Assembly (NCBI RefSeq): GCF_000735345.1
Contig: NZ_JMPJ01000059.1
Span: 1 to 61,645 of the forward strand
DNA length: 61,645 bases
Direction of reading: 5' to 3'
Source of the DNA: Ewingella americana ATCC 33852
Lineage (GTDB): Bacteria > Pseudomonadota > Gammaproteobacteria > Enterobacterales > Enterobacteriaceae
Below, in pieces: positions 1 to 61,645 of the stretch. A model generated the notes under the pieces. It was not told where the DNA came from and made no database searches. It saw only the letters and a list, made by a program, of their open reading frames with translations. The position numbers and the translations under genes are program-made. How positions within the stretch are numbered: position 1 is the stretch's first letter; every line of letters starts with the position of its first letter.

Positions 1-27
1 GCTTTTTTTGTGTGAGCAGAATCTGAA

Positions 28-792
28 TCAGTTGGCTGAGTCGATGCTCTGCAGATCATCCTGAATCGCCGCGGCGTTCGGGTTATTCTGCGGGGTTAAC
101 TTGCCGCCGCTGGCCAAGAAGTCGTGACGCTGGAAGTAAGCTTCACGCACCATCAGGTAAGGGTCAGACGAGTTACGCAGGATAGGATCGGAGTCGAGCA
201 ATTCAGCACGAGTCTCAACGCCTTCAAGCACGAACTTACCAGCAGACATCCAGAAGGTCAGGTAGCTGAGCATCGGATAGAGGTAATCGACGGTGTCGCC
301 GCCCTCGTCACGCAGGGTGAAACTGCCGTAAGCCGGAAGTTGCACGTACGGGCCGTAGCCTACGCCATAGTGTGCCAAGGTAGTGCCGAAGCCGCGCTTC
401 TCTTCTTTCGCCAGTTTCGGGTTAGCCATTGACGCCACGTCAATCAGGCCGCCCATCCCCAGCAGGGTGTTGAGGAAGAAACGGTTAAAGTGGATCATCG
501 CACGGTAGGGGTCACCCTGTGCGAAGGCGTTGACCATGCTGGCAGGTTCGTCGAGGTTATCGAAGAAGTTAGTCATCCCGTTACGCGCTGGCACAGGCAC
601 ATAGTTTCTCCACGCCACAGCAACAGGACGAAGAACATAAGGGTCCATGATGTTGTAGTTGAAGTCGAACATTGTCCGGTTGAAACCTTCAAGCGGATCA
701 GAACGTCCCTGCGGTTGGCTGTCCGATGATGTACCGGCACAACCCACCAGCAGCGCGGTCGCAAACGCCAGCCCAGTCAGGCGTAAGTTCAT
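28..792 (-). CDS. mlaA: MlaA (VacJ) outer-membrane lipoprotein of phospholipid retrograde transport
   Basis: The protein has 254 residues and begins with a lipoprotein signal peptide whose lipobox LVGC places the acylated cysteine at residue 18. The body matches the MlaA/VacJ family, with the N-terminal stretch DPLEGFNRTMFDFN and a conserved GFGTTLAHYGVGYGPY block. MlaA is the donut-shaped outer-membrane component that removes misplaced phospholipids from the outer leaflet together with OmpF/OmpC and passes them to MlaC. It lies 32 bp downstream of ccmI in the same direction, so it may receive ccm transcription, although the two pathways are not functionally linked. In E. coli mlaA sits next to yfdC; here the ccm operon separates them. 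Family assignment is firm. Confidence 0.95.
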   Translation of the reverse strand: MNLRLTGLAFATALLVGCAGTSSDSQPQGRSDPLEGFNRTMFDFNYNIMDPYVLRPVAVAWRNYVPVPARNGMTNFFDNLDEPASMVNAFAQGDPYRAMIHFNRFFLNTLLGMGGLIDVASMANPKLAKEEKRGFGTTLAHYGVGYGPYVQLPAYGSFTLRDEGGDTVDYLYPMLSYLTFWMSAGKFVLEGVETRAELLDSDPILRNSSDPYLMVREAYFQRHDFLASGGKLTPQNNPNAAAIQDDLQSIDSAN

Positions 793-824
793 GGATATCT
801 CCCTATTTTTCTTCAGTTCCGCTA

Positions 825-2036
825 TCAGGGAACCTGCTGATTGATCTCAATGCTGACCTGTCCATTGCCGGAAAAATCAGTCAGCGGACTGTCGCCGTAC
901 CAGTCACCTGCGGCTGGCGTTGCCAGTCCGTTTTGTGAAATTCGAACGCGTACTTTTAACTGATGCAGCGAAGAAAGCAATCTTTCCGGCATCATGGCAT
1001 TGGAATCATCCATTGTCATGGCAAGCGGGAAGCGGCTTAGAGGCAGTTTCTTCACGGCAATCGGCACTGGGCTGCTACCATCGGTGACCGAGATAAATAC
1101 CGTGCCTTGCTGCGGAATACTCTTCGCGGCGTTGTCAGAAAGCGACACATTCACTGCCAGTTTGGCGGAGTTCTGCCCCGATTTAGCCTTTGCCTGCTCA
1201 ATGCTGGCGCGAACCATTTCAGTGCGTTTATCCCCGGCTGGCAGAATTTTCAACATTAACTCCCAAGCACCAATCGCCTGCGGGTAATGCCCCTGTTCAA
1301 ATTCATTGTAGGCCAGCAAACTCAGGACGCGAAGATTGCCCTGATTTTGTTCCAGCATACTGCGCAACAGTTTGCCGCCGCTAATGTTATCTTGCGGATC
1401 GCCGGAGCGAGTTAACACTTCCGCATATCCGAGCTTGATGTCCATATTGTTCGGCGAAAGCTGGTAAGCGTGAGCAAAAGCCTGGGTCGCGGTATTGGCA
1501 TTATCCAGCGCCATCCCCACGCGGCCGAGCATCATCCAGTCTTGCGCATTGTTCGGGTCGCGCTGCAATTCGGTACGCAGCCCTAAGCCGAGATCCTGCA
1601 CGTCATTAATGGTTAGCGCTGGCGAGTTGTCATCGGCGACGCGATGGCGTAAATCGGGCATGCGCTGCATGACGTTATTCCACGCGCTGACCTGAGTTAA
1701 TCCGCCGGAATAGAGGTAGAATCCCAGCGTGACCAGCACTAATAACAGTGCGCCCGGCACCAGCGTCCAGCGGCCAATTGGCTGCGCGGCGCGCTGCTGC
1801 TCTTCGGGAATATCACTCAGCAGGTTTTCCTGCAATTCGCGAATATGCTGCGGGCGCTCGTCAACCACGCCCTGCTCTTCGTCTTGCTCAAGTTCGCTCA
1901 GACGATGTTGGTAAAAGACTTTGTTCAACGCATCGCGCGACGTGTGTTCTGCCTTGTCGCGACGCATCACCGGCACCAAAAACAGTGCCAGCGCAATGAT
2001 AAGCATCACTACAATAGTCAGCCAAAAAATACTCAT
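825..2036 (-). CDS. ccmI: CcmI, TPR-containing apocytochrome c chaperone
   Basis: The protein has 403 residues with an N-terminal membrane segment (about 3-18), a cytoplasmic loop, a second membrane segment near residues 93-112, and a periplasmic part with TPR-like helices (for example the block around NNAQDWMMLGRVGMAL) and a C-terminal beta-rich region. CcmI holds the C-terminal helix of apocytochrome c and delivers it to the CcmF/CcmH haem ligation complex. In E. coli this domain is fused to CcmH; here it is a separate gene. Its start overlaps the end of ccmH by 4 bp (ATGA arrangement), implying translational coupling. Confidence 0.93.
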   Translation of the reverse strand: MSIFWLTIVVMLIIALALFLVPVMRRDKAEHTSRDALNKVFYQHRLSELEQDEEQGVVDERPQHIRELQENLLSDIPEEQQRAAQPIGRWTLVPGALLLVLVTLGFYLYSGGLTQVSAWNNVMQRMPDLRHRVADDNSPALTINDVQDLGLGLRTELQRDPNNAQDWMMLGRVGMALDNANTATQAFAHAYQLSPNNMDIKLGYAEVLTRSGDPQDNISGGKLLRSMLEQNQGNLRVLSLLAYNEFEQGHYPQAIGAWELMLKILPAGDKRTEMVRASIEQAKAKSGQNSAKLAVNVSLSDNAAKSIPQQGTVFISVTDGSSPVPIAVKKLPLSRFPLAMTMDDSNAMMPERLLSSLHQLKVRVRISQNGLATPAAGDWYGDSPLTDFSGNGQVSIEINQQVP

Positions 2037-2557
2037 GATCCTTTCCCGTCGCTCTCTGTCTTCGTGACATCAGTCAGTAACTGCGCCAGCCGCTGTTGTT
2101 CTTTTATTGAAAGCTCTGACGCTGACACGCCCTGTTTCACCGATGTATCTGACCCTGTCTGCCCATTCTGGCGACGCGCGCGCATGATAATCACCGACGC
2201 GCCAATCAGGACAAACAGCAAAGGACCAAGCCACAAAATAAGCGTGGAAGGCGTGACTGGCGGTTCATAAGTGACGAAGTTACCGTATCGCGCCACCATA
2301 TACTGCACAATCTGCTCGCGCGTTTGGCCTTGGTTAAGTAATTGATAAACCTTAGTGCGCATATCGGCAGCGATAATCGAATCCGAGGCCGCGATGCTGG
2401 TGTTCTGGCATTTCGGGCAGCGAAGTTGCTCGGTGATTTGCCGATACTGCTGCTCTTGCGCCTCTGACTTGAACTGGTAAGTGTCAATGGCGGCAAAGGC
2501 CGCCCAACTCAGGCTCAGGCCGAGGATCAGCGCACAAAGCGAAGTGACGGCTCTCAT
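2033..2557 (-). CDS. ccmH: CcmH, apocytochrome c thiol-disulfide reductase
   Basis: The protein has 174 residues: a cleavable-type signal segment (1-22), a periplasmic three-helix domain carrying the diagnostic redox motif LRCPKC (C47, C50), and a C-terminal transmembrane anchor near residues 104-124. It reduces the disulfide of the CXXCH motif of apocytochrome c before haem attachment, exchanging electrons with CcmG. It overlaps ccmG and ccmI by 4 bp each. Unlike E. coli CcmH, it lacks the C-terminal TPR half, which is supplied by the downstream gene ccmI. Confidence 0.95.
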   Translation of the reverse strand: MRAVTSLCALILGLSLSWAAFAAIDTYQFKSEAQEQQYRQITEQLRCPKCQNTSIAASDSIIAADMRTKVYQLLNQGQTREQIVQYMVARYGNFVTYEPPVTPSTLILWLGPLLFVLIGASVIIMRARRQNGQTGSDTSVKQGVSASELSIKEQQRLAQLLTDVTKTESDGKGS

Positions 2558-3105
2558 GCGTCACCGCCATATTTTTTGTACAGCGGTAGGACCTCATTTT
2601 GCCACACTTTAGCATTCATATCACCGGCATGGCGGTAGCGGATGATGCCCTGACCGTCGATCAAGAAGGTCTCTGGCGCGCCATACACGCCCAGATCCAA
2701 CCCCAGCATGCCGTCGCCGTCATACAGGCTCAGTGCATAAGGATTACCCAGCGTATTCAGCCAGTTAACCGCTTTCTGCCGGTCATCTTTATAGTTCAGC
2801 CCGACCACGCGGATGCCTTTGACCGCCAACGTATTGAGATATTCATGCTCGGCGCGGCAGGTCGGGCACCACGTCGCCCAGACATTAAGCAAAATCGGCT
2901 TGCCGTCGCGCAGCACCGACTGGTCGTAGGTTTTGCCCGGCTGCGACAGCGATTCCAGCTTAAATACCGGCACCGGTTTGCCGATCAGCGCCGACTCCAG
3001 CAGAGTCGGGTCATCGCCGTTGGCGTTACGGGTCAGCTGCACCATAAAGGCCGCGGCCAGCGCCAGAAACAGCACCAGTGGAATAAATAGCAGTTTGCGA
3101 TTCAT
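2554..3105 (-). CDS. ccmG: CcmG (DsbE), membrane-anchored thioredoxin-like reductant
   Basis: The protein has 183 residues with an N-terminal membrane anchor (about 5-24) and a periplasmic thioredoxin fold carrying WATWCPTC, with cysteines at 80 and 83, the same positions as in E. coli CcmG. A GAPETFLIDG block with the cis-proline-side active-site wall follows at about residue 142. It receives electrons from DsbD and keeps CcmH or apocytochrome c reduced. The ATGA overlap with ccmF and the 4-bp overlap with ccmH fit translational coupling in the ccm operon. The assignment is secure. Confidence 0.95.
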   Translation of the reverse strand: MNRKLLFIPLVLFLALAAAFMVQLTRNANGDDPTLLESALIGKPVPVFKLESLSQPGKTYDQSVLRDGKPILLNVWATWCPTCRAEHEYLNTLAVKGIRVVGLNYKDDRQKAVNWLNTLGNPYALSLYDGDGMLGLDLGVYGAPETFLIDGQGIIRYRHAGDMNAKVWQNEVLPLYKKYGGDA

Positions 3106-5075
3106 GCCTCTTCAGCCTCCGCTTTGCCCTGACGCTTGAGCTTTTTGCTCATGCGATAACGCGGATCGAGAATACAGAGCACGCCGCCAAAGGCCATAAA
3201 GATGCCGCCGAGCCAGATCCAGCGCACGAAAGGTTTGTAGTAGAGGCGCACGGCCCACGAGCCGTCGTCCATCTCTTCACCCAGCGCGGCATACAGGTCA
3301 CGCGCCAGATTCCCGTGAATTGCCGCTTCGGTCATCATGGTGTGCGCCACGCTGTAATAGCGTTTTTCAGCATGCAAGGTGGTGACAGGCTTGCCATTGC
3401 GGGTGACGTCGATATTGGCTTCGCCGCCGGAATAGTTGGAGCCTTGGATATCGCGCATGTCACGGAATACAAAGTGGTAATCGTGGATATCCACGCTGTC
3501 ACCCGCTTTCATTCGCACATCGCGCTCGACGCTGTAGTTCTGGCTAAAGGCGATACCAATCACCGTGACGGCAACGCCCAGATGCCCCAGCACCATGCCC
3601 CAGTGGCTGCGGGACAGGTGGGTCAGGCCGCGCCAGAAGGTGTGGCGATGGGTAGCGCGCTCGTGCAGTTCCATCAGCGTGAGGACAATTACCCACACTG
3701 ACATCAGCAGGCCGACCACCGTCATGCCGACGATTTTGTCCTGCAGCAGCCAAGGCAGCAGAATCGACAGCAGCAGCGTCACCACTAAGGCCACGCCGAG
3801 GCGACGCCACAGCTTGCTTGGCTCGTCGCGACGCCAGCGCACCAGTGGGCCGATGCCCAACAGCAGGGCCAGCGGAGCCATCAGCCAAGTAAACATGGTA
3901 TTAAAGAAGGGTTCGCCAATGGAGATACTGCCCATGCCGAGCTGTTTGTGGATCAACGGCAGCAGCGTGCCGAGCAGCACCACCAGCATGGCGGCCACCA
4001 GCAGCACGTTATTGCCTAACAGATAGCTTTCGCGCGAGTGCAGTTCGTGGCGGCTTGGCGCACGTACCGAGTTCCCTTTGATGGCGTAAAGCAGCAGCGA
4101 GCCGCCGATGATGATCACCAGATAGGCCAGAATAAACATGCCGCGCGCCGGGTCTGAGGCGAAGGAGTGAACCGACACCAGCACGCCCGAGCGCACTAGG
4201 AAAGTCCCCAGCAGGCAGAGTGAGAAACAGGTGATTGCCAGCAGCACGGTCCAAGCTTTGAAGGTACCGCGTTTTTCAGTCACCGCCAGCGAGTGGATAA
4301 GCGCGGTGCCTGCCAGCCAAGGCATAAACGAGGCGTTTTCTACCGGATCCCAGAACCACCAGCCGCCCCAACCTAATTCGTAATAAGCCCATGCCGAACC
4401 CAGTACGATGCCCATAGTCAGGAATACCCACGCAGCCGTCGTCCAAGGCCGCGACCAGCGCGCCCACGCGGTATCAAGACGGCCCGCCATCAGCGAGGCA
4501 ATGGCAAACGCAAAGGCCACGGAGAAGCCGACATACCCCATATACAGCAGCGGCGGGTGGAATATCAGCCCGATATCTTGCAGCACGGGGTTAAGGTCAC
4601 TGCCGTCCACCGGAAAGCCCGGCAAAGTACGAATAAACGGGTTAGACGTCAGCAGGATAAACACCAAGAATCCGGCGGTGATCATCCCCATCACGGCCAG
4701 CACGCGGGCTACCGCGTCTTGCGGCATGCGGCGGCTAAACAGCGCCACCGCCAGCGTCCAGCAGCTGAGCAGCAACACCCACAGCAGCAGCGAGCCTTCG
4801 TGCGCGCCCCACGTGGCCGCCATGCGGTAATAGAGCGGCAGGCGGGTATTGGAGTTATTCGCCACATAGGTGACGGTAAAGTCATTCACCACAAAGGCGT
4901 GAACCAGAATGATAAAGGCCAGCGTGATGGTGGCGAACATGCCGTAAGAGAGCGGGCGCGCCATCGCCATCATGCGGTTATCTTGCCGCGCCGCGCCCCA
5001 TTGCGGGTAAATACTCAGCAGTATCGCCAGACCTAAAGCCAGACAGAGGGAAAACGTTCCTATTTCCGGCATCAT
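3102..5075 (-). CDS. ccmF: CcmF, haem lyase core subunit
   Basis: This is a polytopic membrane protein of 657 residues (E. coli CcmF is about 647) with many membrane segments. It carries the haem-handling tryptophan-rich WWD motif [18 protein letters not shown] in a periplasmic loop, plus histidines in neighbouring loops. CcmF takes haem from holo-CcmE and ligates it to the CXXCH cysteines of apocytochrome c in complex with CcmH and CcmI. It overlaps ccmE and ccmG by 4 bp each, so translation is coupled. No interruptions are seen. Confidence 0.96.
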
Positions 5076-5566
5076 GAGCGAACACTTCCTTTATCGTTAC
5101 CCGCGTAGGCCGCAGCCGGGGCTTTTTTATCATCTTTCATTGCATCTTCCACTTCTGGCGGAACGTATTTCTCATCATGCTTCGCCAACACTTGTTGAGC
5201 ATTGACCACGTTACCGGCTTCCATCACACCCTGCGCCACGACGCCCTGCCCTTCGCGGAACAGGTCCGGCAGGATGCCGTTGTAGGTCACGCTAATCGCG
5301 CCACGGGCGTCATAAATTTTAAAACTGACCTGCAAACTCTTGGCATCGCGCTTCACCGAGCCAGGCATCACCATGCCGCCAATGCGCAGGCGCTGGCCGA
5401 CAAACGGCATCTCGTGGTTTTCACCTTTACCTTGCAGAATCTCGGTCGGTGTATAGAACAGGTCAATGTTGGATCTCAGGGCGTACATCACCAGAGAGAT
5501 GCTCAGGCCAAGGCCGACCAGCACCACCAGCGCCAGCGAAAGGCGCTTTTTACGACGTGGATTCAC
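5072..5566 (-). CDS. ccmE: CcmE, periplasmic haem chaperone
   Basis: The protein has 164 residues: a basic cytoplasmic tail, one membrane anchor (about 9-29) and an OB-fold periplasmic domain. The haem-binding motif [13 protein letters not shown] puts the covalent haem-binding histidine at residue 130 and the axial tyrosine at 134, the same numbering as in E. coli. It accepts haem from the CcmABCD complex and hands it to CcmF. The C-terminal tail is flexible and charged, as is usual for the family. Four-base overlaps with ccmD and ccmF place it inside the operon. Confidence 0.96.
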
Positions 5567-5841
5567 AATAACTTCTCCCCGGACGCGTCCGGTTTCAACC
5601 GAGGTACAGCCGGCTTCGTCGCGGCTGGCGATTCATTAGTAGGGTTTCGTTTGGATTGCACAATGCGCTTTTCCCGCGCCTGACGACGGCGAACGTCAGC
5701 CAGAATTTGCCGACGCTGCACCATGGTGTGCGCCACTAAGGCAATCAGAGAAATCAGCGTGGCGGCGACAGAGAGCCAGACATAAAAGGCGTAGCCGCCC
5801 ATGTCGAAGAATGCCTGCCAGCTTGAGAATGCGGCGTTCAT
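5563..5841 (-). CDS. ccmD: CcmD, small membrane adaptor of the haem exporter
   Basis: The protein has 92 residues with one membrane helix (roughly 13-40), preceded by the typical [16 protein letters not shown] segment, and a strongly basic cytoplasmic tail with an RRRQAREKR block. CcmD stabilises the CcmABC-CcmE complex and helps release holo-CcmE. At 92 residues it is longer than the 65-75 typical of the family, because of a low-complexity Pro/Ala/Lys-rich C-terminus. Its ATG overlaps the ccmC stop by one base (TGATG) and its stop overlaps ccmE by 4 bp. Confidence 0.92.
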
Positions 5842-6575
5842 CAGCGGCGCTCCTTATTAACCAATTCGGCCACCCACGGGCGAAGGCGCTCCTGAATAAG
5901 AATAAGGTTACGCAGGCGCATTAGCGTCAGCGTAATAAAGAAGAACAGATAGCCGAAGATGGCCCAGCGCAGCGGGTAACGCATGCTCGGGTCGATGGTT
6001 TGCTGCATGTTGGTCGAGCCTTGATGCAGAGTGTTCCACCACTCCACCGAGTAGTGAATGATAGGAATGTTGACCACGCCGACCAGCACCAAAATGCCCG
6101 CAGCTCGCCCGGCAAGGCGGCGATCTTCAAAGGAGTGGTATAAGGCAATAGCCCCCAGATAGAGGAACAGCAGCACCAGCTCGGAAGTCAGGCGCGCGTC
6201 CCACACCCACCAGGTTCCCCACATAGGTTTGCCCCAGGCGGAGCCGGTGACCAGCGCAATAAATGTGAAGACGGCCCCGACGGGTGCCATGGCGGCCATG
6301 GCTAAGTCAGACATTTTCATCTGCCACACCAGCCCGATAAAGGCTGCAATCGCCATCGCGCTGTAAATTCCCATCGACCAGATAGCCGCCGGGACGTGAA
6401 TGTACATGATGCGATAGCTGTTACCCTGCTGGTAATCAGGCGGCGCGTAGCCAAAGCCCCAGACCCAGCCAATTAGCAAACAGGCTAATCCCAGAATGCC
6501 GAGCCACGGAATAAACCGGCCGCAGACCGAGTAAAGACGCTCGGGTCGCGCAAGTTGATGTAACCATTTCCACAT
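5841..6575 (-). CDS. ccmC: CcmC, haem delivery protein to CcmE
   Basis: The protein has 244 residues and six membrane segments, with the WWD-domain motif WGTWWVWDARLTSELVLL that presents haem on the periplasmic side, plus flanking histidines in the YIHVPAA and IHYSVEWW loops. CcmC loads haem onto CcmE. The ATG at the 5' end is preceded by 276 bp of non-coding sequence after ccmB, which is unusual because the rest of the operon is overlapping. A promoter just upstream of ccmC is therefore possible. Confidence 0.95.
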   Translation of the reverse strand: MWKWLHQLARPERLYSVCGRFIPWLGILGLACLLIGWVWGFGYAPPDYQQGNSYRIMYIHVPAAIWSMGIYSAMAIAAFIGLVWQMKMSDLAMAAMAPVGAVFTFIALVTGSAWGKPMWGTWWVWDARLTSELVLLFLYLGAIALYHSFEDRRLAGRAAGILVLVGVVNIPIIHYSVEWWNTLHQGSTNMQQTIDPSMRYPLRWAIFGYLFFFITLTLMRLRNLILIQERLRPWVAELVNKERR

Positions 6576-6723
6576 TGTTATCGTTGCTCACTCTAAAAAG
6601 ACTTTCACTGGGGCGCGTGGACCGTTATTGGCCTATTGCGCGGTAAGAGATGGAACCGGTTTCTATCCGCACTTATTTATTCGCACTGAATACCCCTTCC
6701 CTATATTGTTCCCTATAGAGAAG

Positions 6724-6739
6724 TGTGATGTTAGTCAAA
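6724..6739. promoter_or_regulatory. CRP/FNR-like palindrome in the ccmB-ccmC gap
   Basis: The sequence TGTGA-N6-TCAAA matches the CRP consensus TGTGA-N6-TCACA at 9 of 10 defined positions. Read one base in, GTGAT-N4-GTCAA matches the FNR consensus TTGAT-N4-ATCAA at 8 of 10. On the minus strand it is followed toward ccmC by A/T-rich hexamers (TATAGG, AATATA near 6702-6717) that could serve as a -10 element. Anaerobic control of ccm genes by FNR-type regulators is known in E. coli. The site here is a pattern match only. Confidence 0.45.
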
Positions 6740-6851
6740 GGTTGCGCTTTTTCTGCCAATTTGTAACTACAGGTAAATTTAGCCAAATTGACCGAAATAA
6801 TATTGACCCTAAATAAGTCGAGTTCAGCAAGGCTGCTCGAAGTATGACCGG

Positions 6852-7511
6852 TCAGTGAACGCTAACTCGCAAAGCTGCCGCCGTAGCGAACGGCGCGAGT
6901 GTCGCACTTCCCGCCAGCATCGCGCCAAGAATTGCCAGATATCCGCCGAGCGGCATGCCCATAGAGGCGGCGTCGATGGCACCGGTGGCAAAAATCAGCA
7001 CCGGAATGTACAGCGGCAATACCAGCAAACTGAGCAGAACCCCGCCTTTACGCAGGCCCACGGTCAGCGCCACGCCAATCGCACCGATAAAACTCAGGGT
7101 CGGCGTCCCTAGCAAAATGGTCAGCGCTACGGCTTTCCACGTGTTGAAATCCAATGACAGCAGCAAGGCAATCACCGGAGACAAAATCAATAACGGCAGC
7201 CCGGTAACCACCCAGTGAGCACATACTTTGCCTAGAACCGTGAGTGCCAGCGGGGATGGTAACAATAGTAGCTGCTCTAGCGTGCCGTCGAGGAAGTCAT
7301 CACGGAACAGCCTCTCAAGAGACAGCAGCGAGGCGAGCAGCGCCGCGACCCAGACTATCCCCGGCGCGATGCGCGCCAGCAGTTGTGGTTCCGGTCCCAG
7401 TCCCAGCGGAAACAGGGTGATCACGATGATAAAGAACCACAGCGGGTTGATGATTTCCGCACTTTTGCGAAAAGCGATTTTCAGTTCGCGCCGCAGGACT
7501 TTAATAAACAT
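6852..7511 (-). CDS. ccmB: CcmB, membrane subunit of the haem exporter ABC complex
   Basis: The protein has 219 residues and six predicted membrane helices, with the family-typical N-terminus FIKVLRRELKIAFRKSAEIINPLWFF. CcmB pairs with the ATPase CcmA and, with CcmC and CcmD, releases holo-CcmE from CcmC. It starts 22 bp after ccmA. Downstream there is a 276-bp gap before ccmC, which begins with an imperfect hairpin (CGAG..CAGC / GCTGCTCG at 6819-6839) without a U-run. Confidence 0.94.
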   Translation of the reverse strand: MFIKVLRRELKIAFRKSAEIINPLWFFIIVITLFPLGLGPEPQLLARIAPGIVWVAALLASLLSLERLFRDDFLDGTLEQLLLLPSPLALTVLGKVCAHWVVTGLPLLILSPVIALLLSLDFNTWKAVALTILLGTPTLSFIGAIGVALTVGLRKGGVLLSLLVLPLYIPVLIFATGAIDAASMGMPLGGYLAILGAMLAGSATLAPFATAAALRVSVH

Positions 7512-7533
7512 TAGACCAACTTCCCTAATCGAG

Positions 7534-8160
7534 TCATAGCAGTTCTGCGCTAGTTAAACGGAGCTTACGCACGTCGCGGTTCACTCCCTGTAAGTCTTGG
7601 TGTGTAGTAAGCACTACCATACCGCCCCGCCCGGCATGCATTTCGAACAGTTCGATCAGTGTCGCCACGCCCTGCTTGTCGATAGCCGTCAGAGGCTCAT
7701 CAAGGATCCACAGCGGCGCGCGGGTCAGCCACAGCCGAGCTAAGGCAACGCGGCGCTGTTGCCCGGCAGACATCTGCGCCACGGTGACATCTTCATAGCC
7801 CAGCAGGCCGACATTCTCTAAGGCCTGATACAGGGCGTCGCTATCTACTTTGCCGTCAACCGACTGATAAAACGCCAGATTTTCATACGCAGTGAGTACT
7901 GACTTTATTCCCGGCTGATGGCCGAGAAACAGTAAATCCTGATGAAAGAGGTCACGCTGGCGGCGCGTATTTTCACCTTTCCAGCGCACTTCACCGGAGT
8001 CTGGCGAGGAGAGCCCGGCCAAAATCCTCAGCAGGCTGGTTTTACCGGCGCCGTTCTGGCCTTCAATTTGCACCATGTCACCGGGCTCGATGGTGAAACT
8101 TAGGTCGCTAAACAGGGTCCGCTCATCGCGCACGCAGCTCAGGTTAACGGCTTCAAACAT
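7534..8160 (-). CDS. ccmA: CcmA, ATPase subunit of the haem exporter ABC complex
   Basis: The protein has 208 residues. The Walker A motif GQNGAGKTS lies at 34-42, the ABC signature is MSAGQQRR, and the Walker B region is [12 protein letters not shown], followed by an H-loop TTHQD. It powers holo-CcmE release in the CcmABCD complex. It is the first gene of the ccm operon, so the main promoter should lie in the 182 bp between it and the divergent yfdC. Confidence 0.95.
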
Positions 8161-8342
8161 CGGAATATCCCGTAAAATTCACAAGGGTACATCATATCAT
8201 AAGCATCCTATGCGTCGCAGCCAGAGGTTACAGTGGTTCCTGCCACTGCCAGTCTGTGTTGCAGCATAACCACCATCCCTCGCCTATGCTTAAAACGGTT
8301 TTATTTTTCCGCGACGCCTCGCAAAACTTCTGGGGAAACACC

Positions 8343-9263
8343 ATGAATCAAGCCACTAAAGAGCAGAATATAGAGAACGATGTCGACAGCGAGGAGCACG
8401 CGCAAGGCACTGAGATTGAAGTTGATGAAGAGAACCTGCCCTCGCGTGCGGCGGCGGTTCACGAGCAGATTCGCCAAGAGGGAGAGAAAGAGCTGGAGCG
8501 CGACGGACTGGCGCTGTTCTGGTCGGCGGTGGCCGCCGGACTGTCGATTAGTGCGTCCATGATGGCGAAAGGTATTTTGCACGCTCGCCTGCCGGAGTCG
8601 CCGGAGCGCTTTTTCATCGAGAATATTGGTTACACCGCGGGCTTCATTATTGTCATTATGGCCCGCCAGCAGCTGTTCACCGAGAACACCGTCACCGCCG
8701 TGCTGCCCGTGATGCATAAGCTGACGCTAAAAAACAGCGCCCTGCTGCTGCGCCTGTGGAGCTGGGTGCTCGGAGGCAACCTGATTGGCTGCGCCTGCGC
8801 CGCGCTGGCTTTCCATCTGGTACCGTTTTTCGACGCCGACACCGACGCGGCCTTTCGCAGCATCAGTCTGGAGATCATGAAGAAAGACCCGACGGCGATG
8901 TTTGTCAGCGGCATTATTTCCGGCTGGCTGATTGCCACCATGGTGTGGATGCTGCCCTCGGCGGGCGCGGCAAAAGTGTGGGTGATCATGCTGATGACCT
9001 ATCTGGTGGCCATCGCCGACCTGACGCACATTGTGGTCGGCTCGGTGGAAATCCTCTATCTGGTTTTTACCGGCGCAATCCCTTGGCACCAGTTCATCTG
9101 GCCCTTCGCCCTGCCGACCCTCACTGGGAATATCATCGGCGGCACCTTTATCTTCGCGCTCATCAGCCATGCACAAATCCGCAATGACATGAGCAACCAG
9201 AACAAGGCCAAGCAGCAAAAGAGAGCCAACAACAAGCAGGAAAACCAGCAGAAAGCGCAATAA
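8343..9263 (+). CDS. yfdC: YfdC-type formate/nitrite-transporter-family membrane protein
   Basis: The protein has 306 residues using the ATG at 8343, which is preceded by a TGGGGA ribosome site 8-9 bases upstream; longer in-frame starts lack one. An acidic, charged cytoplasmic N-terminus of about 60 residues precedes a six-helix FNT/aquaporin-like domain (LFWSAVAAGLSISASM, then a TAGFIIVIMARQQLFTEN block), and a basic, Gln/Lys/Asn-rich tail ends the protein. The family transports small monovalent anions, but the substrate of YfdC is not established. As in E. coli, it is followed by argW; the upstream neighbour differs (ccm instead of mlaA). Confidence 0.92.
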   Translation: MNQATKEQNIENDVDSEEHAQGTEIEVDEENLPSRAAAVHEQIRQEGEKELERDGLALFWSAVAAGLSISASMMAKGILHARLPESPERFFIENIGYTAGFIIVIMARQQLFTENTVTAVLPVMHKLTLKNSALLLRLWSWVLGGNLIGCACAALAFHLVPFFDADTDAAFRSISLEIMKKDPTAMFVSGIISGWLIATMVWMLPSAGAAKVWVIMLMTYLVAIADLTHIVVGSVEILYLVFTGAIPWHQFIWPFALPTLTGNIIGGTFIFALISHAQIRNDMSNQNKAKQQKRANNKQENQQKAQ

Positions 9264-9298
9264 CTGGCGACGAAACAACCAAACGACCGCCTAACGCC

Positions 9299-9326
9299 TT
9301 ATTATTGTGGCAAAAACGAGTATACT
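9299..9326 (+). promoter_or_regulatory. Promoter of argW, stringent-type
   Basis: A near-consensus -10 TATACT lies at 9321-9326, with a TTATTA -35 candidate at 9299-9304 (16-bp spacing). The -10 is followed directly by a G+C-rich discriminator (ACGCGGGCGC), the arrangement typical of stable-RNA promoters under ppGpp control. The tRNA begins about 28 bp downstream of the -10. Confidence 0.6.
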
Positions 9327-9353
9327 ACGCGGGCGCTTTCCCAAGCCGCCCGT

Positions 9354-9428
9354 GTCTCCTTAGTTAAACGGATATAACAAGCCCCTCCTAAGGGCTAGTT
9401 ACAGGTTCGATTCCTGTAGGGGACACCA
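9354..9428 (+). tRNA. argW: tRNA-Arg(CCT)
   Basis: A full cloverleaf can be drawn over 75 nt. The acceptor stem is GTCTCCT/AGGGGAC with encoded CCA, the anticodon stem is AGCCC/GGGCT, and the 7-base loop CTCCTAA carries anticodon CCT at 9387-9389. The T arm is CAGGTTCGATTCCTG-like. The sequence and its position after yfdC match E. coli argW, whose 3' end is a known prophage attachment site. It reads the rare AGG arginine codon. Confidence 0.97.
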
Positions 9429-9630
9429 TTTCATTGACAGAACGTTTTCTCCCCCCCCAATTGAAGAAGTATGCAGGTCCTAAAACCTGGTGATAGTTTA
9501 AACACGTATTAGATTTCGCATTTAAATCGCGAAGTCAAACAATCCCTTGTCTTAAATTGGATTCATTAACCCATCTATATATACATTAAATTCAATATAC
9601 AGACATTTTGAGCACTGACTCTCCAACTTC

Positions 9631-10263
9631 CTATCGTCTTGAAAAAAGAATAAAATTAAATTTATTAATTATCCTTTTTGATATCAAAATTTGAGCACCT
9701 AATAGGAAGATATAATTATATGCAATGAGAACCATCGCTGAAATAAGTATATTCAAGGTAACACCAAAGATATTATTCAATTGACTCCCATAAGAATTAC
9801 CATCTAAATATTGGATAAAATCAATCTCCACATATAAAAATAAAACATACAGTAAGATTGATGTAAGGACTGTTCCTGCGCCCCAAAAAATTCTACGTTT
9901 TAGCGTATGTAACCCCTGTGAATATCTAATAATCAAATCACCATCAACAGACTTTAACTCAGTGATTTTTAGAAGCATATTTAATTTAGAATAACACTGG
10001 ATAAGCCTCGTTTGGTTTTCTTGTTGCATTAGAATTTTAACTTCTTCAGCAGAAACATATTTTGACCTATAGATACTTTGGAATAGTGCCTCCACTAAAA
10101 TATTATTTATTTTATCTGAAGACACAACAGTTATGAGTTTCTCTATATTCTTGATTTTATTCTTACTTCTTGAAAGAAAAAAACCAACCATTAAACCAAC
10201 CACTGGTAAAGTCAGGATACTTGTAGCCAATTTAAGGATGTTATCAAAATCTTGAAATACCAT
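9631..10263 (-). CDS. Hypothetical AT-rich membrane protein beside argW
   Basis: I do not recognise the family. The ATG at 10263 is preferred because GAGGTGATA stands directly before it; an upstream TTG would add six residues. The protein has 210 residues, with a membrane helix near residues 13-30, a polar, partly helical cytoplasmic region (about 35-120), a second helix at about 127-146, and a third hydrophobic stretch at about 165-190, followed by a basic tail. Codon use is strongly A/T-biased, unlike yfdC and the VOC gene on either side. With its place at the tRNA 3' side this suggests horizontal acquisition, but no integrase or duplicate attachment site is visible. Function unknown. Confidence 0.75.
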   Translation of the reverse strand: MVFQDFDNILKLATSILTLPVVGLMVGFFLSRSKNKIKNIEKLITVVSSDKINNILVEALFQSIYRSKYVSAEEVKILMQQENQTRLIQCYSKLNMLLKITELKSVDGDLIIRYSQGLHTLKRRIFWGAGTVLTSILLYVLFLYVEIDFIQYLDGNSYGSQLNNIFGVTLNILISAMVLIAYNYIFLLGAQILISKRIINKFNFILFSRR

Positions 10264-10442
10264 TATCACCTCATAGACCAATATATAGAGAAATTATTGT
10301 CGGCAATTATTTTAAAAACTTTAGCTAGATATAATAAAATCTTACGAAGACATAACCATTCAGATACAAAACCCATTTAACTTGAACAAGTTAACTATCA
10401 TTACTATATTTAAAATCCTTATCTTTGCTTCGGATTCCCAAC

Positions 10443-10814
10443 ATGCCCAACCTAACCCCCTTCTCCCACGTCCTTGCCGTGCCCAATCTCGCCAAAACTT
10501 CGGCTTATTTTCGTGATGCGTTGGGGTTTAAACTTGCTTGGCCGGATGGAGGTGGCTGGCAGCTGGCGGTGCGGGGGGAAGTGCGAATTATGCTGGGAGA
10601 TTGCCCGGACGCGATTGCGCCTTCGGCGTTAGGCGACCATAGTTACTTTGGTTATTGGCATGTTGATGATGCGACTGCCCTTTATGAAGAATTTACTGCC
10701 TCGGGCGCGATTATTTTGCACCCTATTGCCGACATGCCGCACGGCATGCGTGAGTTCACCATTGCGACGCCGGACGGGCATCGGATGGCGATTGGTGAGG
10801 ACTTATCAGCTTAA
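10443..10814 (+). CDS. VOC-superfamily (glyoxalase/bleomycin-resistance-like) protein
   Basis: The protein has 123 residues from ATG 10443; an upstream TTG is not supported by a ribosome site. Two beta-alpha-beta-beta-beta modules can be traced: residues 1-60 (FSHVLAVPNLAKTSAYFRDALGF) and 65-120 (YFGYWHVDDATALYEEF ... EFTIATPDGHRMAIGE). The H of SHV and the E of REF are positioned like metal ligands of the fold, but the substrate cannot be inferred. It is likely cytoplasmic. A small membrane peptide gene follows after 32 bp and could be co-transcribed. Confidence 0.85.
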   Translation: MPNLTPFSHVLAVPNLAKTSAYFRDALGFKLAWPDGGGWQLAVRGEVRIMLGDCPDAIAPSALGDHSYFGYWHVDDATALYEEFTASGAIILHPIADMPHGMREFTIATPDGHRMAIGEDLSA

Positions 10815-10846
10815 GCTGAGAACTAAACAATTAGCAAGGGAAGCGC

Positions 10847-10972
10847 GTGTTTTACCGGTTTTTAGAGATTTTAGTATTTTTACTGTTACTGCTGTGGATT
10901 GCGCTGCTGTTTAACGTCGGCGGGATGTCGGTAAAGCTCAGCGAGTTCATGACTTATCTTGATTCTCTTTGA
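10847..10972 (+). CDS. 41-residue single-pass membrane peptide
   Basis: A short reading frame starts at GTG 10847 behind a good ribosome site (AAGGGAAG, 4-7 bases upstream) and ends at TGA 10972. The product starts MFYRFLEILVFLLLLLWIAL, giving one strongly hydrophobic helix (about residues 5-24), followed by a short amphipathic tail SVKLSEFMTYLDSL. It lies 32 bp after the VOC gene in the same direction, and a hairpin follows at 10997. I cannot name it. The combination of ribosome site, position and clean hydrophobic profile makes a real small protein likely. Confidence 0.6.
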   Translation: MFYRFLEILVFLLLLLWIALLFNVGGMSVKLSEFMTYLDSL

Positions 10973-10990
10973 TTACCTTTGCTTCAGAGA

Positions 10991-11019
10991 TAAAAAAGCC
11001 ACTTACCCAGTAAGTGGCT
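10991..11019 (-). terminator. Rho-independent terminator of the chitinase gene
   Basis: A perfect 10-bp stem AGCCACTTAC/GTAAGTGGCT has a 3-nt loop. Read on the minus strand it is followed by TTTTTTA, a textbook intrinsic terminator about 30 bp after the chitinase stop. On the plus strand it could also end the small-peptide transcript, but no T-run follows there. Confidence 0.85.
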
Positions 11020-11050
11020 GATTACATTGATGACTTAAGGCGTGTCTAAT

Positions 11051-12304
11051 TTAGTGCTTAACACCCAGCGTGTCAGCCAGCGTTCTGGCTAACTGGTTGT
11101 TATCATCGGCACCAAACTCCCAGAACATGGCCCCAGCCAGCCCTTTGCTTTTGATGTACTCCCCTTTGATAGCCACCGAGCGCGGGTTCTCGTAAGAGAT
11201 AGCGAACAGCGGATCGCCCTTGGCGGACTTAATCGACAACCACGGCACTTTCGCTTCGTCATCCCAGTGCTGGGTGAAGCGTTTTTGTGGGTCGTTGAGC
11301 AGTTTGCTGACAATATCGTTGTACTTCACATAGGTATCTTTGGTCAGGTCATAGCCCAGCGACTTGAACAAGGCGACCTCGGTTGGGCTAAACGATGGCT
11401 GGGTGACCGGATTTTTCTGCGCGTCTGGCTTGGTCCAGTCAATCCCTGGCTCCATGGTGCGTTTTGGTACACGCCCGTAGAAACCTATGCCGAGGTTCAT
11501 CTGGCTGGCCTTCAGCCCCGCCGCAAGATAGTTATTCACCACGAAATCTGCGCTGTATTTATCCGCCGCCGCGACGGTTGGCCACTCTTTGGAGTCATAC
11601 AGGTTGGAGTTGAAGTACTGCGTGCCGTAGGCCATATCGTAGGTCATCAAGTTGATGTAATCCAGCGACGGGGCAATGGCTTTGACGTCGATCCAGCTTT
11701 TCGGGCTTTCCGCGCTGGCGGCGACGGCGATGGTCACCAGCTTCTCTTTACCAAATCTTTCGCGCAGCTCTTTCAAGATGGCGGTGAAGTTATCCTTGTC
11801 GGCAGGCGTGCTGTCCACCAGCCCCCACGCGCCGTTGACCGGATATTCCCAGTCGAGGTCGATGCCATCAAGGCCATATTTTTTTACGATCTGTTCCGCA
11901 GAATCAATGAAGATTTTGCGCGTTTCCGGCGTAGCGGCAGCGGAAGAGAAACCGCGCGCGCCCCAACCACCGACCGAAAGCAGCACTTTCAGGTTCGGGT
12001 TCTGTTTACGCAAAGCGGGGATTTTTGCCAGATCGGCTTCAACTTTGGGTGACAGCCAAATCTGGTGCAGTTTGGCAGGGTCTTTCAGCGCGGCGTTGGT
12101 CTCGCCCGCTTCATTGTTGTAAACCAGACCAAATGAGTAGTTGAGATGGGTTATCAAGCGAACGTCGAGTTTATCGATGTCGCCACCGGGCCCGGCAGTG
12201 ACGTCGCCGCCGCCGTTGAAATAGCCCACTGACATAAGAGAGTTAGCTGAGGCAACTGACGCGCACAGCAAGGGTAATACCGCGAGAAGGGGTAAAAGTT
12301 TCAT
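11051..12304 (-). CDS. Secreted GH18 chitinase
   Basis: The protein has 417 residues from ATG 12304, which has AGAGG 8 bases upstream; a longer in-frame start exists but would bury the signal peptide. Residues 1-20 form a Sec signal peptide (LLPLLAVLPLLCASVASA). The GH18 catalytic motif DGIDLDWE puts the acid/base Glu at residue 153, and the LLSVGGWG substrate strand and the later MTYDMAYG strand are present. No separate chitin-binding or FnIII domain is seen, so it is a bare catalytic domain. It should hydrolyse beta-1,4-GlcNAc polymers outside the cell or in the periplasm. It lies downstream of the autotransporter in the same direction, separated by 149 bp. Confidence 0.93.
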   Translation of the reverse strand: MKLLPLLAVLPLLCASVASANSLMSVGYFNGGGDVTAGPGGDIDKLDVRLITHLNYSFGLVYNNEAGETNAALKDPAKLHQIWLSPKVEADLAKIPALRKQNPNLKVLLSVGGWGARGFSSAAATPETRKIFIDSAEQIVKKYGLDGIDLDWEYPVNGAWGLVDSTPADKDNFTAILKELRERFGKEKLVTIAVAASAESPKSWIDVKAIAPSLDYINLMTYDMAYGTQYFNSNLYDSKEWPTVAAADKYSADFVVNNYLAAGLKASQMNLGIGFYGRVPKRTMEPGIDWTKPDAQKNPVTQPSFSPTEVALFKSLGYDLTKDTYVKYNDIVSKLLNDPQKRFTQHWDDEAKVPWLSIKSAKGDPLFAISYENPRSVAIKGEYIKSKGLAGAMFWEFGADDNNQLARTLADTLGVKH

Positions 12305-12453
12305 AAATAAGCCTCTTTGACATTTTAAAAACAAATACCGCGACCTAAAGTAGGTGGCGAATAAACAACCACCTAACCTTAGCATCGCTGGCCTGTCAAA
12401 GCAGATATTCATGACAGAATTGTGACCGATATTATGGACTTAATCAGTCATGG

Positions 12454-15400
12454 TTAGAACGTCCAGCGCACCCCGCCGGTATAGCCCCAACCCTTGGCAC
12501 CATTGCTGTTTATCTCTTTGCGATAATCCACTTCTGCATAGAGCGACACGTCTTTTTTGAAGGTCGCCGTGCCGCCCACGCCTAGCTCGCCAATTTGGCC
12601 GAACTTGCCGCTGGTGAAGGTGTGGCTGACGTCGAAACCTTCCGCGCCAATGGTGGTTTTCGCCTCGCCGCCCCAGCCACGATAGTAGTTCGCGCGCACA
12701 TAAGGCGTGTACTGGCGTCCTGCGTCATCCACCCAAGTGCGGTCGGCGCGCAGGCCCAAACGGCCAATGGTCTGGCTGTAATTTTGGTAATCCACCGTGG
12801 TGCGATCTTCATCAATAAAGTTATCCATATTGATGCGGGTGTACATCAGTTGCGCCTGAGGTTCGAGCTTCAGGCCATTGTCGAACAGGTACGGATAGCC
12901 CGACTCCAGCGAGGCGCTCCAGCTCTTACCTTTCGACGATCCCACCTCTTTTTGGCGTGGAATATCAGTCTCGCCGCGATGTCTATCCAGCGACAGCGCA
13001 CCGTCCATGTAGAAGCCGTTTTGGCGCTGCCAAGACAGATAGAGCGCGATGCTGTCCGAGTTGAAGGTGGTGCTGCTAAAGCCATCGGCGGCTTTTGGGC
13101 GCACGCGGTTATTACCGTGGGTATAAGCCAGACCGCCGCGCAGGCTGTCTTTGTCGCCGTCGAGGCGCAGCAGGTTGCCGCCCAACTGTACCGCGCTGTA
13201 ATCCATGTCGAAGTCATAACCAAACTGCTTGAAGCCGACATTGGTTTTATAGGTCATGTTGGAGCCGATATAGCGCAGGAACATCTCGCCACCGTTGCCA
13301 TCAGGACGGCTCTCCTCGTGGCGTAACTCACCAAGGCGCTTGTGCAAGTTATCCATGATTGCCGCGTTGTAATAAGCCAGCGCCACCGGGGCAGAGATAT
13401 AAGACGGCACCTGTGGCGTAACGGCCTGACGGCCCGGCGCGCAGTTGTCGACTCCGTCAACTACGCAGCCATCGTCCGGCGGATTGACCAAAGGCTGGGC
13501 GTTTGGATCTACCGGTACTGACGGCTGTTCAGGCGTGCCGGGGTTGGTCGGGGTGACCGCCACCGGCTGCGCGGCCTTGTTACAGTCATCCCCTTCACAG
13601 ACATAAACGTTACCGATGCGGTAATCCCAGAAGGTGTTATCGGTTCCTCCAGCGACCTGACGTTGGTTAGCGTCGCTGCTGCCCGGCGCGAAGCTATAAA
13701 GCTTGTAACTCCAAGGCCCGAGCGCCAGATAACCGCCCTGTAGCGCGAAGCTGTTGGCGTTGGCATTGCCCGCCACCTGCGCCACTGAGATACCTTCATA
13801 GGCATCCATCGATGAGGTGTGGTTGAGGTCGGTGAGTTTGCCGGTGCTAATGTCCGCTGGCGTGACAATCAGGGTGGTGACGCCGCTGTTGGCGTTCCCC
13901 GCGATGCGCAGCGAGTCGGTGAACTGGTTGCTCACCACGCCGCCTTCGTTGAGGTCGGTGATCATCTTCACCACCCCGCCGTTAGAGACTAAATCGCCAT
14001 TAATCGACAGGCGGTTGCCCGGCGAGCCTGCGCTGTTGGTCAGGTCGATGGTGCCACTGTTGGTGACAATTGCCGAGTTCAGCTCGCCCCCCGAGATAAT
14101 CGGGTTGACGCCATTCCCGGCATACAGGGTTGAACTACTATCAATGTTGACGTTGCTGTGCGCCAGTGACAGGTCGCCGGTCAGCTCCCACTCAGTGCCA
14201 TTGCTGAAGTTAATCACGTTCCAGCCATTGCCCAGATTGACCCCGCGCGACGGGTCGTCGCTGGCGAAGCTGCCGCCGCGCGACGTGATTTGCGAGAAGT
14301 TAAGCTCATTATCCGTGCCGATGCCGCTGGTGATGTGGCGCGTCGTAGAAAGGTCAACATGGTTGATGTAAGCGCGATTGGCATTGCCCGCGCCGAGTGA
14401 CAGGCTGCCGTCGAGCGTGCCGCCGTTCCAAGTGATGGTGTCATCCCCCTCGCCGGTGTTGATATCGCCAAACACGCTGCCGGAGGTCAGGAGAACGTTG
14501 TCATTCCCCGCGCCGCCCTGCACCGCCACGGCGCTGGCCGAGGATGGCGTGATGGTGCCTTGGTTCTCAAACACCGCCGTGCTGCCATTGCTCAGGTCCA
14601 CCACCGGCGCGACCAAGCTTGCCGAGGTCAGCACCCCGGTGTTCAACACGGTTCCCGCTTTCCCCGCCACCAGCGCCGCGCCGCCCGCGCTATTGGTCAC
14701 ATTGACCGTCGCCGAGGTGACGACGTTGCCGGTGGTATTGGCATTGATCCCCGTCCCGCCTGCTCCGCTGACTTCAAAATGATAATTATTGCCTAGCACC
14801 AAATTGCCAGAGGCGGTCGAAAGGTCGGCCTGAGTGAAGTTAAAACCGGTGCCGCTCCCCGTGACGTTCACCCGCAATGCAGAAGCCGGGTCGAAAGAGG
14901 TGGCGGTGCGCACCCCACTGCCGTTGGCCACGTTGATAACGCTGTTTTGCAGCAGAACGTTGCCAGTCTCGGCGCGGTTCTCAATGCCGTTGCCCGTGCC
15001 GTTGATATTCAAGTTGATATTGTTGGTCGACAAGCCCGCCGCGCCGCTATCGAGCAATACGCCGTGCGCCGTTCCGCCGACGTTAATGGCGTCGCTACCG
15101 CCGTTTAACACCAGTTGGGTGCCATCGGCGATGCGAATGCCCGCCACGCCGTCATCGACATTAATTTTCCCAGCGACGGCGATAGAAGTGCCGCTGCCAC
15201 TGGCATCGATACCCGTACCGTTCGCCACCTGAATCGCACCACTATTGGTCACGCTGCTGCCAGACGCGACTCGCACGCCGGTCCCATTGCCGCCGATGAC
15301 ATTAATGTTGCCGTTATTGGTGAGAACGCCGCCCTGCTCGGCCTGCATGCCGATGCTGTTTGCCCCGCTCATATTAATGGCGCTGCTGTTGTTGCTCGCC

Positions 15401-18400
15401 CCACCTTGCAAGGCTGACATCCCGACGCCCGAAGCGCCCGTCACATTCACTTGGCCATTATTGTTGGCAATGCCGTTTTGCTGCGCCAGCAGGCCCGTCC
15501 CGCCGGTGCCGCTGATATTGATGTTCGCATTATTGCTGCTTGTCCCGCCCTGCTCGGCCAACAGCCCGGTGCTGCCCGCGCCATTAAGTGTCAGCAATCC
15601 GTTATTGACGATTTGCCCCAAATTACGCGCGGCGAAGCCTATCGCGCCCGCCGCATTGCCCACCAGCGTCGCGGCGCTGGTCAGGGTGGTTCCTGCCTGC
15701 GGTGCGCCGCTGTTAGCGCCGCTTAAATCATGTTTCTGGCCGTCGGCCACGCCACCGATGCTGTTCACGCCGGTCAGCGAGATAGAGCTGCCCGCGTCGA
15801 GATTACCCGTCGCGCCGCCTTCTACCACCACGCCGCGCGCGCCGTTGCCGCTGGCAATCAGGCTTGAGCCGGTGGTGTTGATTTGAGTATTCAGCCCGGA
15901 ACCGACCAGTGACTGGCTGTCGGCCCCCGAGGCTGTCAGGGTCGAGCCGCTCGCCAAGGCCAGCGCTGCGCCATCTTCAATGCGATACAGCGTTGAACGG
16001 TCAGTGCTGGCATTCAAAGTGGAAGTGGCACTGTTGATCGCCGCGCCCGCACCGACGGCGCGGTAAGCAATCTGGTCAGTATTGTTGAAGGCTGGCGTGG
16101 CGCTGCCGGACACGTTGACCTTGCCGCCGTTAATGGCTTCTGCACCAATCGCCCCGACGCCATTGAGGTTGATTAAAGAGCCGTCGCTCAGCGTCGCGGT
16201 GGCGCGGTTGCCGCTGGCGCTGACGCCGCGCGTACGGTTGGCGGTGCTGCCGCCGTTAACATCAATGGTGCCGCTGGTGCTGGCGGTGGTATTCAGCGTG
16301 CCGGTGCCGCTGTTGACCACGATGCCGGTACCGCCGTCGCCAATGGCGATGTTGCCAGTGTTAGTGCCGGTCGCGCCGCTTTCGACGCGGATGCCGGTCG
16401 CGCCTGCGCCGGTGAAATTGATGTCGCCGGAGTTAGTCAGCGAAGCGCGGTTGCGGGCAATGTAACCCGTCAGGCCATTTTGTGATGAGTTGAGGGCCGC
16501 CGCTGAGGTCAAGTTGGTATTAGGTGAAGCCGTGCCGCTGTTCGCGCCGGTAAGAGTGTGTTTCTGGCCGTCGGCAATGGCTCCCACCGAGTTTTCACCA
16601 GTGAGGTTAATGGTGGTGGCGGCATCAATCACGCCCACCGCACCGCCCTCGACAATCACGCCGGTCGCGCCATTGCCCGAGACGTCAAAGGTGGCATTTT
16701 GCGTCACCACGTTGGTGCCGCCGGTGCCGGTTCCCATCACGCCGACCGAGTTCGCGCCCGAGGTGGTTAAGGTCAGGTCGGTGCCATCAAAATCGGCTCC
16801 CTGCTCAAGGCGGAACAGCGTCGAGCCGGTGGTTGTGACGTCAAAGGCATTGTTGCCAATGGTGTTAATTCTGGCATTCGGGCCATAGGCGAAGAAGGCG
16901 ATTTGATTACTGCCCTGATTGAAGGTCGGGATCGCAGTGGAGGAGACGTCGACCGTGGCGTTGCCACGCGCGTGGACGCCAATCGCGCCATTGCCGGACA
17001 AATTCACCGGGCCGTCGACCTGCGCGGTGGCCGTGCCGGTTCCCTGCCCTTCAACCCATACGCCGAAGTTGCGGGTGGAGCTGGCTGCGTCCGCGCCGCC
17101 CGCCACGTTAATGGTGCCGGTGGATTTCGCCGACGCCGTATTGCCCGCCGTGGCAATCACTTTGATCCCGGTACCGTTTACGCCGTTCAGATTGATGGTT
17201 CCGGCGTTATTGATATTGCCGCCGCTGCCCGCATTGACTACCGACATACCGATATTTTCACGCGGGATGGTGGTCGCGCGGCCGTTCACATCAATAGTGC
17301 CGTTGTTGACCATCGTGGTGGTGTCGCCGCCGTTGGCAAACATCCCCGCGCCATTCTGGACTCTCGATCCCAGCACGATACTGCCATTATTGGTGGCGCT
17401 GCCGCCGCTGTTAACCTGCACGCCGGCCGCCAAATCACTCTGGTTCAGCGCGGTATCGGCCGGCGTATCTGACTTGTTGTTTTGCGGGCCACGGCCAAGA
17501 TAGATCACCCCGTCCGCGTTATTGATAAAGGATGAAGCGGCGTCGCCCACCAGCACGCCGGTTGTGCTGCCGGTGGCGCTGGAACCGTTGACGCCGACAT
17601 TGATATTTCCGCTGTTAGAAGCGGTAGATCCGCCCCCAAGATTGATGCCCGAGGTGGTGCCGCCGGTGGTGGCTAAGTTGATAATGCCTTGGTTATCAAA
17701 GGTGCTGCTATTTTGCACCTGAACGGCGCTTGAGCCATAGCCGGTTGAGGTCACGCCGGTGCCGTCGTTGCGATTCACAAAACCGCCGTTGATCACCCCG
17801 GTTACACTGTTGGTCCCTTTGCTGGTGTCGGTAAGATAAACCGCCGCGCCCTCAGAGCCAATCGAACCCGAGCTGCTGACCTTGCCGTTAACCGTGACTT
17901 CAGCCCCGTTCGAACCGCGGATCGCCCCGCCGTTGGCCCCAATGACTTCTAGCGTTTTGCCCGCCGCTACGTTGACTTTGGCTCCCGCGCCGCTGGCGTT
18001 AATGACAATTCGGTTGCCAATCGCCTGAGCGACGTCGTCATTCGGGTCATCGGCGGAAATCTTATAGCCAATGGTGCCGCTGCTGCGCACAAAGGCTTTG
18101 TTGAACTCCGTCAGATAGGCGCTTTTGTCCAGATTGCCCGACTCAAGCTGGGTGATCAGCCAGTCGTTATAGGTTTTAAGCCCTGCCGCCGAGGTGACGT
18201 TGAAACTGTTACTTTTGCCATCCAGCGTCTGTACGTTGAACGCGCCGTTATAGGTGATCAAGTTAGTCACAGCATACTGGCGCGGCACGGTAGGGTCGGC
18301 CGCGGAGCCAGTAAAGGTGATGCGGTTGTTGGAGTTCCAATTCAGGGTCGAGTCGCCGCCGGCGGTGCCGTCGACATTAAACAGCGTGCTCTGCTTGGCC

Positions 18401-18957
18401 GCCATGCTCCAGCCGTTTGAACTCGCGGTCGAGGCTGAATTCGGCTGCCCGATATTCACATTTAAGGTGCCGCCGTTGTTCACATCGGCAACACGGGCGT
18501 TGATGTACTGGTTGTCTCCGACATTGACGATATCCGCCACCGCCGTGCTGCTATCAATCTTGGGTAACGCCGTCAGGCTGCTCGGGTTGTAGACCTGAAA
18601 AGTGGTATTGCCGCCGGTGGTCGGGTCAGGAATGGTGATGCCGAAATTCTGTGGGCCAATATCCAGCCGGTCGGCATTAATAAAGGTGTTGCCGTTAACC
18701 ACCAGATTTTTATTTAAAAGATCGCCCAGCGTGGTGTTTACCGCGCCATCTACGCCGGTTTGAAAACGCTGCACGCCGGTAAGGTCGAGGGTGTTACCGT
18801 TGGCAGTTACCCGTCCCGCAAGCTGGTCGTTGTCGGCAGGGTTATAAGGCTCTAACACCACGGCGGTGGCGGGATGTGGGTAAAGCAAAACAGAAGGGAA
18901 TGACATAACGGAAAGGACAGCAAGCGCTACTTTTGACAACGCCGGTCTACGATTCAT
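12454..18957 (-). CDS. Giant type Va autotransporter adhesin
   Basis: The protein has 2167 residues from ATG 18957 (GGGAG 5-6 bases upstream; a longer start would put 20 residues before the signal peptide). After a signal peptide (about 1-32) comes a very long passenger of short beta-helix repeats rich in N, G, T, S and A (repeated NNGNINV-, GATGIRVE-like strands). A roughly 275-residue module is present twice. A Pro-rich linker (PTNPGTPEQPSVPVDPN) flanked by two cysteine pairs (CEGDDC, CVVDGVDNC) precedes the C-terminal pertactin-like/beta-barrel domain (about residue 1850 onward), which ends in RWTF with a terminal Phe. The function is probably adhesion or aggregation. No protease motif was recognised. 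Confidence 0.92.
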   Translation of the reverse strand: MNRRPALSKVALAVLSVMSFPSVLLYPHPATAVVLEPYNPADNDQLAGRVTANGNTLDLTGVQRFQTGVDGAVNTTLGDLLNKNLVVNGNTFINADRLDIGPQNFGITIPDPTTGGNTTFQVYNPSSLTALPKIDSSTAVADIVNVGDNQYINARVADVNNGGTLNVNIGQPNSASTASSNGWSMAAKQSTLFNVDGTAGGDSTLNWNSNNRITFTGSAADPTVPRQYAVTNLITYNGAFNVQTLDGKSNSFNVTSAAGLKTYNDWLITQLESGNLDKSAYLTEFNKAFVRSSGTIGYKISADDPNDDVAQAIGNRIVINASGAGAKVNVAAGKTLEVIGANGGAIRGSNGAEVTVNGKVSSSGSIGSEGAAVYLTDTSKGTNSVTGVINGGFVNRNDGTGVTSTGYGSSAVQVQNSSTFDNQGIINLATTGGTTSGINLGGGSTASNSGNINVGVNGSSATGSTTGVLVGDAASSFINNADGVIYLGRGPQNNKSDTPADTALNQSDLAAGVQVNSGGSATNNGSIVLGSRVQNGAGMFANGGDTTTMVNNGTIDVNGRATTIPRENIGMSVVNAGSGGNINNAGTINLNGVNGTGIKVIATAGNTASAKSTGTINVAGGADAASSTRNFGVWVEGQGTGTATAQVDGPVNLSGNGAIGVHARGNATVDVSSTAIPTFNQGSNQIAFFAYGPNARINTIGNNAFDVTTTGSTLFRLEQGADFDGTDLTLTTSGANSVGVMGTGTGGTNVVTQNATFDVSGNGATGVIVEGGAVGVIDAATTINLTGENSVGAIADGQKHTLTGANSGTASPNTNLTSAAALNSSQNGLTGYIARNRASLTNSGDINFTGAGATGIRVESGATGTNTGNIAIGDGGTGIVVNSGTGTLNTTASTSGTIDVNGGSTANRTRGVSASGNRATATLSDGSLINLNGVGAIGAEAINGGKVNVSGSATPAFNNTDQIAYRAVGAGAAINSATSTLNASTDRSTLYRIEDGAALALASGSTLTASGADSQSLVGSGLNTQINTTGSSLIASGNGARGVVVEGGATGNLDAGSSISLTGVNSIGGVADGQKHDLSGANSGAPQAGTTLTSAATLVGNAAGAIGFAARNLGQIVNNGLLTLNGAGSTGLLAEQGGTSSNNANINISGTGGTGLLAQQNGIANNNGQVNVTGASGVGMSALQGGASNNSSAINMSGANSIGMQAEQGGVLTNNGNINVIGGNGTGVRVASGSSVTNSGAIQVANGTGIDASGSGTSIAVAGKINVDDGVAGIRIADGTQLVLNGGSDAINVGGTAHGVLLDSGAAGLSTNNINLNINGTGNGIENRAETGNVLLQNSVINVANGSGVRTATSFDPASALRVNVTGSGTGFNFTQADLSTASGNLVLGNNYHFEVSGAGGTGINANTTGNVVTSATVNVTNSAGGAALVAGKAGTVLNTGVLTSASLVAPVVDLSNGSTAVFENQGTITPSSASAVAVQGGAGNDNVLLTSGSVFGDINTGEGDDTITWNGGTLDGSLSLGAGNANRAYINHVDLSTTRHITSGIGTDNELNFSQITSRGGSFASDDPSRGVNLGNGWNVINFSNGTEWELTGDLSLAHSNVNIDSSSTLYAGNGVNPIISGGELNSAIVTNSGTIDLTNSAGSPGNRLSINGDLVSNGGVVKMITDLNEGGVVSNQFTDSLRIAGNANSGVTTLIVTPADISTGKLTDLNHTSSMDAYEGISVAQVAGNANANSFALQGGYLALGPWSYKLYSFAPGSSDANQRQVAGGTDNTFWDYRIGNVYVCEGDDCNKAAQPVAVTPTNPGTPEQPSVPVDPNAQPLVNPPDDGCVVDGVDNCAPGRQAVTPQVPSYISAPVALAYYNAAIMDNLHKRLGELRHEESRPDGNGGEMFLRYIGSNMTYKTNVGFKQFGYDFDMDYSAVQLGGNLLRLDGDKDSLRGGLAYTHGNNRVRPKAADGFSSTTFNSDSIALYLSWQRQNGFYMDGALSLDRHRGETDIPRQKEVGSSKGKSWSASLESGYPYLFDNGLKLEPQAQLMYTRINMDNFIDEDRTTVDYQNYSQTIGRLGLRADRTWVDDAGRQYTPYVRANYYRGWGGEAKTTIGAEGFDVSHTFTSGKFGQIGELGVGGTATFKKDVSLYAEVDYRKEINSNGAKGWGYTGGVRWTF

Positions 18958-19392
18958 AAAAACTCCCAGATGAGTATTAAAAGGTGGTAACTCATCCGTG
19001 AGGCTAGCTATAAGCACTAAAAATTTACCTTTGGTTAGCCCAATGATTTGCAGGGCAACTCACCAAAAGTATTTGGAAGGATTTTTATTGATAAATTTAA
19101 GTTAAATAAACGTATAGATTAGGTAAGAAAAATGTACAAAAAATGTCTTAGAGAATTGTGTTAATTCGAGAAGTCGGTGGGATTTGAAAGTCAAAGACAG
19201 ACAAAATTGTTCGTCATTGACCTGTCATTTCGAGAGAGAGTTTTATTCGCTATTTCCCTTGCTTTTACTTACCATTCCTTACAAATGTGGTGTGCCTTCC
19301 TGCCAGCCCGATAGCCTGAGTTTTTTTGCCGTTTTGGCTGCTCGCCGCGCGCAGTGATACCGATCCTTAGCATGTGGAACAAGGTTCAAATA
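18958..19392. other. Divergent intergenic region, autotransporter / alpha-2-macroglobulin
   Basis: These 435 bp contain no convincing gene. The half next to the autotransporter is markedly AT-rich (around 19075-19160), in contrast to the GC-rich genes on both sides, and probably holds its promoter and possible H-NS-type binding. The half next to the macroglobulin is more balanced. I could not choose a specific promoter. Confidence 0.5.
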
Positions 19393-22300
19393 ATGGATTT
19401 ATTACGGTTTTTGCTTCGTCTGCCCTTCACTTTAGTTAAAGGTGTGTGCTGGCTATTGGCCAAAATTTTCTGGCTGCTAGGGCTGGTGCTGCGCCCGCTG
19501 ATTGGCAATATTCAGTGGCGTTCTCCGGCATGGGTCGCTGGCGTGAAGAAGGGGTTTCTCGCTACAGAAAGAGGTGTAGACAACCACCCGAAATCCGTCA
19601 CCACCGCCGTTGTGCTGTTGATTGCGCTGGCGGTTGGCGGGTTTTATGGCTATCACGCGTGGCTCAACCGCCCGCAGCCTATTGAACCTGCGCCGATGGT
19701 TTACCAGCAAACCACGGTGCGCGTCGCCGGGCCGCAGCTGATTAACTACAACGCGCAGAACCGCCCGCCGCAGGAAATTATTCTCTATTTCAGCCATGCC
19801 GCCGCGCCAATCACACTGGTGGGTAAAACCGTCGAGCAAGGCGTCAGCCTATCGCCTGCCGTTGAAGGCCAATGGGCGTGGCGCAATGCCGCAACGCTGG
19901 TCTTCACCCCGAAAGGCGCGCTGCCAATGGGTTCGGCGTATAAAATCAAGCTCGACGCCGCCAAGCTGCTGGCCCCGCAAATCAAAATTAACCAGACCGA
20001 ATACAGCGCCAACGCGCCGTCATTTGACTATCAATTAGGTCAGGCCGAGTACTACCAAGATCCGCAGGATGCCCAGAAGCGCAGCGCGATTTTCCGCGTG
20101 CAGTTCAACGCGCCGGTGGACGTGGCGAGCTTCGAAAAACGCATCTCACTGGGGTTGATTGAAGGGAAAGAGACGCCGGAGAAAAAACTCAACTTCTCAC
20201 TGGTGTATGACGAGAAAAAGCTCAACGCATGGGTTCACTCTGAACCGCTAAAAGCCTTAGAACAGGGCGGCTCGGTTCACGTCGCCATTGATAGCGGCGT
20301 CAAGGCCAGCGTGTCTTCGCAGCCGACGTCGGGCAAGAAAGACAACTGGGTCAGCGTGCCGAGCCTGTATAGCCTCAGCGTGGCCGACGTGGCCGCCACG
20401 GTGGTGAATTCCGACGACAACCAAGGCAGCCGCGCGCTGGTGGTCGCCCTGAGCGACGGCGTGAAAGACAAAGAGATCGGCGCCGCCGTAAGAGCTTGGC
20501 TGCTGCCGCAAAAGAACCCGAAATACGGCGATGATGACCAAGATGCTATCTACCCGTGGTCGATGTCCGACATCGATACCGGCATCATCAGCCAGTCTGC
20601 GCCGGTCAAGCTGGCGTTAAACGACGCCGAGCAGGAGTACCAGCCGCAGTTTAGCTTCACCTTTGACGCTCCGGCTCATCGCTACTTGTTGGTGGAAATC
20701 AATAACGCGCTGACCTCTTTCGGCGGCTATAAGATGCCGGAGAAGCAGTATCGCGTGGTGGCGGTGCCGGACTACCCGACCTCGCTCAGTTTTATGTCGC
20801 AAGGCTCGCTGCTCTCCATGAACGGTGAGAAGCAAATTAGCGTGGCGGCTCGCAACGTGCCGGGCCTCAAGCTGGATATCAAGCGAGTTATTCCGAGCCA
20901 GCTGCAGCACATCGTCTCCTTCAAAAGCAGCCAATACTCTTCGGCGGAGTTCAACCGTCTGGGCGATGAATACTTTACCGAGCACTTTGAATACACCCAC
21001 GCGGTGGACAATCAGAAGCCGGGCGAAGTGAGCTATCAGGGCATCGACCTGTCGCGCTATTTATCAGATAACCCGAACGCCCGTCGTGGCGTCTTCTTAC
21101 TCACCCTGACCCCGTGGGACCCGGCGAAAAAGGCCGAGCAGTCTGAAGAAAATCAGCCAGAAGAAGAGCAGTACAGCGAAGACGATGAGAGCGGCGACGC
21201 GCAGGTCGGCGACTCGCGCTTCGTGGTGATCACCGATTTGGGCATTATCAGCAAGCGCTCGCAGGACAAAACCCGCGACGTGTTCGTGCAGTCAGTGCAA
21301 TCCGGCCTGCCGGTCAGCGACGCCAAGGTGTCGGTGATTGGTAAAAACGGCGTGGCGCTGCTCACCCAAACCACGGATGCTGACGGCCACGCGCGCTTCC
21401 CGGTGCTCGACGTCTACAAAAATGAGCGCCAGCCGGTGATGTTCTTGGTCGAAAAGCAGGGAGACGTCTCCTTCCTGCCGACCAGCGATTACAACGATCG
21501 CGGCTTAGACCTATCGCGCTTTGACGTCAGCGGCGAGCAAACGCCGTCTGACCCGCGCACTCTGAGCAGCTATCTGTTCTCCGACCGTGGCGTCTATCGC
21601 CCCGGCGACACTTTCAACATCGGCCTGATCACCCGCACCGCCCAGTGGGGCAACAGTCTGGCGGGCGTGCCGGTTCGCGCTGAAATCCGCGACCCGCGCG
21701 ACACGCTGATGAGCACCCAGCCGCTTAAACTCACCGCCAGCGGCTTTAACGAACTGAGCTACACCACCAGCGAAAGTTCGCCGACCGGCGAGTGGAATGT
21801 CTATCTCTACCTGATTGGCAAAAATAACGACGCCACTACCCTGCTCGGCCACGTGGCGGTCAATGTCAAAGAGTTCGAGCCGGACCAGTTGAAGGTTAAA
21901 CTGCAACTGACGCCGGACCGCAAACAGGGCTGGGTCAAGCCGTCGGAACTGCAAGCCAATATTGATGTGCAAAACCTGTTTGGCACCCCGGCGCAGAACC
22001 GCCGCGTGACCTCCAAACTGACTCTGCGCCCAATGTACCCGAGCTTTGATCAATACCCCGATTACCTGTTCTACGAGAACCGCACCAACAACGACGGGTT
22101 CGACACCGAGTTGCAGGAGCAGACCACCGATCTGGAGGGTAAAGCCGCGATCCCGCTGGATCTCAAAGCCTATGCTGATGCTACCTATCAGCTGCAACTG
22201 CTGTCTGAAGCGTTCACCGCCGGAAGTGGCCGCTCGGTAGCCGCCACCGCCCGCGTGCTGGTGTCGCCTTATGATTATCTGGTGGGGGTGAAGGCCGACG

Positions 22301-25300
22301 GTGACTTGGGTTACATCAATAAGGACGCCGAGCGCCATCTCAATCTGATTGCGATTAATCCGTCGTTGGCGAAGATTGCCCTGCCGAACCTCAGCCTGTC
22401 GCTGATTGAGCAAAAAACCGTGTCGGTGCTGACTAAGCAGGACTCAGGTGTCTATAAATATCAGTCGAAAATGCGCGAAGTGCAGCTCTCAGAGCAGCCG
22501 CTGGCGATTGCCGCAGAAGGCAGCGACTTCCGCCTGCCGACCCAGCAGCCGGGCGATTTCGTGCTGGTGGTGAAAACCGCGCAGGGTCAGGTGCTTAACC
22601 GCGTCTCTTATAGCGTGGCCGGTAACGCCAACCTCAGCCGCTCTCTGGACCGCAATGCCGAGCTAAAACTGAAGCTTAATCAGGCTGAATACCAGCCGGG
22701 CGAAGAGATTGAAATCGCCATCAACGCGCCTTACACCGGCAGCGGCCTAATCACCATCGAAAAAGATAAAGTCTATAGTTGGCAGTGGTTTAAAAGCTCC
22801 ACCACGAGTTCAGTACAGAAGATTCGCGTTCCGGCAGGCATGGAAGGGAATGGCTACATCAACGTGCAGTTCGTGCGCGATGTGAATTCCGACGAGATCT
22901 TCATGAGCCCGCTGAGCTACGGCGTGATGCCATTCAAAATCAGCACCAGCGCGCGCAAAGCCGGGTTACAACTCAGCACGCCGGAGGTGATTAAACCGGG
23001 AGAGAAACTGCCGATCACCGTCAACACCGACTCGCCGCAAAACGTGGTGGTGTTCGCCGTGGATGAAGGGATTTTGCAGGTCGCGCGCTACAAGCTGAAA
23101 GATCCGCTGGAGTTCTTCTTCCGCAAGCGCGAGTTGAGTGTCGACAGCGCGCAGATCCTCGACCTGATCCTGCCGGAATTCAGTAAAATCATGTCGCTGA
23201 CGTCAGCACCGGGCGGTGATGCCGGTGAAGGGCTGGATCTGCATCTCAACCCGTTCAAACGTAAACGCGATAAGCCGGTGGCCTACTGGTCTGGCATCGT
23301 GCCGGTCAATGGTCAGGCGCGCTTTGACTACCCGGTGCCGGACTACTTTAACGGCAAAATCCGCGTGATGGCGATTTCGGTCACGCCGGACAAAATCGGC
23401 ATGGCGCAGACCAACGCCACGGTGCGTGACAACTTCATCATGACGCCAAATGTGCCTTCTATGGTGGCACCGGGCGATGAGTTTGACGTCAGCGTCGGGG
23501 TGAGCAACAACCTTGAAGGCATGGGCGACCAGCCGGTGGATATCGCCGTTAAGCTAACCCCGCCGCCGCAGCTTGAGGTGGTGGGCAATGCCCAGCAGTC
23601 GCTGTCGCTGGCCGCCAAGCGCGAAGGCAATCTGACCTTCCGCCTGCGCGCCAAAGCTGAACTGGGAGACGCGCCGCTGGTCTTCGACGCTCAATACGCC
23701 GACAAAAGCAGCCGCCGCACCATCAGCACCTCGGTACGCCCGGCGATGCCATTCCGCACCCAGTCGGTGATGGGTCGTATGAGCGGTAAAACCCAGAGTG
23801 TCGATAACCTGCGCAGCATGTTTGATGCCTACGCCCAGCGTGAGGCGGTGGTGTCGAACTCACCGCTGGTGCTGACCAGCGGGCTGGCGCACTATCTGGC
23901 GGACTACCCGTATTACTGCTCTGAGCAGATTGTCAGTCGTTCGATTCCACTGGTGCTGCAAAGCAAATATCCGCAGCTCAAGGGCAAGCTGAGTCAGGCC
24001 GAGGTGAACAGCCAGTTGAACAACATGCTGCGCACCCTGCGTTCGCGGCAGAACGACAGCGGCGCGATTGGTCTGTGGCAGGCTTCGCCAGTCGCCGATC
24101 CGTTCATCACGCCATATGTCGTGCAATATATGCTGCTGGCAAAATCGTCTGGCTACGCCATCCCTGCCGGTATGCTGGAAGAGGCCAACAGCGCCCTGCG
24201 CGAACAGGCCGCCAGCGGTTATGAGGACTTGTACCATCTGCGCCTGCGCGCCTTTGCGGTTTACCTGCTGACGCTGCAGGGGGAAGTCACCACCAACTCG
24301 CTGGCATCGGTGCAGGACAGCCTGCAAAAAGGTTATGCCACCAGCTGGCAAACTGACCTGAGCGCGCTCTATTTGGCTTCTTCTTACCGCCTGCTGAAAA
24401 TGGATGACGAAGCCAATAAGCTGTTGCAGCCAAGCTGGAATGAGCTGGGCAAGGCGTACAACAGCGCATGGTGGTCGCAGAACTACTTCGACCCGCTGGT
24501 GCAGGACGCCACTCGCCTGTACCTGATCACGCGCCACTTCCCGGAGAAAGCCGCGTCGATTCCGCCGCAGGTGCTGGAGAATATGGTGAAAGCGCTGAAA
24601 GAGGAGCGTTACACCACTTACTCCTCCGCCATGAGCATTTTGGCGCTGGACAGTTATTCTAGCCAAATCGCCCAGCAGTCAAGTGCCGATGGCCTGAGCA
24701 TCAGCGCCATAAATAAAGAGAAGCAGGCGCAGCCGGAAGTTATCTCGACCTTGCAAGGGCTGTTCGCCAAGGGTGATTTCAACGCCTCGGCGCGTTCGAT
24801 TGAGTTCAGCAACCAGAACAACGCCCCGGCGTGGTACGTGGTGACGCAATCGGGCTACGACGTGGCCGCGCCGCAGAAAGCCATTTCTCGCGGACTGGAA
24901 ATTACTCGCGATTACACCGACGAGCACGGCAAGCCGGTTACTCAGGTGACGTTGGGTGAGAAGATTAATGTCCATCTGAAGATCCGCGCCAATGCTAAAG
25001 AAGGCCAAAGTAATCTGGCGATTGTCGATTTGCTGCCGGGCGGTTTTGAAGTGGTGCAGCAAGCCGCGCCAGAGCCGGAAAACGAAGGTGAGAACGGTGA
25101 CAGCGAAGCGCAGGCCGACAATGTTTGGCGCTCACCAATCGCTGCCGACGGCTCAACATGGCAGCCGGACTACAGCGACGTGCGCGACGATCGGGTGATT
25201 ATCTATGGCAGCGCCAGCACCGAGGTGCAGGAGTTTGTATATCAGATTAAATCGACCAATACCGGCAGCTTCATGATCCCTCCAGCCTTCGGCGAAGCCA

Positions 25301-25377
25301 TGTACGACCGCGAGGTTCAGGCCCTGTCGGTAGGTTCGGGAAATATCGTGGTGGTTCCGGCGGATGCTAAAAAGTAA
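19393..25377 (+). CDS. yfhM: Large bacterial alpha-2-macroglobulin (YfhM-like)
   Basis: The protein has 1994 residues from ATG 19393 (AAGG 8 bases upstream). Two hydrophobic segments near the N-terminus (about 4-37 and 70-88, VLLIALAVGGFYGYHAW) anchor it in the inner membrane. I see no lipobox, whereas E. coli YfhM is a lipoprotein of about 1650 residues. MG-type beta domains follow, with an acidic insert (EENQPEEEQYSEDDESG) near residue 590, then the thioester motif CSEQ with Cys 1509 inside an alpha-helical toroid (DYPYYCSEQIVSRS). It is expected to trap attacking proteases in the periplasm. pbpC follows after 3 bp, the pairing seen across many bacteria, suggesting joint defence and repair of the cell wall. 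Confidence 0.9.
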   Translation: MDLLRFLLRLPFTLVKGVCWLLAKIFWLLGLVLRPLIGNIQWRSPAWVAGVKKGFLATERGVDNHPKSVTTAVVLLIALAVGGFYGYHAWLNRPQPIEPAPMVYQQTTVRVAGPQLINYNAQNRPPQEIILYFSHAAAPITLVGKTVEQGVSLSPAVEGQWAWRNAATLVFTPKGALPMGSAYKIKLDAAKLLAPQIKINQTEYSANAPSFDYQLGQAEYYQDPQDAQKRSAIFRVQFNAPVDVASFEKRISLGLIEGKETPEKKLNFSLVYDEKKLNAWVHSEPLKALEQGGSVHVAIDSGVKASVSSQPTSGKKDNWVSVPSLYSLSVADVAATVVNSDDNQGSRALVVALSDGVKDKEIGAAVRAWLLPQKNPKYGDDDQDAIYPWSMSDIDTGIISQSAPVKLALNDAEQEYQPQFSFTFDAPAHRYLLVEINNALTSFGGYKMPEKQYRVVAVPDYPTSLSFMSQGSLLSMNGEKQISVAARNVPGLKLDIKRVIPSQLQHIVSFKSSQYSSAEFNRLGDEYFTEHFEYTHAVDNQKPGEVSYQGIDLSRYLSDNPNARRGVFLLTLTPWDPAKKAEQSEENQPEEEQYSEDDESGDAQVGDSRFVVITDLGIISKRSQDKTRDVFVQSVQSGLPVSDAKVSVIGKNGVALLTQTTDADGHARFPVLDVYKNERQPVMFLVEKQGDVSFLPTSDYNDRGLDLSRFDVSGEQTPSDPRTLSSYLFSDRGVYRPGDTFNIGLITRTAQWGNSLAGVPVRAEIRDPRDTLMSTQPLKLTASGFNELSYTTSESSPTGEWNVYLYLIGKNNDATTLLGHVAVNVKEFEPDQLKVKLQLTPDRKQGWVKPSELQANIDVQNLFGTPAQNRRVTSKLTLRPMYPSFDQYPDYLFYENRTNNDGFDTELQEQTTDLEGKAAIPLDLKAYADATYQLQLLSEAFTAGSGRSVAATARVLVSPYDYLVGVKADGDLGYINKDAERHLNLIAINPSLAKIALPNLSLSLIEQKTVSVLTKQDSGVYKYQSKMREVQLSEQPLAIAAEGSDFRLPTQQPGDFVLVVKTAQGQVLNRVSYSVAGNANLSRSLDRNAELKLKLNQAEYQPGEEIEIAINAPYTGSGLITIEKDKVYSWQWFKSSTTSSVQKIRVPAGMEGNGYINVQFVRDVNSDEIFMSPLSYGVMPFKISTSARKAGLQLSTPEVIKPGEKLPITVNTDSPQNVVVFAVDEGILQVARYKLKDPLEFFFRKRELSVDSAQILDLILPEFSKIMSLTSAPGGDAGEGLDLHLNPFKRKRDKPVAYWSGIVPVNGQARFDYPVPDYFNGKIRVMAISVTPDKIGMAQTNATVRDNFIMTPNVPSMVAPGDEFDVSVGVSNNLEGMGDQPVDIAVKLTPPPQLEVVGNAQQSLSLAAKREGNLTFRLRAKAELGDAPLVFDAQYADKSSRRTISTSVRPAMPFRTQSVMGRMSGKTQSVDNLRSMFDAYAQREAVVSNSPLVLTSGLAHYLADYPYYCSEQIVSRSIPLVLQSKYPQLKGKLSQAEVNSQLNNMLRTLRSRQNDSGAIGLWQASPVADPFITPYVVQYMLLAKSSGYAIPAGMLEEANSALREQAASGYEDLYHLRLRAFAVYLLTLQGEVTTNSLASVQDSLQKGYATSWQTDLSALYLASSYRLLKMDDEANKLLQPSWNELGKAYNSAWWSQNYFDPLVQDATRLYLITRHFPEKAASIPPQVLENMVKALKEERYTTYSSAMSILALDSYSSQIAQQSSADGLSISAINKEKQAQPEVISTLQGLFAKGDFNASARSIEFSNQNNAPAWYVVTQSGYDVAAPQKAISRGLEITRDYTDEHGKPVTQVTLGEKINVHLKIRANAKEGQSNLAIVDLLPGGFEVVQQAAPEPENEGENGDSEAQADNVWRSPIAADGSTWQPDYSDVRDDRVIIYGSASTEVQEFVYQIKSTNTGSFMIPPAFGEAMYDREVQALSVGSGNIVVVPADAKK

Positions 25378-25380
25378 CGC

Positions 25381-27738
25381 ATGACTCAGACTTTTAGCCT
25401 AAAACGTCTCCTACAAAACGGCCTTATGGCCGTTTTTTTGCTGGCTATCTTCTTTGTCGGCTGCCGCCTGTGGCCTCACCCGCCGCTGTCGCACGGCTTG
25501 CCGTTTTCCAGCACTTACTATGACCGCAACGGCACCCTGCTGCGTATCACGCTCGCCAATGACGAGCGATACCGCACTTGGACGCCGCTGGAGCAAATTT
25601 CCCCGCGCGTGATTCAGGGCATTCAATTGCATGAAGACCGTTGGTTCTACTTTCATCCCGGCTTCAACCCTGCCAGCCTGCTGCGCGGCTTCTGGCGCAG
25701 TTATATTCTTGGCGGCAAGCAGCAAGGCGGCTCGACGCTGACCATGCAGCTGGCGCGCATGCACTGGCATCTCAACACCCGCACGCCGTCCGGCAAGCTT
25801 TGGCAAATTGTCCGCGCGGTGCAGCTCGAACTGAGTTATTCCAAGCACGACATTCTCGAGGCTTATCTCAACTATGCGCCTTATGGACGGAACATTGAGA
25901 GCATCGGCGCGGCCAGCCTGATTTACTTCAACAAGTCGCCGAGCGATCTCAACCTGCCGGAAGCCCTGACGCTGGCGGTCTTGCCGCAATCGCCAAGCTA
26001 TCGCATTGACACCAAAACCGGCGTGCTCGGCGAGGCGCTAAATCAGGCGCGCAACCGGCTGTTTGCCCGCTGGCAGCAGCGCTACGACACCGACAGCAGC
26101 CAAAACGCGCTATTTCAACTGCCGCTGAGCCTGCGCCAGCCGGAGCAGATGCCCTATATAGCGCCGCACTTTATCGAACAGATTTGCCAAGAGCATCCGC
26201 CATTGCAAGGCACCCAAAGCCGGGTCGATACCGAGCTGGACGCAGGATTGCAAAAGCTGGTCGAGCGTCAGGTCGACGCCTTCATCACCCGCAACGCCAG
26301 CCGGGGGATCCACAACGCCGCCGCGCTGCTGGTCGATACGCGCGATATGGGCGTGCGGGCGCTGGTCGGCTCGGCTGACTACTACAATCGGGATATTCAG
26401 GGGCAGGTGAATGGCACCAATGCCAAGCGTTCGCCCGGCTCGACCCTCAAGCCTTTTATCTATGCGCTGGGGCTGGAACAGGGCGTGCTGCACCCGATGA
26501 CCATTCTCAAAGACGTGCCCTCTTCCTTCGGGGCTTATGCGCCAGAGAATTTTGATCGGCGCTTTCTCGGCCCGGTCACTGCCACCGATGCCTTAAACTT
26601 CAGCCGCAATATTCCGGCGGTGTATATCGCCTCCCAGCTCAAGAACCCGACGCTGTATCAGTTTCTGCGGCTGTCGGGTGTCGCCAATATGGCGAGTGAA
26701 AGTCACTATGGTTTGTCGCTGGTGCTTGGTGGCGGCGAAGTCACGGTGCAAGAGCTGGCGCGGCTTTACGCGCTGCTGGCTAACCGTGGCGAACTCAAAC
26801 CGCTGCGCCTGCAAAAGCAGGACGCCTCCCCTGCCCCGATTCGGCTACTGAGTAATGAAGCCAGTTTTATTACGCTGGATATGCTGCGCCAGCACCGCAG
26901 GCCGGGCGACACGCTGGCGCAAAGGCCGACCTCTCTGCCGGTGTATTGGAAAACCGGCACCTCGTGGGGATTTCGCGATGCATGGACGGCGGGGATTTTC
27001 GGCCCCTACGTGCTGGTGGTGTGGGAGGGGAATTTCGACAGTAAGGGCAACGGGGCTTTCATTGGTGCAGATGCCGCCGCGCCGCTGTTCTTCAACATTA
27101 TCGACAGCGTGCAGGCAAATTATCCAGCCCTGCGCGAGCCAAAACACCCGTGGCCGAAACAGTTAAAACGGGTGGATATCTGCCTCGCCAGCGGCGACCT
27201 GCCGACCCCTTGGTGCCAGCAGCAGGGTAAAACTTGGTTTATTCCGGGCAAATCGCCAATTAAGGTCGATACCATTTACCGCCCGGTAGTGCTGGATATT
27301 CAGACCGGGGAAGTCGCCTGCCCGCCTTATGACCCTGAGCAGACGCGCACCGAGGTGTTTGAGTTCTGGCCGTCGGACTTGGCGAACGTTTTCGCACAGG
27401 CCGGTTTACCCAAACGCACGCCGCCGAACAACAGCCGCTGCAAGAGTGACATTAATTCGGTCAGCGGTTCGCCGCCGCGCATCACTTCTCCACTGCGCAA
27501 TACCACTTACACCCTGCGCCAGTCGCAGCAAGGCCGCGATGCGATTGTCTTCAACGCCACCACCGACGCGGACAGCAAAACGGTGTATTGGTTTGTGGAT
27601 GATATCTATCTCGGCAGCAGCGCCAGCAAAACCGCGCTTCAGTGGCGACCTGAAAATAATGGCCAATATCGCATCCGGGCCGTGGACGATCACGGGCGCG
27701 GCGATTCAAGGCTGATAAAAATTGAGATTGTGAATTAG
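25381..27738 (+). CDS. pbpC: Penicillin-binding protein 1C
   Basis: The protein has 785 residues. A membrane anchor (about 14-30) is followed by a GT51 glycosyltransferase domain with LHEDRWFYFHPG (catalytic Glu 85) and GGSTLTMQLARM. A transpeptidase domain has SPGSTLKP (Ser 354 of SxxK), NFSRN (SxN) and the KTGTSWG box. A C-terminal BiPBP_C domain (about 690-785) ends the protein. It polymerises peptidoglycan at the periplasmic face; transpeptidase activity of E. coli PBP1C is weak or debated. It sits 3 bp after the macroglobulin gene, certainly in one operon. Confidence 0.95.
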   Translation: MTQTFSLKRLLQNGLMAVFLLAIFFVGCRLWPHPPLSHGLPFSSTYYDRNGTLLRITLANDERYRTWTPLEQISPRVIQGIQLHEDRWFYFHPGFNPASLLRGFWRSYILGGKQQGGSTLTMQLARMHWHLNTRTPSGKLWQIVRAVQLELSYSKHDILEAYLNYAPYGRNIESIGAASLIYFNKSPSDLNLPEALTLAVLPQSPSYRIDTKTGVLGEALNQARNRLFARWQQRYDTDSSQNALFQLPLSLRQPEQMPYIAPHFIEQICQEHPPLQGTQSRVDTELDAGLQKLVERQVDAFITRNASRGIHNAAALLVDTRDMGVRALVGSADYYNRDIQGQVNGTNAKRSPGSTLKPFIYALGLEQGVLHPMTILKDVPSSFGAYAPENFDRRFLGPVTATDALNFSRNIPAVYIASQLKNPTLYQFLRLSGVANMASESHYGLSLVLGGGEVTVQELARLYALLANRGELKPLRLQKQDASPAPIRLLSNEASFITLDMLRQHRRPGDTLAQRPTSLPVYWKTGTSWGFRDAWTAGIFGPYVLVVWEGNFDSKGNGAFIGADAAAPLFFNIIDSVQANYPALREPKHPWPKQLKRVDICLASGDLPTPWCQQQGKTWFIPGKSPIKVDTIYRPVVLDIQTGEVACPPYDPEQTRTEVFEFWPSDLANVFAQAGLPKRTPPNNSRCKSDINSVSGSPPRITSPLRNTTYTLRQSQQGRDAIVFNATTDADSKTVYWFVDDIYLGSSASKTALQWRPENNGQYRIRAVDDHGRGDSRLIKIEIVN

Positions 27739-27765
27739 TTGGCGAGGAAACCGTCGGGGTTTATT

Positions 27766-27784
27766 CCTCCCCATTTCGGGGAGG
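27766..27784. terminator. Hairpin between convergent pbpC and hypothetical gene
   Basis: A 7-bp GC-rich stem CCTCCCC/GGGGAGG has a 5-nt loop, 28 bp after pbpC. Only short T-runs flank it on either strand, so it is a modest terminator candidate that could serve both convergent genes. Confidence 0.5.
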
Positions 27785-27836
27785 TTTGACTGAAAATCTA
27801 TTTCCGAGAGAGGTGCAGACTGTTTAGATTCTCCGG

Positions 27837-28625
27837 CTATTCAGTCGGACAGTCCGTTTTGTCATAAGATAAGGTCTTCTCACTCAAGCCTTGGTTATAA
27901 ACATAGTCAACCGTCAGACCATATTGTTGTACCATCGGCGTAGCGCAAAAGCCTTTAATAAAAATGGCTCTGTTATTTTTATCCAGCGCTGAAAAATCCA
28001 CCTCATTGAAATCTATATTTTCGACGCCGTGGGTATAAATGAGTTTCTTATTATTAATCTCAACACTTTTTAAAACCGTGTAATAATCCATTCTGACTGG
28101 CAGTGATAATTTAGAGATTTCAGCCTGACTCTGTGCCTCAAACGCCGCCCAAGCCTGATCGGCACTTTTGGTTAATAAAGCCCCCATTCCAAACATCACC
28201 CCAAGAGAGACTAAAACACAAACTACGGTAGTAAGGGTCATGTGTTTGCTGACAATGTTTTTAGAATTTATGTTCTGATGATGGAAGAAGGTCCCCACCA
28301 CCCCGCCACAAAACATAAGAATAAACATCGTCACAATAATTGTGCTACCTGTGTTATGAGCCGATATATTTAGGGCTTTTACGAAAAGGAAAAGCAGCAA
28401 CATAGCCACCGCGCAAATACGGCTTCTACGATAAATCCCATAAGCCAAAGCAACAGCAGCAAGGGTGTAACCAATACTATAAATATTGGCTAACAACCCA
28501 TGCCCTAGCCCCGACCAAAAGTAGAGCGTAAATCCCAGGTTAATAGCCGCCGACAGTATCGCCGCCCCCCAGGCATTTTTAACAAAACGATTAATGTCCT
28601 TTTCAATCTTTGCTGTATCAGTCAT
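27837..28625 (-). CDS. Hypothetical multi-pass membrane protein
   Basis: I do not recognise this 262-residue protein. Five hydrophobic segments are visible (about 20-37, 43-60, 70-86, 96-112 and 128-150). They are followed by a soluble C-terminal domain (about 160-262) with two cysteines (FCATP and TDCPTE) that could form a disulfide if it is outside the cytoplasm. The start ATG 28625 has only a weak ribosome site. Base composition is lower in GC than pbpC, and it heads an accessory stretch with a lipoprotein and an Ail-type barrel. Function unknown. Confidence 0.7.
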   Translation of the reverse strand: MTDTAKIEKDINRFVKNAWGAAILSAAINLGFTLYFWSGLGHGLLANIYSIGYTLAAVALAYGIYRRSRICAVAMLLLFLFVKALNISAHNTGSTIIVTMFILMFCGGVVGTFFHHQNINSKNIVSKHMTLTTVVCVLVSLGVMFGMGALLTKSADQAWAAFEAQSQAEISKLSLPVRMDYYTVLKSVEINNKKLIYTHGVENIDFNEVDFSALDKNNRAIFIKGFCATPMVQQYGLTVDYVYNQGLSEKTLSYDKTDCPTE

Positions 28626-28747
28626 TGTTTAGGCCCGTGATTTTTAGTGCAAGAATCTGTGAGCGCCCCATTACCAGTTACCCCATTATGCGGCGTTAAC
28701 CTTGAATAAAGCACTCCAAATCCTATCTATTTCCATGGTCATTTATT

Positions 28748-29284
28748 TTAACCTATAGTTTTAGAGCCAAACAATCCTGGGCAAACATTTTTTATATTCC
28801 AGCTATTAATTTGGCTAGGCTCAACCTTTGTAGTATAAAAATCTTCCGGGGTGACATTATTAATATCTTTAGTAGCCGATAGCTCAATCACATACCCAGA
28901 ATAAATCCCATATATTTTGTTTGATTTTGGAATGAAAGTCCTATAATGGAAATAACCTGGACTCTGAACACCAATAATATAGTATTGGTCTGCTTTTATT
29001 TTGTACTGGTAAATATCCTTCCCCGTACCTTTTAAAGCAAGGTTGCGAGTGAGTAGTCGGCGTTGTTTCTGGTCAAAGCACCCCTCTTTAGTTAATTCAT
29101 AGGTATAAATTGATTGATTATAGCTATCATCCATAACAAACAATATCGCAGAATCATCCCCTTGATAACTTGAATATTTTGGATAAAGTGAATTATAACC
29201 AGTGCAAGCTGATAGCATTGAGACTAGGAAAGCACATCCCATTAATTTCAAAAAACCATCCATAGCATTCTTACAGATAAACAT
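28748..29284 (-). CDS. Hypothetical lipoprotein
   Basis: The protein has 178 residues from ATG 29284, which has GAGG five bases upstream; a start 15 bases earlier lacks a ribosome site. A membrane-spanning signal with lipobox MLSAC indicates lipidation near residue 27. The mature part is a small beta-rich domain (for example QYYIIGVQSPGYFHYRTF) with a Cys pair (GCF...NVCPG). No family is recognised. The gene is AT-rich and lies between an orphan membrane protein and the Ail-like barrel, all in the same direction with gaps of about 120 bp. A surface or periplasmic role is plausible but not shown. Confidence 0.72.
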   Translation of the reverse strand: MFICKNAMDGFLKLMGCAFLVSMLSACTGYNSLYPKYSSYQGDDSAILFVMDDSYNQSIYTYELTKEGCFDQKQRRLLTRNLALKGTGKDIYQYKIKADQYYIIGVQSPGYFHYRTFIPKSNKIYGIYSGYVIELSATKDINNVTPEDFYTTKVEPSQINSWNIKNVCPGLFGSKTIG

Positions 29285-29404
29285 TACAACCTCATACATT
29301 AAATTATGATTTATTTTTCAATCAAAATATTATTTATTATTGTAGTAAACTGAATATATAAGGAGCAACATTATGTTACTCCTTTTAATATTCAAAATTA
29401 TTGA

Positions 29405-29959
29405 TTAAAAACGGTAGCCAATACCTACGTTAAACCCATTAATCTTAGCATCTACGATTTTGCTGCCTTCATAACCCACATCAATTGCGATATTTTCTGT
29501 TGGATTAACTTGGACACCGACACCATATGCGAAAGCAGTTTCGCCATTGTTGGAATTTTCTGTGTAAGTATAATCACTGTGGTGGTAATTCTGGCTTAAG
29601 TCACTTTTGTTTTTAGAAACACCACCCAACGCATAAAACGATACATATTCATTAATGCGATAAGCCGGTCCAACAAGCAGAGAGTAGTATTTTACTTTTA
29701 TATGATCATCATAGTTAGTATATTCATTATATTCACTATCAAATAAATTACCGCTCGTTGACATATAAGTAAATGAACCGAGAATACTTACCCGCGAGTC
29801 CCATTCATAGCGATATTTAGCATTCACACCGCGAATATTCTTGAAGTCTTGCACCTTACTTTGTGCATAGCCCAGACTGATGGTTTGTGAATCGGCCTTT
29901 GCAACGTTTGATACGCCGACTAATGCCAAGATTGCCAGAGATAAAATGCCATACTTCAT
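29405..29959 (-). CDS. Ail/OmpX-family outer-membrane beta-barrel
   Basis: The protein has 184 residues. The signal peptide (about 1-22, ending VAKA) is followed by alternating amphipathic strands with the family pattern ISLGYAQSKVQ, an NAKYRYEW strand, and the terminal strand GFNVGIGYRF ending in Phe. This is the eight-stranded barrel seen in OmpX, Ail, PagC and Lom. Some members mediate adhesion and serum resistance; that cannot be told here. AAGGA stands 5 bases before ATG 29959. The gene is AT-rich, consistent with an acquired island. Confidence 0.87.
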   Translation of the reverse strand: MKYGILSLAILALVGVSNVAKADSQTISLGYAQSKVQDFKNIRGVNAKYRYEWDSRVSILGSFTYMSTSGNLFDSEYNEYTNYDDHIKVKYYSLLVGPAYRINEYVSFYALGGVSKNKSDLSQNYHHSDYTYTENSNNGETAFAYGVGVQVNPTENIAIDVGYEGSKIVDAKINGFNVGIGYRF

Positions 29960-30302
29960 GTGTTATCCTTAACTAAAATTATAAGAAAGTAATGAGCCAT
30001 ACCCGATATGGATTAGCACCATAGATTGGTAACTTGTAGAAAGTATAAATAAAATTGTATAAGTGGATATACAATCGGTGTAAATAGTACCAAATGGGTT
30101 TTTTAATTAAAATACCGATTCAACTAATTAAGGCTACTTATAAGAAATAATTTAGTTATGGATAGAATTATCCTAGCCGCAAACGAACAGCTGATTATCC
30201 ATTTTATGTATGGGTGTCATCAATTTGTGCGGTTAGCTGAATAATATGGGTATCCGCTAAGCTTGGCTTGTGGATGTTACGCAGCGGTTGCTGCCTGAAT
30301 AG
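29960..30302. other. Intergenic region upstream of the Ail-like gene
   Basis: These 343 bp hold no intact gene. The AT-rich part to about 30130 should carry the ail-type promoter. From about 30170 the sequence becomes GC-balanced and leads, without a start codon, into a SymE-type coding remnant at 30303. Confidence 0.5.
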
Positions 30303-30470
30303 CTCGCTGTACTTTCCCTCCGGTACCAAAATGAGGGCAGACCGAACCCCAGCCCAGAGCTGACGATAACAGGTAAGTGGCTGGAACAGCTGGGGTTTAG
30401 TACCGGCCAGCCGGTGAGTATTACGACTGAAAACGGGTGTTTGGTTATTAGGGCTGAGATTAGCGGCTGA
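30303..30470 (+). pseudogene. SymE-type toxin remnant, 5' truncated
   Basis: An open frame of 55 codons, preceded in frame by TAG (30300-30302) and containing no ATG, GTG or TTG near its beginning, encodes a SymE-family core: LRYQNEGRPNPSPEL, then TITGKWLEQLGFSTGQPV and GCLVIRAE before TGA 30470. SymE proteins are AbrB-fold small toxins first known from a type I toxin-antitoxin pair, and the same domain occurs among polymorphic-toxin tips. Missing a start and N-terminus, this copy looks decayed. It lies just beyond the orphan CDI module and points toward it, so it may be debris of an older toxin cassette. Confidence 0.65.
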
Positions 30471-30480
30471 GGTTATAAAG

Positions 30481-30517
30481 AATAATCCCGGCTCGAAGGC
30501 CGGATTATTGTTATTTT
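30481..30517. terminator. Hairpin with T-run between SymE remnant and orphan cdiI
   Basis: The stem AATAATCC-GGC / GCC-GGATTATT has one bulged base and loop TCGAAG, and is followed on the plus strand by GTTATTTTTTT, a good intrinsic terminator for the SymE side. The T-run overlaps the last codons of the convergent immunity gene. On the minus strand the same hairpin is followed only by TTCTTTATAA. Confidence 0.7.
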
Positions 30518-30948
30518 TTTAGGCGATTGTAAAAATCCCGAACACTATCTAGATCCGTATTCCACTCAGAGATTTTCATGCCGTCTTCATCATGGGTAAT
30601 CCGAGGCTCTATAAATTCATTTATCTTATCCGGCGTGAAATCCGGATGTTCATCTAAAAAAAGGATACTGTTTTGTAAGTAAGCATTTTTCTCTTCAAAA
30701 TATATCACCCATACAAAAATAAAATTACTTTGCCCAGGCTCATACATTGAAACAGCTAGGACTGCATGATCTTTTTTAGCAAGGCCGCTCTCAAGTGATT
30801 TAAGCCAACTTTGTTTGTAATCACTTAAACCCCAGTAACTTATTGGGATACTTAGTTTTTCTTTAAAATCATCAATGATAATTTCAGCAGGAAAAACCGG
30901 CTCATCTTCCATTGTCACTGGTGTATCTTCGGGGAATATACCAAACAT
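30511..30948 (-). CDS. cdiI-o1: CdiI-type immunity protein of the orphan CDI module
   Basis: The protein has 145 residues and is acidic and cytoplasmic (no signal), with the pattern FGIFPEDTPVTMEDEPVFPA at the N-terminus and DGMKISEWNTDLDSV near the end. Length and sequence resemble, from memory, CdiI of Enterobacter cloacae ATCC 13047, which binds a CdiA-CT that cleaves 16S rRNA. It follows the orphan toxin tip after 4 bp, and its AAGGA ribosome site overlaps the toxin stop. Retaining it would protect against siblings carrying that toxin. Confidence 0.78.
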   Translation of the reverse strand: MFGIFPEDTPVTMEDEPVFPAEIIIDDFKEKLSIPISYWGLSDYKQSWLKSLESGLAKKDHAVLAVSMYEPGQSNFIFVWVIYFEEKNAYLQNSILFLDEHPDFTPDKINEFIEPRITHDEDGMKISEWNTDLDSVRDFYNRLKK

Positions 30949-30952
30949 ATAA

Positions 30953-31969
30953 TTAATCCTTGATCCGGTTCAGATCACTGTCGTAAGTGCCAATACGCTT
31001 ACCTTTACTATTGAACATCTTCCAACCATTTGCCACATTATGGCTGTCAACATCGGGGCTAATATAATTTTTCCCATTGTAAAATACCGGCTGACCGTGT
31101 GAGTCAAATGGTGCTTTTTGCGGTGGGATTCGTTGTCCAAAACCTAAGTTCTTAGCCGCTTCTTGGGCTTCTTTGCCTTTCAAGGCCAAATAAGCCAAAT
31201 CGTCCGGATTCTGCTCAGCAACCGGCGTAGTGGTATTCCCACCTACATCCGGTGCACCGTCGCTATTACCTGTATTAATCGCGCCCTGCCCGCCACTCTG
31301 ATCCGGCGTAACCAGTGACGTTCCTTTATTCTGGCCTGGGATAGGATTTTCAAGCTTACCACCGGTTGGATCTTTATCTCCCGCAGGGAACGCCGTGATC
31401 AGGCCTTGATTTCCCTTCCATTCCTCATAAGCTGCACGCTCGCTCGGTGACAGATTGTCCATAAGATTCTGATCGCCCGACATCGCTGCGAGCATAACAT
31501 TGGTTTTCTGCGATCCTGAGAGATCTTCCATCGCCGAGGTGGCGACACCAACACCGACCAGAGCGCCGAGTCCAATATCAATGACAGCTTTACGACACGC
31601 AGGTATTTCCGCACAAGCCGCTACACAGGTACGAATGACAGCAAGGTTATTATTTTCCGCCGCCGTTTTACCCGCCTGCGCCCCAGCAACCACATTCGCC
31701 GAACTGTCCCCCGTCAGCCCGCCAGCAAGCCCCGCCGCCATCGTGCCCAACGCGCTGATTGTCTGTCGCTGCTCTTCAGTCAGATCTTCACGCTTAATAT
31801 CAGGATAAAGCTGTTGGGCAATAAATTCACCCATAGCAGCACCGGATGCCCCCGCTAGGGCACTATTACCGTTAATCTGCGAAACCACGGCACCGACCAC
31901 AGCATGCGCCATCAAGTTGGCTTCTTTATTAACGGCTGCCCTGCACGTTAATGTCGGTATCCGTGGCAC
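30953..31969 (-). CDS. cdiA-CT-o1: Orphan cdiA-CT fragment (displaced CDI toxin tip)
   Basis: An open frame of 338 codons begins at a doubtful GTG (31969). It has no signal peptide and no N-terminal secretion domain, so it is a silent or orphan module rather than a full CdiA. Order: the pretoxin segment MAHAVVGAVVSQINGNSALAG...LTEEQRQ, also present in the upstream cdiA; a degenerate VENN motif (AENN); the linker GGKLENPIPGQNKGTSLV, also shared with cdiA; then a toxin tip with RIPPQKAPFDSHGQPVFYNG and a C-terminal GTYDSDLNRIKD. The tip resembles the Ntox21/colicin E3-like 16S rRNase class. Its own immunity gene follows after 4 bp. An internal ATG at 31912 might be used, but no clear ribosome site is seen. 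Confidence 0.75.
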   Translation of the reverse strand: MPRIPTLTCRAAVNKEANLMAHAVVGAVVSQINGNSALAGASGAAMGEFIAQQLYPDIKREDLTEEQRQTISALGTMAAGLAGGLTGDSSANVVAGAQAGKTAAENNNLAVIRTCVAACAEIPACRKAVIDIGLGALVGVGVATSAMEDLSGSQKTNVMLAAMSGDQNLMDNLSPSERAAYEEWKGNQGLITAFPAGDKDPTGGKLENPIPGQNKGTSLVTPDQSGGQGAINTGNSDGAPDVGGNTTTPVAEQNPDDLAYLALKGKEAQEAAKNLGFGQRIPPQKAPFDSHGQPVFYNGKNYISPDVDSHNVANGWKMFNSKGKRIGTYDSDLNRIKD

Positions 31970-32055
31970 GAATGTTGAGGTTGTTCCCCGCCGGCAGGGT
32001 GCTTATTGGTCTGGGTCTGCTCCGACTTGGACGACTGTGCCATAAGAGAGGTTGA
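31935..32055 (-). repeat. cdiA-derived direct repeat copy 2 (upstream of the orphan module)
   Basis: On the minus strand this stretch encodes, in another frame from the orphan, NLNIRATDTDINVQGS followed by stops. It is nearly identical in DNA to 34708-34844 inside cdiA, apart from short internal deletions (about 14-16 bp at 32008). It is a leftover of a former cdiA haemagglutinin-repeat region joined to the orphan pretoxin segment. Confidence 0.85.
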
Positions 32056-32157
32056 GCGAGTTTGACCTCACAAGGCAGCACATATTACCGTACCTCCTCG
32101 TCGGGCAAGATGGTGATTACCCAGCGAGCTAAGGTTGCTTTTGAGACGTAAATACAA

Positions 32158-32185
32158 TATCCCCCACACTATAGTCGGGGGGATA
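32158..32185 (-). terminator. Terminator after cdiI
   Basis: The inverted repeat TATCCCCC/GGGGGATA (8 bp) has a 12-base loop and lies directly at the cdiI stop codon. On the minus strand it is followed by TTGTATTT. It would end the cdiBAI transcript before the orphan module. Confidence 0.6.
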
Positions 32186-32187
32186 CT

Positions 32188-32391
32188 TTAGAAATCCCAA
32201 CAAACATCAAAGTCAACCATCTGATTTTTAAGGAATTCCTCTTTTTCAAACCAATAATCAAAGACTTCTATATTAGTAGGATCACGTAATATCAAATAAA
32301 ACCCACCTGTATCCCCTTGAGTATCATCGATTATCTTGATGCTCCATCCTTGATATTCTCCACTAGCTACAACACCATTTTTTAAGACCAT
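32188..32391 (-). CDS. cdiI: Putative small CdiI immunity protein for CdiA
   Basis: The protein has 67 residues and is acidic (many D and E), with no signal or membrane segment, fitting a cytoplasmic immunity protein; core GEYQGWSIKIIDDTQGDTGGF. It starts 9 bp after cdiA, and its AAGGA ribosome site overlaps the cdiA stop codon, the usual cdiA-cdiI arrangement. I do not recognise a family. Function is inferred from position only. It is AT-rich like the toxin tip before it. At 67 residues it is unusually short for a CdiI. Confidence 0.65.
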   Translation of the reverse strand: MVLKNGVVASGEYQGWSIKIIDDTQGDTGGFYLILRDPTNIEVFDYWFEKEEFLKNQMVDFDVCWDF

Positions 32392-32400
32392 TGATTTTCC

Positions 32401-35400
32401 TTAATCTTTATAAGGAACATGATTATTCGAGACATATTTACCTGTTTCAGGATTTTTTAAACCAAAATGCACGTGCGGTACACCAGGAGCATGGGCTCCG
32501 CCTATAGATCCTGAATCGATCCTAAACTCTTTCGTTCCATCAGCACTGTGATAAATCCCAGAACCTGATTTACCAATTTCTTTATAACCTGAACCGAGGA
32601 ATTTTAAACCTGCAGCCAAAGCCTCATCAGTTGTTAATGTTGTAGAACTGGTGAAGTTTTTCTTCCCTGACATAGTTTCATTAATGATGCTATCTATCTT
32701 GGCATTTGAGTTTTCAGATAGATACACAACATCTTTTTTAGTAAACGGATCAACTCCTGGATTTACTAATACATTCCCATCGGTATCTGATTTTCCATCC
32801 GAATTCCCAGTATGAGTGGCACCTTGCTCACCACGTTGATCCGGTGTCACCAGTGCCGTGTCCTTATTTGGATCCGCTACTGGATTTTCCAACTTGCCAC
32901 CGATTAAATCATCTTTAGCCGCCGGTATGGTTTCGGTTTTACTGCCCGCTCCACCTGTATGCTGCTGGCTCTGCGCCTTAACTATTGCCAACATCAAACA
33001 CGCACTGTTGGCTAAACATGCCGAATCTAACCCTGATTTGACCTGCTTGGTCAAGGCTAGAGCCGCCTGATCATTTGGATTTTGGCTGCCTGCTTCAGCC
33101 ATAGTTGCCGAGTTCAGAATCTGGTTTGCCATAATCTGCTGAACCAAACCAATACTCGTCATATTGTTACTGATTTCGTTCTGACCTGCCTGAGCCCCTG
33201 TTATCGCACCAGACGAATCACTACCAGCTAGGCCGCCTGCTAACCCTGCCGCCAATGTGCTCAGTCCGACTAGAGTCTGCTTTTGTTGCTCTGTCAGTTG
33301 GTCAACTGATGTATCACCGTACAACGCTTTCTTGATAGCTTCTCCAGCCAATGCCGATGTACCCGCACCTGCAGCACCTGCCAAGCCATTGTTGCCCTGC
33401 ATTTCAGCCAGAACCCCCGCCACCACAGCATGTGCCATCACCCTGCTAGTTTCATTTGGGGCCGTCTGTTTAATCACTTCAGCCAAATAAGGCGCCGCGC
33501 CACCTGCCAGGGCGGCTTTAAGATCCCCACCAGCAAGCCCCTGAATCGCTGCCGTGGCCGCCTGCATCCCCTGTTGGATAGCACTTCCTGTACCCCATTC
33601 AGCTTGCGCAGTCCTATAGGAAGAAGTATTGACCAATTGTGCATGATACTCATCCCAAGCCTCTTGCTTCGCGCCTTTCTCTGGTTCTGTAATACCTTTT
33701 TCTGCCAGCTCGGCTTTACCAGCGTTTGTAGCCCGAATATCACCCTGAGTCCTTGCAATATCACTAACCTGACTCCCAATCTCCCCAATCTTCTGCGCTT
33801 CCCGCAGGCGGCGCTGCTCTTTCTCTTTGTCGAAGATTGGCGAGAGGGTCTGGTTGGCGTGCTCGACGTCGCGGCTCAGGTTGGCGACATTTTGCCTCTG
33901 TTTGCTTTCGTCGCGGATGACAATGCTGCCATCGCTGACTGCCGATTGGGTGGTCGACCTGTCACTGCCCTTACCATTGACTCCGACCAGCAGGCTGCTT
34001 GCCATGTTGCCGACAAACTGGCCGCCGATATTGCCACCAGTGCTCATCCCCACGCTCTGGTGCTCGACCTCATACCCCGCGCGGTTTTCAATGTTGCCGA
34101 AGCCTAGAGTGCCAGTATCAAGTCTGTTATTGCTGGCTTCTGCTGTGGAGCCCAGAACCCCGCCATTGAGCTGGGTATGCTCGCCGACGGTAATATCGAA
34201 ACCGCCCTTGCCCGCGAAGATGCCGGTTTGCTCTTTCACCGAGTCGTAGGTGCTATGCATTTTGTCGCGGCTGAGGTTGATTGACGCGCTGGCTGAACCC
34301 AACCCGCCGCTTACACCGCCGCTCACGTTCTGCTGTTTGGAGTCGTAGTTATCGCTGTCCTGCTCGCTGGAAAGCGTCAGGTTGCGGCCAGCATTCATCG
34401 TGACTTTGTCGCCGGTAAGCTGTGCTCCCGTCAGCGTGGTGTCGCGGCCGCTGACGATGTTCAGATTGTTACCGGCATTGAGGGTGGTCTCGGTGTGGGT
34501 CACGCCGTTGCCGCTCTCCGAACCTTTGCCCTTATTGGCACTGGCATTCACCGTGAAGCCACTGTTATTTCCGCCGAAGTTTAAGCCGACGCCCACCGAG
34601 CCGCCGTGACTCTCATTCTTGCCGTCCAGCACCGAGGTGTTGGTGGCCGAAATCAGGTTCACGTCGCGGTTAGCCATCAGGCCAATATCTTTGCCCGCCT
34701 GCAGCTGGCTGCCCTGCACGTTAATGTCGGTATCCGTGGCACGAATGTTGAGGTTGCTCCCCGCCGTCAGGGTGCTGTCTTGGCTCTGACTATTGGTCTG
34801 GGTCTGCTCCGACTTGGACGACTGGCTGCCGTATGAGAGGTTGATGCCAAACAGGTTCTGCTGATCTTCGCCCTGCGCTTCGCCGAGCTGCGAGGCTTGA
34901 TAAGCCTGCACGCCTCCGAGGGCTGACTTGATGCCATCCAGCGCGGCAAGGCGCCCGCTGCTGGCGGTGCTCGCTTCGTTGGCGCTGGACACCGCGCTAT
35001 TGATGGCACTGCCTACCGCGCCGGACAGCGCCAGTGTCAATCCAATCTGTTTTTGTTCAACGGTGTGGGTCTGCACGCTCTGGTTATCCGCCGCCAGAAT
35101 GTTCACCTCTTTGCCCATCAGGTTGAGGTTTTTACCCGCCAAGACATCTGAGCCTTTTACCCTCAGGCCATCGCCCGCGCTGAGGTTGACGTTGCCCTGC
35201 GTACTGCCAACGGTACTGCCCGCGCTGCTCTGGGTTCTGCCGTCATCGGTAATTTTGGTGCTCTGACTGCCGTAACTCACGCCGACGCCGCCCGTGCCGG
35301 ACAGGCCGGATTTCTTCTCTTCGCGCAGGTGTGTTTCATGACGGGATTGGTCGGCGGCGGTGATATTAAGGTCATTACCCGCCAGCAGGTTCACGTCGCG

Positions 35401-38400
35401 AGTTCCCGCTACGCTGCTGCCATCCACCAGCAAGTTATTCCCTGCCTGCATGGTGACCCTGTCGCCGCTGATGTTGCTACCCAGCGCGCTCTGGTTGCGC
35501 ACTTCGTCGTGAGTCTCCAGCGACATGCTGGAAAGCATACCTTTGCTGCTCTGCTTGCTGTGCTCGGTCAGATGATATGAGTCATTACCGGCGGTCAGGT
35601 TGATGTCGTTTCCCGCCACCGCCGCGATGCTCTCTTTAGCAGTCACCGACGCGGCTCTAGCATTGAGGTCATGCCCCGCGCTAAGGCCAAGGCTACCGCC
35701 AGTGTTAATCTGCGTTCCAACGTCTTGGGTCTGAGTCAGGTGGCGATAGTTATCTTTGTCCCAGTCGCTGTTCTCAGTATGCGTCGTGCTGAGTGTCGAG
35801 AGGTTGAGGTCTTTACCCGCAATGATTTGGGTCTGGCTGTTCGCGCCAGTGTTGCTGACCTGCGCCGCCGTCAGGTTGATATTGTTCAGGGCTTGCAGGC
35901 CAAGCTTGCCGTCTTTGTTCTGCACATAGATACCCGCCGCGCGGTCGAGATGTCGATTCGTGTCGCTGCCCGCGAGGGTACTGCTGACATTAATGTCGCG
36001 CCCGGCAATCGCCACCAGACTGTCGCCACCTTGCAGCGTGCCGCCGAGGTTATTGATGTCGGTACGCGCGTTAATGATTAGCCGATTGCCGCCGATAAAA
36101 CCGCTGTTGGTGAGCGTATTCGCATTAATCTGCGTCACTTCACGACCTACAATGTTGCCGCTATTAGTGATGTCGCGCTGGCTATTGAGCACTACATTGT
36201 TGCCAGAGAGCAGCGCGCCACTGCCCTCAAGATCGCCTTTTTTCACTCGCGCATAGACTTGCGGCACCAGTACGCTTTGCACCGTGCCGTCCGGCAGCGT
36301 GATATCTTGTTTGACCAACCACACTATATCGCTGGTCAGCAAGGCCATCTGCTCCGCAGTCAGCGCCACGCCTAGCGTCAGGTTGTAATGCTCCCCAAAA
36401 GCAATCCCAGCATCCATTAAGGCTTTGTATTGGTCGGTATCATTGTTGTAGCCCGCCAGATAGCGCTGGCCGGTGAGGTCAGCGACCTGTTGGCGAATCA
36501 GCTGCTGCTCGTAAAAGCCGTCACCCAGACGCCTCAACATATGGTCAGGGTTTTGGCGAAGGGCGTTCTGCATATAGTCGCTGCCGAGCCACTGCTTTTG
36601 GTTGGTGAAGCGCGGGTCAGTCTCAATCAAATAGCGACGGGTCGCTTCGCCATGCAGTTGGAAGAGACTGCTGTCAGGCAGCTTTAGGTTGGGACTGGTG
36701 ATGCGCACCACCGAGTCCAGATGGTTCTTTGGCTGAGTCTCAAATATCTGCCCGGCTGGAGGCTGGATGGGCTGAGGCGTAGAGTCATTGTTTACCGCGC
36801 CCGCACTGCCTGCCTGCTGGTTAAGCGTCGAGGTATCTCTCTTAACGATGGTCGTTCCGCTACCCGTGGCCTGAGTATGTTCGGCATAAACCATCGCTTT
36901 TAAATCAATAGATTGAATGATGATTTCCGGGCTGTAGCGATTACTATCCTTGCCTTGTGAGGTCTCGGTTCCACGGCCGTGTCGGCGTTTCTTTTTTTTC
37001 GCATACCAGCGGGTCTGAGTCCCGACATCGGTGATGGTGCGTTGACCCGGCGTGGCTTCATTATGTATTTCGGCGACTACGCCACCTAGCGTGCCGCCCG
37101 CCATGATACGGCTGTCGAGGTTATTGAGCAGGTTGCTGTAAATGGCCAGATCGCCCCCGGCGATAATCTGCCCCGGTTCACTCTCTTTGACCTTGGTCTC
37201 AGTGACGGTGCGCTGGTACTGATATTCATAAAACTCATTGTTGCGGGAGCCATCGGGCATGATCGCGTCATGGACGCCGTATTTATTTTTCCATGAAGTA
37301 TCAACGTCATCCCAGTTATAGCGTTGAGTCGAACCTTTTAACACCGCCTCGTGATGTGGCGAATCCTCGGTTACCACCACTTCCGTTGCAAAGTGATCGT
37401 TGAGGTTGTTTATCTGGCCGATGTTCAACACCATATTGCCAGCCGACTCCAGCGTCGAGCTGTGGTTATTAAACACTGACGCCTGACCGGTCGCCTGCCA
37501 CTGATCGTTTAGCTGTCCACCCACGGCCACATCGCCAGCGCTGAAAATCAGGCCATGATCGCGGTTGCTGATGGCCTGCGCGCCGATATCCAGACGATCG
37601 CGGGCGGCAATGGTTGCCGCAGTACCGTTTTCCGCCAGATTATTGAGAGTACCGGTCTGCAAGGCGATATGGTCGCCATAGATGCGCCCGCTGCCAGTAT
37701 TGGTCAACGTCGCAGACTGAATATGGGTCAGGTTGCCGTCGATAAGCCCACGGTTTGTCACTTCGCCCGAGGTGAGAATATGGTTCTGCGCGGCACTGAT
37801 TTCGCCCGCTGCGCTGTTATTCACGTTGGCGGCATTGAGGTTGAGCGTGCCACCCGCTTTGATCAGCGCACTGTTTTCCAGCCCTTGGCCGATGTTGAAG
37901 TTCAGGTCGCCGTTGGCGACCACCTTGCCCTGATTGTTGAACCCTTGCGCCAGATTCAGCACCATGTTCCCTTGCGACAGCAGGCTGCCGTCGCCGGTCA
38001 ATGATGAGGCCGACAGTTGCAGATTTTTATCGGCGATCAGCGTGCCGCCGGTGTTTGTCAGCGCCAACCCATTGCCAGTCAGCGTTAATGTATCGGCGGA
38101 AGAGAGCAAGCCTTGGGAATTGTTCAGCAAGCCGGTATTGATATCCAGCAGGTCATTGGCGCGTAGCGCGCCCTGCGTGTTGTCCACAGAGCCGCTGTTT
38201 AGGCGAACCGACTGCCCTTCCAGCCCGATGTCCTGAGTTTGGGTATCACGATTGACGATCTGCGCGGCATTCAGGGTGGCTGTAGCGCCAGTTCGAATCA
38301 AACCGGCAGTGTTATCTACCAAGCCGTTGAATGCATTGATCAATGCATTGCCCGCAACCTGAAGCTGCCCGCCCCGGTTATTCAGCCCGGCAATATCAAG

Positions 38401-40956
38401 TTGGGCATTACCGCCGGCAGAAATATTACCCTGCGCGTTCTCCAGCGCCTGCCCCTGAGTGTTGATAATGGCATTACCGCCAGCGCGGACTTGCCCAGTC
38501 TGATTGAGCAGCGCCCCGCTCAATAAGTTCAGGTTGTTACCGGCAATCAGAGCGCCACTTTTGTTATCAACCGCTTGATTCTGTGAGTTAAAATTAAGGT
38601 TTTGATTTGCCTGAACCAGCCCGCGCTGGTTATTGAATTTGCCCGTTGTGAGGTTAAGCGCGCTGTTGCTTGCCAGCGTGCCGTTGAGGTTGTTGAACTC
38701 AGCAGAGCTCAGTCGTAAATCGCCCGTGCTGGCGATAAAGCCTTGCTGGTTGTCGAGTGAGCCGCTGTTGATCGACATCGCCCCACGGCTGACAATCCCG
38801 CGATTATCGCCACTGTCGCGGTTACTCAGGCTCCCACCCTGTAGATCAAGAGCCATACCACCGCCCGACTGCACCAGCCCCCCGTCATTGTTCAGCCCAA
38901 CGCTGGTCAACTGCATGTCGCCAAGGGCCGCAATAGTGCCTTGTTGGTTATTCAGCGCGCCAGTCTTTAAGGTGAAGGCTTTCCCTGCGCCGAGCTGCCC
39001 CTGCTGGTTGTTTAGACTGGCGGTTTTGAAGTCGAGATTGCCATTGCCCGCGATTTTCCCGGCTTGATTATCCACGCCGTCAAACACGTTGAGGGTCATC
39101 GCGCCGCTGCCGGTCTGCAAGATTTTGCCTTGGCGGTTAGAGAGGCGATTGGCGGTCAAAGTGAGTTGTTCCGCTGAAGTGGTGGCGCCATCCAGCAGGA
39201 GATCGCCACCAGTAATGGTGAGTTTTCCGTTGGAAAGCAGTTGGCCCTTTTCACCTTGCAGGCTGGCGCTTTCAAGGGTCAGGTTGCCGTCGGCAGCATG
39301 GAGGATTTTGCCGCCCTGATTGTTGATTTGAGCGGCTTTGATATTGAGATCTTCGCCGTTGCTGGCAATGCTGCCGCCACGGTTATTGAGCGAGCCTTTA
39401 TGGGAGAATTGCAGGGAATCGCTGCCCAGCTGCGCGATTGCACCTTGCTGGTTAGATAGGGAGTTCGCGCTGATATTCAGCTTGTCGCCGAGCAGCTTTC
39501 CGCCGTCGTTATTGAGCATTTTGCCACTGCGCGCGGTTAGCTGCTGCTGCGCGGCAACCTGCGCACCGCCTGTATGGAGACCTTCCTGCCCGGCGTCCAG
39601 AGTGACGTTATTGCCGCTGGTCGAGCTTTGGCGAATATCTACACCCTGACCGCGAGCCGTCAGGTCGCCAGAAGCCAAATTCTGCCCCTGAGCCCGTAAT
39701 TGCCCCGAGGCATCGAGAGTGAGATTGCTACTCCCTACCAGCTTGCCATCCTGATTAACCCCCGCCGCCAGCACGCTTCCCCGCTCGCTATTTAACGTCG
39801 CGCTTTTAGTTTGCAGATGGTTATTGGCGGTAACAGCGCCGCTGTTGTGCAGGTCACCCGCGGCAGTCAAGTTGGCATCCGCGCCTGAACGCACCGCACC
39901 ACTGTTTTCAATCGCGCCATTAGATGCAATTGAAACGCCCTCTTGGCCGCTCATCTGCCCGCTGTTTTCGATTCGGCCATCGGCGGTGACCACCAGCGTG
40001 CCAGCCTGCGCGCCGATATTGCCTGCGTTATGCACGCCGACGCCGTTTTCAGTGCCCATCAGGCGAATTTTATTAGCGTACATGCCGCCGAGCTGTGCGA
40101 CATCTACCGCCATCATCGGGCGATTCGAACCGCCTGTGGCTTTTTTATCGATTTGCCGATGGCTGGCATCCACCTGATTGCGCCCTGCCGTCACCTTGAG
40201 ATCTTTCGCCACCAAGCTAGCGTTGATTTTCACCGAGCGGGCGATGATATCAGTGTGATCCTGACGGCTGTTGTCCATCCCCGCGCCCTGAATCACAATT
40301 TCGCCCCGTTCGACATCAAAACCGGTGAGCTGGCCATTGTTGAGCTGAGCTTGCCCGGTGGTCATGGTGGCACGGTTAGCGTTGATAAAGCCGCAGCCGT
40401 CACAGGTGATCCCCGCCGGGTTGGCGATCACCACCTGCGCCTGACGGCCCGCCACTTCGACATAACCGTTGAGCTGGCTTGGGTCGCGAGAGTTCACCTC
40501 ATTGAGGATCACCGTCGCTTCGCCGCGCGCCAGCCACGGGTTGCCCAGTATCATTCCGCCCTGCTGCGTCGCTGTGTTCTGGCGGGAGTTGTTGAGGATC
40601 ACCCCATTTTGGCCCACGTCAAACTGGCTGTAAGTGTTGCGGGAAACGCCCCCTTGGCTGGGCGTTTGAATATTGACCTGCGGGGTGCCGTTGGCGGTGC
40701 TGACGATATGCGGCTGCTGATTATTCGGCGCCTGACCGTCGGCTACAATACCCGCAAAGGCACTGTTGACCACCAGCACCGAGCTAAAGAGCGCCAGCAT
40801 AGCGCATGACAGGCTGCTCAAACGGCACTGGCATACAGCCGTTTTGCTGCGGCGCACGCGGCGTCCGCCTTCGCGGCCCGCGGAAGCAATCTCCGCTACG
40901 ACCATCAACAGGCCACGGGCTTTATTAAAAATGATGCGGTACAGATGTTTATTCAT
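32401..40956 (-). CDS. cdiA: CdiA, contact-dependent growth inhibition effector (TpsA)
   Basis: The protein has 2851 residues. An extended signal peptide (ESPR type, MNKHLYRIIFNKARG..., cleavage after SAFA near residue 68) is followed by a TPS secretion domain with the NPAGITCDGCGFINANRA core, and two long blocks of filamentous-haemagglutinin repeats (LxxxAGRNLTL-type). Next comes a pretoxin segment (VMAHAVVAGVLAEMQGN), a degenerate VENN (EISNN) at about 33163-33180, the linker GGKLENPVADPNKDT, and a tip of about 110 residues ending HVHFGLKNPETGKYVSNNHV. CdiB exports it, and contact delivers the tip into neighbours. The tip is AT-rich compared with the body, a mark of exchange, and I could not assign its class; the HVHFG motif suggests histidine catalysis. 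Confidence 0.9.
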   Translation of the reverse strand: MNKHLYRIIFNKARGLLMVVAEIASAGREGGRRVRRSKTAVCQCRLSSLSCAMLALFSSVLVVNSAFAGIVADGQAPNNQQPHIVSTANGTPQVNIQTPSQGGVSRNTYSQFDVGQNGVILNNSRQNTATQQGGMILGNPWLARGEATVILNEVNSRDPSQLNGYVEVAGRQAQVVIANPAGITCDGCGFINANRATMTTGQAQLNNGQLTGFDVERGEIVIQGAGMDNSRQDHTDIIARSVKINASLVAKDLKVTAGRNQVDASHRQIDKKATGGSNRPMMAVDVAQLGGMYANKIRLMGTENGVGVHNAGNIGAQAGTLVVTADGRIENSGQMSGQEGVSIASNGAIENSGAVRSGADANLTAAGDLHNSGAVTANNHLQTKSATLNSERGSVLAAGVNQDGKLVGSSNLTLDASGQLRAQGQNLASGDLTARGQGVDIRQSSTSGNNVTLDAGQEGLHTGGAQVAAQQQLTARSGKMLNNDGGKLLGDKLNISANSLSNQQGAIAQLGSDSLQFSHKGSLNNRGGSIASNGEDLNIKAAQINNQGGKILHAADGNLTLESASLQGEKGQLLSNGKLTITGGDLLLDGATTSAEQLTLTANRLSNRQGKILQTGSGAMTLNVFDGVDNQAGKIAGNGNLDFKTASLNNQQGQLGAGKAFTLKTGALNNQQGTIAALGDMQLTSVGLNNDGGLVQSGGGMALDLQGGSLSNRDSGDNRGIVSRGAMSINSGSLDNQQGFIASTGDLRLSSAEFNNLNGTLASNSALNLTTGKFNNQRGLVQANQNLNFNSQNQAVDNKSGALIAGNNLNLLSGALLNQTGQVRAGGNAIINTQGQALENAQGNISAGGNAQLDIAGLNNRGGQLQVAGNALINAFNGLVDNTAGLIRTGATATLNAAQIVNRDTQTQDIGLEGQSVRLNSGSVDNTQGALRANDLLDINTGLLNNSQGLLSSADTLTLTGNGLALTNTGGTLIADKNLQLSASSLTGDGSLLSQGNMVLNLAQGFNNQGKVVANGDLNFNIGQGLENSALIKAGGTLNLNAANVNNSAAGEISAAQNHILTSGEVTNRGLIDGNLTHIQSATLTNTGSGRIYGDHIALQTGTLNNLAENGTAATIAARDRLDIGAQAISNRDHGLIFSAGDVAVGGQLNDQWQATGQASVFNNHSSTLESAGNMVLNIGQINNLNDHFATEVVVTEDSPHHEAVLKGSTQRYNWDDVDTSWKNKYGVHDAIMPDGSRNNEFYEYQYQRTVTETKVKESEPGQIIAGGDLAIYSNLLNNLDSRIMAGGTLGGVVAEIHNEATPGQRTITDVGTQTRWYAKKKKRRHGRGTETSQGKDSNRYSPEIIIQSIDLKAMVYAEHTQATGSGTTIVKRDTSTLNQQAGSAGAVNNDSTPQPIQPPAGQIFETQPKNHLDSVVRITSPNLKLPDSSLFQLHGEATRRYLIETDPRFTNQKQWLGSDYMQNALRQNPDHMLRRLGDGFYEQQLIRQQVADLTGQRYLAGYNNDTDQYKALMDAGIAFGEHYNLTLGVALTAEQMALLTSDIVWLVKQDITLPDGTVQSVLVPQVYARVKKGDLEGSGALLSGNNVVLNSQRDITNSGNIVGREVTQINANTLTNSGFIGGNRLIINARTDINNLGGTLQGGDSLVAIAGRDINVSSTLAGSDTNRHLDRAAGIYVQNKDGKLGLQALNNINLTAAQVSNTGANSQTQIIAGKDLNLSTLSTTHTENSDWDKDNYRHLTQTQDVGTQINTGGSLGLSAGHDLNARAASVTAKESIAAVAGNDINLTAGNDSYHLTEHSKQSSKGMLSSMSLETHDEVRNQSALGSNISGDRVTMQAGNNLLVDGSSVAGTRDVNLLAGNDLNITAADQSRHETHLREEKKSGLSGTGGVGVSYGSQSTKITDDGRTQSSAGSTVGSTQGNVNLSAGDGLRVKGSDVLAGKNLNLMGKEVNILAADNQSVQTHTVEQKQIGLTLALSGAVGSAINSAVSSANEASTASSGRLAALDGIKSALGGVQAYQASQLGEAQGEDQQNLFGINLSYGSQSSKSEQTQTNSQSQDSTLTAGSNLNIRATDTDINVQGSQLQAGKDIGLMANRDVNLISATNTSVLDGKNESHGGSVGVGLNFGGNNSGFTVNASANKGKGSESGNGVTHTETTLNAGNNLNIVSGRDTTLTGAQLTGDKVTMNAGRNLTLSSEQDSDNYDSKQQNVSGGVSGGLGSASASINLSRDKMHSTYDSVKEQTGIFAGKGGFDITVGEHTQLNGGVLGSTAEASNNRLDTGTLGFGNIENRAGYEVEHQSVGMSTGGNIGGQFVGNMASSLLVGVNGKGSDRSTTQSAVSDGSIVIRDESKQRQNVANLSRDVEHANQTLSPIFDKEKEQRRLREAQKIGEIGSQVSDIARTQGDIRATNAGKAELAEKGITEPEKGAKQEAWDEYHAQLVNTSSYRTAQAEWGTGSAIQQGMQAATAAIQGLAGGDLKAALAGGAAPYLAEVIKQTAPNETSRVMAHAVVAGVLAEMQGNNGLAGAAGAGTSALAGEAIKKALYGDTSVDQLTEQQKQTLVGLSTLAAGLAGGLAGSDSSGAITGAQAGQNEISNNMTSIGLVQQIMANQILNSATMAEAGSQNPNDQAALALTKQVKSGLDSACLANSACLMLAIVKAQSQQHTGGAGSKTETIPAAKDDLIGGKLENPVADPNKDTALVTPDQRGEQGATHTGNSDGKSDTDGNVLVNPGVDPFTKKDVVYLSENSNAKIDSIINETMSGKKNFTSSTTLTTDEALAAGLKFLGSGYKEIGKSGSGIYHSADGTKEFRIDSGSIGGAHAPGVPHVHFGLKNPETGKYVSNNHVPYKD
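34708..34844 (-). repeat. cdiA-internal direct repeat copy 1
   Basis: This part of the cdiA haemagglutinin-repeat region encodes SNLNIRATDTDINVQGSQ and the upstream SYGSQSSKSEQTQTN. It is the in-frame parent of the out-of-frame copy at 31935-32055. Both copies have the same orientation and lie about 2.8 kb apart, flanking the present toxin tip and its immunity gene. Confidence 0.85.
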
Positions 40957-40973
40957 AGCAGAGTGTCCTTACT

Positions 40974-42686
40974 CTAATACGACCAGTTGAGGTTGAAGCC
41001 CAGCGAGACGGGGTCCGTCGAGAAACCATCAGGTTTTGAAAAAGGGACTGAGGCGAACAGGTCATAACCGACCTTCAAGGCTCTGCCGCGAACCCCGACC
41101 GCACCGCCCGCCAAGTGCTTAGCCACCAGATATTGCGTGCCGTTGCCGCCCACTTCGCCGTAGTCCGCGCCGAGATAAAGCTCTTGGGAAGGCAGCGGGG
41201 TCGCCCATGCAAGGTCATTACGCACAAACCAGCCGCGATCGGCATTCAGGCTCAGCTCGCCGTCGAAGCCACGCACCGTCCAGCGGTTGCCGATAGCAAA
41301 CTGATCCTGAGGTGTTAAGTGGGTATTGCTGTATTGCCGCTGGTATCGCGTGTTGTAGCGAAATTTCTGATTGGCGATGGTGAAAGGCAGATCAAGTTGG
41401 GCGGAAAGCTGGACGATTTTGCTTAGCGCCGTCGCGTAGCCGCCATACTCTTCCGGTGCGCGAGTCGCGCCAAACCAACGGGTGCCGCGCTGGTAGCTGA
41501 CCCCCATGTCGAGCGTGGCTTGCGAAATATAGTGACGATGCTGTAACCCCAAGCGCCACGCCGCGGTTTGCCTGCGTTGCACCTCGATTTCAGTATCATT
41601 GACATAATTTCTGGACTCGCGCGCCAGCACGTCGTAGGTCAGCGTGGTCTTCTGGCTAGCATTGCGGTGCAATAGGCGACTGACCTGAAAATCGAGGTTT
41701 TTACTTTTACCGCTATACCGATAATCACCATTCAGCCCGGCGCTGGTCTGGTTATATTGATAACTGTTGGCAGTTAGGCCAAACATCCAATAACCGACAG
41801 GCACTGAATAGTGCCCGGTAACGTTGCCAGTGCTCTTGCCACTTTTGTGAGGCAGGCTGCTGGTGCCGGAAATGTAGAACAGATCGTTAAGGGCAAAGGG
41901 ATTATCCAGCGACAGGGTCGCGTTTCCCTGATAACGCCCCGTGCTGCGCGTGCCTGAGTCATTAAGGCCCGTCGCGACGCGCCACATCTTTTCCTGTTTC
42001 CAGTGCAGCGCAATATCACTTTCTCCCGGCTGCTCGCCGGGAAGGATTTCCATGTCAGCCTGCACCGTCGGCAGGCGCTGAAGATTCTCTAAGCCCTGTT
42101 CAATATCGCGTAAATCTAAAAGCTGGCCAGCATGGGCTGGAAATGGGCTATACAGGCTGAGATAGCGATTGCTGTCCGGCGTCAATTCCACCTTGCGGAT
42201 TTTGCCGGGGATAACCACCAGTTGCAGCACCCCACTCTTCAGATCCTGCGCCGGAGACAACACGCGCGTGGTGATATACCCGTGATCTATCAGCCGGTTC
42301 TGCAAGGTGCTCATCAGCAAGTTGATACCTTCGCTACCCAAACATTTGCCGACAGCTTGATTACTAATACGTTGCAGCGGCAGCCAATGCGGTAAGGCTT
42401 CCGTGCCACTCAGCCGCACTTGCGAGAGAGTAAAACAGGGGGTTTCCTGCGGGAAATTGATGCGCCCAAAAGCACCGACAGGAGGTGCAAGACGGACATC
42501 CGGTGCCTCGGGGGTCAGGCTCTGTTGCAGAGCGCGTTGCTGCTCCTGCTGATGAATAAATTGTTGATCCCCTGCTTCACGAAAAGGAGAGGGGCCGATA
42601 AGAGGTTCAGCATAGCTGCTGGCAATAAACAGACTAAGGAAAACAGTCAGCGACTGGCAGGCAATATTAATAGCGGGGCTGCGCAC
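40974..42686 (-). CDS. cdiB: CdiB, outer-membrane TpsB transporter
   Basis: The protein has 570 residues starting at GTG 42686, with AAGGA about 9 bases upstream. A signal peptide (about 1-27, ending SSYA) is followed by an N-terminal plug-type helix segment rich in Gln, two POTRA domains (a block around [21 protein letters not shown]) and a 16-stranded barrel. The conserved [15 protein letters not shown] motif folds into the pore, and the final strand ends NLNWSY. It exports CdiA across the outer membrane in the FhaC/ShlB manner. cdiA starts 17 bp after its stop. Confidence 0.93.
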
Positions 42687-43068
42687 GTAAAAACATCCTT
42701 ATTATTAATCCATGGGTAAATCATCCTTAATCCAGTTGCATTATGACCATGCGAAGTCAATTTACAATATCTTTTATTCTCTTTGTCAAAAGAAATAATC
42801 CAGAAGAATCAGTAGAGAAATTAATATATAAACTTATTGAAACCGTTAATATTAAAATCATAACTATATGATTTTAAATAATTAAATCAAATTTCATAAT
42901 GAGATCTTGGTTAAATAGAAAGCTTAACAAGCCAACAATAAAATCCATTTTTAATATACATGCCATTCGTGAAACATATACAAATTAATTATATTTAAAA
43001 CCATTAAAATATTATCCCCAGCCAGTTACTCATTGAAAAAATACATGTCCCTTAGTTCTCACTCACTA
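42687..43068. other. AT-rich intergenic region, cdiB promoter side
   Basis: These 382 bp between the cdiB start and the csgC stop are very AT-rich (especially 42760-43010) and contain no convincing gene. The region should carry the cdiBAI promoter on the minus strand. Such AT-rich tracts are usual H-NS targets, but no specific site can be chosen. No strong csgC terminator is visible. Confidence 0.5.
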
Positions 43069-43398
43069 TTAACGATTATTTGGCACAATGATTTGTCTTT
43101 CCAGCCTTAAACCTTGGCCATTAGTGAGCGTGACGGTCACTTGTGTCCAATCCCCTTTTTGCATCGCGATTCGCATCTGTCCAAGAGAGAGGGTTTGGTT
43201 GGCGGCAAGATTCACACTGCCCTGCTGGCGGCTGGTGCTCTGCCCCTGCGCGGCGCGATGTAAGACGTCGATGGAGACCTGACAGGCGCAATTTTGGCTC
43301 AGAGTCGCCATGGGCCGGACAATATAAAAGTCGGCTTCGGTTTGGGTGTCGAACCACAGTTGGTTAGACATCACGGCGGCAATCAACAAGATCTGCAT
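43069..43398 (-). CDS. csgC: CsgC, curli inhibitor of premature amyloid formation
   Basis: The protein has 109 residues, with a short N-terminal hydrophobic segment as export signal and an immunoglobulin-like beta sandwich carrying the CXC motif (NCACQ, C37 and C39) typical of CsgC. In E. coli CsgC stops CsgA from polymerising in the periplasm. A perfect AAGGAGG ribosome site precedes ATG 43398. It is separated from csgA by 82 bp holding a strong hairpin that could lower its expression. Confidence 0.88.
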   Translation of the reverse strand: MQILLIAAVMSNQLWFDTQTEADFYIVRPMATLSQNCACQVSIDVLHRAAQGQSTSRQQGSVNLAANQTLSLGQMRIAMQKGDWTQVTVTLTNGQGLRLERQIIVPNNR

Positions 43399-43416
43399 TG
43401 TTCCTCCTTATAAATA

Positions 43417-43444
43417 GCAAAACAGGGCATAAGCCCTGTTTTGC
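43417..43444 (-). terminator. Strong hairpin between csgA and csgC
   Basis: A perfect 12-bp stem GCAAAACAGGGC/GCCCTGTTTTGC has a 4-nt loop. On the minus strand no T-run follows (TATTTATAAGG, then csgC), so it is better seen as an attenuator or mRNA-stability element that makes csgBA mRNA more abundant than csgC mRNA. Confidence 0.6.
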
Positions 43445-43480
43445 GACGAACATATTGCATGACAGTCAAAGTCAGGCGAA

Positions 43481-43918
43481 TCAGTGCTGGCTCGCGTAAG
43501 CCTGATTACCTGTACCGAACTGCTGGATATTTGCCAGACTGCCGTTAGCATACTGATTGGACTGCGCGTAGTTACCCGTCCCGTTTTGGCTGATCTGAGT
43601 AATGCTGCTGCTCGCCGCCTGCAACACGTTGGCGTTGTTCCAGTCACCGGCTTGGGAAACTTTTACCAGACTGTTGTTGCCGGTTTGGTTGCTGCCCACT
43701 TTGTTTTGCGAGCCGCGCTGGTCAATCGACGTTAGCGATTTAGAGACGCCACTCTGATTAGCCTGAGCACGGTTAGCCGTACCCGCTTGGTAAATTTGAA
43801 TTTCTGCGTTCCAGTTGGTGGTCTGGAATACTGGCAGAGAAGAAGTTGGAGGCGTTGTTGCCAACGCGCTGCCGCTGATCACTAACGCAGATACTGCCAC
43901 AATTTTCAAAAGATTCAT
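43481..43918 (-). CDS. csgA: CsgA, major curlin subunit
   Basis: The protein has 145 residues: a signal peptide (1-20, ending SALA), an N-terminal segment with an early repeat (IQIYQAGTANRAQANQ), then repeats following the curlin rule S-x5-Q-x-G-x2-N-x-A-x3-Q. Examples are LTSIDQRGSQNKVGSNQ, ITQISQNGTGNYAQSNQ and the last LANIQQFGTGNQAYASQ. Five repeat units form the amyloid beta-solenoid. It is secreted through CsgG and nucleated on CsgB. It is slightly shorter than E. coli CsgA (151). It begins 51 bp after csgB. Confidence 0.9.
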   Translation of the reverse strand: MNLLKIVAVSALVISGSALATTPPTSSLPVFQTTNWNAEIQIYQAGTANRAQANQSGVSKSLTSIDQRGSQNKVGSNQTGNNSLVKVSQAGDWNNANVLQAASSSITQISQNGTGNYAQSNQYANGSLANIQQFGTGNQAYASQH

Positions 43919-43969
43919 GGTGCTACCCCATTGGTTAAAGTTGGATGATCTTCATTTGAGACAAAGTTA

Positions 43970-44497
43970 TTAACGCTGTGTGACTCTGATCGCCATTCCT
44001 GACGAATTTTGTACAACACCGGCGGACCGGTCCGTACCACTTTGGCTAATTTGCGTCACACTCCGGCTACCTCGCTGGAGAATAACGGCGGTATTGCCAA
44101 AATCTTTTTGCTCAATAGATGCCGAGCTGCTATTTCCAAGCTGGGCAATAACGGCGGTATTTTCACTGCCACTTTGCACAATATCGGCAGCGTTGCCATT
44201 ACCCCGCTGATTAACAACCGCATTATTGTCATTGTTAAACTGGGTGATATTCGCCCGATTACTATTACCGTTTTGCTGAGTGACCGCGGTATTGCCATTG
44301 CCTTTTTGTAAGATAAAAGCGGCATTGCCCGAGGATGAATAGCCCCCTGCTACGGCGTTATCAAACGAATTGTTGTAATAGTAAATATCACTGGTGTTGG
44401 CGCTAAAGCCCAATTCGCTATGGGCGAGATCGTTCGGTTGCGCCATCGTTATAAAAGGTAATGAAAGCAGCGCAACGGTAAAAATCATTTTTTTCAT
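43970..44497 (-). CDS. csgB: CsgB, curlin nucleator
   Basis: The protein has 175 residues from ATG 44497 (AGGG about 7 bases upstream; a longer start adds ten residues before the signal peptide). The signal peptide ends about residue 19 (FITMA). Curlin repeats with variants such as FILQKGNGNTAVTQQ and ANITQFNNDNNAVVNQ follow. The final repeat is divergent and basic (GMAIRVTQR), as expected for the nucleator that anchors fibres to the cell. It heads csgBAC, with a CsgD-box-like site about 115-125 bp upstream. Confidence 0.88.
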   Translation of the reverse strand: MKKMIFTVALLSLPFITMAQPNDLAHSELGFSANTSDIYYYNNSFDNAVAGGYSSSGNAAFILQKGNGNTAVTQQNGNSNRANITQFNNDNNAVVNQRGNGNAADIVQSGSENTAVIAQLGNSSSASIEQKDFGNTAVILQRGSRSVTQISQSGTDRSAGVVQNSSGMAIRVTQR

Positions 44498-44587
44498 TTT
44501 TCGGCCCTGATTGACTTTCTTTTGCATTCAAACAATGGCAATCAACAAACTCGATGAGGAAGTCAGGTTTGTTTGCTGGACGAGTTG

Positions 44588-44593
44588 AGTATG
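44588..44593 (-). promoter_or_regulatory. csgB -10 candidate
   Basis: CATACT on the minus strand lies about 90 bp before csgB and about 19 bp downstream of the CsgD-box-like site. The surrounding order (box, A/T-rich spacer, CATACT) resembles my memory of the E. coli csgBA promoter. No good -35 is needed at an activator-dependent promoter. Confidence 0.4.
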
Positions 44594-44611
44594 GATATTC
44601 GTAAAAATAAA

Positions 44612-44622
44612 AAACTCACCTG
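44612..44622 (-). promoter_or_regulatory. CsgD box upstream of csgB
   Basis: CAGGTGAGTTT on the minus strand matches the published CsgD consensus CGGGKGAGNKA at 9 of 11 positions. It is in the csgB orientation and about 115 bp before the start codon, where CsgD activates curlin transcription in E. coli. Confidence 0.55.
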
Positions 44623-44844
44623 TAAGTCGTATTTTTAATTTAATCCTCACCAAAAAGCATGAGTAAAAGCCCAAAATATGCCGTAATTCCATCAACCTGA
44701 AATTTAAAAAATGATTAACAAAGATAAGTAACTTAAATAAACCTTCAACAAACAAATTCATCATACAATTGCATCAATTGTTATTTTCCTAACAAAAAAC
44801 TTAGCCTGCTAAGACCAAAGTTTTCCTCCTGTCGATGCGACAGA

Positions 44845-44855
44845 CGGGTGAGATT
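44845..44855 (+). promoter_or_regulatory. Second CsgD-box-like sequence, facing csgD
   Basis: CGGGTGAGATT matches the CGGGKGAGNKA consensus at 10 of 11 positions. It lies mid-region, 543 bp before the csgD start, and on the strand of csgD. It is a better match than the csgB-proximal site but at an odd distance. Confidence 0.4.
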
Positions 44856-45339
44856 GTGCATCTTGTCACTCTTTTTTAGGTGAGGATGGCTGGACTAAAG
44901 ACAATCTTTACGAGGTCAAACCAGTGATGAAAATACCAACAAAAGTATAATATTTGAGATAAATCAGAAGAAAAATTCACTTAGTGCGTTTCGTTAGTGC
45001 ATTAACCTGCTAGCTAGACGGATGAATTAGCTCTATTTATCTGCAACCTTGCTATGCGCGCCTCGGAAGATAGGTTAAGGGGTCTTAACAGATTGCCTGC
45101 TTTTAATAACTAAAGCACACAGCAAAATTTGCACATTTTCAGTTACATTTTGAAACACAAATAAGCCTTGATTTAGAATGTCTAATGGATAGATTGATGA
45201 TGTAGGAAAAATCCTATTTCTAATAATGACAAACCTGCGTGTGCAGTGGTTATTCAACTTTCCGGTTTTCTTTATTTGTTTTTGGTTAATACACCACGGG
45301 CTTGCACATGCTACATCCAGCAGCAAAGCAACCTATTTA

Positions 45340-45360
45340 ATGCCTTCATTTATAAGGCAT
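45340..45360 (+). promoter_or_regulatory. Hairpin in the csgD leader
   Basis: A perfect 7-bp stem ATGCCTT/AAGGCAT with a 7-nt loop lies 37 bp before the csgD ATG and 17 bp before its TAGGTGGAG ribosome site. In E. coli the structured csgD leader is the target of several small RNAs; a similar role here is an inference. Confidence 0.45.
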
Positions 45361-45397
45361 CAGTAGGCTGCCAAAAAAAATTAGGTGGAGTTTCATT

Positions 45398-46048
45398 ATG
45401 ACTAATGAAGCAATATTAAATAACAATCTTCTATTGTTAATTACTAAGCCGTCACTTCAGGCCAGTGCTTTATTACAGCAGTTAAAACATCAGTTAAGTG
45501 TAAACACCAAACTACATAACATTAATAAGACCTTAGAAGATGATTCATTAAACCAGGCACTCATATTGTTTGACATGATGGAAGCTGACCAACGGCAGGT
45601 TGTCTTATGGCAATCGGTGATTCGCCGCTATGACGATAATGTGAAGCTTTTATTATTTAACACCCCGAGTGATTATCAGTTTAGAGAAATAGAAGCCTGG
45701 CCGCGCATTAGCGCCGTGTTCTATAACTCCACGGAAGAAAATAAATTGGTAGAAGGCATTAATAACGTTCTCAATGGAGAATGTTATTTCACTCAAGGAT
45801 TTGCCAGTTATCTCATTAGTCAGTCAGGGCAATATCGCTATCTCAATCATAGCGAAACCGGTCTGACACACCGTGAACAAGAGATCCTGAATAAATTACG
45901 CGTCGGCGCTTCAAATACTGAAATTGCCCGGCTGTTGTTTATCAGTGAGAACACGGTCAAAACGCATTTATACAATTTGTTCCGCAAGCTTTCCGTTAAA
46001 AACCGGACTCAGGCCGTCTCTTGGGCTAACGATAATTTAAAGCGCTGA
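45398..46048 (+). CDS. csgD: CsgD, LuxR-type master regulator of curli and biofilm
   Basis: The protein has 216 residues, equal to E. coli CsgD. It has an N-terminal receiver-like domain without a full phosphorylation pocket, and a C-terminal LuxR helix-turn-helix (LTHREQEILNKLRVGASN ... ISENTVKTHLYNLFRKL). It activates csgBAC and diguanylate cyclase/cellulose genes. Its ATG is preceded by GGTGGAG. It leads csgDEFG, with csgE starting one base after its stop. Confidence 0.93.
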   Translation: MTNEAILNNNLLLLITKPSLQASALLQQLKHQLSVNTKLHNINKTLEDDSLNQALILFDMMEADQRQVVLWQSVIRRYDDNVKLLLFNTPSDYQFREIEAWPRISAVFYNSTEENKLVEGINNVLNGECYFTQGFASYLISQSGQYRYLNHSETGLTHREQEILNKLRVGASNTEIARLLFISENTVKTHLYNLFRKLSVKNRTQAVSWANDNLKR

Positions 46049-46049
46049 C

Positions 46050-46439
46050 ATGATGAAATCCGTCATCTGTCTGCTTTTCGGCCTGACATTAGTGTTAGGC
46101 CAATATGCCTCTGCGGCAGAAATTAAAGACCCCGGACTGATAACCGACCACACGGTGACATCCGTCGGTCACGACTTCTACCGTGGGTTTGCTGACCGCT
46201 GGGACATTAATTATGCCGAGACAATCACCATCAGCGAGCGGCCAAGCGCCCGCTGGGGAAGCTGGATAAGCATCAAGGTTGGGCAAGACACGCTGTACCA
46301 AATATTGCTGTTTCCTAACCGGCGCAATTTTAGCAAAGAGGTCGATACCGCCGTGGCCAGTGTGCATGAAGCCCTGTCACGCCGCCAAATCGACAAAGCC
46401 TTATTAGGCACCGGTGACCTCACCGGCGATGAATTCTAG
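46050..46439 (+). CDS. csgE: CsgE, curli secretion gatekeeper
   Basis: The protein has 129 residues, the same as E. coli CsgE. A signal peptide (about 1-22, ending ASAA) is followed by a compact domain containing HDFYRGFADRWDINY and SWISIKVGQDTLYQILLFP. CsgE caps the CsgG pore from the periplasm and gives substrate specificity. The start is an ATGATG doublet one base after csgD, with translation probably coupled. Confidence 0.9.
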   Translation: MMKSVICLLFGLTLVLGQYASAAEIKDPGLITDHTVTSVGHDFYRGFADRWDINYAETITISERPSARWGSWISIKVGQDTLYQILLFPNRRNFSKEVDTAVASVHEALSRRQIDKALLGTGDLTGDEF

Positions 46440-46448
46440 GAGCACACC

Positions 46449-46853
46449 GTGAAAATATCTGTCGCGCTTTTATCGTTGTTACTTCTCTCCCCTCTCACGT
46501 GGGCGGGAAATATGGTGCATCAGTTTGTGAACCCCAACTTTGGCGGCAACCCAAACAATGGCGCTTTTTTGCTGAATTCGGCCAATGCGCAGAACTCTTA
46601 TAAAGATCCGAACGGCTATAACTTCGATGCCTATAACCCGTCGGCGCTGGACAACTTCACCTCTGCTCTGCAGTCACAGCTGCTGGGCACCCTGATGGGC
46701 AATGTGAATCAGGGCAAGCCGGGACGGATGGTGACCCAAGATTTTATTGTTGATGTGCAAAACACCGACGGTCAGTTGGTGATGAACGTCACCGACCGCA
46801 AAACCGGGAAGATTTCGACCATCCAGGTTCAGGGCATCAGTGGCTCTAATTAA
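46449..46853 (+). CDS. csgF: CsgF, curli nucleation-coupling factor
   Basis: The protein has 134 residues starting at GTG, chosen because TAGGAG lies 6 bases upstream. A signal peptide (1-19, ending TWA) is followed by the conserved N-terminus [19 protein letters not shown], which inserts into the CsgG channel, and a C-terminal region that binds CsgB at the surface. It lies 9 bp after csgE. Confidence 0.92.
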
Positions 46854-46911
46854 AAACCAAAATAAATTTCACCCCAAACTTATTGCCAATAACACCAGCG
46901 GGAAGACCACT

Positions 46912-47745
46912 ATGCGCAGCTTGTTTTTACTTCTGATGATTTTTGCCCTCACGGGCTGTTTGACTGCACCACCCAATCAGGCAGCAAAACCGACCTTGCT
47001 ACCTCGCGCCCAGAGCTATCAGGACCTGACGAACTTGCCTCCAGCGCGCGGCAAAATATTTGTCTCGGTTTACAACATTCAGGATGAAACCGGCCAGTTC
47101 AAACCTTATCCGGCCAGTAACTTCTCGACTGCCGTGCCGCAAAGCGCCACCGCCATGCTGGTGTCGGCGCTCAAGGATTCCAAATGGTTTATTCCTTTAG
47201 AGCGCCAGGGGCTACAGAACCTGTTGAATGAACGCAAGATCATCCGCGCCGCGCAGGAAAATGGCAGCGTGGCGGAGAACAACGCCCGCGCCCTCTCCTC
47301 ACTGGTGGCGGCGAATATTTTGATTGAAGGGTCAATCATTGGCTACGAAAGCAATGTGAAATCCGGCGGCGTAGGTGCCAGATACTTCGGTATCGGGGCC
47401 AGCACGCAGTACCAGTTAGACCAGATAGCTGTGAACCTGCGCGCTGTCGACGTCAATACCGGGGAAGTTCTGTCGTCTGTTAATACCAGCAAAACCATTT
47501 TGTCCTATGAGGTGCAGGCCGGGGTGTTCCGGTTTGTGGATTATCAACGATTACTGGAAGGAGAATTAGGCTACACCACCAATGAACCTGTGATGCTCTG
47601 TCTGATGTCGGCGATTGAAACCGGCGTAATTTATCTGGTGAATGACGGTATCAGCCGCAACTTGTGGCAACTGCAAAATCCGCAGGATGCCAAAGCGCCG
47701 GTGCTCGAAAAGTATAAGAACCTGATTGTCCCTATTGCCTCTTGA
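46912..47745 (+). CDS. csgG: CsgG, curli secretion channel lipoprotein
   Basis: The protein has 277 residues from ATG 46912 (GGGAAG 7 bases upstream), the same length as E. coli CsgG; a longer in-frame start would displace the lipobox. Lipobox LTGC puts the acylated cysteine at residue 16. The body has the family blocks GKIFVSVYNIQDETGQFKPY and ARYFGIGASTQYQLDQIAVN. It forms the nonameric outer-membrane pore for CsgA and CsgB. A strong terminator follows. Confidence 0.95.
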   Translation: MRSLFLLLMIFALTGCLTAPPNQAAKPTLLPRAQSYQDLTNLPPARGKIFVSVYNIQDETGQFKPYPASNFSTAVPQSATAMLVSALKDSKWFIPLERQGLQNLLNERKIIRAAQENGSVAENNARALSSLVAANILIEGSIIGYESNVKSGGVGARYFGIGASTQYQLDQIAVNLRAVDVNTGEVLSSVNTSKTILSYEVQAGVFRFVDYQRLLEGELGYTTNEPVMLCLMSAIETGVIYLVNDGISRNLWQLQNPQDAKAPVLEKYKNLIVPIAS

Positions 47746-47827
47746 ATTCGGAGCCGTTGATTCACGTTATCCCAGAAAATCGGATCCCCTGTAGCGTGAT
47801 GACGCCGGGTTTTGGCAATAGTTGGCG

Positions 47828-47870
47828 AAAGGAAACCCAACGATTGAGGCGGGTTTCCTTTCTTTTTTTT
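47828..47870 (+). terminator. Rho-independent terminator of csgDEFG
   Basis: The stem AAAGGAAACCC/GGGTTTCCTTT has a 12-base loop and is followed by CTTTTTTTT, about 85 bp after csgG. Confidence 0.9.
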
Positions 47871-47891
47871 GCTCAGTTTTTACTCGGAATG

Positions 47892-48329
47892 TTATTCAGA
47901 TTGTTGGTAATTATTGACCCGTTTTTTATCTTCCAGATTAAAATCCGGGTCGAGATAAATACTCAGCCGCTGAATCAATAACTGATTAAATTCAAATACC
48001 GCGCAGAAGTGGTGACTGCCCGCCTCGGCCGTAGGCCAGCGTTCGCCGCTTTGCATCACGCCGCGCATCTGCCCCTCGACCACCAGCGTGTCGCCATCGG
48101 TGATAAAGCGAAACTTATCCTGCATATGCTGGATTTTATCGATTTCCAGCGCGAAGCATTTACCCAACTCGCCCAGCGATGATTTTCCCTTCGCCGTACC
48201 AAATTTTGGGAAAAACACCTCAGTATCGTCGGTAAACAGGTCCAGCAGTGTCGCATCTGCCTGATCCAGCTTGCTGTAAAACTGCTTCACTATCTCAATG
48301 CGACTTTTTTTTAGCGCGTCCTGTGTCAT
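47892..48329 (-). CDS. SnoaL/NTF2-like protein
   Basis: The protein has 145 residues from ATG 48329, which has an AGAGGGGG ribosome site; an upstream TTG is unlikely. The cone-shaped NTF2 fold is suggested by an N-terminal helix pair (IVKQFYSKLDQADATLLDLF), FTDDTEVFFP, and late strands HHFCAVFEFNQLLIQRLSIYLD. Members are isomerases, dehydratases or ligand-binding proteins; no substrate can be given. It is convergent with the curli operon. Confidence 0.8.
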   Translation of the reverse strand: MTQDALKKSRIEIVKQFYSKLDQADATLLDLFTDDTEVFFPKFGTAKGKSSLGELGKCFALEIDKIQHMQDKFRFITDGDTLVVEGQMRGVMQSGERWPTAEAGSHHFCAVFEFNQLLIQRLSIYLDPDFNLEDKKRVNNYQQSE

Positions 48330-48497
48330 TTTCCCCCTCTTATCACTCAACGAGTGAAATCTAAGACCACCTGTCTAAGACTAGTGACTCGCTTGGGTTT
48401 TGCTGGTTTCCCACAAGATTTAAGATAACTCTCAGCAAATCGGCCCCTGTTCTCTTCAATTCATGGTCTACAGTTAATGAGGTATGACGCTTTTATG

Positions 48498-48532
48498 AAT
48501 TAAAGTGCGTTTTGTATAAATTGAAGTGCGTT
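48498..48532 (+). repeat. Tandem 14-bp repeat upstream of the CsbD-like gene
   Basis: AATTAAAGTGCGTT (48498-48511) and AATTGAAGTGCGTT (48519-48532) differ at one base and are spaced 21 bp apart, i.e. two helical turns, 40 bp before the next start codon. Placement and phase look like a pair of operator half-sites. The regulator is unknown. Confidence 0.5.
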
Positions 48533-48574
48533 GGGCTGGCATGTTGCCCGTCCTCCAGACAAAAGGAACTGCTT

Positions 48575-48823
48575 ATGTTTGATAAAGCGAAAGATAAAGC
48601 TGAAGAGCTGGTTGGCAAAGGTCAGGAAGAGTTTGGTCGTGCAACAGAAGACCGTGGTCTGCAAGCCGAGGGCGTAGTCCGCAAAAACCTTTCTCAGGCT
48701 TCCTACGCGGTGAACGATGCCGTAGATACGGTGAAACGCCAAACCACAGATAACCCAGTCCCGGCCCTGCTTATCGCAGCCGGTGTAGGTTTCCTGCTGG
48801 CGAAACTGACAGGCCGTAAATAA
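48575..48823 (+). CDS. Small CsbD/DUF883-like stress protein
   Basis: The protein has 82 residues from ATG 48575 (AAAAGGA 9 bases upstream). The N-terminal half is CsbD-like (DKAKDKAEELVGKGQEEFGRA); the C-terminal half ends in a hydrophobic, glycine-containing helix (VPALLIAAGVGFLLAKLTG) like the membrane anchor of DUF883/ElaB-type proteins. Relatives are induced in stationary phase or osmotic stress; some bind ribosomes. No further function can be read. A terminator follows. Confidence 0.82.
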   Translation: MFDKAKDKAEELVGKGQEEFGRATEDRGLQAEGVVRKNLSQASYAVNDAVDTVKRQTTDNPVPALLIAAGVGFLLAKLTGRK

Positions 48824-48874
48824 TCAGCTTGTTTGCTCGATAAGCATGAGCACGGCATAACCTAATGCCATAAA

Positions 48875-48898
48875 AAAACCCGGCCAATGCCGGGTTTT
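48875..48898. terminator. Bidirectional terminator
   Basis: A stem CCCGGC/GCCGGG with loop CAAT is flanked by A-run and T-run (AAAA...TTTT), so it can stop transcription of the CsbD-like gene and of the convergent higA-type gene. Confidence 0.9.
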
Positions 48899-48912
48899 GT
48901 TGTTTTGGGCTG

Positions 48913-49278
48913 CTAATTGATGGGTTTGATGAGGCTTTCAGCAGGAATGCCAAACAAAGTATGCAGCTTCCAAATCATCGGTAACGTGAGTTTACGTTTA
49001 CCATTGAGCACCTCGTAAACCCGATTGGTACGCCCAATCGCGGGCTGTAAATCCTTGGCAGTCAGGCCCGACTGCTCCATCCTAAATTTGATCGCCTCAA
49101 TCGGATCAGGCAGATCGACTGGAAAATGCTTGAGTTCATAAGCTTCAATCAAGGTGATCATCACCTCAAAGAAATCCCCTTCAGGCGTGCCGGGCTCTGG
49201 TTCATTATCAAAGAGAGGTGAAACGACTTTAAGCGCCGCTTGATAATCTTGCTCATTTCGAATCGGATGAATGGTCAT
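48913..49278 (-). CDS. HigA-type antitoxin without a toxin partner
   Basis: The protein has 121 residues: an acidic N-terminal dimerisation half (FDNEPEPGTPEGDFFEVM) and a C-terminal XRE-type helix-turn-helix (LTAKDLQPAIGRTNRVYEVL, then KLTLPMIWKL). This is the HigA pattern of type II toxin-antitoxin systems, where higB lies directly upstream. Here the 125 bp upstream contain no gene and then comes the alaC terminator, so it is an orphan. It may act as a free repressor or against a distant toxin. Confidence 0.85.
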   Translation of the reverse strand: MTIHPIRNEQDYQAALKVVSPLFDNEPEPGTPEGDFFEVMITLIEAYELKHFPVDLPDPIEAIKFRMEQSGLTAKDLQPAIGRTNRVYEVLNGKRKLTLPMIWKLHTLFGIPAESLIKPIN

Positions 49279-49294
49279 GGTTTCACTCCCCTAC

Positions 49295-49307
49295 TCCCAA
49301 TATGGGA
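49295..49307. promoter_or_regulatory. Palindrome upstream of the higA-type gene
   Basis: TCCCA-ATA-TGGGA lies 17 bp before the start codon, the place where HigA-type proteins bind to repress their own promoter. Confidence 0.4.
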
Positions 49308-49352
49308 CTAAGATAAGCGTTTCGAGTGCGTTTTGGAAGAAACATTCCAGAA

Positions 49353-49384
49353 ATAAAAAAGGCGCAGCATGATTGCGGCGCCTT
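49353..49384 (-). terminator. Rho-independent terminator of alaC
   Basis: On the minus strand AAGGCGC..GCGCCTT forms a stem with one internal mismatch and a 6-nt loop, followed by TTTTTTATTT, 20 bp after the alaC stop. Confidence 0.88.
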
Positions 49385-49403
49385 GTGCGAACCGAAGAGT
49401 TTA

Positions 49404-50618
49404 TTAAGATTTAGCCGGGATCACGCCATCTGCGCGGAACATGGCTTTAATGCCGCGCACCGCCTGACGGATGCGATCCTGGTTTTCGATCAGAGCGAAA
49501 CGCACGTGGGTATCGCCGTAGTCACCGAAACCAATGCCCGGCGAGACGCAAACCTTGGCGTCGGCCAGCAGGCGTTTGGCGAATTCCAGCGAACCTAAGT
49601 GTGCGTAAGCGGGAGGGATTTTAGCCCAAACGTACATCGAGGCTTTCGGGTTATCCACCATCCAGCCCGCCTCGTGCAAGCCGCGAACCAGCACGTTGCG
49701 GCGCTGACGGTACTGCTCGGCGATATCTTTCACGCACTGCTGATCCCCTTCCAGCGCGGCAATCGCTGCCACCTGCAACGGGGTAAAGGTGCCATAGTCG
49801 TGGTAGCTTTTGATTCGCGCCAGCGCGCTGACCAGCTCCGGGTTACCGACCATAAAGCCGATGCGCCAGCCCGCCATATTGTAGCTTTTCGACAGGGTGA
49901 AGAACTCGACCGCGATGTCCTTCGCGCCCGGCACCTGCATAATAGAAGGCGCTTTCCAGCCGTCATACACAATATCGGCATAGGCCAAGTCATGGATAAC
50001 CAGCACGTTGTACTGCTTCGCCAGCGCGACTACGCGTTCGAAGAAATCCAGCTCGACGCACTGCGCCGTCGGGTTAGACGGGAAGCCGAGGATCATCATT
50101 TTCGGGCGCGGAATGGTTTCGCGAATAGCGCGTTCCAGTTCAGCAAAGAAATCCACGCCGTCGGTTAATGGCACCGAGCGCACCTGCGCACCGGCAATCA
50201 CCGCGCCGTAGATATGAATCGGATAGCTTGGGTTTGGCACCAACACGGTATCACCGTGATCCAAGGTCGCCAGCATCAGGTGCGCCAGCCCCTCTTTCGA
50301 GCCAATGGTCACAATGGCTTCGCTTTCTGGATCGATTTCTACCTGATAGCGGTCGGCATACCAGCGGGAAATCGCACGGCGCAGGCGCGGAATACCGCGT
50401 GACGTGGAGTAACCGTGGGTATCTTCGCGCTGGGCCACCTGCACCATTTTCTCAACAATGTGCGGCGGGGTTGCGCCATCAGGGTTCCCCATACTGAAAT
50501 CAATAATGTCTTCGCCGCGACGTCGCGCAGCCATTTTCAATTCAGCGGTAATGTTAAAAACATAAGGGGGAAGACGATCGATACGCGAAAAACGACGTGG
50601 AGAACTGGAGTCAGCCAT
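49404..50618 (-). CDS. alaC: AlaC, alanine/valine-type aminotransferase
   Basis: The protein has 404 residues and is a class I/II fold-type I PLP enzyme. The PLP lysine is K244 in [21 protein letters not shown] and YADI are the phosphate and aspartate-side motifs, and HVRFALIEN carries the carboxylate-binding Arg. In E. coli AlaC makes alanine from pyruvate using glutamate. It sits beside ypdAB in E. coli as well, and pyruvate is the shared metabolite. Its leader contains GC-rich palindromes. Confidence 0.94.
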
Positions 50619-50734
50619 AAATTCCTCAAGGATACGTGAGCGCCCGGACCGTCCGAGCGACGCTGGCCGCGATGCGGCCTTCCAAGAACATATCTCAGGC
50701 AGAAAAAACTGTCGATACCCCAGACGACCTATTT

Positions 50735-51304
50735 TTAATCAACACGCAATTCACCGCGCGGGTCATCGGCCAGAATTCCCAGCAGCCAGTCGTTATGCCA
50801 CTTTTCGCCGATGCGGTAACTGTCGCGCAGGCAGCCTTCGAGCTTGAATCCGCACTTCTCCAGCACCTTGCGTGAGGCGAAATTGCCCTCCAGCACGTTG
50901 GCCTGTAGGCGATGAAAGCCGCAGGTATCAAAAGCAAAATCCAGCACGGCTTTTAGTGATTCCACTGCGAAGCCCTTGCCCTGATACTCGGGAGAAATGA
51001 TAAAGCCGACTTCGCCTTGCTGATAAGGCCGCCAGTCGGGGAAGAAGCCGGTCAGCCCTACTGCCGCGCCGGTTTGGCGCTCGCGGATCACCAGACAGAG
51101 CCAAAAATCGGCATAGCGATCCCAGTGACCAAGGCGCTGCTCGAAGCGATTGCGGATTTGCGCCGGCGAGTCGATATCACCAATAAAGCGCATTACCTCT
51201 GGCGTTTGGTATAGCTTTTGGAACAGCCACCAGTCTTCATTTTCAATCGGTTGCATCACCAGACGCGGGCTGGTGAGCTGTAACGGGGTCAGAGTTTTCA
51301 TCAT
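50735..51304 (-). CDS. GNAT acetyltransferase, RimJ/RimL type
   Basis: The protein has 189 residues. The family pattern is [17 protein letters not shown], then the acetyl-CoA loop [16 protein letters not shown] (Q-x-x-G-x-G/A), and [18 protein letters not shown]. Such proteins acetylate N-terminal amines of proteins or small amines; the substrate is not evident. AGAGG precedes the ATGATG start doublet. It lies upstream of alaC in the same direction, 116 bp away. Confidence 0.88.
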
Positions 51305-51442
51305 TATTTTCCTCTGGGTAGGTACCGACTCAGCTTACAATTGAATTATTGGTTATTCATACCATTTATGGTTTTAGTGCATTTCATTCCCTAGGATAAT
51401 TCCCTGTTATAATAGGCCAAGCCGCAAAACAGGGAGCTTGCC

Positions 51443-53146
51443 GTGCCACAAGTGTTTGAAATGTTGCTGGCGGTCTTTGACCGTGCAGCCCTGATGTTAA
51501 TCTGTCTGTTCTTCCTCACCCGTACCCGCCTGTTTCGCAAGCTGCTACAGAAAGAGAGCCATAACCACACGGCGCTGGAACTCGCCGCCGCTACCGCGAT
51601 TTTTTCGCTGTTTGCCATTTTCGGCACCCTGTCGGGGATTAATGTCGAAGGCTCGCTGATTAACGTGCGCACCATCGCCATTATGTCCGGCGGCATCCTG
51701 TTTGGGCCTTGGGTGGGGATTATTACCGGCCTGATTTCCGGCTCGCACCGCTATCTTATTGATATCCATGGTGTCACCTCGCTGCCCTGCTTGATAACCA
51801 GCATCGTGGCCGGTTTTACCTCGGGTTATATCAACCTGAAAGTGAAAAAAGCTAACCATTGGAAAGTGGGTATCGCCGCCGGAATGCTGTGCGAAGCCCT
51901 GACCATGGTGCTGATTTTGCTGATGGCGAAGCCGTTTTCGCTGGGGGTGGATATCGTCATGAGCATCGCCGCGCCGCTGATTTTGGGAGCCAGCTCGATT
52001 GGCCTGATTATCCTGCTGGTGCAAAGCGTGGCCGACGAAAAAGAGGTGATTGCCGCCCGTCAGGCGCGACTGGCCTTGGACATCGCCAATAAAACCCTGC
52101 CCTATTTCCGCCACATTGAAGGGCCAAATATCAACGCCCGGTCGCTGGAAAAGATTTGCAGTATTATTCGCGAAGATATCAACGCCGACGCCGTCGCCAT
52201 TACTGATACCAAAAATATTCTGGCCTATGTCGGCGTGGGCGCGGATCAGTACAACATCGGCCACGAGATCATCAGCGATATCACCAAGGCGACGCTGGAG
52301 TCGGGGCAAATCACCATTAAGAACAATGATGAAGTGGACCGCACGCCGGAGATCCACTCGCTGATCATTATCCCACTGTGGGAGAGCGGCGTGGTGACCG
52401 GCTCGCTAAAAATCTATTACTGCCACGCCCACCGCATCACCTATTCGCTAAAAGTGATGGCAGTCGGCCTGTCGCAAATTATCTCGACTCAGATGGAAGT
52501 GTCGCGCGCTGAGCAACTGCGCGAAATGGCCAATAAAGCCGAAATGCGCGCCCTGCAGAGCAAAATCAATCCGCACTTCCTGTTTAATGCGCTGAATGCT
52601 ATTTCCTCTTCAATCCGCGCCCGGCCTGACACCGCGCGCCAGCTGATCATCAATCTGTCGCGCTATCTGCGTTACAATCTGGAATTGAATGACGAACTGA
52701 TTGACCTGCGTAAAGAGCTGCATCAGGTGCAGGATTACATCGCCATTGAGCAAGCGCGCTTTGGCAGCAAGCTGACGGTTATCTATGATATTGATGACGA
52801 TATCTCGGTGCAGATCCCCAGCCTGTTAATTCAGCCTTTGGTTGAAAACGCCATTGTTCACGGCATTCAGCCGTGCAGCGGTAAAGGCGTGGTGGTGATT
52901 GCGGTGAAGCGTCAGGGCAGTAACATTAGAGTGTCGATTAAAGACACCGGACACGGCATAAATCAGGAAACCATTGACCGGGTAGCGGCAAATGAAATGC
53001 CCGGCAATAAAATCGGCCTGCTCAACGTGCATCATCGCGTTTCACTGCTGTATGGCCACGGGTTAACCATCCGCCGCCTTGAGCCGGGCACGGAAATTTC
53101 ATTTTTGATCACCTCGGAAAATGCTAATGAAAGCCATCATCGTTGA
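51443..53146 (+). CDS. ypdA: YpdA (PyrS), LytS-type pyruvate-sensing histidine kinase
   Basis: The protein has 567 residues starting at GTG (CAGGGAG 6-8 bases upstream). A 5TM-LYT membrane domain (about 1-200) is followed by a GAF-like domain (about 220-350), then a LytS-type kinase with H-box [15 protein letters not shown] (His 378), N-box VENAIVHGI and G-box DTGHGI. In E. coli YpdA/YpdB senses extracellular pyruvate and controls the transporter gene yhjX. ypdB overlaps its end by 20 bp. Confidence 0.92.
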
Positions 53147-53864
53147 AGACGAAGTCCTCGCACAGGAGGAGCTGAGTTATCTGATTAATGCGCACAGTGA
53201 AATCAAAATCGAAGCCAGCTTTGACGACGGGCTGGACGTGCTGAAGTATCTGCAAACCCATGAAGTTGATGCGATTTTCCTTGATATCAACATTCCGTCG
53301 CTCGACGGCGTGCTGCTGGCGCAGAACATCAGCAAGTTCGCGCACAAGCCTTACATTATCTTCATCACCGCCTATAAAGAGCATGCCGCCGAGGCTTATG
53401 AAATCGAGGCTTTCGACTACATTCTCAAGCCTTATCACGAGTCGCGGATTGTCACCATGCTGCAAAAACTGGAGATGCATTTTAAACGCGACAAACAGGC
53501 ACTAACCCAGCCAGCGCCGAGCAGCAATCGCGCCAGCCACAGCATCAATTTGATTAAAGATGAGCGGATCATTGTCACTGATATCAATGACATCTATTAC
53601 GCGGCGGCGCAGGAGAAGGTGACGCAGGTTTATACCCGCAAAGAAGAATTCACCATGCCGATGAATATCACCGAGCTGTGCAATCGCCTGCCGGAAGAGC
53701 ACTTCTTCCGCTGTCATCGCTCATATTGTGTGAATTTGTCGAAAATCCGCGAAATCGTGCCGTGGTTCAACAACACCTATATTTTGCGATTAAGCGATTT
53801 GGATTTCGAAGTGCCGGTGAGTCGCAGCAAAGTGAAGGAATTCAGAACGTTAATGCGCTTTTAA
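53127..53864 (+). CDS. ypdB: YpdB (PyrR), LytTR response regulator
   Basis: The protein has 245 residues from ATG 53127; the ATG six bases earlier is too close to the GGA ribosome site. A receiver domain with phospho-acceptor D53 ([13 protein letters not shown]) is followed by a linker and a LytTR DNA-binding domain (residues 140-245, with [18 protein letters not shown]). It partners with YpdA in a 20-bp overlapping operon. Confidence 0.93.
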
Positions 53865-53872
53865 CGTAAATA

Positions 53873-53896
53873 TTCTCCCCCGAGGCCGGGGGAGAA
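53873..53896. terminator. Hairpin between convergent ypdB and glk
   Basis: A perfect 9-bp stem TTCTCCCCC/GGGGGAGAA with loop GAGGCC lies 9 bp after ypdB and 13 bp from the glk stop. It may serve both directions, but no long T-run follows either way. Confidence 0.7.
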
Positions 53897-53908
53897 AAGA
53901 GAGGCAGA

Positions 53909-54874
53909 TTACAGCGTCATGCCCATCGACTGGCGTAAATAAGCACCCGATCCCAGCAGCCCCGGCTGATCGTGAGTGATCAGATAGACAGGAATGTCAT
54001 GTAGGTAGTCTTTGAAACGGCCCTTGTCTTCAAAGGCGGCGCGGAAACCGGAAGCCTTAAAGAACTCGAGGAAGCGCGGCACGATGCCACCGGCGATATA
54101 CACGCCGCCGAAGGTGCCCATGTTCAGCGCCAGATTGCCGCCGAAGCGACCCATGATCACGCAGAACAGCGAGAGTGCGCGGCGGCAGTCAAGATTCTCG
54201 TCACTCAGCGCCAGCTCGGTAACATCTTTCGGCGCGAAATTCTCCGGCACGCGGCCATCGGCTTTCACAATCGCGCGGTACAGATTCACCAGCCCCGGAC
54301 CAGACAAAATGCGCTCGGCGGAAACGTGGCCCATTTCGGCGCGCAGCTGCTCGAGGATGATGTCCTCTTCTTCACTGTTTGGCGCGAAATCAACATGACC
54401 ACCCTCGCCCGGCAGGCTCAGCCAGCGTTTGTCGGCGTGGATCAGGTGGGCGACGCCCAACCCCGTGCCCGCGCCAAAAATCACCGCCGGTTTGCCGTCT
54501 AACGGCTTTTTGCCGCCGAACTGCAACAGGTCTTGCTCCTGTAACATCGGGATCGCCATGGAAACGGCGGTGAAGTCATTGATCACTTCCAGATGATCCA
54601 ACTTCAGGTTGGCTTTCATCTCGGCAATTGAAAATGCCCAAGTGTGGTTGGTCATTGCCACCCAGTCGCCGGTGATCGGGCAGGCAATGGCAATACAGGC
54701 GTCTTTTACTTCGTGCTCTTGCTGCTCAAGGTAGACACGCACTACGTCTTCTAAACTTGGGTAATCCAAGCCAGAAAAGGTTTTAGAAGCCGAGATGGCT
54801 CCGCTGTCGAGCGCGCACAGTGCAAGACGACAGTTAGTACCGCCGACGTCCCCCACCAAGGAGTATTTGGTCAT
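53909..54874 (-). CDS. glk: Glucokinase
   Basis: The protein has 321 residues, identical in length to E. coli Glk. The ATP-phosphate motif [12 protein letters not shown] is at the N-terminus; VINDFTAVS carries the catalytic Asp, GAGTGLG binds nucleotide, and [12 protein letters not shown] is the substrate loop. It phosphorylates free cytoplasmic glucose to glucose 6-phosphate. It is convergent with ypdB and divergent from yfeO, as in E. coli. Confidence 0.97.
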
Positions 54875-55183
54875 TTTCTTCTCCGAAAAAGTAGATTCTC
54901 AATCCTGTCTGGTCTGGAGGCCGGGTAAAAACGATAAATACCGTTATTATCAATCGTTGAGGCTGGTTAAAACCCGCTTGCAGGACTATAAAAGTTTACA
55001 GAATAATGTGGGCAAAATAGCGGTAATTGCTATAGCCTGCAACGCCCATTTGAGGCAACGCGCATTTATGCGGCACGGCATCTAAAATAATGTCGCTTAT
55101 GCCCAAATTCTTAGCCATCATTGCGATACAAAGCCTGTGCTGAAGCGTCGAGCGAGTGCAGCTCATCATAAAAGGATATGTGC
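54875..55183. other. Divergent promoter region glk / yfeO
   Basis: These 309 bp hold no convincing gene. An ACGAT...ATCGT dyad spanning 54931-54957 lies 57 bp before glk and could be an operator. No known regulator motif was recognised. Confidence 0.45.
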
Positions 55184-56449
55184 ATGCTGCATCCCCGTGC
55201 GAAAACGATGTTGGTTTTTACTCTGCCCGCGTTGCTCATTGGCATCTTATCCAGCCTGATTCTGGTCGCTATCATGATGCTGGCAGGCGCGCTGCAAACC
55301 CTGCTCTGGCAACACATTCCTTCCGCTTTGCATATTGATACCAGCTCCGCCAGCTGGACCTTATTTATGCTGACGCTAACTGGCCTCGGCGTTGGCGCAA
55401 TCATTAAGTATATGCCGGGCCACGCTGGGCCAGATCCCGCCACCGAATCGCTGATTGGCCCGCCGGTTGCGCTGAACGCCCTGCCGGGCTTGGCATTGGC
55501 CTTGATGCTGGGGCTAGCCGGCGGTGTGAGTCTCGGGCCGGAATACCCTATCACGGTGATTAATATCGCGCTGGTCGCCACCGCCGGGCGCTATTTATTG
55601 CCGAAAGTACCGACCATGGACTGGGTGATTTTAGCCGCCGCGGGCACCATCGGCGCGCTGTTCGGCACACCTATCGCCGCCGCGCTGATTTTTTCGCAAA
55701 TGCTCGGCGGAGATAAAGACGTTCCGCTGTGGGACAGGCTGTTTGCGCCACTGGTCGCTGCGGGCGCGGGTGCGCTGACTACCGATCAGTTCTTCGAGCC
55801 AGATTTCTCTTTGAATATCGACCCTTACGACGCATCGCGTCTAGTGGATGTGTTCAGCGGCTCGGTGGTGGTGCTGATTGCGATTGCGATCGGCATGGTC
55901 GCCGTCTGGCTATTCCCACACGTGCATCGCCTGTTCCACAGCATCAAAAACCCGGTTCTGATGCTTGGCCTTGGCGGCTTTGTGTTAGGCCTTCTGGCGC
56001 TGATTGGCGGGGAAATTACTCTGTTTAAAGGGCTGGATGAGATGAAACAGCTGGCGGAATCTGACCAGCTATTTGAAATTAGCTCGATGCTGGCGATAAC
56101 CCTGACCAAGCTTGCCGCGCTAGTCGTCGCCGCCGCCTGTGGCTTCAGGGGCGGGCGCATCTTCCCGGCGGTTTTCGTGGGGGTTTCTCTTGGGCTGATG
56201 CTGCATCAATACGCGCCCGACGTGCCTGCTGCGGTCACCGTGTCTTGCGCCGTGATGGGCATGGTACTGGTGGTCACCCGCGACGGCTGGCTAAGCCTGT
56301 TTATGGCCGCCGCCGTGGTGCCGGGCCTGAAACTGCTGCCGCTGCTGTGCATTGTGATGCTGCCAGCGTGGCTGCTGCTGGCAGGCAAACCGCTAATGCT
56401 GGTCAGCAAATATCTGCCTGCTCGCAAAGAGAATAAAGAAGCCGAATAA
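55184..56449 (+). CDS. yfeO: YfeO, ClC-family ion channel/transporter
   Basis: The protein has 421 residues from ATG 55184 (AAGG 8 bases upstream; the ATG six bases earlier is too close). It has about ten membrane helices with the ClC-type selectivity region [14 protein letters not shown] and the helix start [14 protein letters not shown], comparable with the G(K/R)EGP and GxFxP motifs of ClC proteins. The substrate is unproven; E. coli YfeO is called a putative ion channel. Confidence 0.92.
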
Positions 56450-56453
56450 AGGC

Positions 56454-57152
56454 TTATTGGTCAGAAAGCGCGAACTCCGCCGCCGCCAGTGCATGGATGG
56501 CGGTGGTGTCAAACACCGGCACGCTGGCATCCTGCTGGCCCACCAGCAGTGTGATTTCGGTGCAGCCGAGAATAATCCCCTCCGCGCCCTGCTGCTCTAG
56601 CTCGCCCATGATGCGGCGATACTCTTCACGGGACGCGTCGCTGATTTCCCCCAGACAAAGCTCTTCATAGATGATGCGATGCACAATGTTGCGGTCAGCC
56701 TCGTTCGGGGTCAGCACCTCAATCTGGTGTTTATCCTGCAAGCGGCCGCGATAGAAATCCTGCTCCATGGTGAATTTGGTGCCGAGCAGGCCAATGCGCT
56801 TCAGCCCCTGAGCTTTGATCTTTTCCGCCGTCGCGTCGGCAATATGCAGCAGCGGCAGGCCGCCAATACGCTCAATGTCATCCGCCACTTTATGCATGGT
56901 GTTGGTACAGACCACAATTATCTCAGCCCCGGCGCGCGCCAGCGCCTGTGCGGCATCGCCGAGAATTTGCCCAGCCTGCTGCCAATCCCCTTGGGCCTGA
57001 AGTTTTTCAATATCGTAGAAGTCGACGCTGTGCAGGAACAGCCGCGCAGAGTGCAATCCGCCGAGCTGCCGTTTGACGTGTTCATTGATGGTGCGGTAGT
57101 AAGGCACGGTGGATTCCCAACTCATGCCGCCAATTAATCCTAAGGTTTTCAT
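56454..57152 (-). CDS. ygeA: YgeA/RacX-type amino acid racemase
   Basis: The protein has 232 residues of the aspartate/glutamate racemase superfamily. The paired catalytic cysteines are C82 in VVCTNTMH and C197 in LGCTEITLL, both as in E. coli YgeA, and the N-terminal motif is LIGGMSWEST. The E. coli and Bacillus relatives racemise several amino acids such as lysine, arginine and homoserine. It converges on yfeO with a 4-bp gap. Confidence 0.88.
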   Translation of the reverse strand: MKTLGLIGGMSWESTVPYYRTINEHVKRQLGGLHSARLFLHSVDFYDIEKLQAQGDWQQAGQILGDAAQALARAGAEIIVVCTNTMHKVADDIERIGGLPLLHIADATAEKIKAQGLKRIGLLGTKFTMEQDFYRGRLQDKHQIEVLTPNEADRNIVHRIIYEELCLGEISDASREEYRRIMGELEQQGAEGIILGCTEITLLVGQQDASVPVFDTTAIHALAAAEFALSDQ

Positions 57153-57247
57153 CTGCTGTTCCCCTGCCGACTCTGTTTTGCGTGAGGGTAAAACATAACT
57201 GAGCGCGCCTTCGCTGACAAACGAAGGCGCGCCCGGTGAGCAGAAAA

Positions 57248-57751
57248 TTACTGTTTTGCAGAGCAGACTTTCTCAGCGGCTTGATCCGCGAGGCGAGCTG
57301 CCCGGCGCTCAACAATGCGTTGGCGCAAGGTGTCATACAGCCAGTTGTAGAACATGGTGTAGGGCAGGAAGAACAGGAAGAAGCCGATTTCCAGCATAAA
57401 GGCGTTAAGCAGCGAAATGCCCAACCAGCCTGCGGCAATCGGCAGACCCATCAATATAAAGCCGCCCTCAAAGCCTAAGGCGTGGCAGACACGCACTTTC
57501 AGGGTCCGCGCCACGCGGCTGACCGGCCACAGGCGATCGAAAATCGAGTTATAAACGATGTTCCACAGCATTGCCGTGGTGGAGAGTAAAATCGCCAAGG
57601 TGCCCATTTCAAACATCGACTTGTTCAACAACCATGCAGCGATCGGCGCGGAAATCATTACCGCTAAGGCTTCAAAGCCGACCGCATGCAGGATGCGCTC
57701 GCCTAAAGATTTTTTGCTCGCGAGTTGAGCGTTAGTTTTTAACTTTGACAT
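57248..57751 (-). CDS. PACE-family (AceI-like) multidrug efflux transporter
   Basis: The protein has 167 residues from ATG 57751 (CAGG 5-6 bases upstream). Four membrane helices carry the two tandem family signatures: RILHAVGFE (with the functional Glu at 27), WNIVYNSIFD, RVCHALGFEGG and PYTMFYNWLYD. PACE proteins export biocides such as chlorhexidine and also short polyamines. A LysR regulator is transcribed divergently, the usual pairing for this family. Confidence 0.9.
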   Translation of the reverse strand: MSKLKTNAQLASKKSLGERILHAVGFEALAVMISAPIAAWLLNKSMFEMGTLAILLSTTAMLWNIVYNSIFDRLWPVSRVARTLKVRVCHALGFEGGFILMGLPIAAGWLGISLLNAFMLEIGFFLFFLPYTMFYNWLYDTLRQRIVERRAARLADQAAEKVCSAKQ

Positions 57752-57843
57752 ATAGACCTGCCGTAATTCCTCAATTTGGTGAGTGACTTTGGTCACAGGC
57801 CAGCATTATCATCGTCAAATAAGATAGGTTAAAGATAGTTAAT

Positions 57844-57858
57844 ATCGATAAAATAGAT
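57844..57858. promoter_or_regulatory. LysR-type operator candidate between PACE gene and lysR
   Basis: The imperfect dyad ATCGAT-AAA-ATAGAT lies 33 bp before the LysR gene and 93 bp before the PACE gene, in the expected place for autoregulation and divergent activation. Confidence 0.4.
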
Positions 57859-57890
57859 GGGTTGACCCACTCGCTAGCCCGGAGATCGCC

Positions 57891-58766
57891 ATGCGTTACT
57901 CGCCAGAAGCCTTAGTTGCCTTTGTGGAAGCCGCCGACACCGGCTCTTTCTCCGCCGCCGCGCGCAAACTGCGCAAAAGCCAGTCGACGGTCAGTACCGC
58001 CATCGCCAATCTTGAAGTGGATTTGGGCCTGACGCTGTTTGACCGCAATAGCCGCCAGCCGGTGTTAACGCCGCAGGGCAAGCGGGTGCTCAATCACGTT
58101 CAGGCGATTTTGGCTGCCAGCGAGCGCCTTGATGAGCTGGCGATCCGCCTCTCCACGCAGGTGGAAACCCGGCTGACCTTCGTGCTTTCAGACACTTACC
58201 AGCCGACTCATCATGAAAATCTGCTCAAGCGCTTTGAGCGGCGCTATCCCGATATTGAGTTTGAATGCCTGATTGCCGAGGATCAGGACGTGATTGACCT
58301 GCTTCAGGCCGGGCGGGCGCACATTGGTATGCTGGAAGTGCAGGACTCCTATCCGCCGGACATCGGCGTGGCGCGCCTGCCGGAGCAGACCGACATGGAT
58401 ATTTTTGTCAGCCGCGACCACCCGCTGGCCCAGCTTTCCAACATCCAGCCGGAGCAGTTGCACACTTTCCGCCAGTTAAGCCTTCAGCCCTATCGCCGCA
58501 CCGAGACGCGGGCGCAGGGGCAGACTTGGTCCGCGCCGAGTTATCTGATGCTGCTGGAAATGGCCGAGCAAGGCTTTGGTTGGTCGGTGCTGCCGCACTG
58601 GCTGGTGCGCCAGTTTGGGCATAATAAGCTGGTGACGCTGCCGATGCGCGGCTGGCCGAAGCTGATTTCAGTGGACGCGGTGTGGAGTAAGAATAATCAG
58701 CCCGGCCCGGCGGGAAGTTGGTTCATCGACCAACTAATCGATCCTTTGCTGGCCGATGAACCCTGA
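57891..58766 (+). CDS. LysR-family regulator, probably of the PACE gene
   Basis: The protein has 291 residues: an N-terminal winged helix-turn-helix (LVAFVEAADTGSFSAAARKLRKSQSTVSTAIANLE, shown here only to residue 40; the recognition helix is QSTVSTAIAN), then a periplasmic-binding-like effector domain (from about residue 92). GGAG stands before ATG 57891. It is divergent from the PACE efflux gene, so it likely responds to its substrates. Confidence 0.9.
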   Translation: MRYSPEALVAFVEAADTGSFSAAARKLRKSQSTVSTAIANLEVDLGLTLFDRNSRQPVLTPQGKRVLNHVQAILAASERLDELAIRLSTQVETRLTFVLSDTYQPTHHENLLKRFERRYPDIEFECLIAEDQDVIDLLQAGRAHIGMLEVQDSYPPDIGVARLPEQTDMDIFVSRDHPLAQLSNIQPEQLHTFRQLSLQPYRRTETRAQGQTWSAPSYLMLLEMAEQGFGWSVLPHWLVRQFGHNKLVTLPMRGWPKLISVDAVWSKNNQPGPAGSWFIDQLIDPLLADEP

Positions 58767-58779
58767 GCCGTCGGTCTGG

Positions 58780-60441
58780 TTAGTCGCCGGAGTTTCTCTT
58801 CGAGATAGACTTGCTGACTGCATCTAATAGCTCGGGAATATCCATCTTCGGCAGCACCACTTCCACCCACGCCATTTGCCGTTTATCGCGCAAGGTGCCC
58901 ATCACCTTGCTCAGTTGCTCGCGGTTTTCAACTCGCTGGCTAAGCACGTCAGGCCCGCCAAAGGCCGCGGGGAACAGGGTCCAGTTCCAGCGAGCTATGT
59001 CGTTGTAGCGCTGCGTTTCGCCGTGAATCGCTCTTTCTACCGTGTAACCGTCGTTGTTAAGCAGGAAAATAGTGGTTTTCAAGCCATAGCGGATCGCCGC
59101 GCCCAGCCCTTGCAGAGTGAGCTGCGCCGAGCCGTCACCGATGATCAGCACCACCCGGCGCTCGGGCTCTGCGGTCTGCGCGCCAAAGGCGGCAGGCAGG
59201 GTGAAGCCAATCGACCCCCACAGCGGCTGGACGATAAAATCACACCCTGCGGGCAAGGTCAGACTCGCCGCGCCAAAGCTGGATGTGCCCTGCTCCACCA
59301 CCAGCAGGTCGTTGGGCTGCAAAAACTCCTGCATCAGTTGCCAGAACACCTGTTGGTCCAGCTGGCTGTTATCTGAAACCGGCAGCGGCGTGCGGCTAAA
59401 GTCTGGCTTCTCCCACTGTTGGCGAAGTTCGGCTGTCAGCTGATGCAGCGCCTCGACGGCCTTGGCCATCGGCAGCTGATGGAAAACCTGTTTGCCAATC
59501 TTGGCGCTGAAAGGTTCGAGGTCGATGCAGCCGCCTTCTGGCAGCTTTTGGCTAAATCCGGCGCTAATGGTGTCGCCAAAACGCACCCCGACAGTCACCA
59601 CCACCTCGGCCTGTTCCACCACTTTCTTCACCACCGGGCAGCTCGCCGCGCCCGAATAGGTCCCGGCAAAGTGTGGATTCTGCTCATTGAACAGCCCTTT
59701 GCCCATCAGCAGCGTTGAGTGCGCCAGCGGAACATCATCCACCCACTGCTGCAATGCCTGATTGGCTTTAAAACGGTCGGCCAGAAAATCCCCCAGCACG
59801 GTCACTCGGCGCTTGTCGCGCAGCAGTTCACGGGCGGCATCGGTAAAGGCAGTGAGGGAATCCGGGGAGAAGGCGGGCTGGAGAAGAGGCTGTTGAGTGG
59901 CACGGCTGGTGACAGGGAGCTTGGCGACGTCGCTTGGCAAGAGTAGGTAGCCGGGCCGCGAGTGGTAAATCGCCTCGGCCACCACGCGGTCAATTTCCGC
60001 CAGCGCATTATCCGGGGTTAACAGCCCCTGCGCCACGCTGACCTGCCGCGACATCTCGGCAAAGCGAGTAAAGTTGCCGTCTCCCAAGGAGTGGTGCAGC
60101 AGTTCGCCCTTCTTCTGCGATGACAGCGGCGGCGCGCCGACAATATGGATCACCGGCAGGTACTCGGTATAGCTTCCCGCCAGCCCGTTTAGCGCACTGA
60201 GTTCCCCCACGCCGAAAGTGGTCAGCAGGGCAGACGCCCCATTGCGCCGCGCATAGCCGTCAGCGCCGTAGGCGGCATTCAACTCATTGGTACATCCCAC
60301 CCAGGTTATTTGCTGGTGGCTAATCACATGGTCGAGAAATTGCAGGTTGTAGTCGCCGGGCACGCCGAACAGGTGGGCAATATTGCTAAGTGATAGTCGG
60401 TCAAGGAGATAGTCACCTACGGTATAAGCATTACTCATCAT
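58780..60441 (-). CDS. ipdC: Indolepyruvate/pyruvate-type decarboxylase (IpdC)
   Basis: The protein has 553 residues from ATG 60441, or 552 from the ATG three bases later, which sits at a better distance from AGGGG. It is a thiamine-diphosphate enzyme: GCTNELNAAYGADGYARR carries the catalytic Glu (53), LLHHSLGDG the His pair, and IIGDGSAQLTLQGLGAA with LLNNDGYTVE the Mg-ThDP fold. IpdC converts indole-3-pyruvate to indole-3-acetaldehyde in auxin synthesis. Related pyruvate or phenylpyruvate decarboxylases cannot be excluded by motif alone. It is convergent with the LysR gene. Confidence 0.87.
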   Translation of the reverse strand: MMSNAYTVGDYLLDRLSLSNIAHLFGVPGDYNLQFLDHVISHQQITWVGCTNELNAAYGADGYARRNGASALLTTFGVGELSALNGLAGSYTEYLPVIHIVGAPPLSSQKKGELLHHSLGDGNFTRFAEMSRQVSVAQGLLTPDNALAEIDRVVAEAIYHSRPGYLLLPSDVAKLPVTSRATQQPLLQPAFSPDSLTAFTDAARELLRDKRRVTVLGDFLADRFKANQALQQWVDDVPLAHSTLLMGKGLFNEQNPHFAGTYSGAASCPVVKKVVEQAEVVVTVGVRFGDTISAGFSQKLPEGGCIDLEPFSAKIGKQVFHQLPMAKAVEALHQLTAELRQQWEKPDFSRTPLPVSDNSQLDQQVFWQLMQEFLQPNDLLVVEQGTSSFGAASLTLPAGCDFIVQPLWGSIGFTLPAAFGAQTAEPERRVVLIIGDGSAQLTLQGLGAAIRYGLKTTIFLLNNDGYTVERAIHGETQRYNDIARWNWTLFPAAFGGPDVLSQRVENREQLSKVMGTLRDKRQMAWVEVVLPKMDIPELLDAVSKSISKRNSGD

Positions 60442-60716
60442 GATCCCCTAATATTTTTAACTTCTATAGTTGATAACTCTAGAAAGTATTGACGCAGATC
60501 GCCGATTAGGAAATGTCCCCAAGAAATTAGGGTTGGAAATTTTGCCTTACACCCCTGCCCGTTTTGGGCGCAGGCGGCGTGCTTCATCATGATTGCTGAT
60601 AAGCGCGGTCACCTCGCGCAACCTTGTTAAGTCACTGGCTGGAAAATTCTGTGGAAACGCATACACTAAAACAGCTTTTTATCTTCCCTACGATTAAAAA
60701 TAATAAGGTTAACTCT

Positions 60717-61645
60717 ATGGCTTATCAGGCGAAACCGACGCGATATGAACAGATGCAATACCGCCGCTGCGGCCACAGCGGGCTGAAGTTGCCCGCCATC
60801 TCTCTTGGCTTGTGGCACAACTTTGGCGACAACGCGCACTTTGATAACGCGCGCCATTTGATTCGTCACGCCTTCGATAATGGCATTACCCATTTCGATT
60901 TAGCCAACAACTACGGCCCACCGCCCGGCTCGGCTGAAACCCATTTTGGCCGCATTTTGCAGGAAGATTTGCTGCCTTATCGCGATGAGCTGATCATCTC
61001 CTCCAAGGCCGGTTACACCATGTGGGACGGCCCTTATGGCGATTGGGGCTCGAAGAAATATCTGGTCGCCAGCCTCAACCAGAGCCTAAAACGCATGGGT
61101 CTAGAGTATGTGGATATCTTCTACCATCACCGCCCAGATCCGGACACACCGCTGGAAGAGACCATGGCGGCGCTGGATTTGATCGTTCGTCAGGGGAAAG
61201 CCCTGTATGTCGGGTTGTCCAACTATCCGGCCGAGCGCGCCAAACAGGCTTTCGCCATTCTGCAACGCCTCGGCACGCCGTGCCTGATCCATCAGCCGAA
61301 ATACTCAATGTTCGAGCGCTGGGTAGAGGCCGATTTGCTGGATACGCTGGCGCAAAACGGCGTTGGGTCGATTGCCTTCTCCCCTCTGGCCGGTGGCGTG
61401 TTGACCGATCGCTATCTGGCGGGCATTCCGCAGGATTCACGCGCGGCGAGCAGCAGCCAATTCCTCACCACCGACCAACTCACCGCCGAGAAGCTGGAAA
61501 AAGTGCGTAAGCTGAATGCCATTGCCGAAGCGCGCGGCCAGAAGTTGTCGCAGATGGCTCTAGCCTGGGTGTTGCGTGGTGACCGAGTCACCTCCGTGCT
61601 GATTGGAGCTAGTAAAACCAGCCAGATTGATGATGCCATTGGCAT
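60717..61645 (+). CDS. yghZ: YghZ-type aldo-keto reductase (3' end beyond window)
   Basis: A reading frame from ATG 60717 (AAGG 9 bases upstream) runs open to the window end, giving 309 residues of the roughly 346 expected. The aldo-keto reductase tetrad is visible: D61 and Y66 in HFDLANNYG, K97 in ISSKAGY and a His in FYHHRPD. The YghZ-like features are SLGLWHNFG and the KYSMFERWVE block. E. coli YghZ reduces L-glyceraldehyde 3-phosphate and detoxifies methylglyoxal. It is divergent from ipdC across 275 bp. Confidence 0.9.
   Translation, partial: MAYQAKPTRYEQMQYRRCGHSGLKLPAISLGLWHNFGDNAHFDNARHLIRHAFDNGITHFDLANNYGPPPGSAETHFGRILQEDLLPYRDELIISSKAGYTMWDGPYGDWGSKKYLVASLNQSLKRMGLEYVDIFYHHRPDPDTPLEETMAALDLIVRQGKALYVGLSNYPAERAKQAFAILQRLGTPCLIHQPKYSMFERWVEADLLDTLAQNGVGSIAFSPLAGGVLTDRYLAGIPQDSRAASSSQFLTTDQLTAEKLEKVRKLNAIAEARGQKLSQMALAWVLRGDRVTSVLIGASKTSQIDDAIG

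Follow-up and report, generated by a model that had tools for sequence, protein, structure and literature searches.

A probable displaced cdiA-CT/cdiI module behind a 122-bp scrap of cdiA in Ewingella americana ATCC 33852

Orphan CDI modules that carry variable remnants of cdiA have been described in print, together with the displacement of resident toxin ends by incoming ends and the loading of orphans by recombination (PMC3150448, PMC4927057, PMC6336857). The sections of these papers that we draw on also bear out the background claim, made in a first-pass annotation of the DNA analysed here, that displaced cdiA-CT/cdiI pairs are kept as orphans. For rhs elements, a displacement model was proposed in which old tips and core fragments are shunted downstream by homologous recombination, with circular intermediates (Jackson 2009; PMC2935791). 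As set out in the part of that paper used here, the model concerns rhs and not cdi, and its core fragments vary in length, whereas many of the cdi orphan pairs surveyed below share one start. The CDI array of Proteus mirabilis BL95 contains displaced orphans, with an 830-bp repeat of cdiA in an orphan, and includes a symE gene that runs antisense to the CDI genes (PMC11278526). Finally, the toxin of structure 4NTQ is a 16S rRNase with the active-site residues D203, D205, H207 and K214 (PMC9086364).

We analysed a 61,645-nucleotide stretch of the E. americana ATCC 33852 genome (the whole of contig NZ_JMPJ01000059.1), referred to below as the window. Its minus strand reads, in order, cdiB, cdiA, a small gene in the cdiI position, a scrap of cdiA, an orphan toxin and the orphan cdiI, with the following parts.

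40974..42686, minus strand: cdiB, two-partner secretion transporter (Pfam ShlB 3.4e-107, POTRA_2, POTRA_3)
32401..40956, minus strand: cdiA, 2851 aa (open reading frame; Pfam TPS, ESPR, haemagglutinin repeats and PT-VENN in two pieces of cdiA)
34707..34844, minus strand: cdiA segment repeated beside the orphan, about aa 2037-2083 (alignment and assembly search)
32188..33740, minus strand: present 3' block, the cdiA end and cdiI, strongly diverged from sister species G001 (binned identity)
32188..32391, minus strand: candidate main cdiI, 67 aa (position; 61% aa identity to the gene at the same place in G001)
32056..32165, minus strand: 110-bp spacer preceding the scrap (no counterpart in 148 other family genomes)
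31934..32055, minus strand: 122-bp cdiA scrap, the repeat, with gaps of 2 bp and 14 bp, followed by stops (alignment)
31185..31933, minus strand: orphan pretoxin and linker, native-looking (PT-VENN at 31643-31789; identity to congeners)
30953..31184, minus strand: orphan toxin tip, Ntox21, 16S rRNase type, probably imported (Pfam Ntox21 3.1e-11; PDB 4NTQ chain A 1.1e-56)
30511..30948, minus strand: orphan cdiI, 145 aa, intact (Pfam CdiI_N 1.7e-28; PDB 4NTQ chain B 1.2e-57)
30487..30504, both strands: terminator-like hairpin 3' of the orphan cdiI (consensus scan only)
30327..30455, plus strand: antisense symE piece (PF08845; DNA identity to the sister species returns from 30448)

The orphan is a pretoxin-bearing cdiA-CT that lies downstream of cdiBAI in the same orientation, lacks a TPS or secretion part, is adjacent to its own immunity gene and has a cdiA remnant upstream, which is a common but not universal mark of such modules. 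These features place it in the known class of orphan cdiA-CT/cdiI modules, and its displacement from cdiA is supported in outline by the comparisons below. Compared with the published orphans (Poole 2011, Ruhe 2016, Roussin 2019), as far as the sections used here describe them, the window's cdiA piece is only 122 bp long, has a deletion before the pretoxin, runs into stops and would not permit loading. Like the BL95 array, the locus combines a probably displaced orphan, a repeat of cdiA beside it and an antisense symE; the part of the BL95 paper used here notes symE once, seemingly as lying outside the CDI system, whereas antisense symE pieces are frequent in our count.

The orphan toxin reading frame, as listed, covers 30953-31969 and has a GTG start that falls inside the scrap; judging from homology, the ATG at 31912, where the pretoxin begins with MAHAVV, is the likelier start. 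Pfam assigns PT-VENN (1.3e-18) and Ntox21 (3.1e-11) domains to the protein, and the toxin and its CdiI match chains A and B of the Enterobacter cloacae complex structure 4NTQ (1.1e-56 and 1.2e-57, respectively); neither protein was matched in NCBIfam. All four catalytic residues of 4NTQ align to identical residues of the orphan, which suggests that the orphan is an Ntox21/CdiI pair of the ECL 16S rRNase type by both family and active site. The first-pass description of a toxin module with its own immunity gene is borne out by the CdiI_N (1.7e-28) and 4NTQ chain B matches. Like CdiA-CT/CdiI of E. cloacae ATCC 13047, in the portion of its description used here (PMC9086364), the pair has this tip, immunity protein and set of active-site residues, but the window's tip does not sit on a full-length CdiA, and the linker, which is the N-terminal part of the CT, differs. 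For the present end of CdiA, the candidate main cdiI has no match in Pfam or NCBIfam, and the best solved-structure match to the last 149 aa has an E value of 0.2, with none convincing. Consensus scans of the region returned 5 terminator-like sites against 2.0 expected and an uninformative 5 promoter sites against 3.5 expected, and Rfam gave 0 matches at the gathering threshold within 30000-32500.

Aligned base by base, the scrap (31934-32055) and the cdiA segment (34707-34844) lie in the same orientation and are identical at 118 of 122 aligned bases in a local alignment of 138 columns, with gaps of 2 bp and 14 bp that both fall on the orphan side. The same pair appears in a self-BLAST at 85.5% over 138 columns, 16 of which are gap columns (E 1.7e-42), and it contains two blocks, D1 of 70 bp at 97% and D2 of 34 bp at 100%. 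The cdiA frame ends the scrap with ...DINVQGSR and then meets two stops, and the orphan uses another frame. These results agree with the first-pass observation of about 120 bp that nearly match a cdiA segment, sit out of frame with the orphan and are followed by stops. The join 31933|31934 lacks about 1.25 kb of cdiA, whether counted on the window's own cdiA or on the copy in G005 (L055); the missing piece belongs to the haemagglutinin/mid region, as had been proposed. The scrap abuts, without a spare base, the sequence that other cdiA genes have ahead of their pretoxin, and in several relatives the DNA similarity among pretoxin regions starts at 31933, right beside the scrap. When the whole assembly (92 contigs) was searched with a 117-bp scrap query, two places alone were found, the scrap and cdiA, which removes the possibility, raised with the original observation, that the repeat is common across the genome. 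The scrap is also identical to cdiA of the sister species at 116 of 122 bases. It is too short for dating: of the 8 sites that differ among the scrap, its own cdiA and the G001 cdiA, 4 agree with its own cdiA, 2 with G001 and the remaining 2 with neither.

The orthologous locus of sister species G001 (G001:C1:3060001-3080000, on a 4.66-Mb contig) has three neighbouring genes at 92-98% aa identity to the window and a cdiA body at 87% DNA identity. The present toxin type is also found there, with a tip at 87% and a cdiI at 61% aa identity, and there is no orphan at this locus. The present 3' end of the window is 67.4% identical to G001, whereas pbpC is at 94.3% and the cdiA body at 87.0-90.5%. 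Scored in 250-bp bins, identity is 82-95% for the upstream bins printed, drops to 64-77% from about aa 2410 onwards and recovers at 30448, the end of the antisense symE piece. A diverged 3' end between similar flanks indicates, at the level of DNA identity, that since the two lineages split at least one of them has had its cdiA 3' end replaced. Because G001 has the present toxin type without an orphan, we can only infer the order of events, and another end may have stood between the orphan and the present tip.

The pieces of the orphan have different affinities (each percentage is taken from the best local BLAST piece). Its pretoxin and linker are 82.7% identical to G002 over 692 bp, where pbpC is at 81.6%, and 84.6% identical to G005:C76 over 638 bp, where pbpC is at 80.2%; because this divergence from two congeners is about that of pbpC, the pretoxin and linker look native to the locus. 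The present 3' end (aa 2420-2730), on the other hand, has no match to G002 and matches G005:C76 over only 125 bp. Both congeners carry the same class of orphan, with other tips, on the contig that holds pbpC, at about 6 kb from it in G002 and about 16 kb in G005:C76, compared with about 3 kb in the window. The 5' join of the G002 orphan differs, with symE running almost directly into the pretoxin. The orphan tip and cdiI match a Rahnella orphan (G176) at 95.0% identity across 640 bp and were not found in the 5 other genomes of the genus, which suggests that they were probably imported by transfer between genera. We therefore read the orphan as a mosaic, with a native-looking pretoxin and linker that carry an imported tip and cdiI. 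In the Rahnella orphan, the toxin survives as a truncated, out-of-frame piece, while CdiI is open. Between the window and Rahnella, CdiI shows 10 nonsynonymous and 13 synonymous changes (dN 0.029, dS 0.177), and this low dN relative to dS, beside a broken Rahnella toxin, is consistent with selection on the immunity gene.

A search of genomes of the bacterial family with the orphan cdiI matched 20 of 392, its own included; from the 19 others, 13 loci were fetched in addition to that of Rahnella, and 5 genomes with weak or broken matches were left out. The Ntox21 tip lies outside any long cdiA reading frame in 12 of the 13 fetched loci and ends a full-length cdiA in the remaining one (G348). Comparison of cdiA 3' ends among relatives thus yielded the tip on a full-length cdiA, as the first-pass annotation had envisaged, yet never on this cdiA, and no genome was found in which the cdiA of this species is fused to the orphan Ntox21 tip. 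Orphans of relatives often still have a long, near-identical copy of cdiA (1,697 bp at 95.6% in G003:C5 and 1,183 bp at 95.8% in G176). Searching with the pretoxin gave matches in 118 of 295 genomes, and 40 stretches chosen by hand among the matches listed were surveyed for arrays. In arrays with a long cdiA among these listed matches, cdiA homology begins at least 300 bp before the pretoxin in 30 of 48 orphans, the window's included, and contains an internal deletion of at least 100 bp in 7 of 48; a long cdiA head is absent in 18 of 48, and 3 of 48 have no local cdiA homology. Also among the matches listed, 11 arrays hold at least two headed orphans, and 10 of 15 pairs start at most 5 bp apart in cdiA coordinates, a count that includes one stretch-boundary artefact (G031) and one pair without similar upstream sequence (G038b) and that varies with the choice of BLAST piece, such that two counts disagree for G187 and G038b. 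Set against this survey, the window's orphan is a worn example of a common arrangement.

Taken together, these results make it fairly probable that a native end of this cdiA acquired an Ntox21 tip and was then displaced as an orphan that still bears a scar. The locus would have begun with a native VENN-type pretoxin and linker, and an Ntox21 tip with its cdiI, of the kind common to Rahnella, would have been joined onto that linker. A new 3' block with the present tip may then have entered through homologous recombination in cdiA, so that the old end came to lie downstream, preceded by a partial cdiA copy. Loss of about 1.25 kb of this copy and the formation of small gaps would have reduced it to the 122-bp scar. 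The native-looking pretoxin and linker, and the replacement of the present end in at least one lineage, thus favour the earlier claim that an older cdiA 3' end was pushed downstream, while the sequence of steps and the route of entry stay conditional, with G001 lacking the orphan. If this history is right, the locus offers one case of CDI tip replacement in which the native-looking end, the incoming end, the imported tip and the scar can all be distinguished through close relatives.

Alternatively, a single event, with edges at about aa 2410 of cdiA and at symE position 30448, might have imported the present tip, its cdiI, the scrap and the orphan together from a donor array, in which case the orphan never ended this cdiA. 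The differences from G001 do form one stretch with exactly these two edges, the orphan tip and cdiI are 95.0% identical to a Rahnella orphan and the 110-bp spacer is matchless in the genomes searched. However, the divergence of the pretoxin and linker from G002 and G005 is similar to that of pbpC, as expected of a resident, and the scrap is as near to the resident cdiA (118/122) as to anything searched, and we consider such a joint import unlikely. We find it quite unlikely that the orphan was displaced before the genus split, kept its scrap alike through gene conversion with the resident cdiA and was later lost from G001, for example between symE pieces. This would fit the presence of the same pretoxin/linker class downstream on the pbpC contig of G002 and G005 and the symE pieces that flank modules across the genus, but the orphans of the three species differ in their tips and 5' joins, which suits separate displacements equally.

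It is very improbable that the cdiA 3' end was first duplicated locally in tandem and that one copy then had its tip replaced. Orphans of one array do often start alike in cdiA (10 of 15 pairs at most 5 bp apart, including one artefact, among the matches listed), but the differences between the copies extend beyond the tip to the pretoxin and linker (42% aa), so plain duplication is insufficient. We give practically no credence to the repeat being a generic, low-specificity haemagglutinin sequence: CdiA contains related repeats, among them one weak internal pair of 35 nt at 80%, but an E value of 1.7e-42 and the lack of a third copy in 92 contigs rule this out.

The scrap and its counterpart in cdiA form a direct repeat. 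A crossover between the two copies would remove the present tip and cdiI, as had been predicted, but it would also truncate CdiA and leave the orphan unloaded, because the scrap runs straight into stops. No shared cdiA sequence leads in frame into the orphan toxin, as it would for a spare tip, and outside the scrap no exact match longer than 12 bp was found between the orphan module and its own cdiA. With stops after the repeat and 12 bp as the longest other exact match, the orphan is no ready spare tip, which illustrates that cdiA and an orphan can share a direct repeat that does not work as a switch. Lacking any secretion or filament portion, the orphan toxin cannot be delivered in its present form. 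Its survival is likelier to reflect an immunity role: if the orphan cdiI is expressed, protection against neighbours that carry an Ntox21 toxin would be its likeliest present use.

The shared orphan starts within arrays raise the possibility, which we hold tentatively and with some doubt, that CDI modules are cassettes with inherited edges, in which a cdiA piece with an array-fixed start forms the left edge, an antisense symE that can act as a second homology arm forms the right edge and tips are displaced by recombination at both arms. On such a cassette reading, which is no less doubtful for this locus, the window's orphan would have kept its symE edge while its cdiA edge was worn to the 122-bp scrap. 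If the strict antisense association of symE holds more widely, it would provide a concrete right-hand arm for module exchange.

The 110-bp spacer (32056..32165) has no match in 148 other family genomes, and a mobile-element remnant was considered. In four comparisons of the spacer with orphan heads, the score for G003:C14 was reached by 2 of 1000 mononucleotide shuffles and the other scores by 50, 171 and 852 of 1000; four earlier comparisons of this kind gave nothing. The likeness to G003:C14 is a hint that the spacer may be a worn orphan head. The rRNA-type boxA motif is GCTCTTTAACA. It occurs exactly before 6 of 118 modules (reading frames under 1500 codons, 29 of which run off the 5' end of their stretch), spread over 5 arrays, and with one mismatch before 12 of 118 modules and also before 2 of 23 long cdiA genes. 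It is absent from the window, and boxA was dropped as a general orphan signal. Our literature search found no paper that pairs boxA with cdiA, polymorphic toxin or immunity genes.

The antisense association of symE with CDI is not claimed here as new, and the SymE literature, as sampled in part, includes PMC11278526, PMC3942780 and PMC7764402. Across 6 genomes of the genus, all 21 PF08845 (SymE) matches, 19 of which are over the cut-off, lie at most 2.7 kb from PT-VENN, and all 21 are on the opposite strand; the one genome of the genus without PT-VENN has no symE. The 99 family genomes contain 122 symE matches over the cut-off, of which 49 lie at most 6 kb from PT-VENN. All 49 are on the opposite strand and none is on the same strand, with 40 on the 3' and 9 on the 5' side of PT-VENN, and 50 of the 101 PT-VENN matches have a symE nearby. 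The other 73 symE matches are divided between genomes with PT-VENN (56) and without it (17). In the array survey, among the matches listed, symE follows the module in antisense in 47 of 123 cases and in sense in 0.

Among pairs of orphans (displaced cdiA-CT/cdiI modules without the secretion part) from the same array, counted in arrays with at least two headed orphans, both members start at the same cdiA base to within 5 bp in 10 of 15 cases, 1 of the 10 being an artefact. Orphans sharing a cdiA start occur in the arrays of stretches L153 (G213), L162 (G187), L126 (G022) and L124 (G159), and the sequence upstream of the common start point is often also similar between orphans of one array. It is as if the cdiA-orphan join had been made a single time and then inherited.

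At a second cdi locus of the sister species G001, a scrap of the cdiA segment that is copied in the window precedes an orphan (L066 17188-17256; G001:C1:417188-417256) and matches the window's cdiA at 87% over 69 bp. The long cdiA of that locus was searched for this segment and gave no match. In Rahnella (L079; G176:C1, about 153200-154860), an orphan with the Ntox21-type tip of the window's orphan has lost part of this tip, and what is left lies out of frame, while its cdiI is open; immunity appears to have outlasted toxin there.

An exact match to the rRNA-type boxA motif was found by the module scan ahead of 6/118 short modules (ORFs under 1500 codons), spread over five arrays (L068/L069, G003:C5; L070, G003:C14; L078/L079, G176; L062; L124, G159). 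In three of these cases it lies 15-25 bp ahead of the orphan's ORF.

Two further features accompany the window's array:

29405-29959, minus strand, gene for an outer membrane protein of the Ail/Lom type (Pfam 2.9e-32)
30327-30455, plus strand, symE piece, antisense at a CDI module

The Ail/Lom-type gene adjoins the array and is retained in G001; the G002 and G005 stretches compared contain no match to it. Antisense symE pieces accompany CDI modules in the window and in arrays of G001, G002, G003 and G005. A PT-VENN (pretoxin domain) match lies within 2.7 kb of all 21 symE (PF08845) matches in the genus, always on the opposite strand, and within 6 kb of 49/122 in 99 family genomes, all 49 again on the opposite strand.
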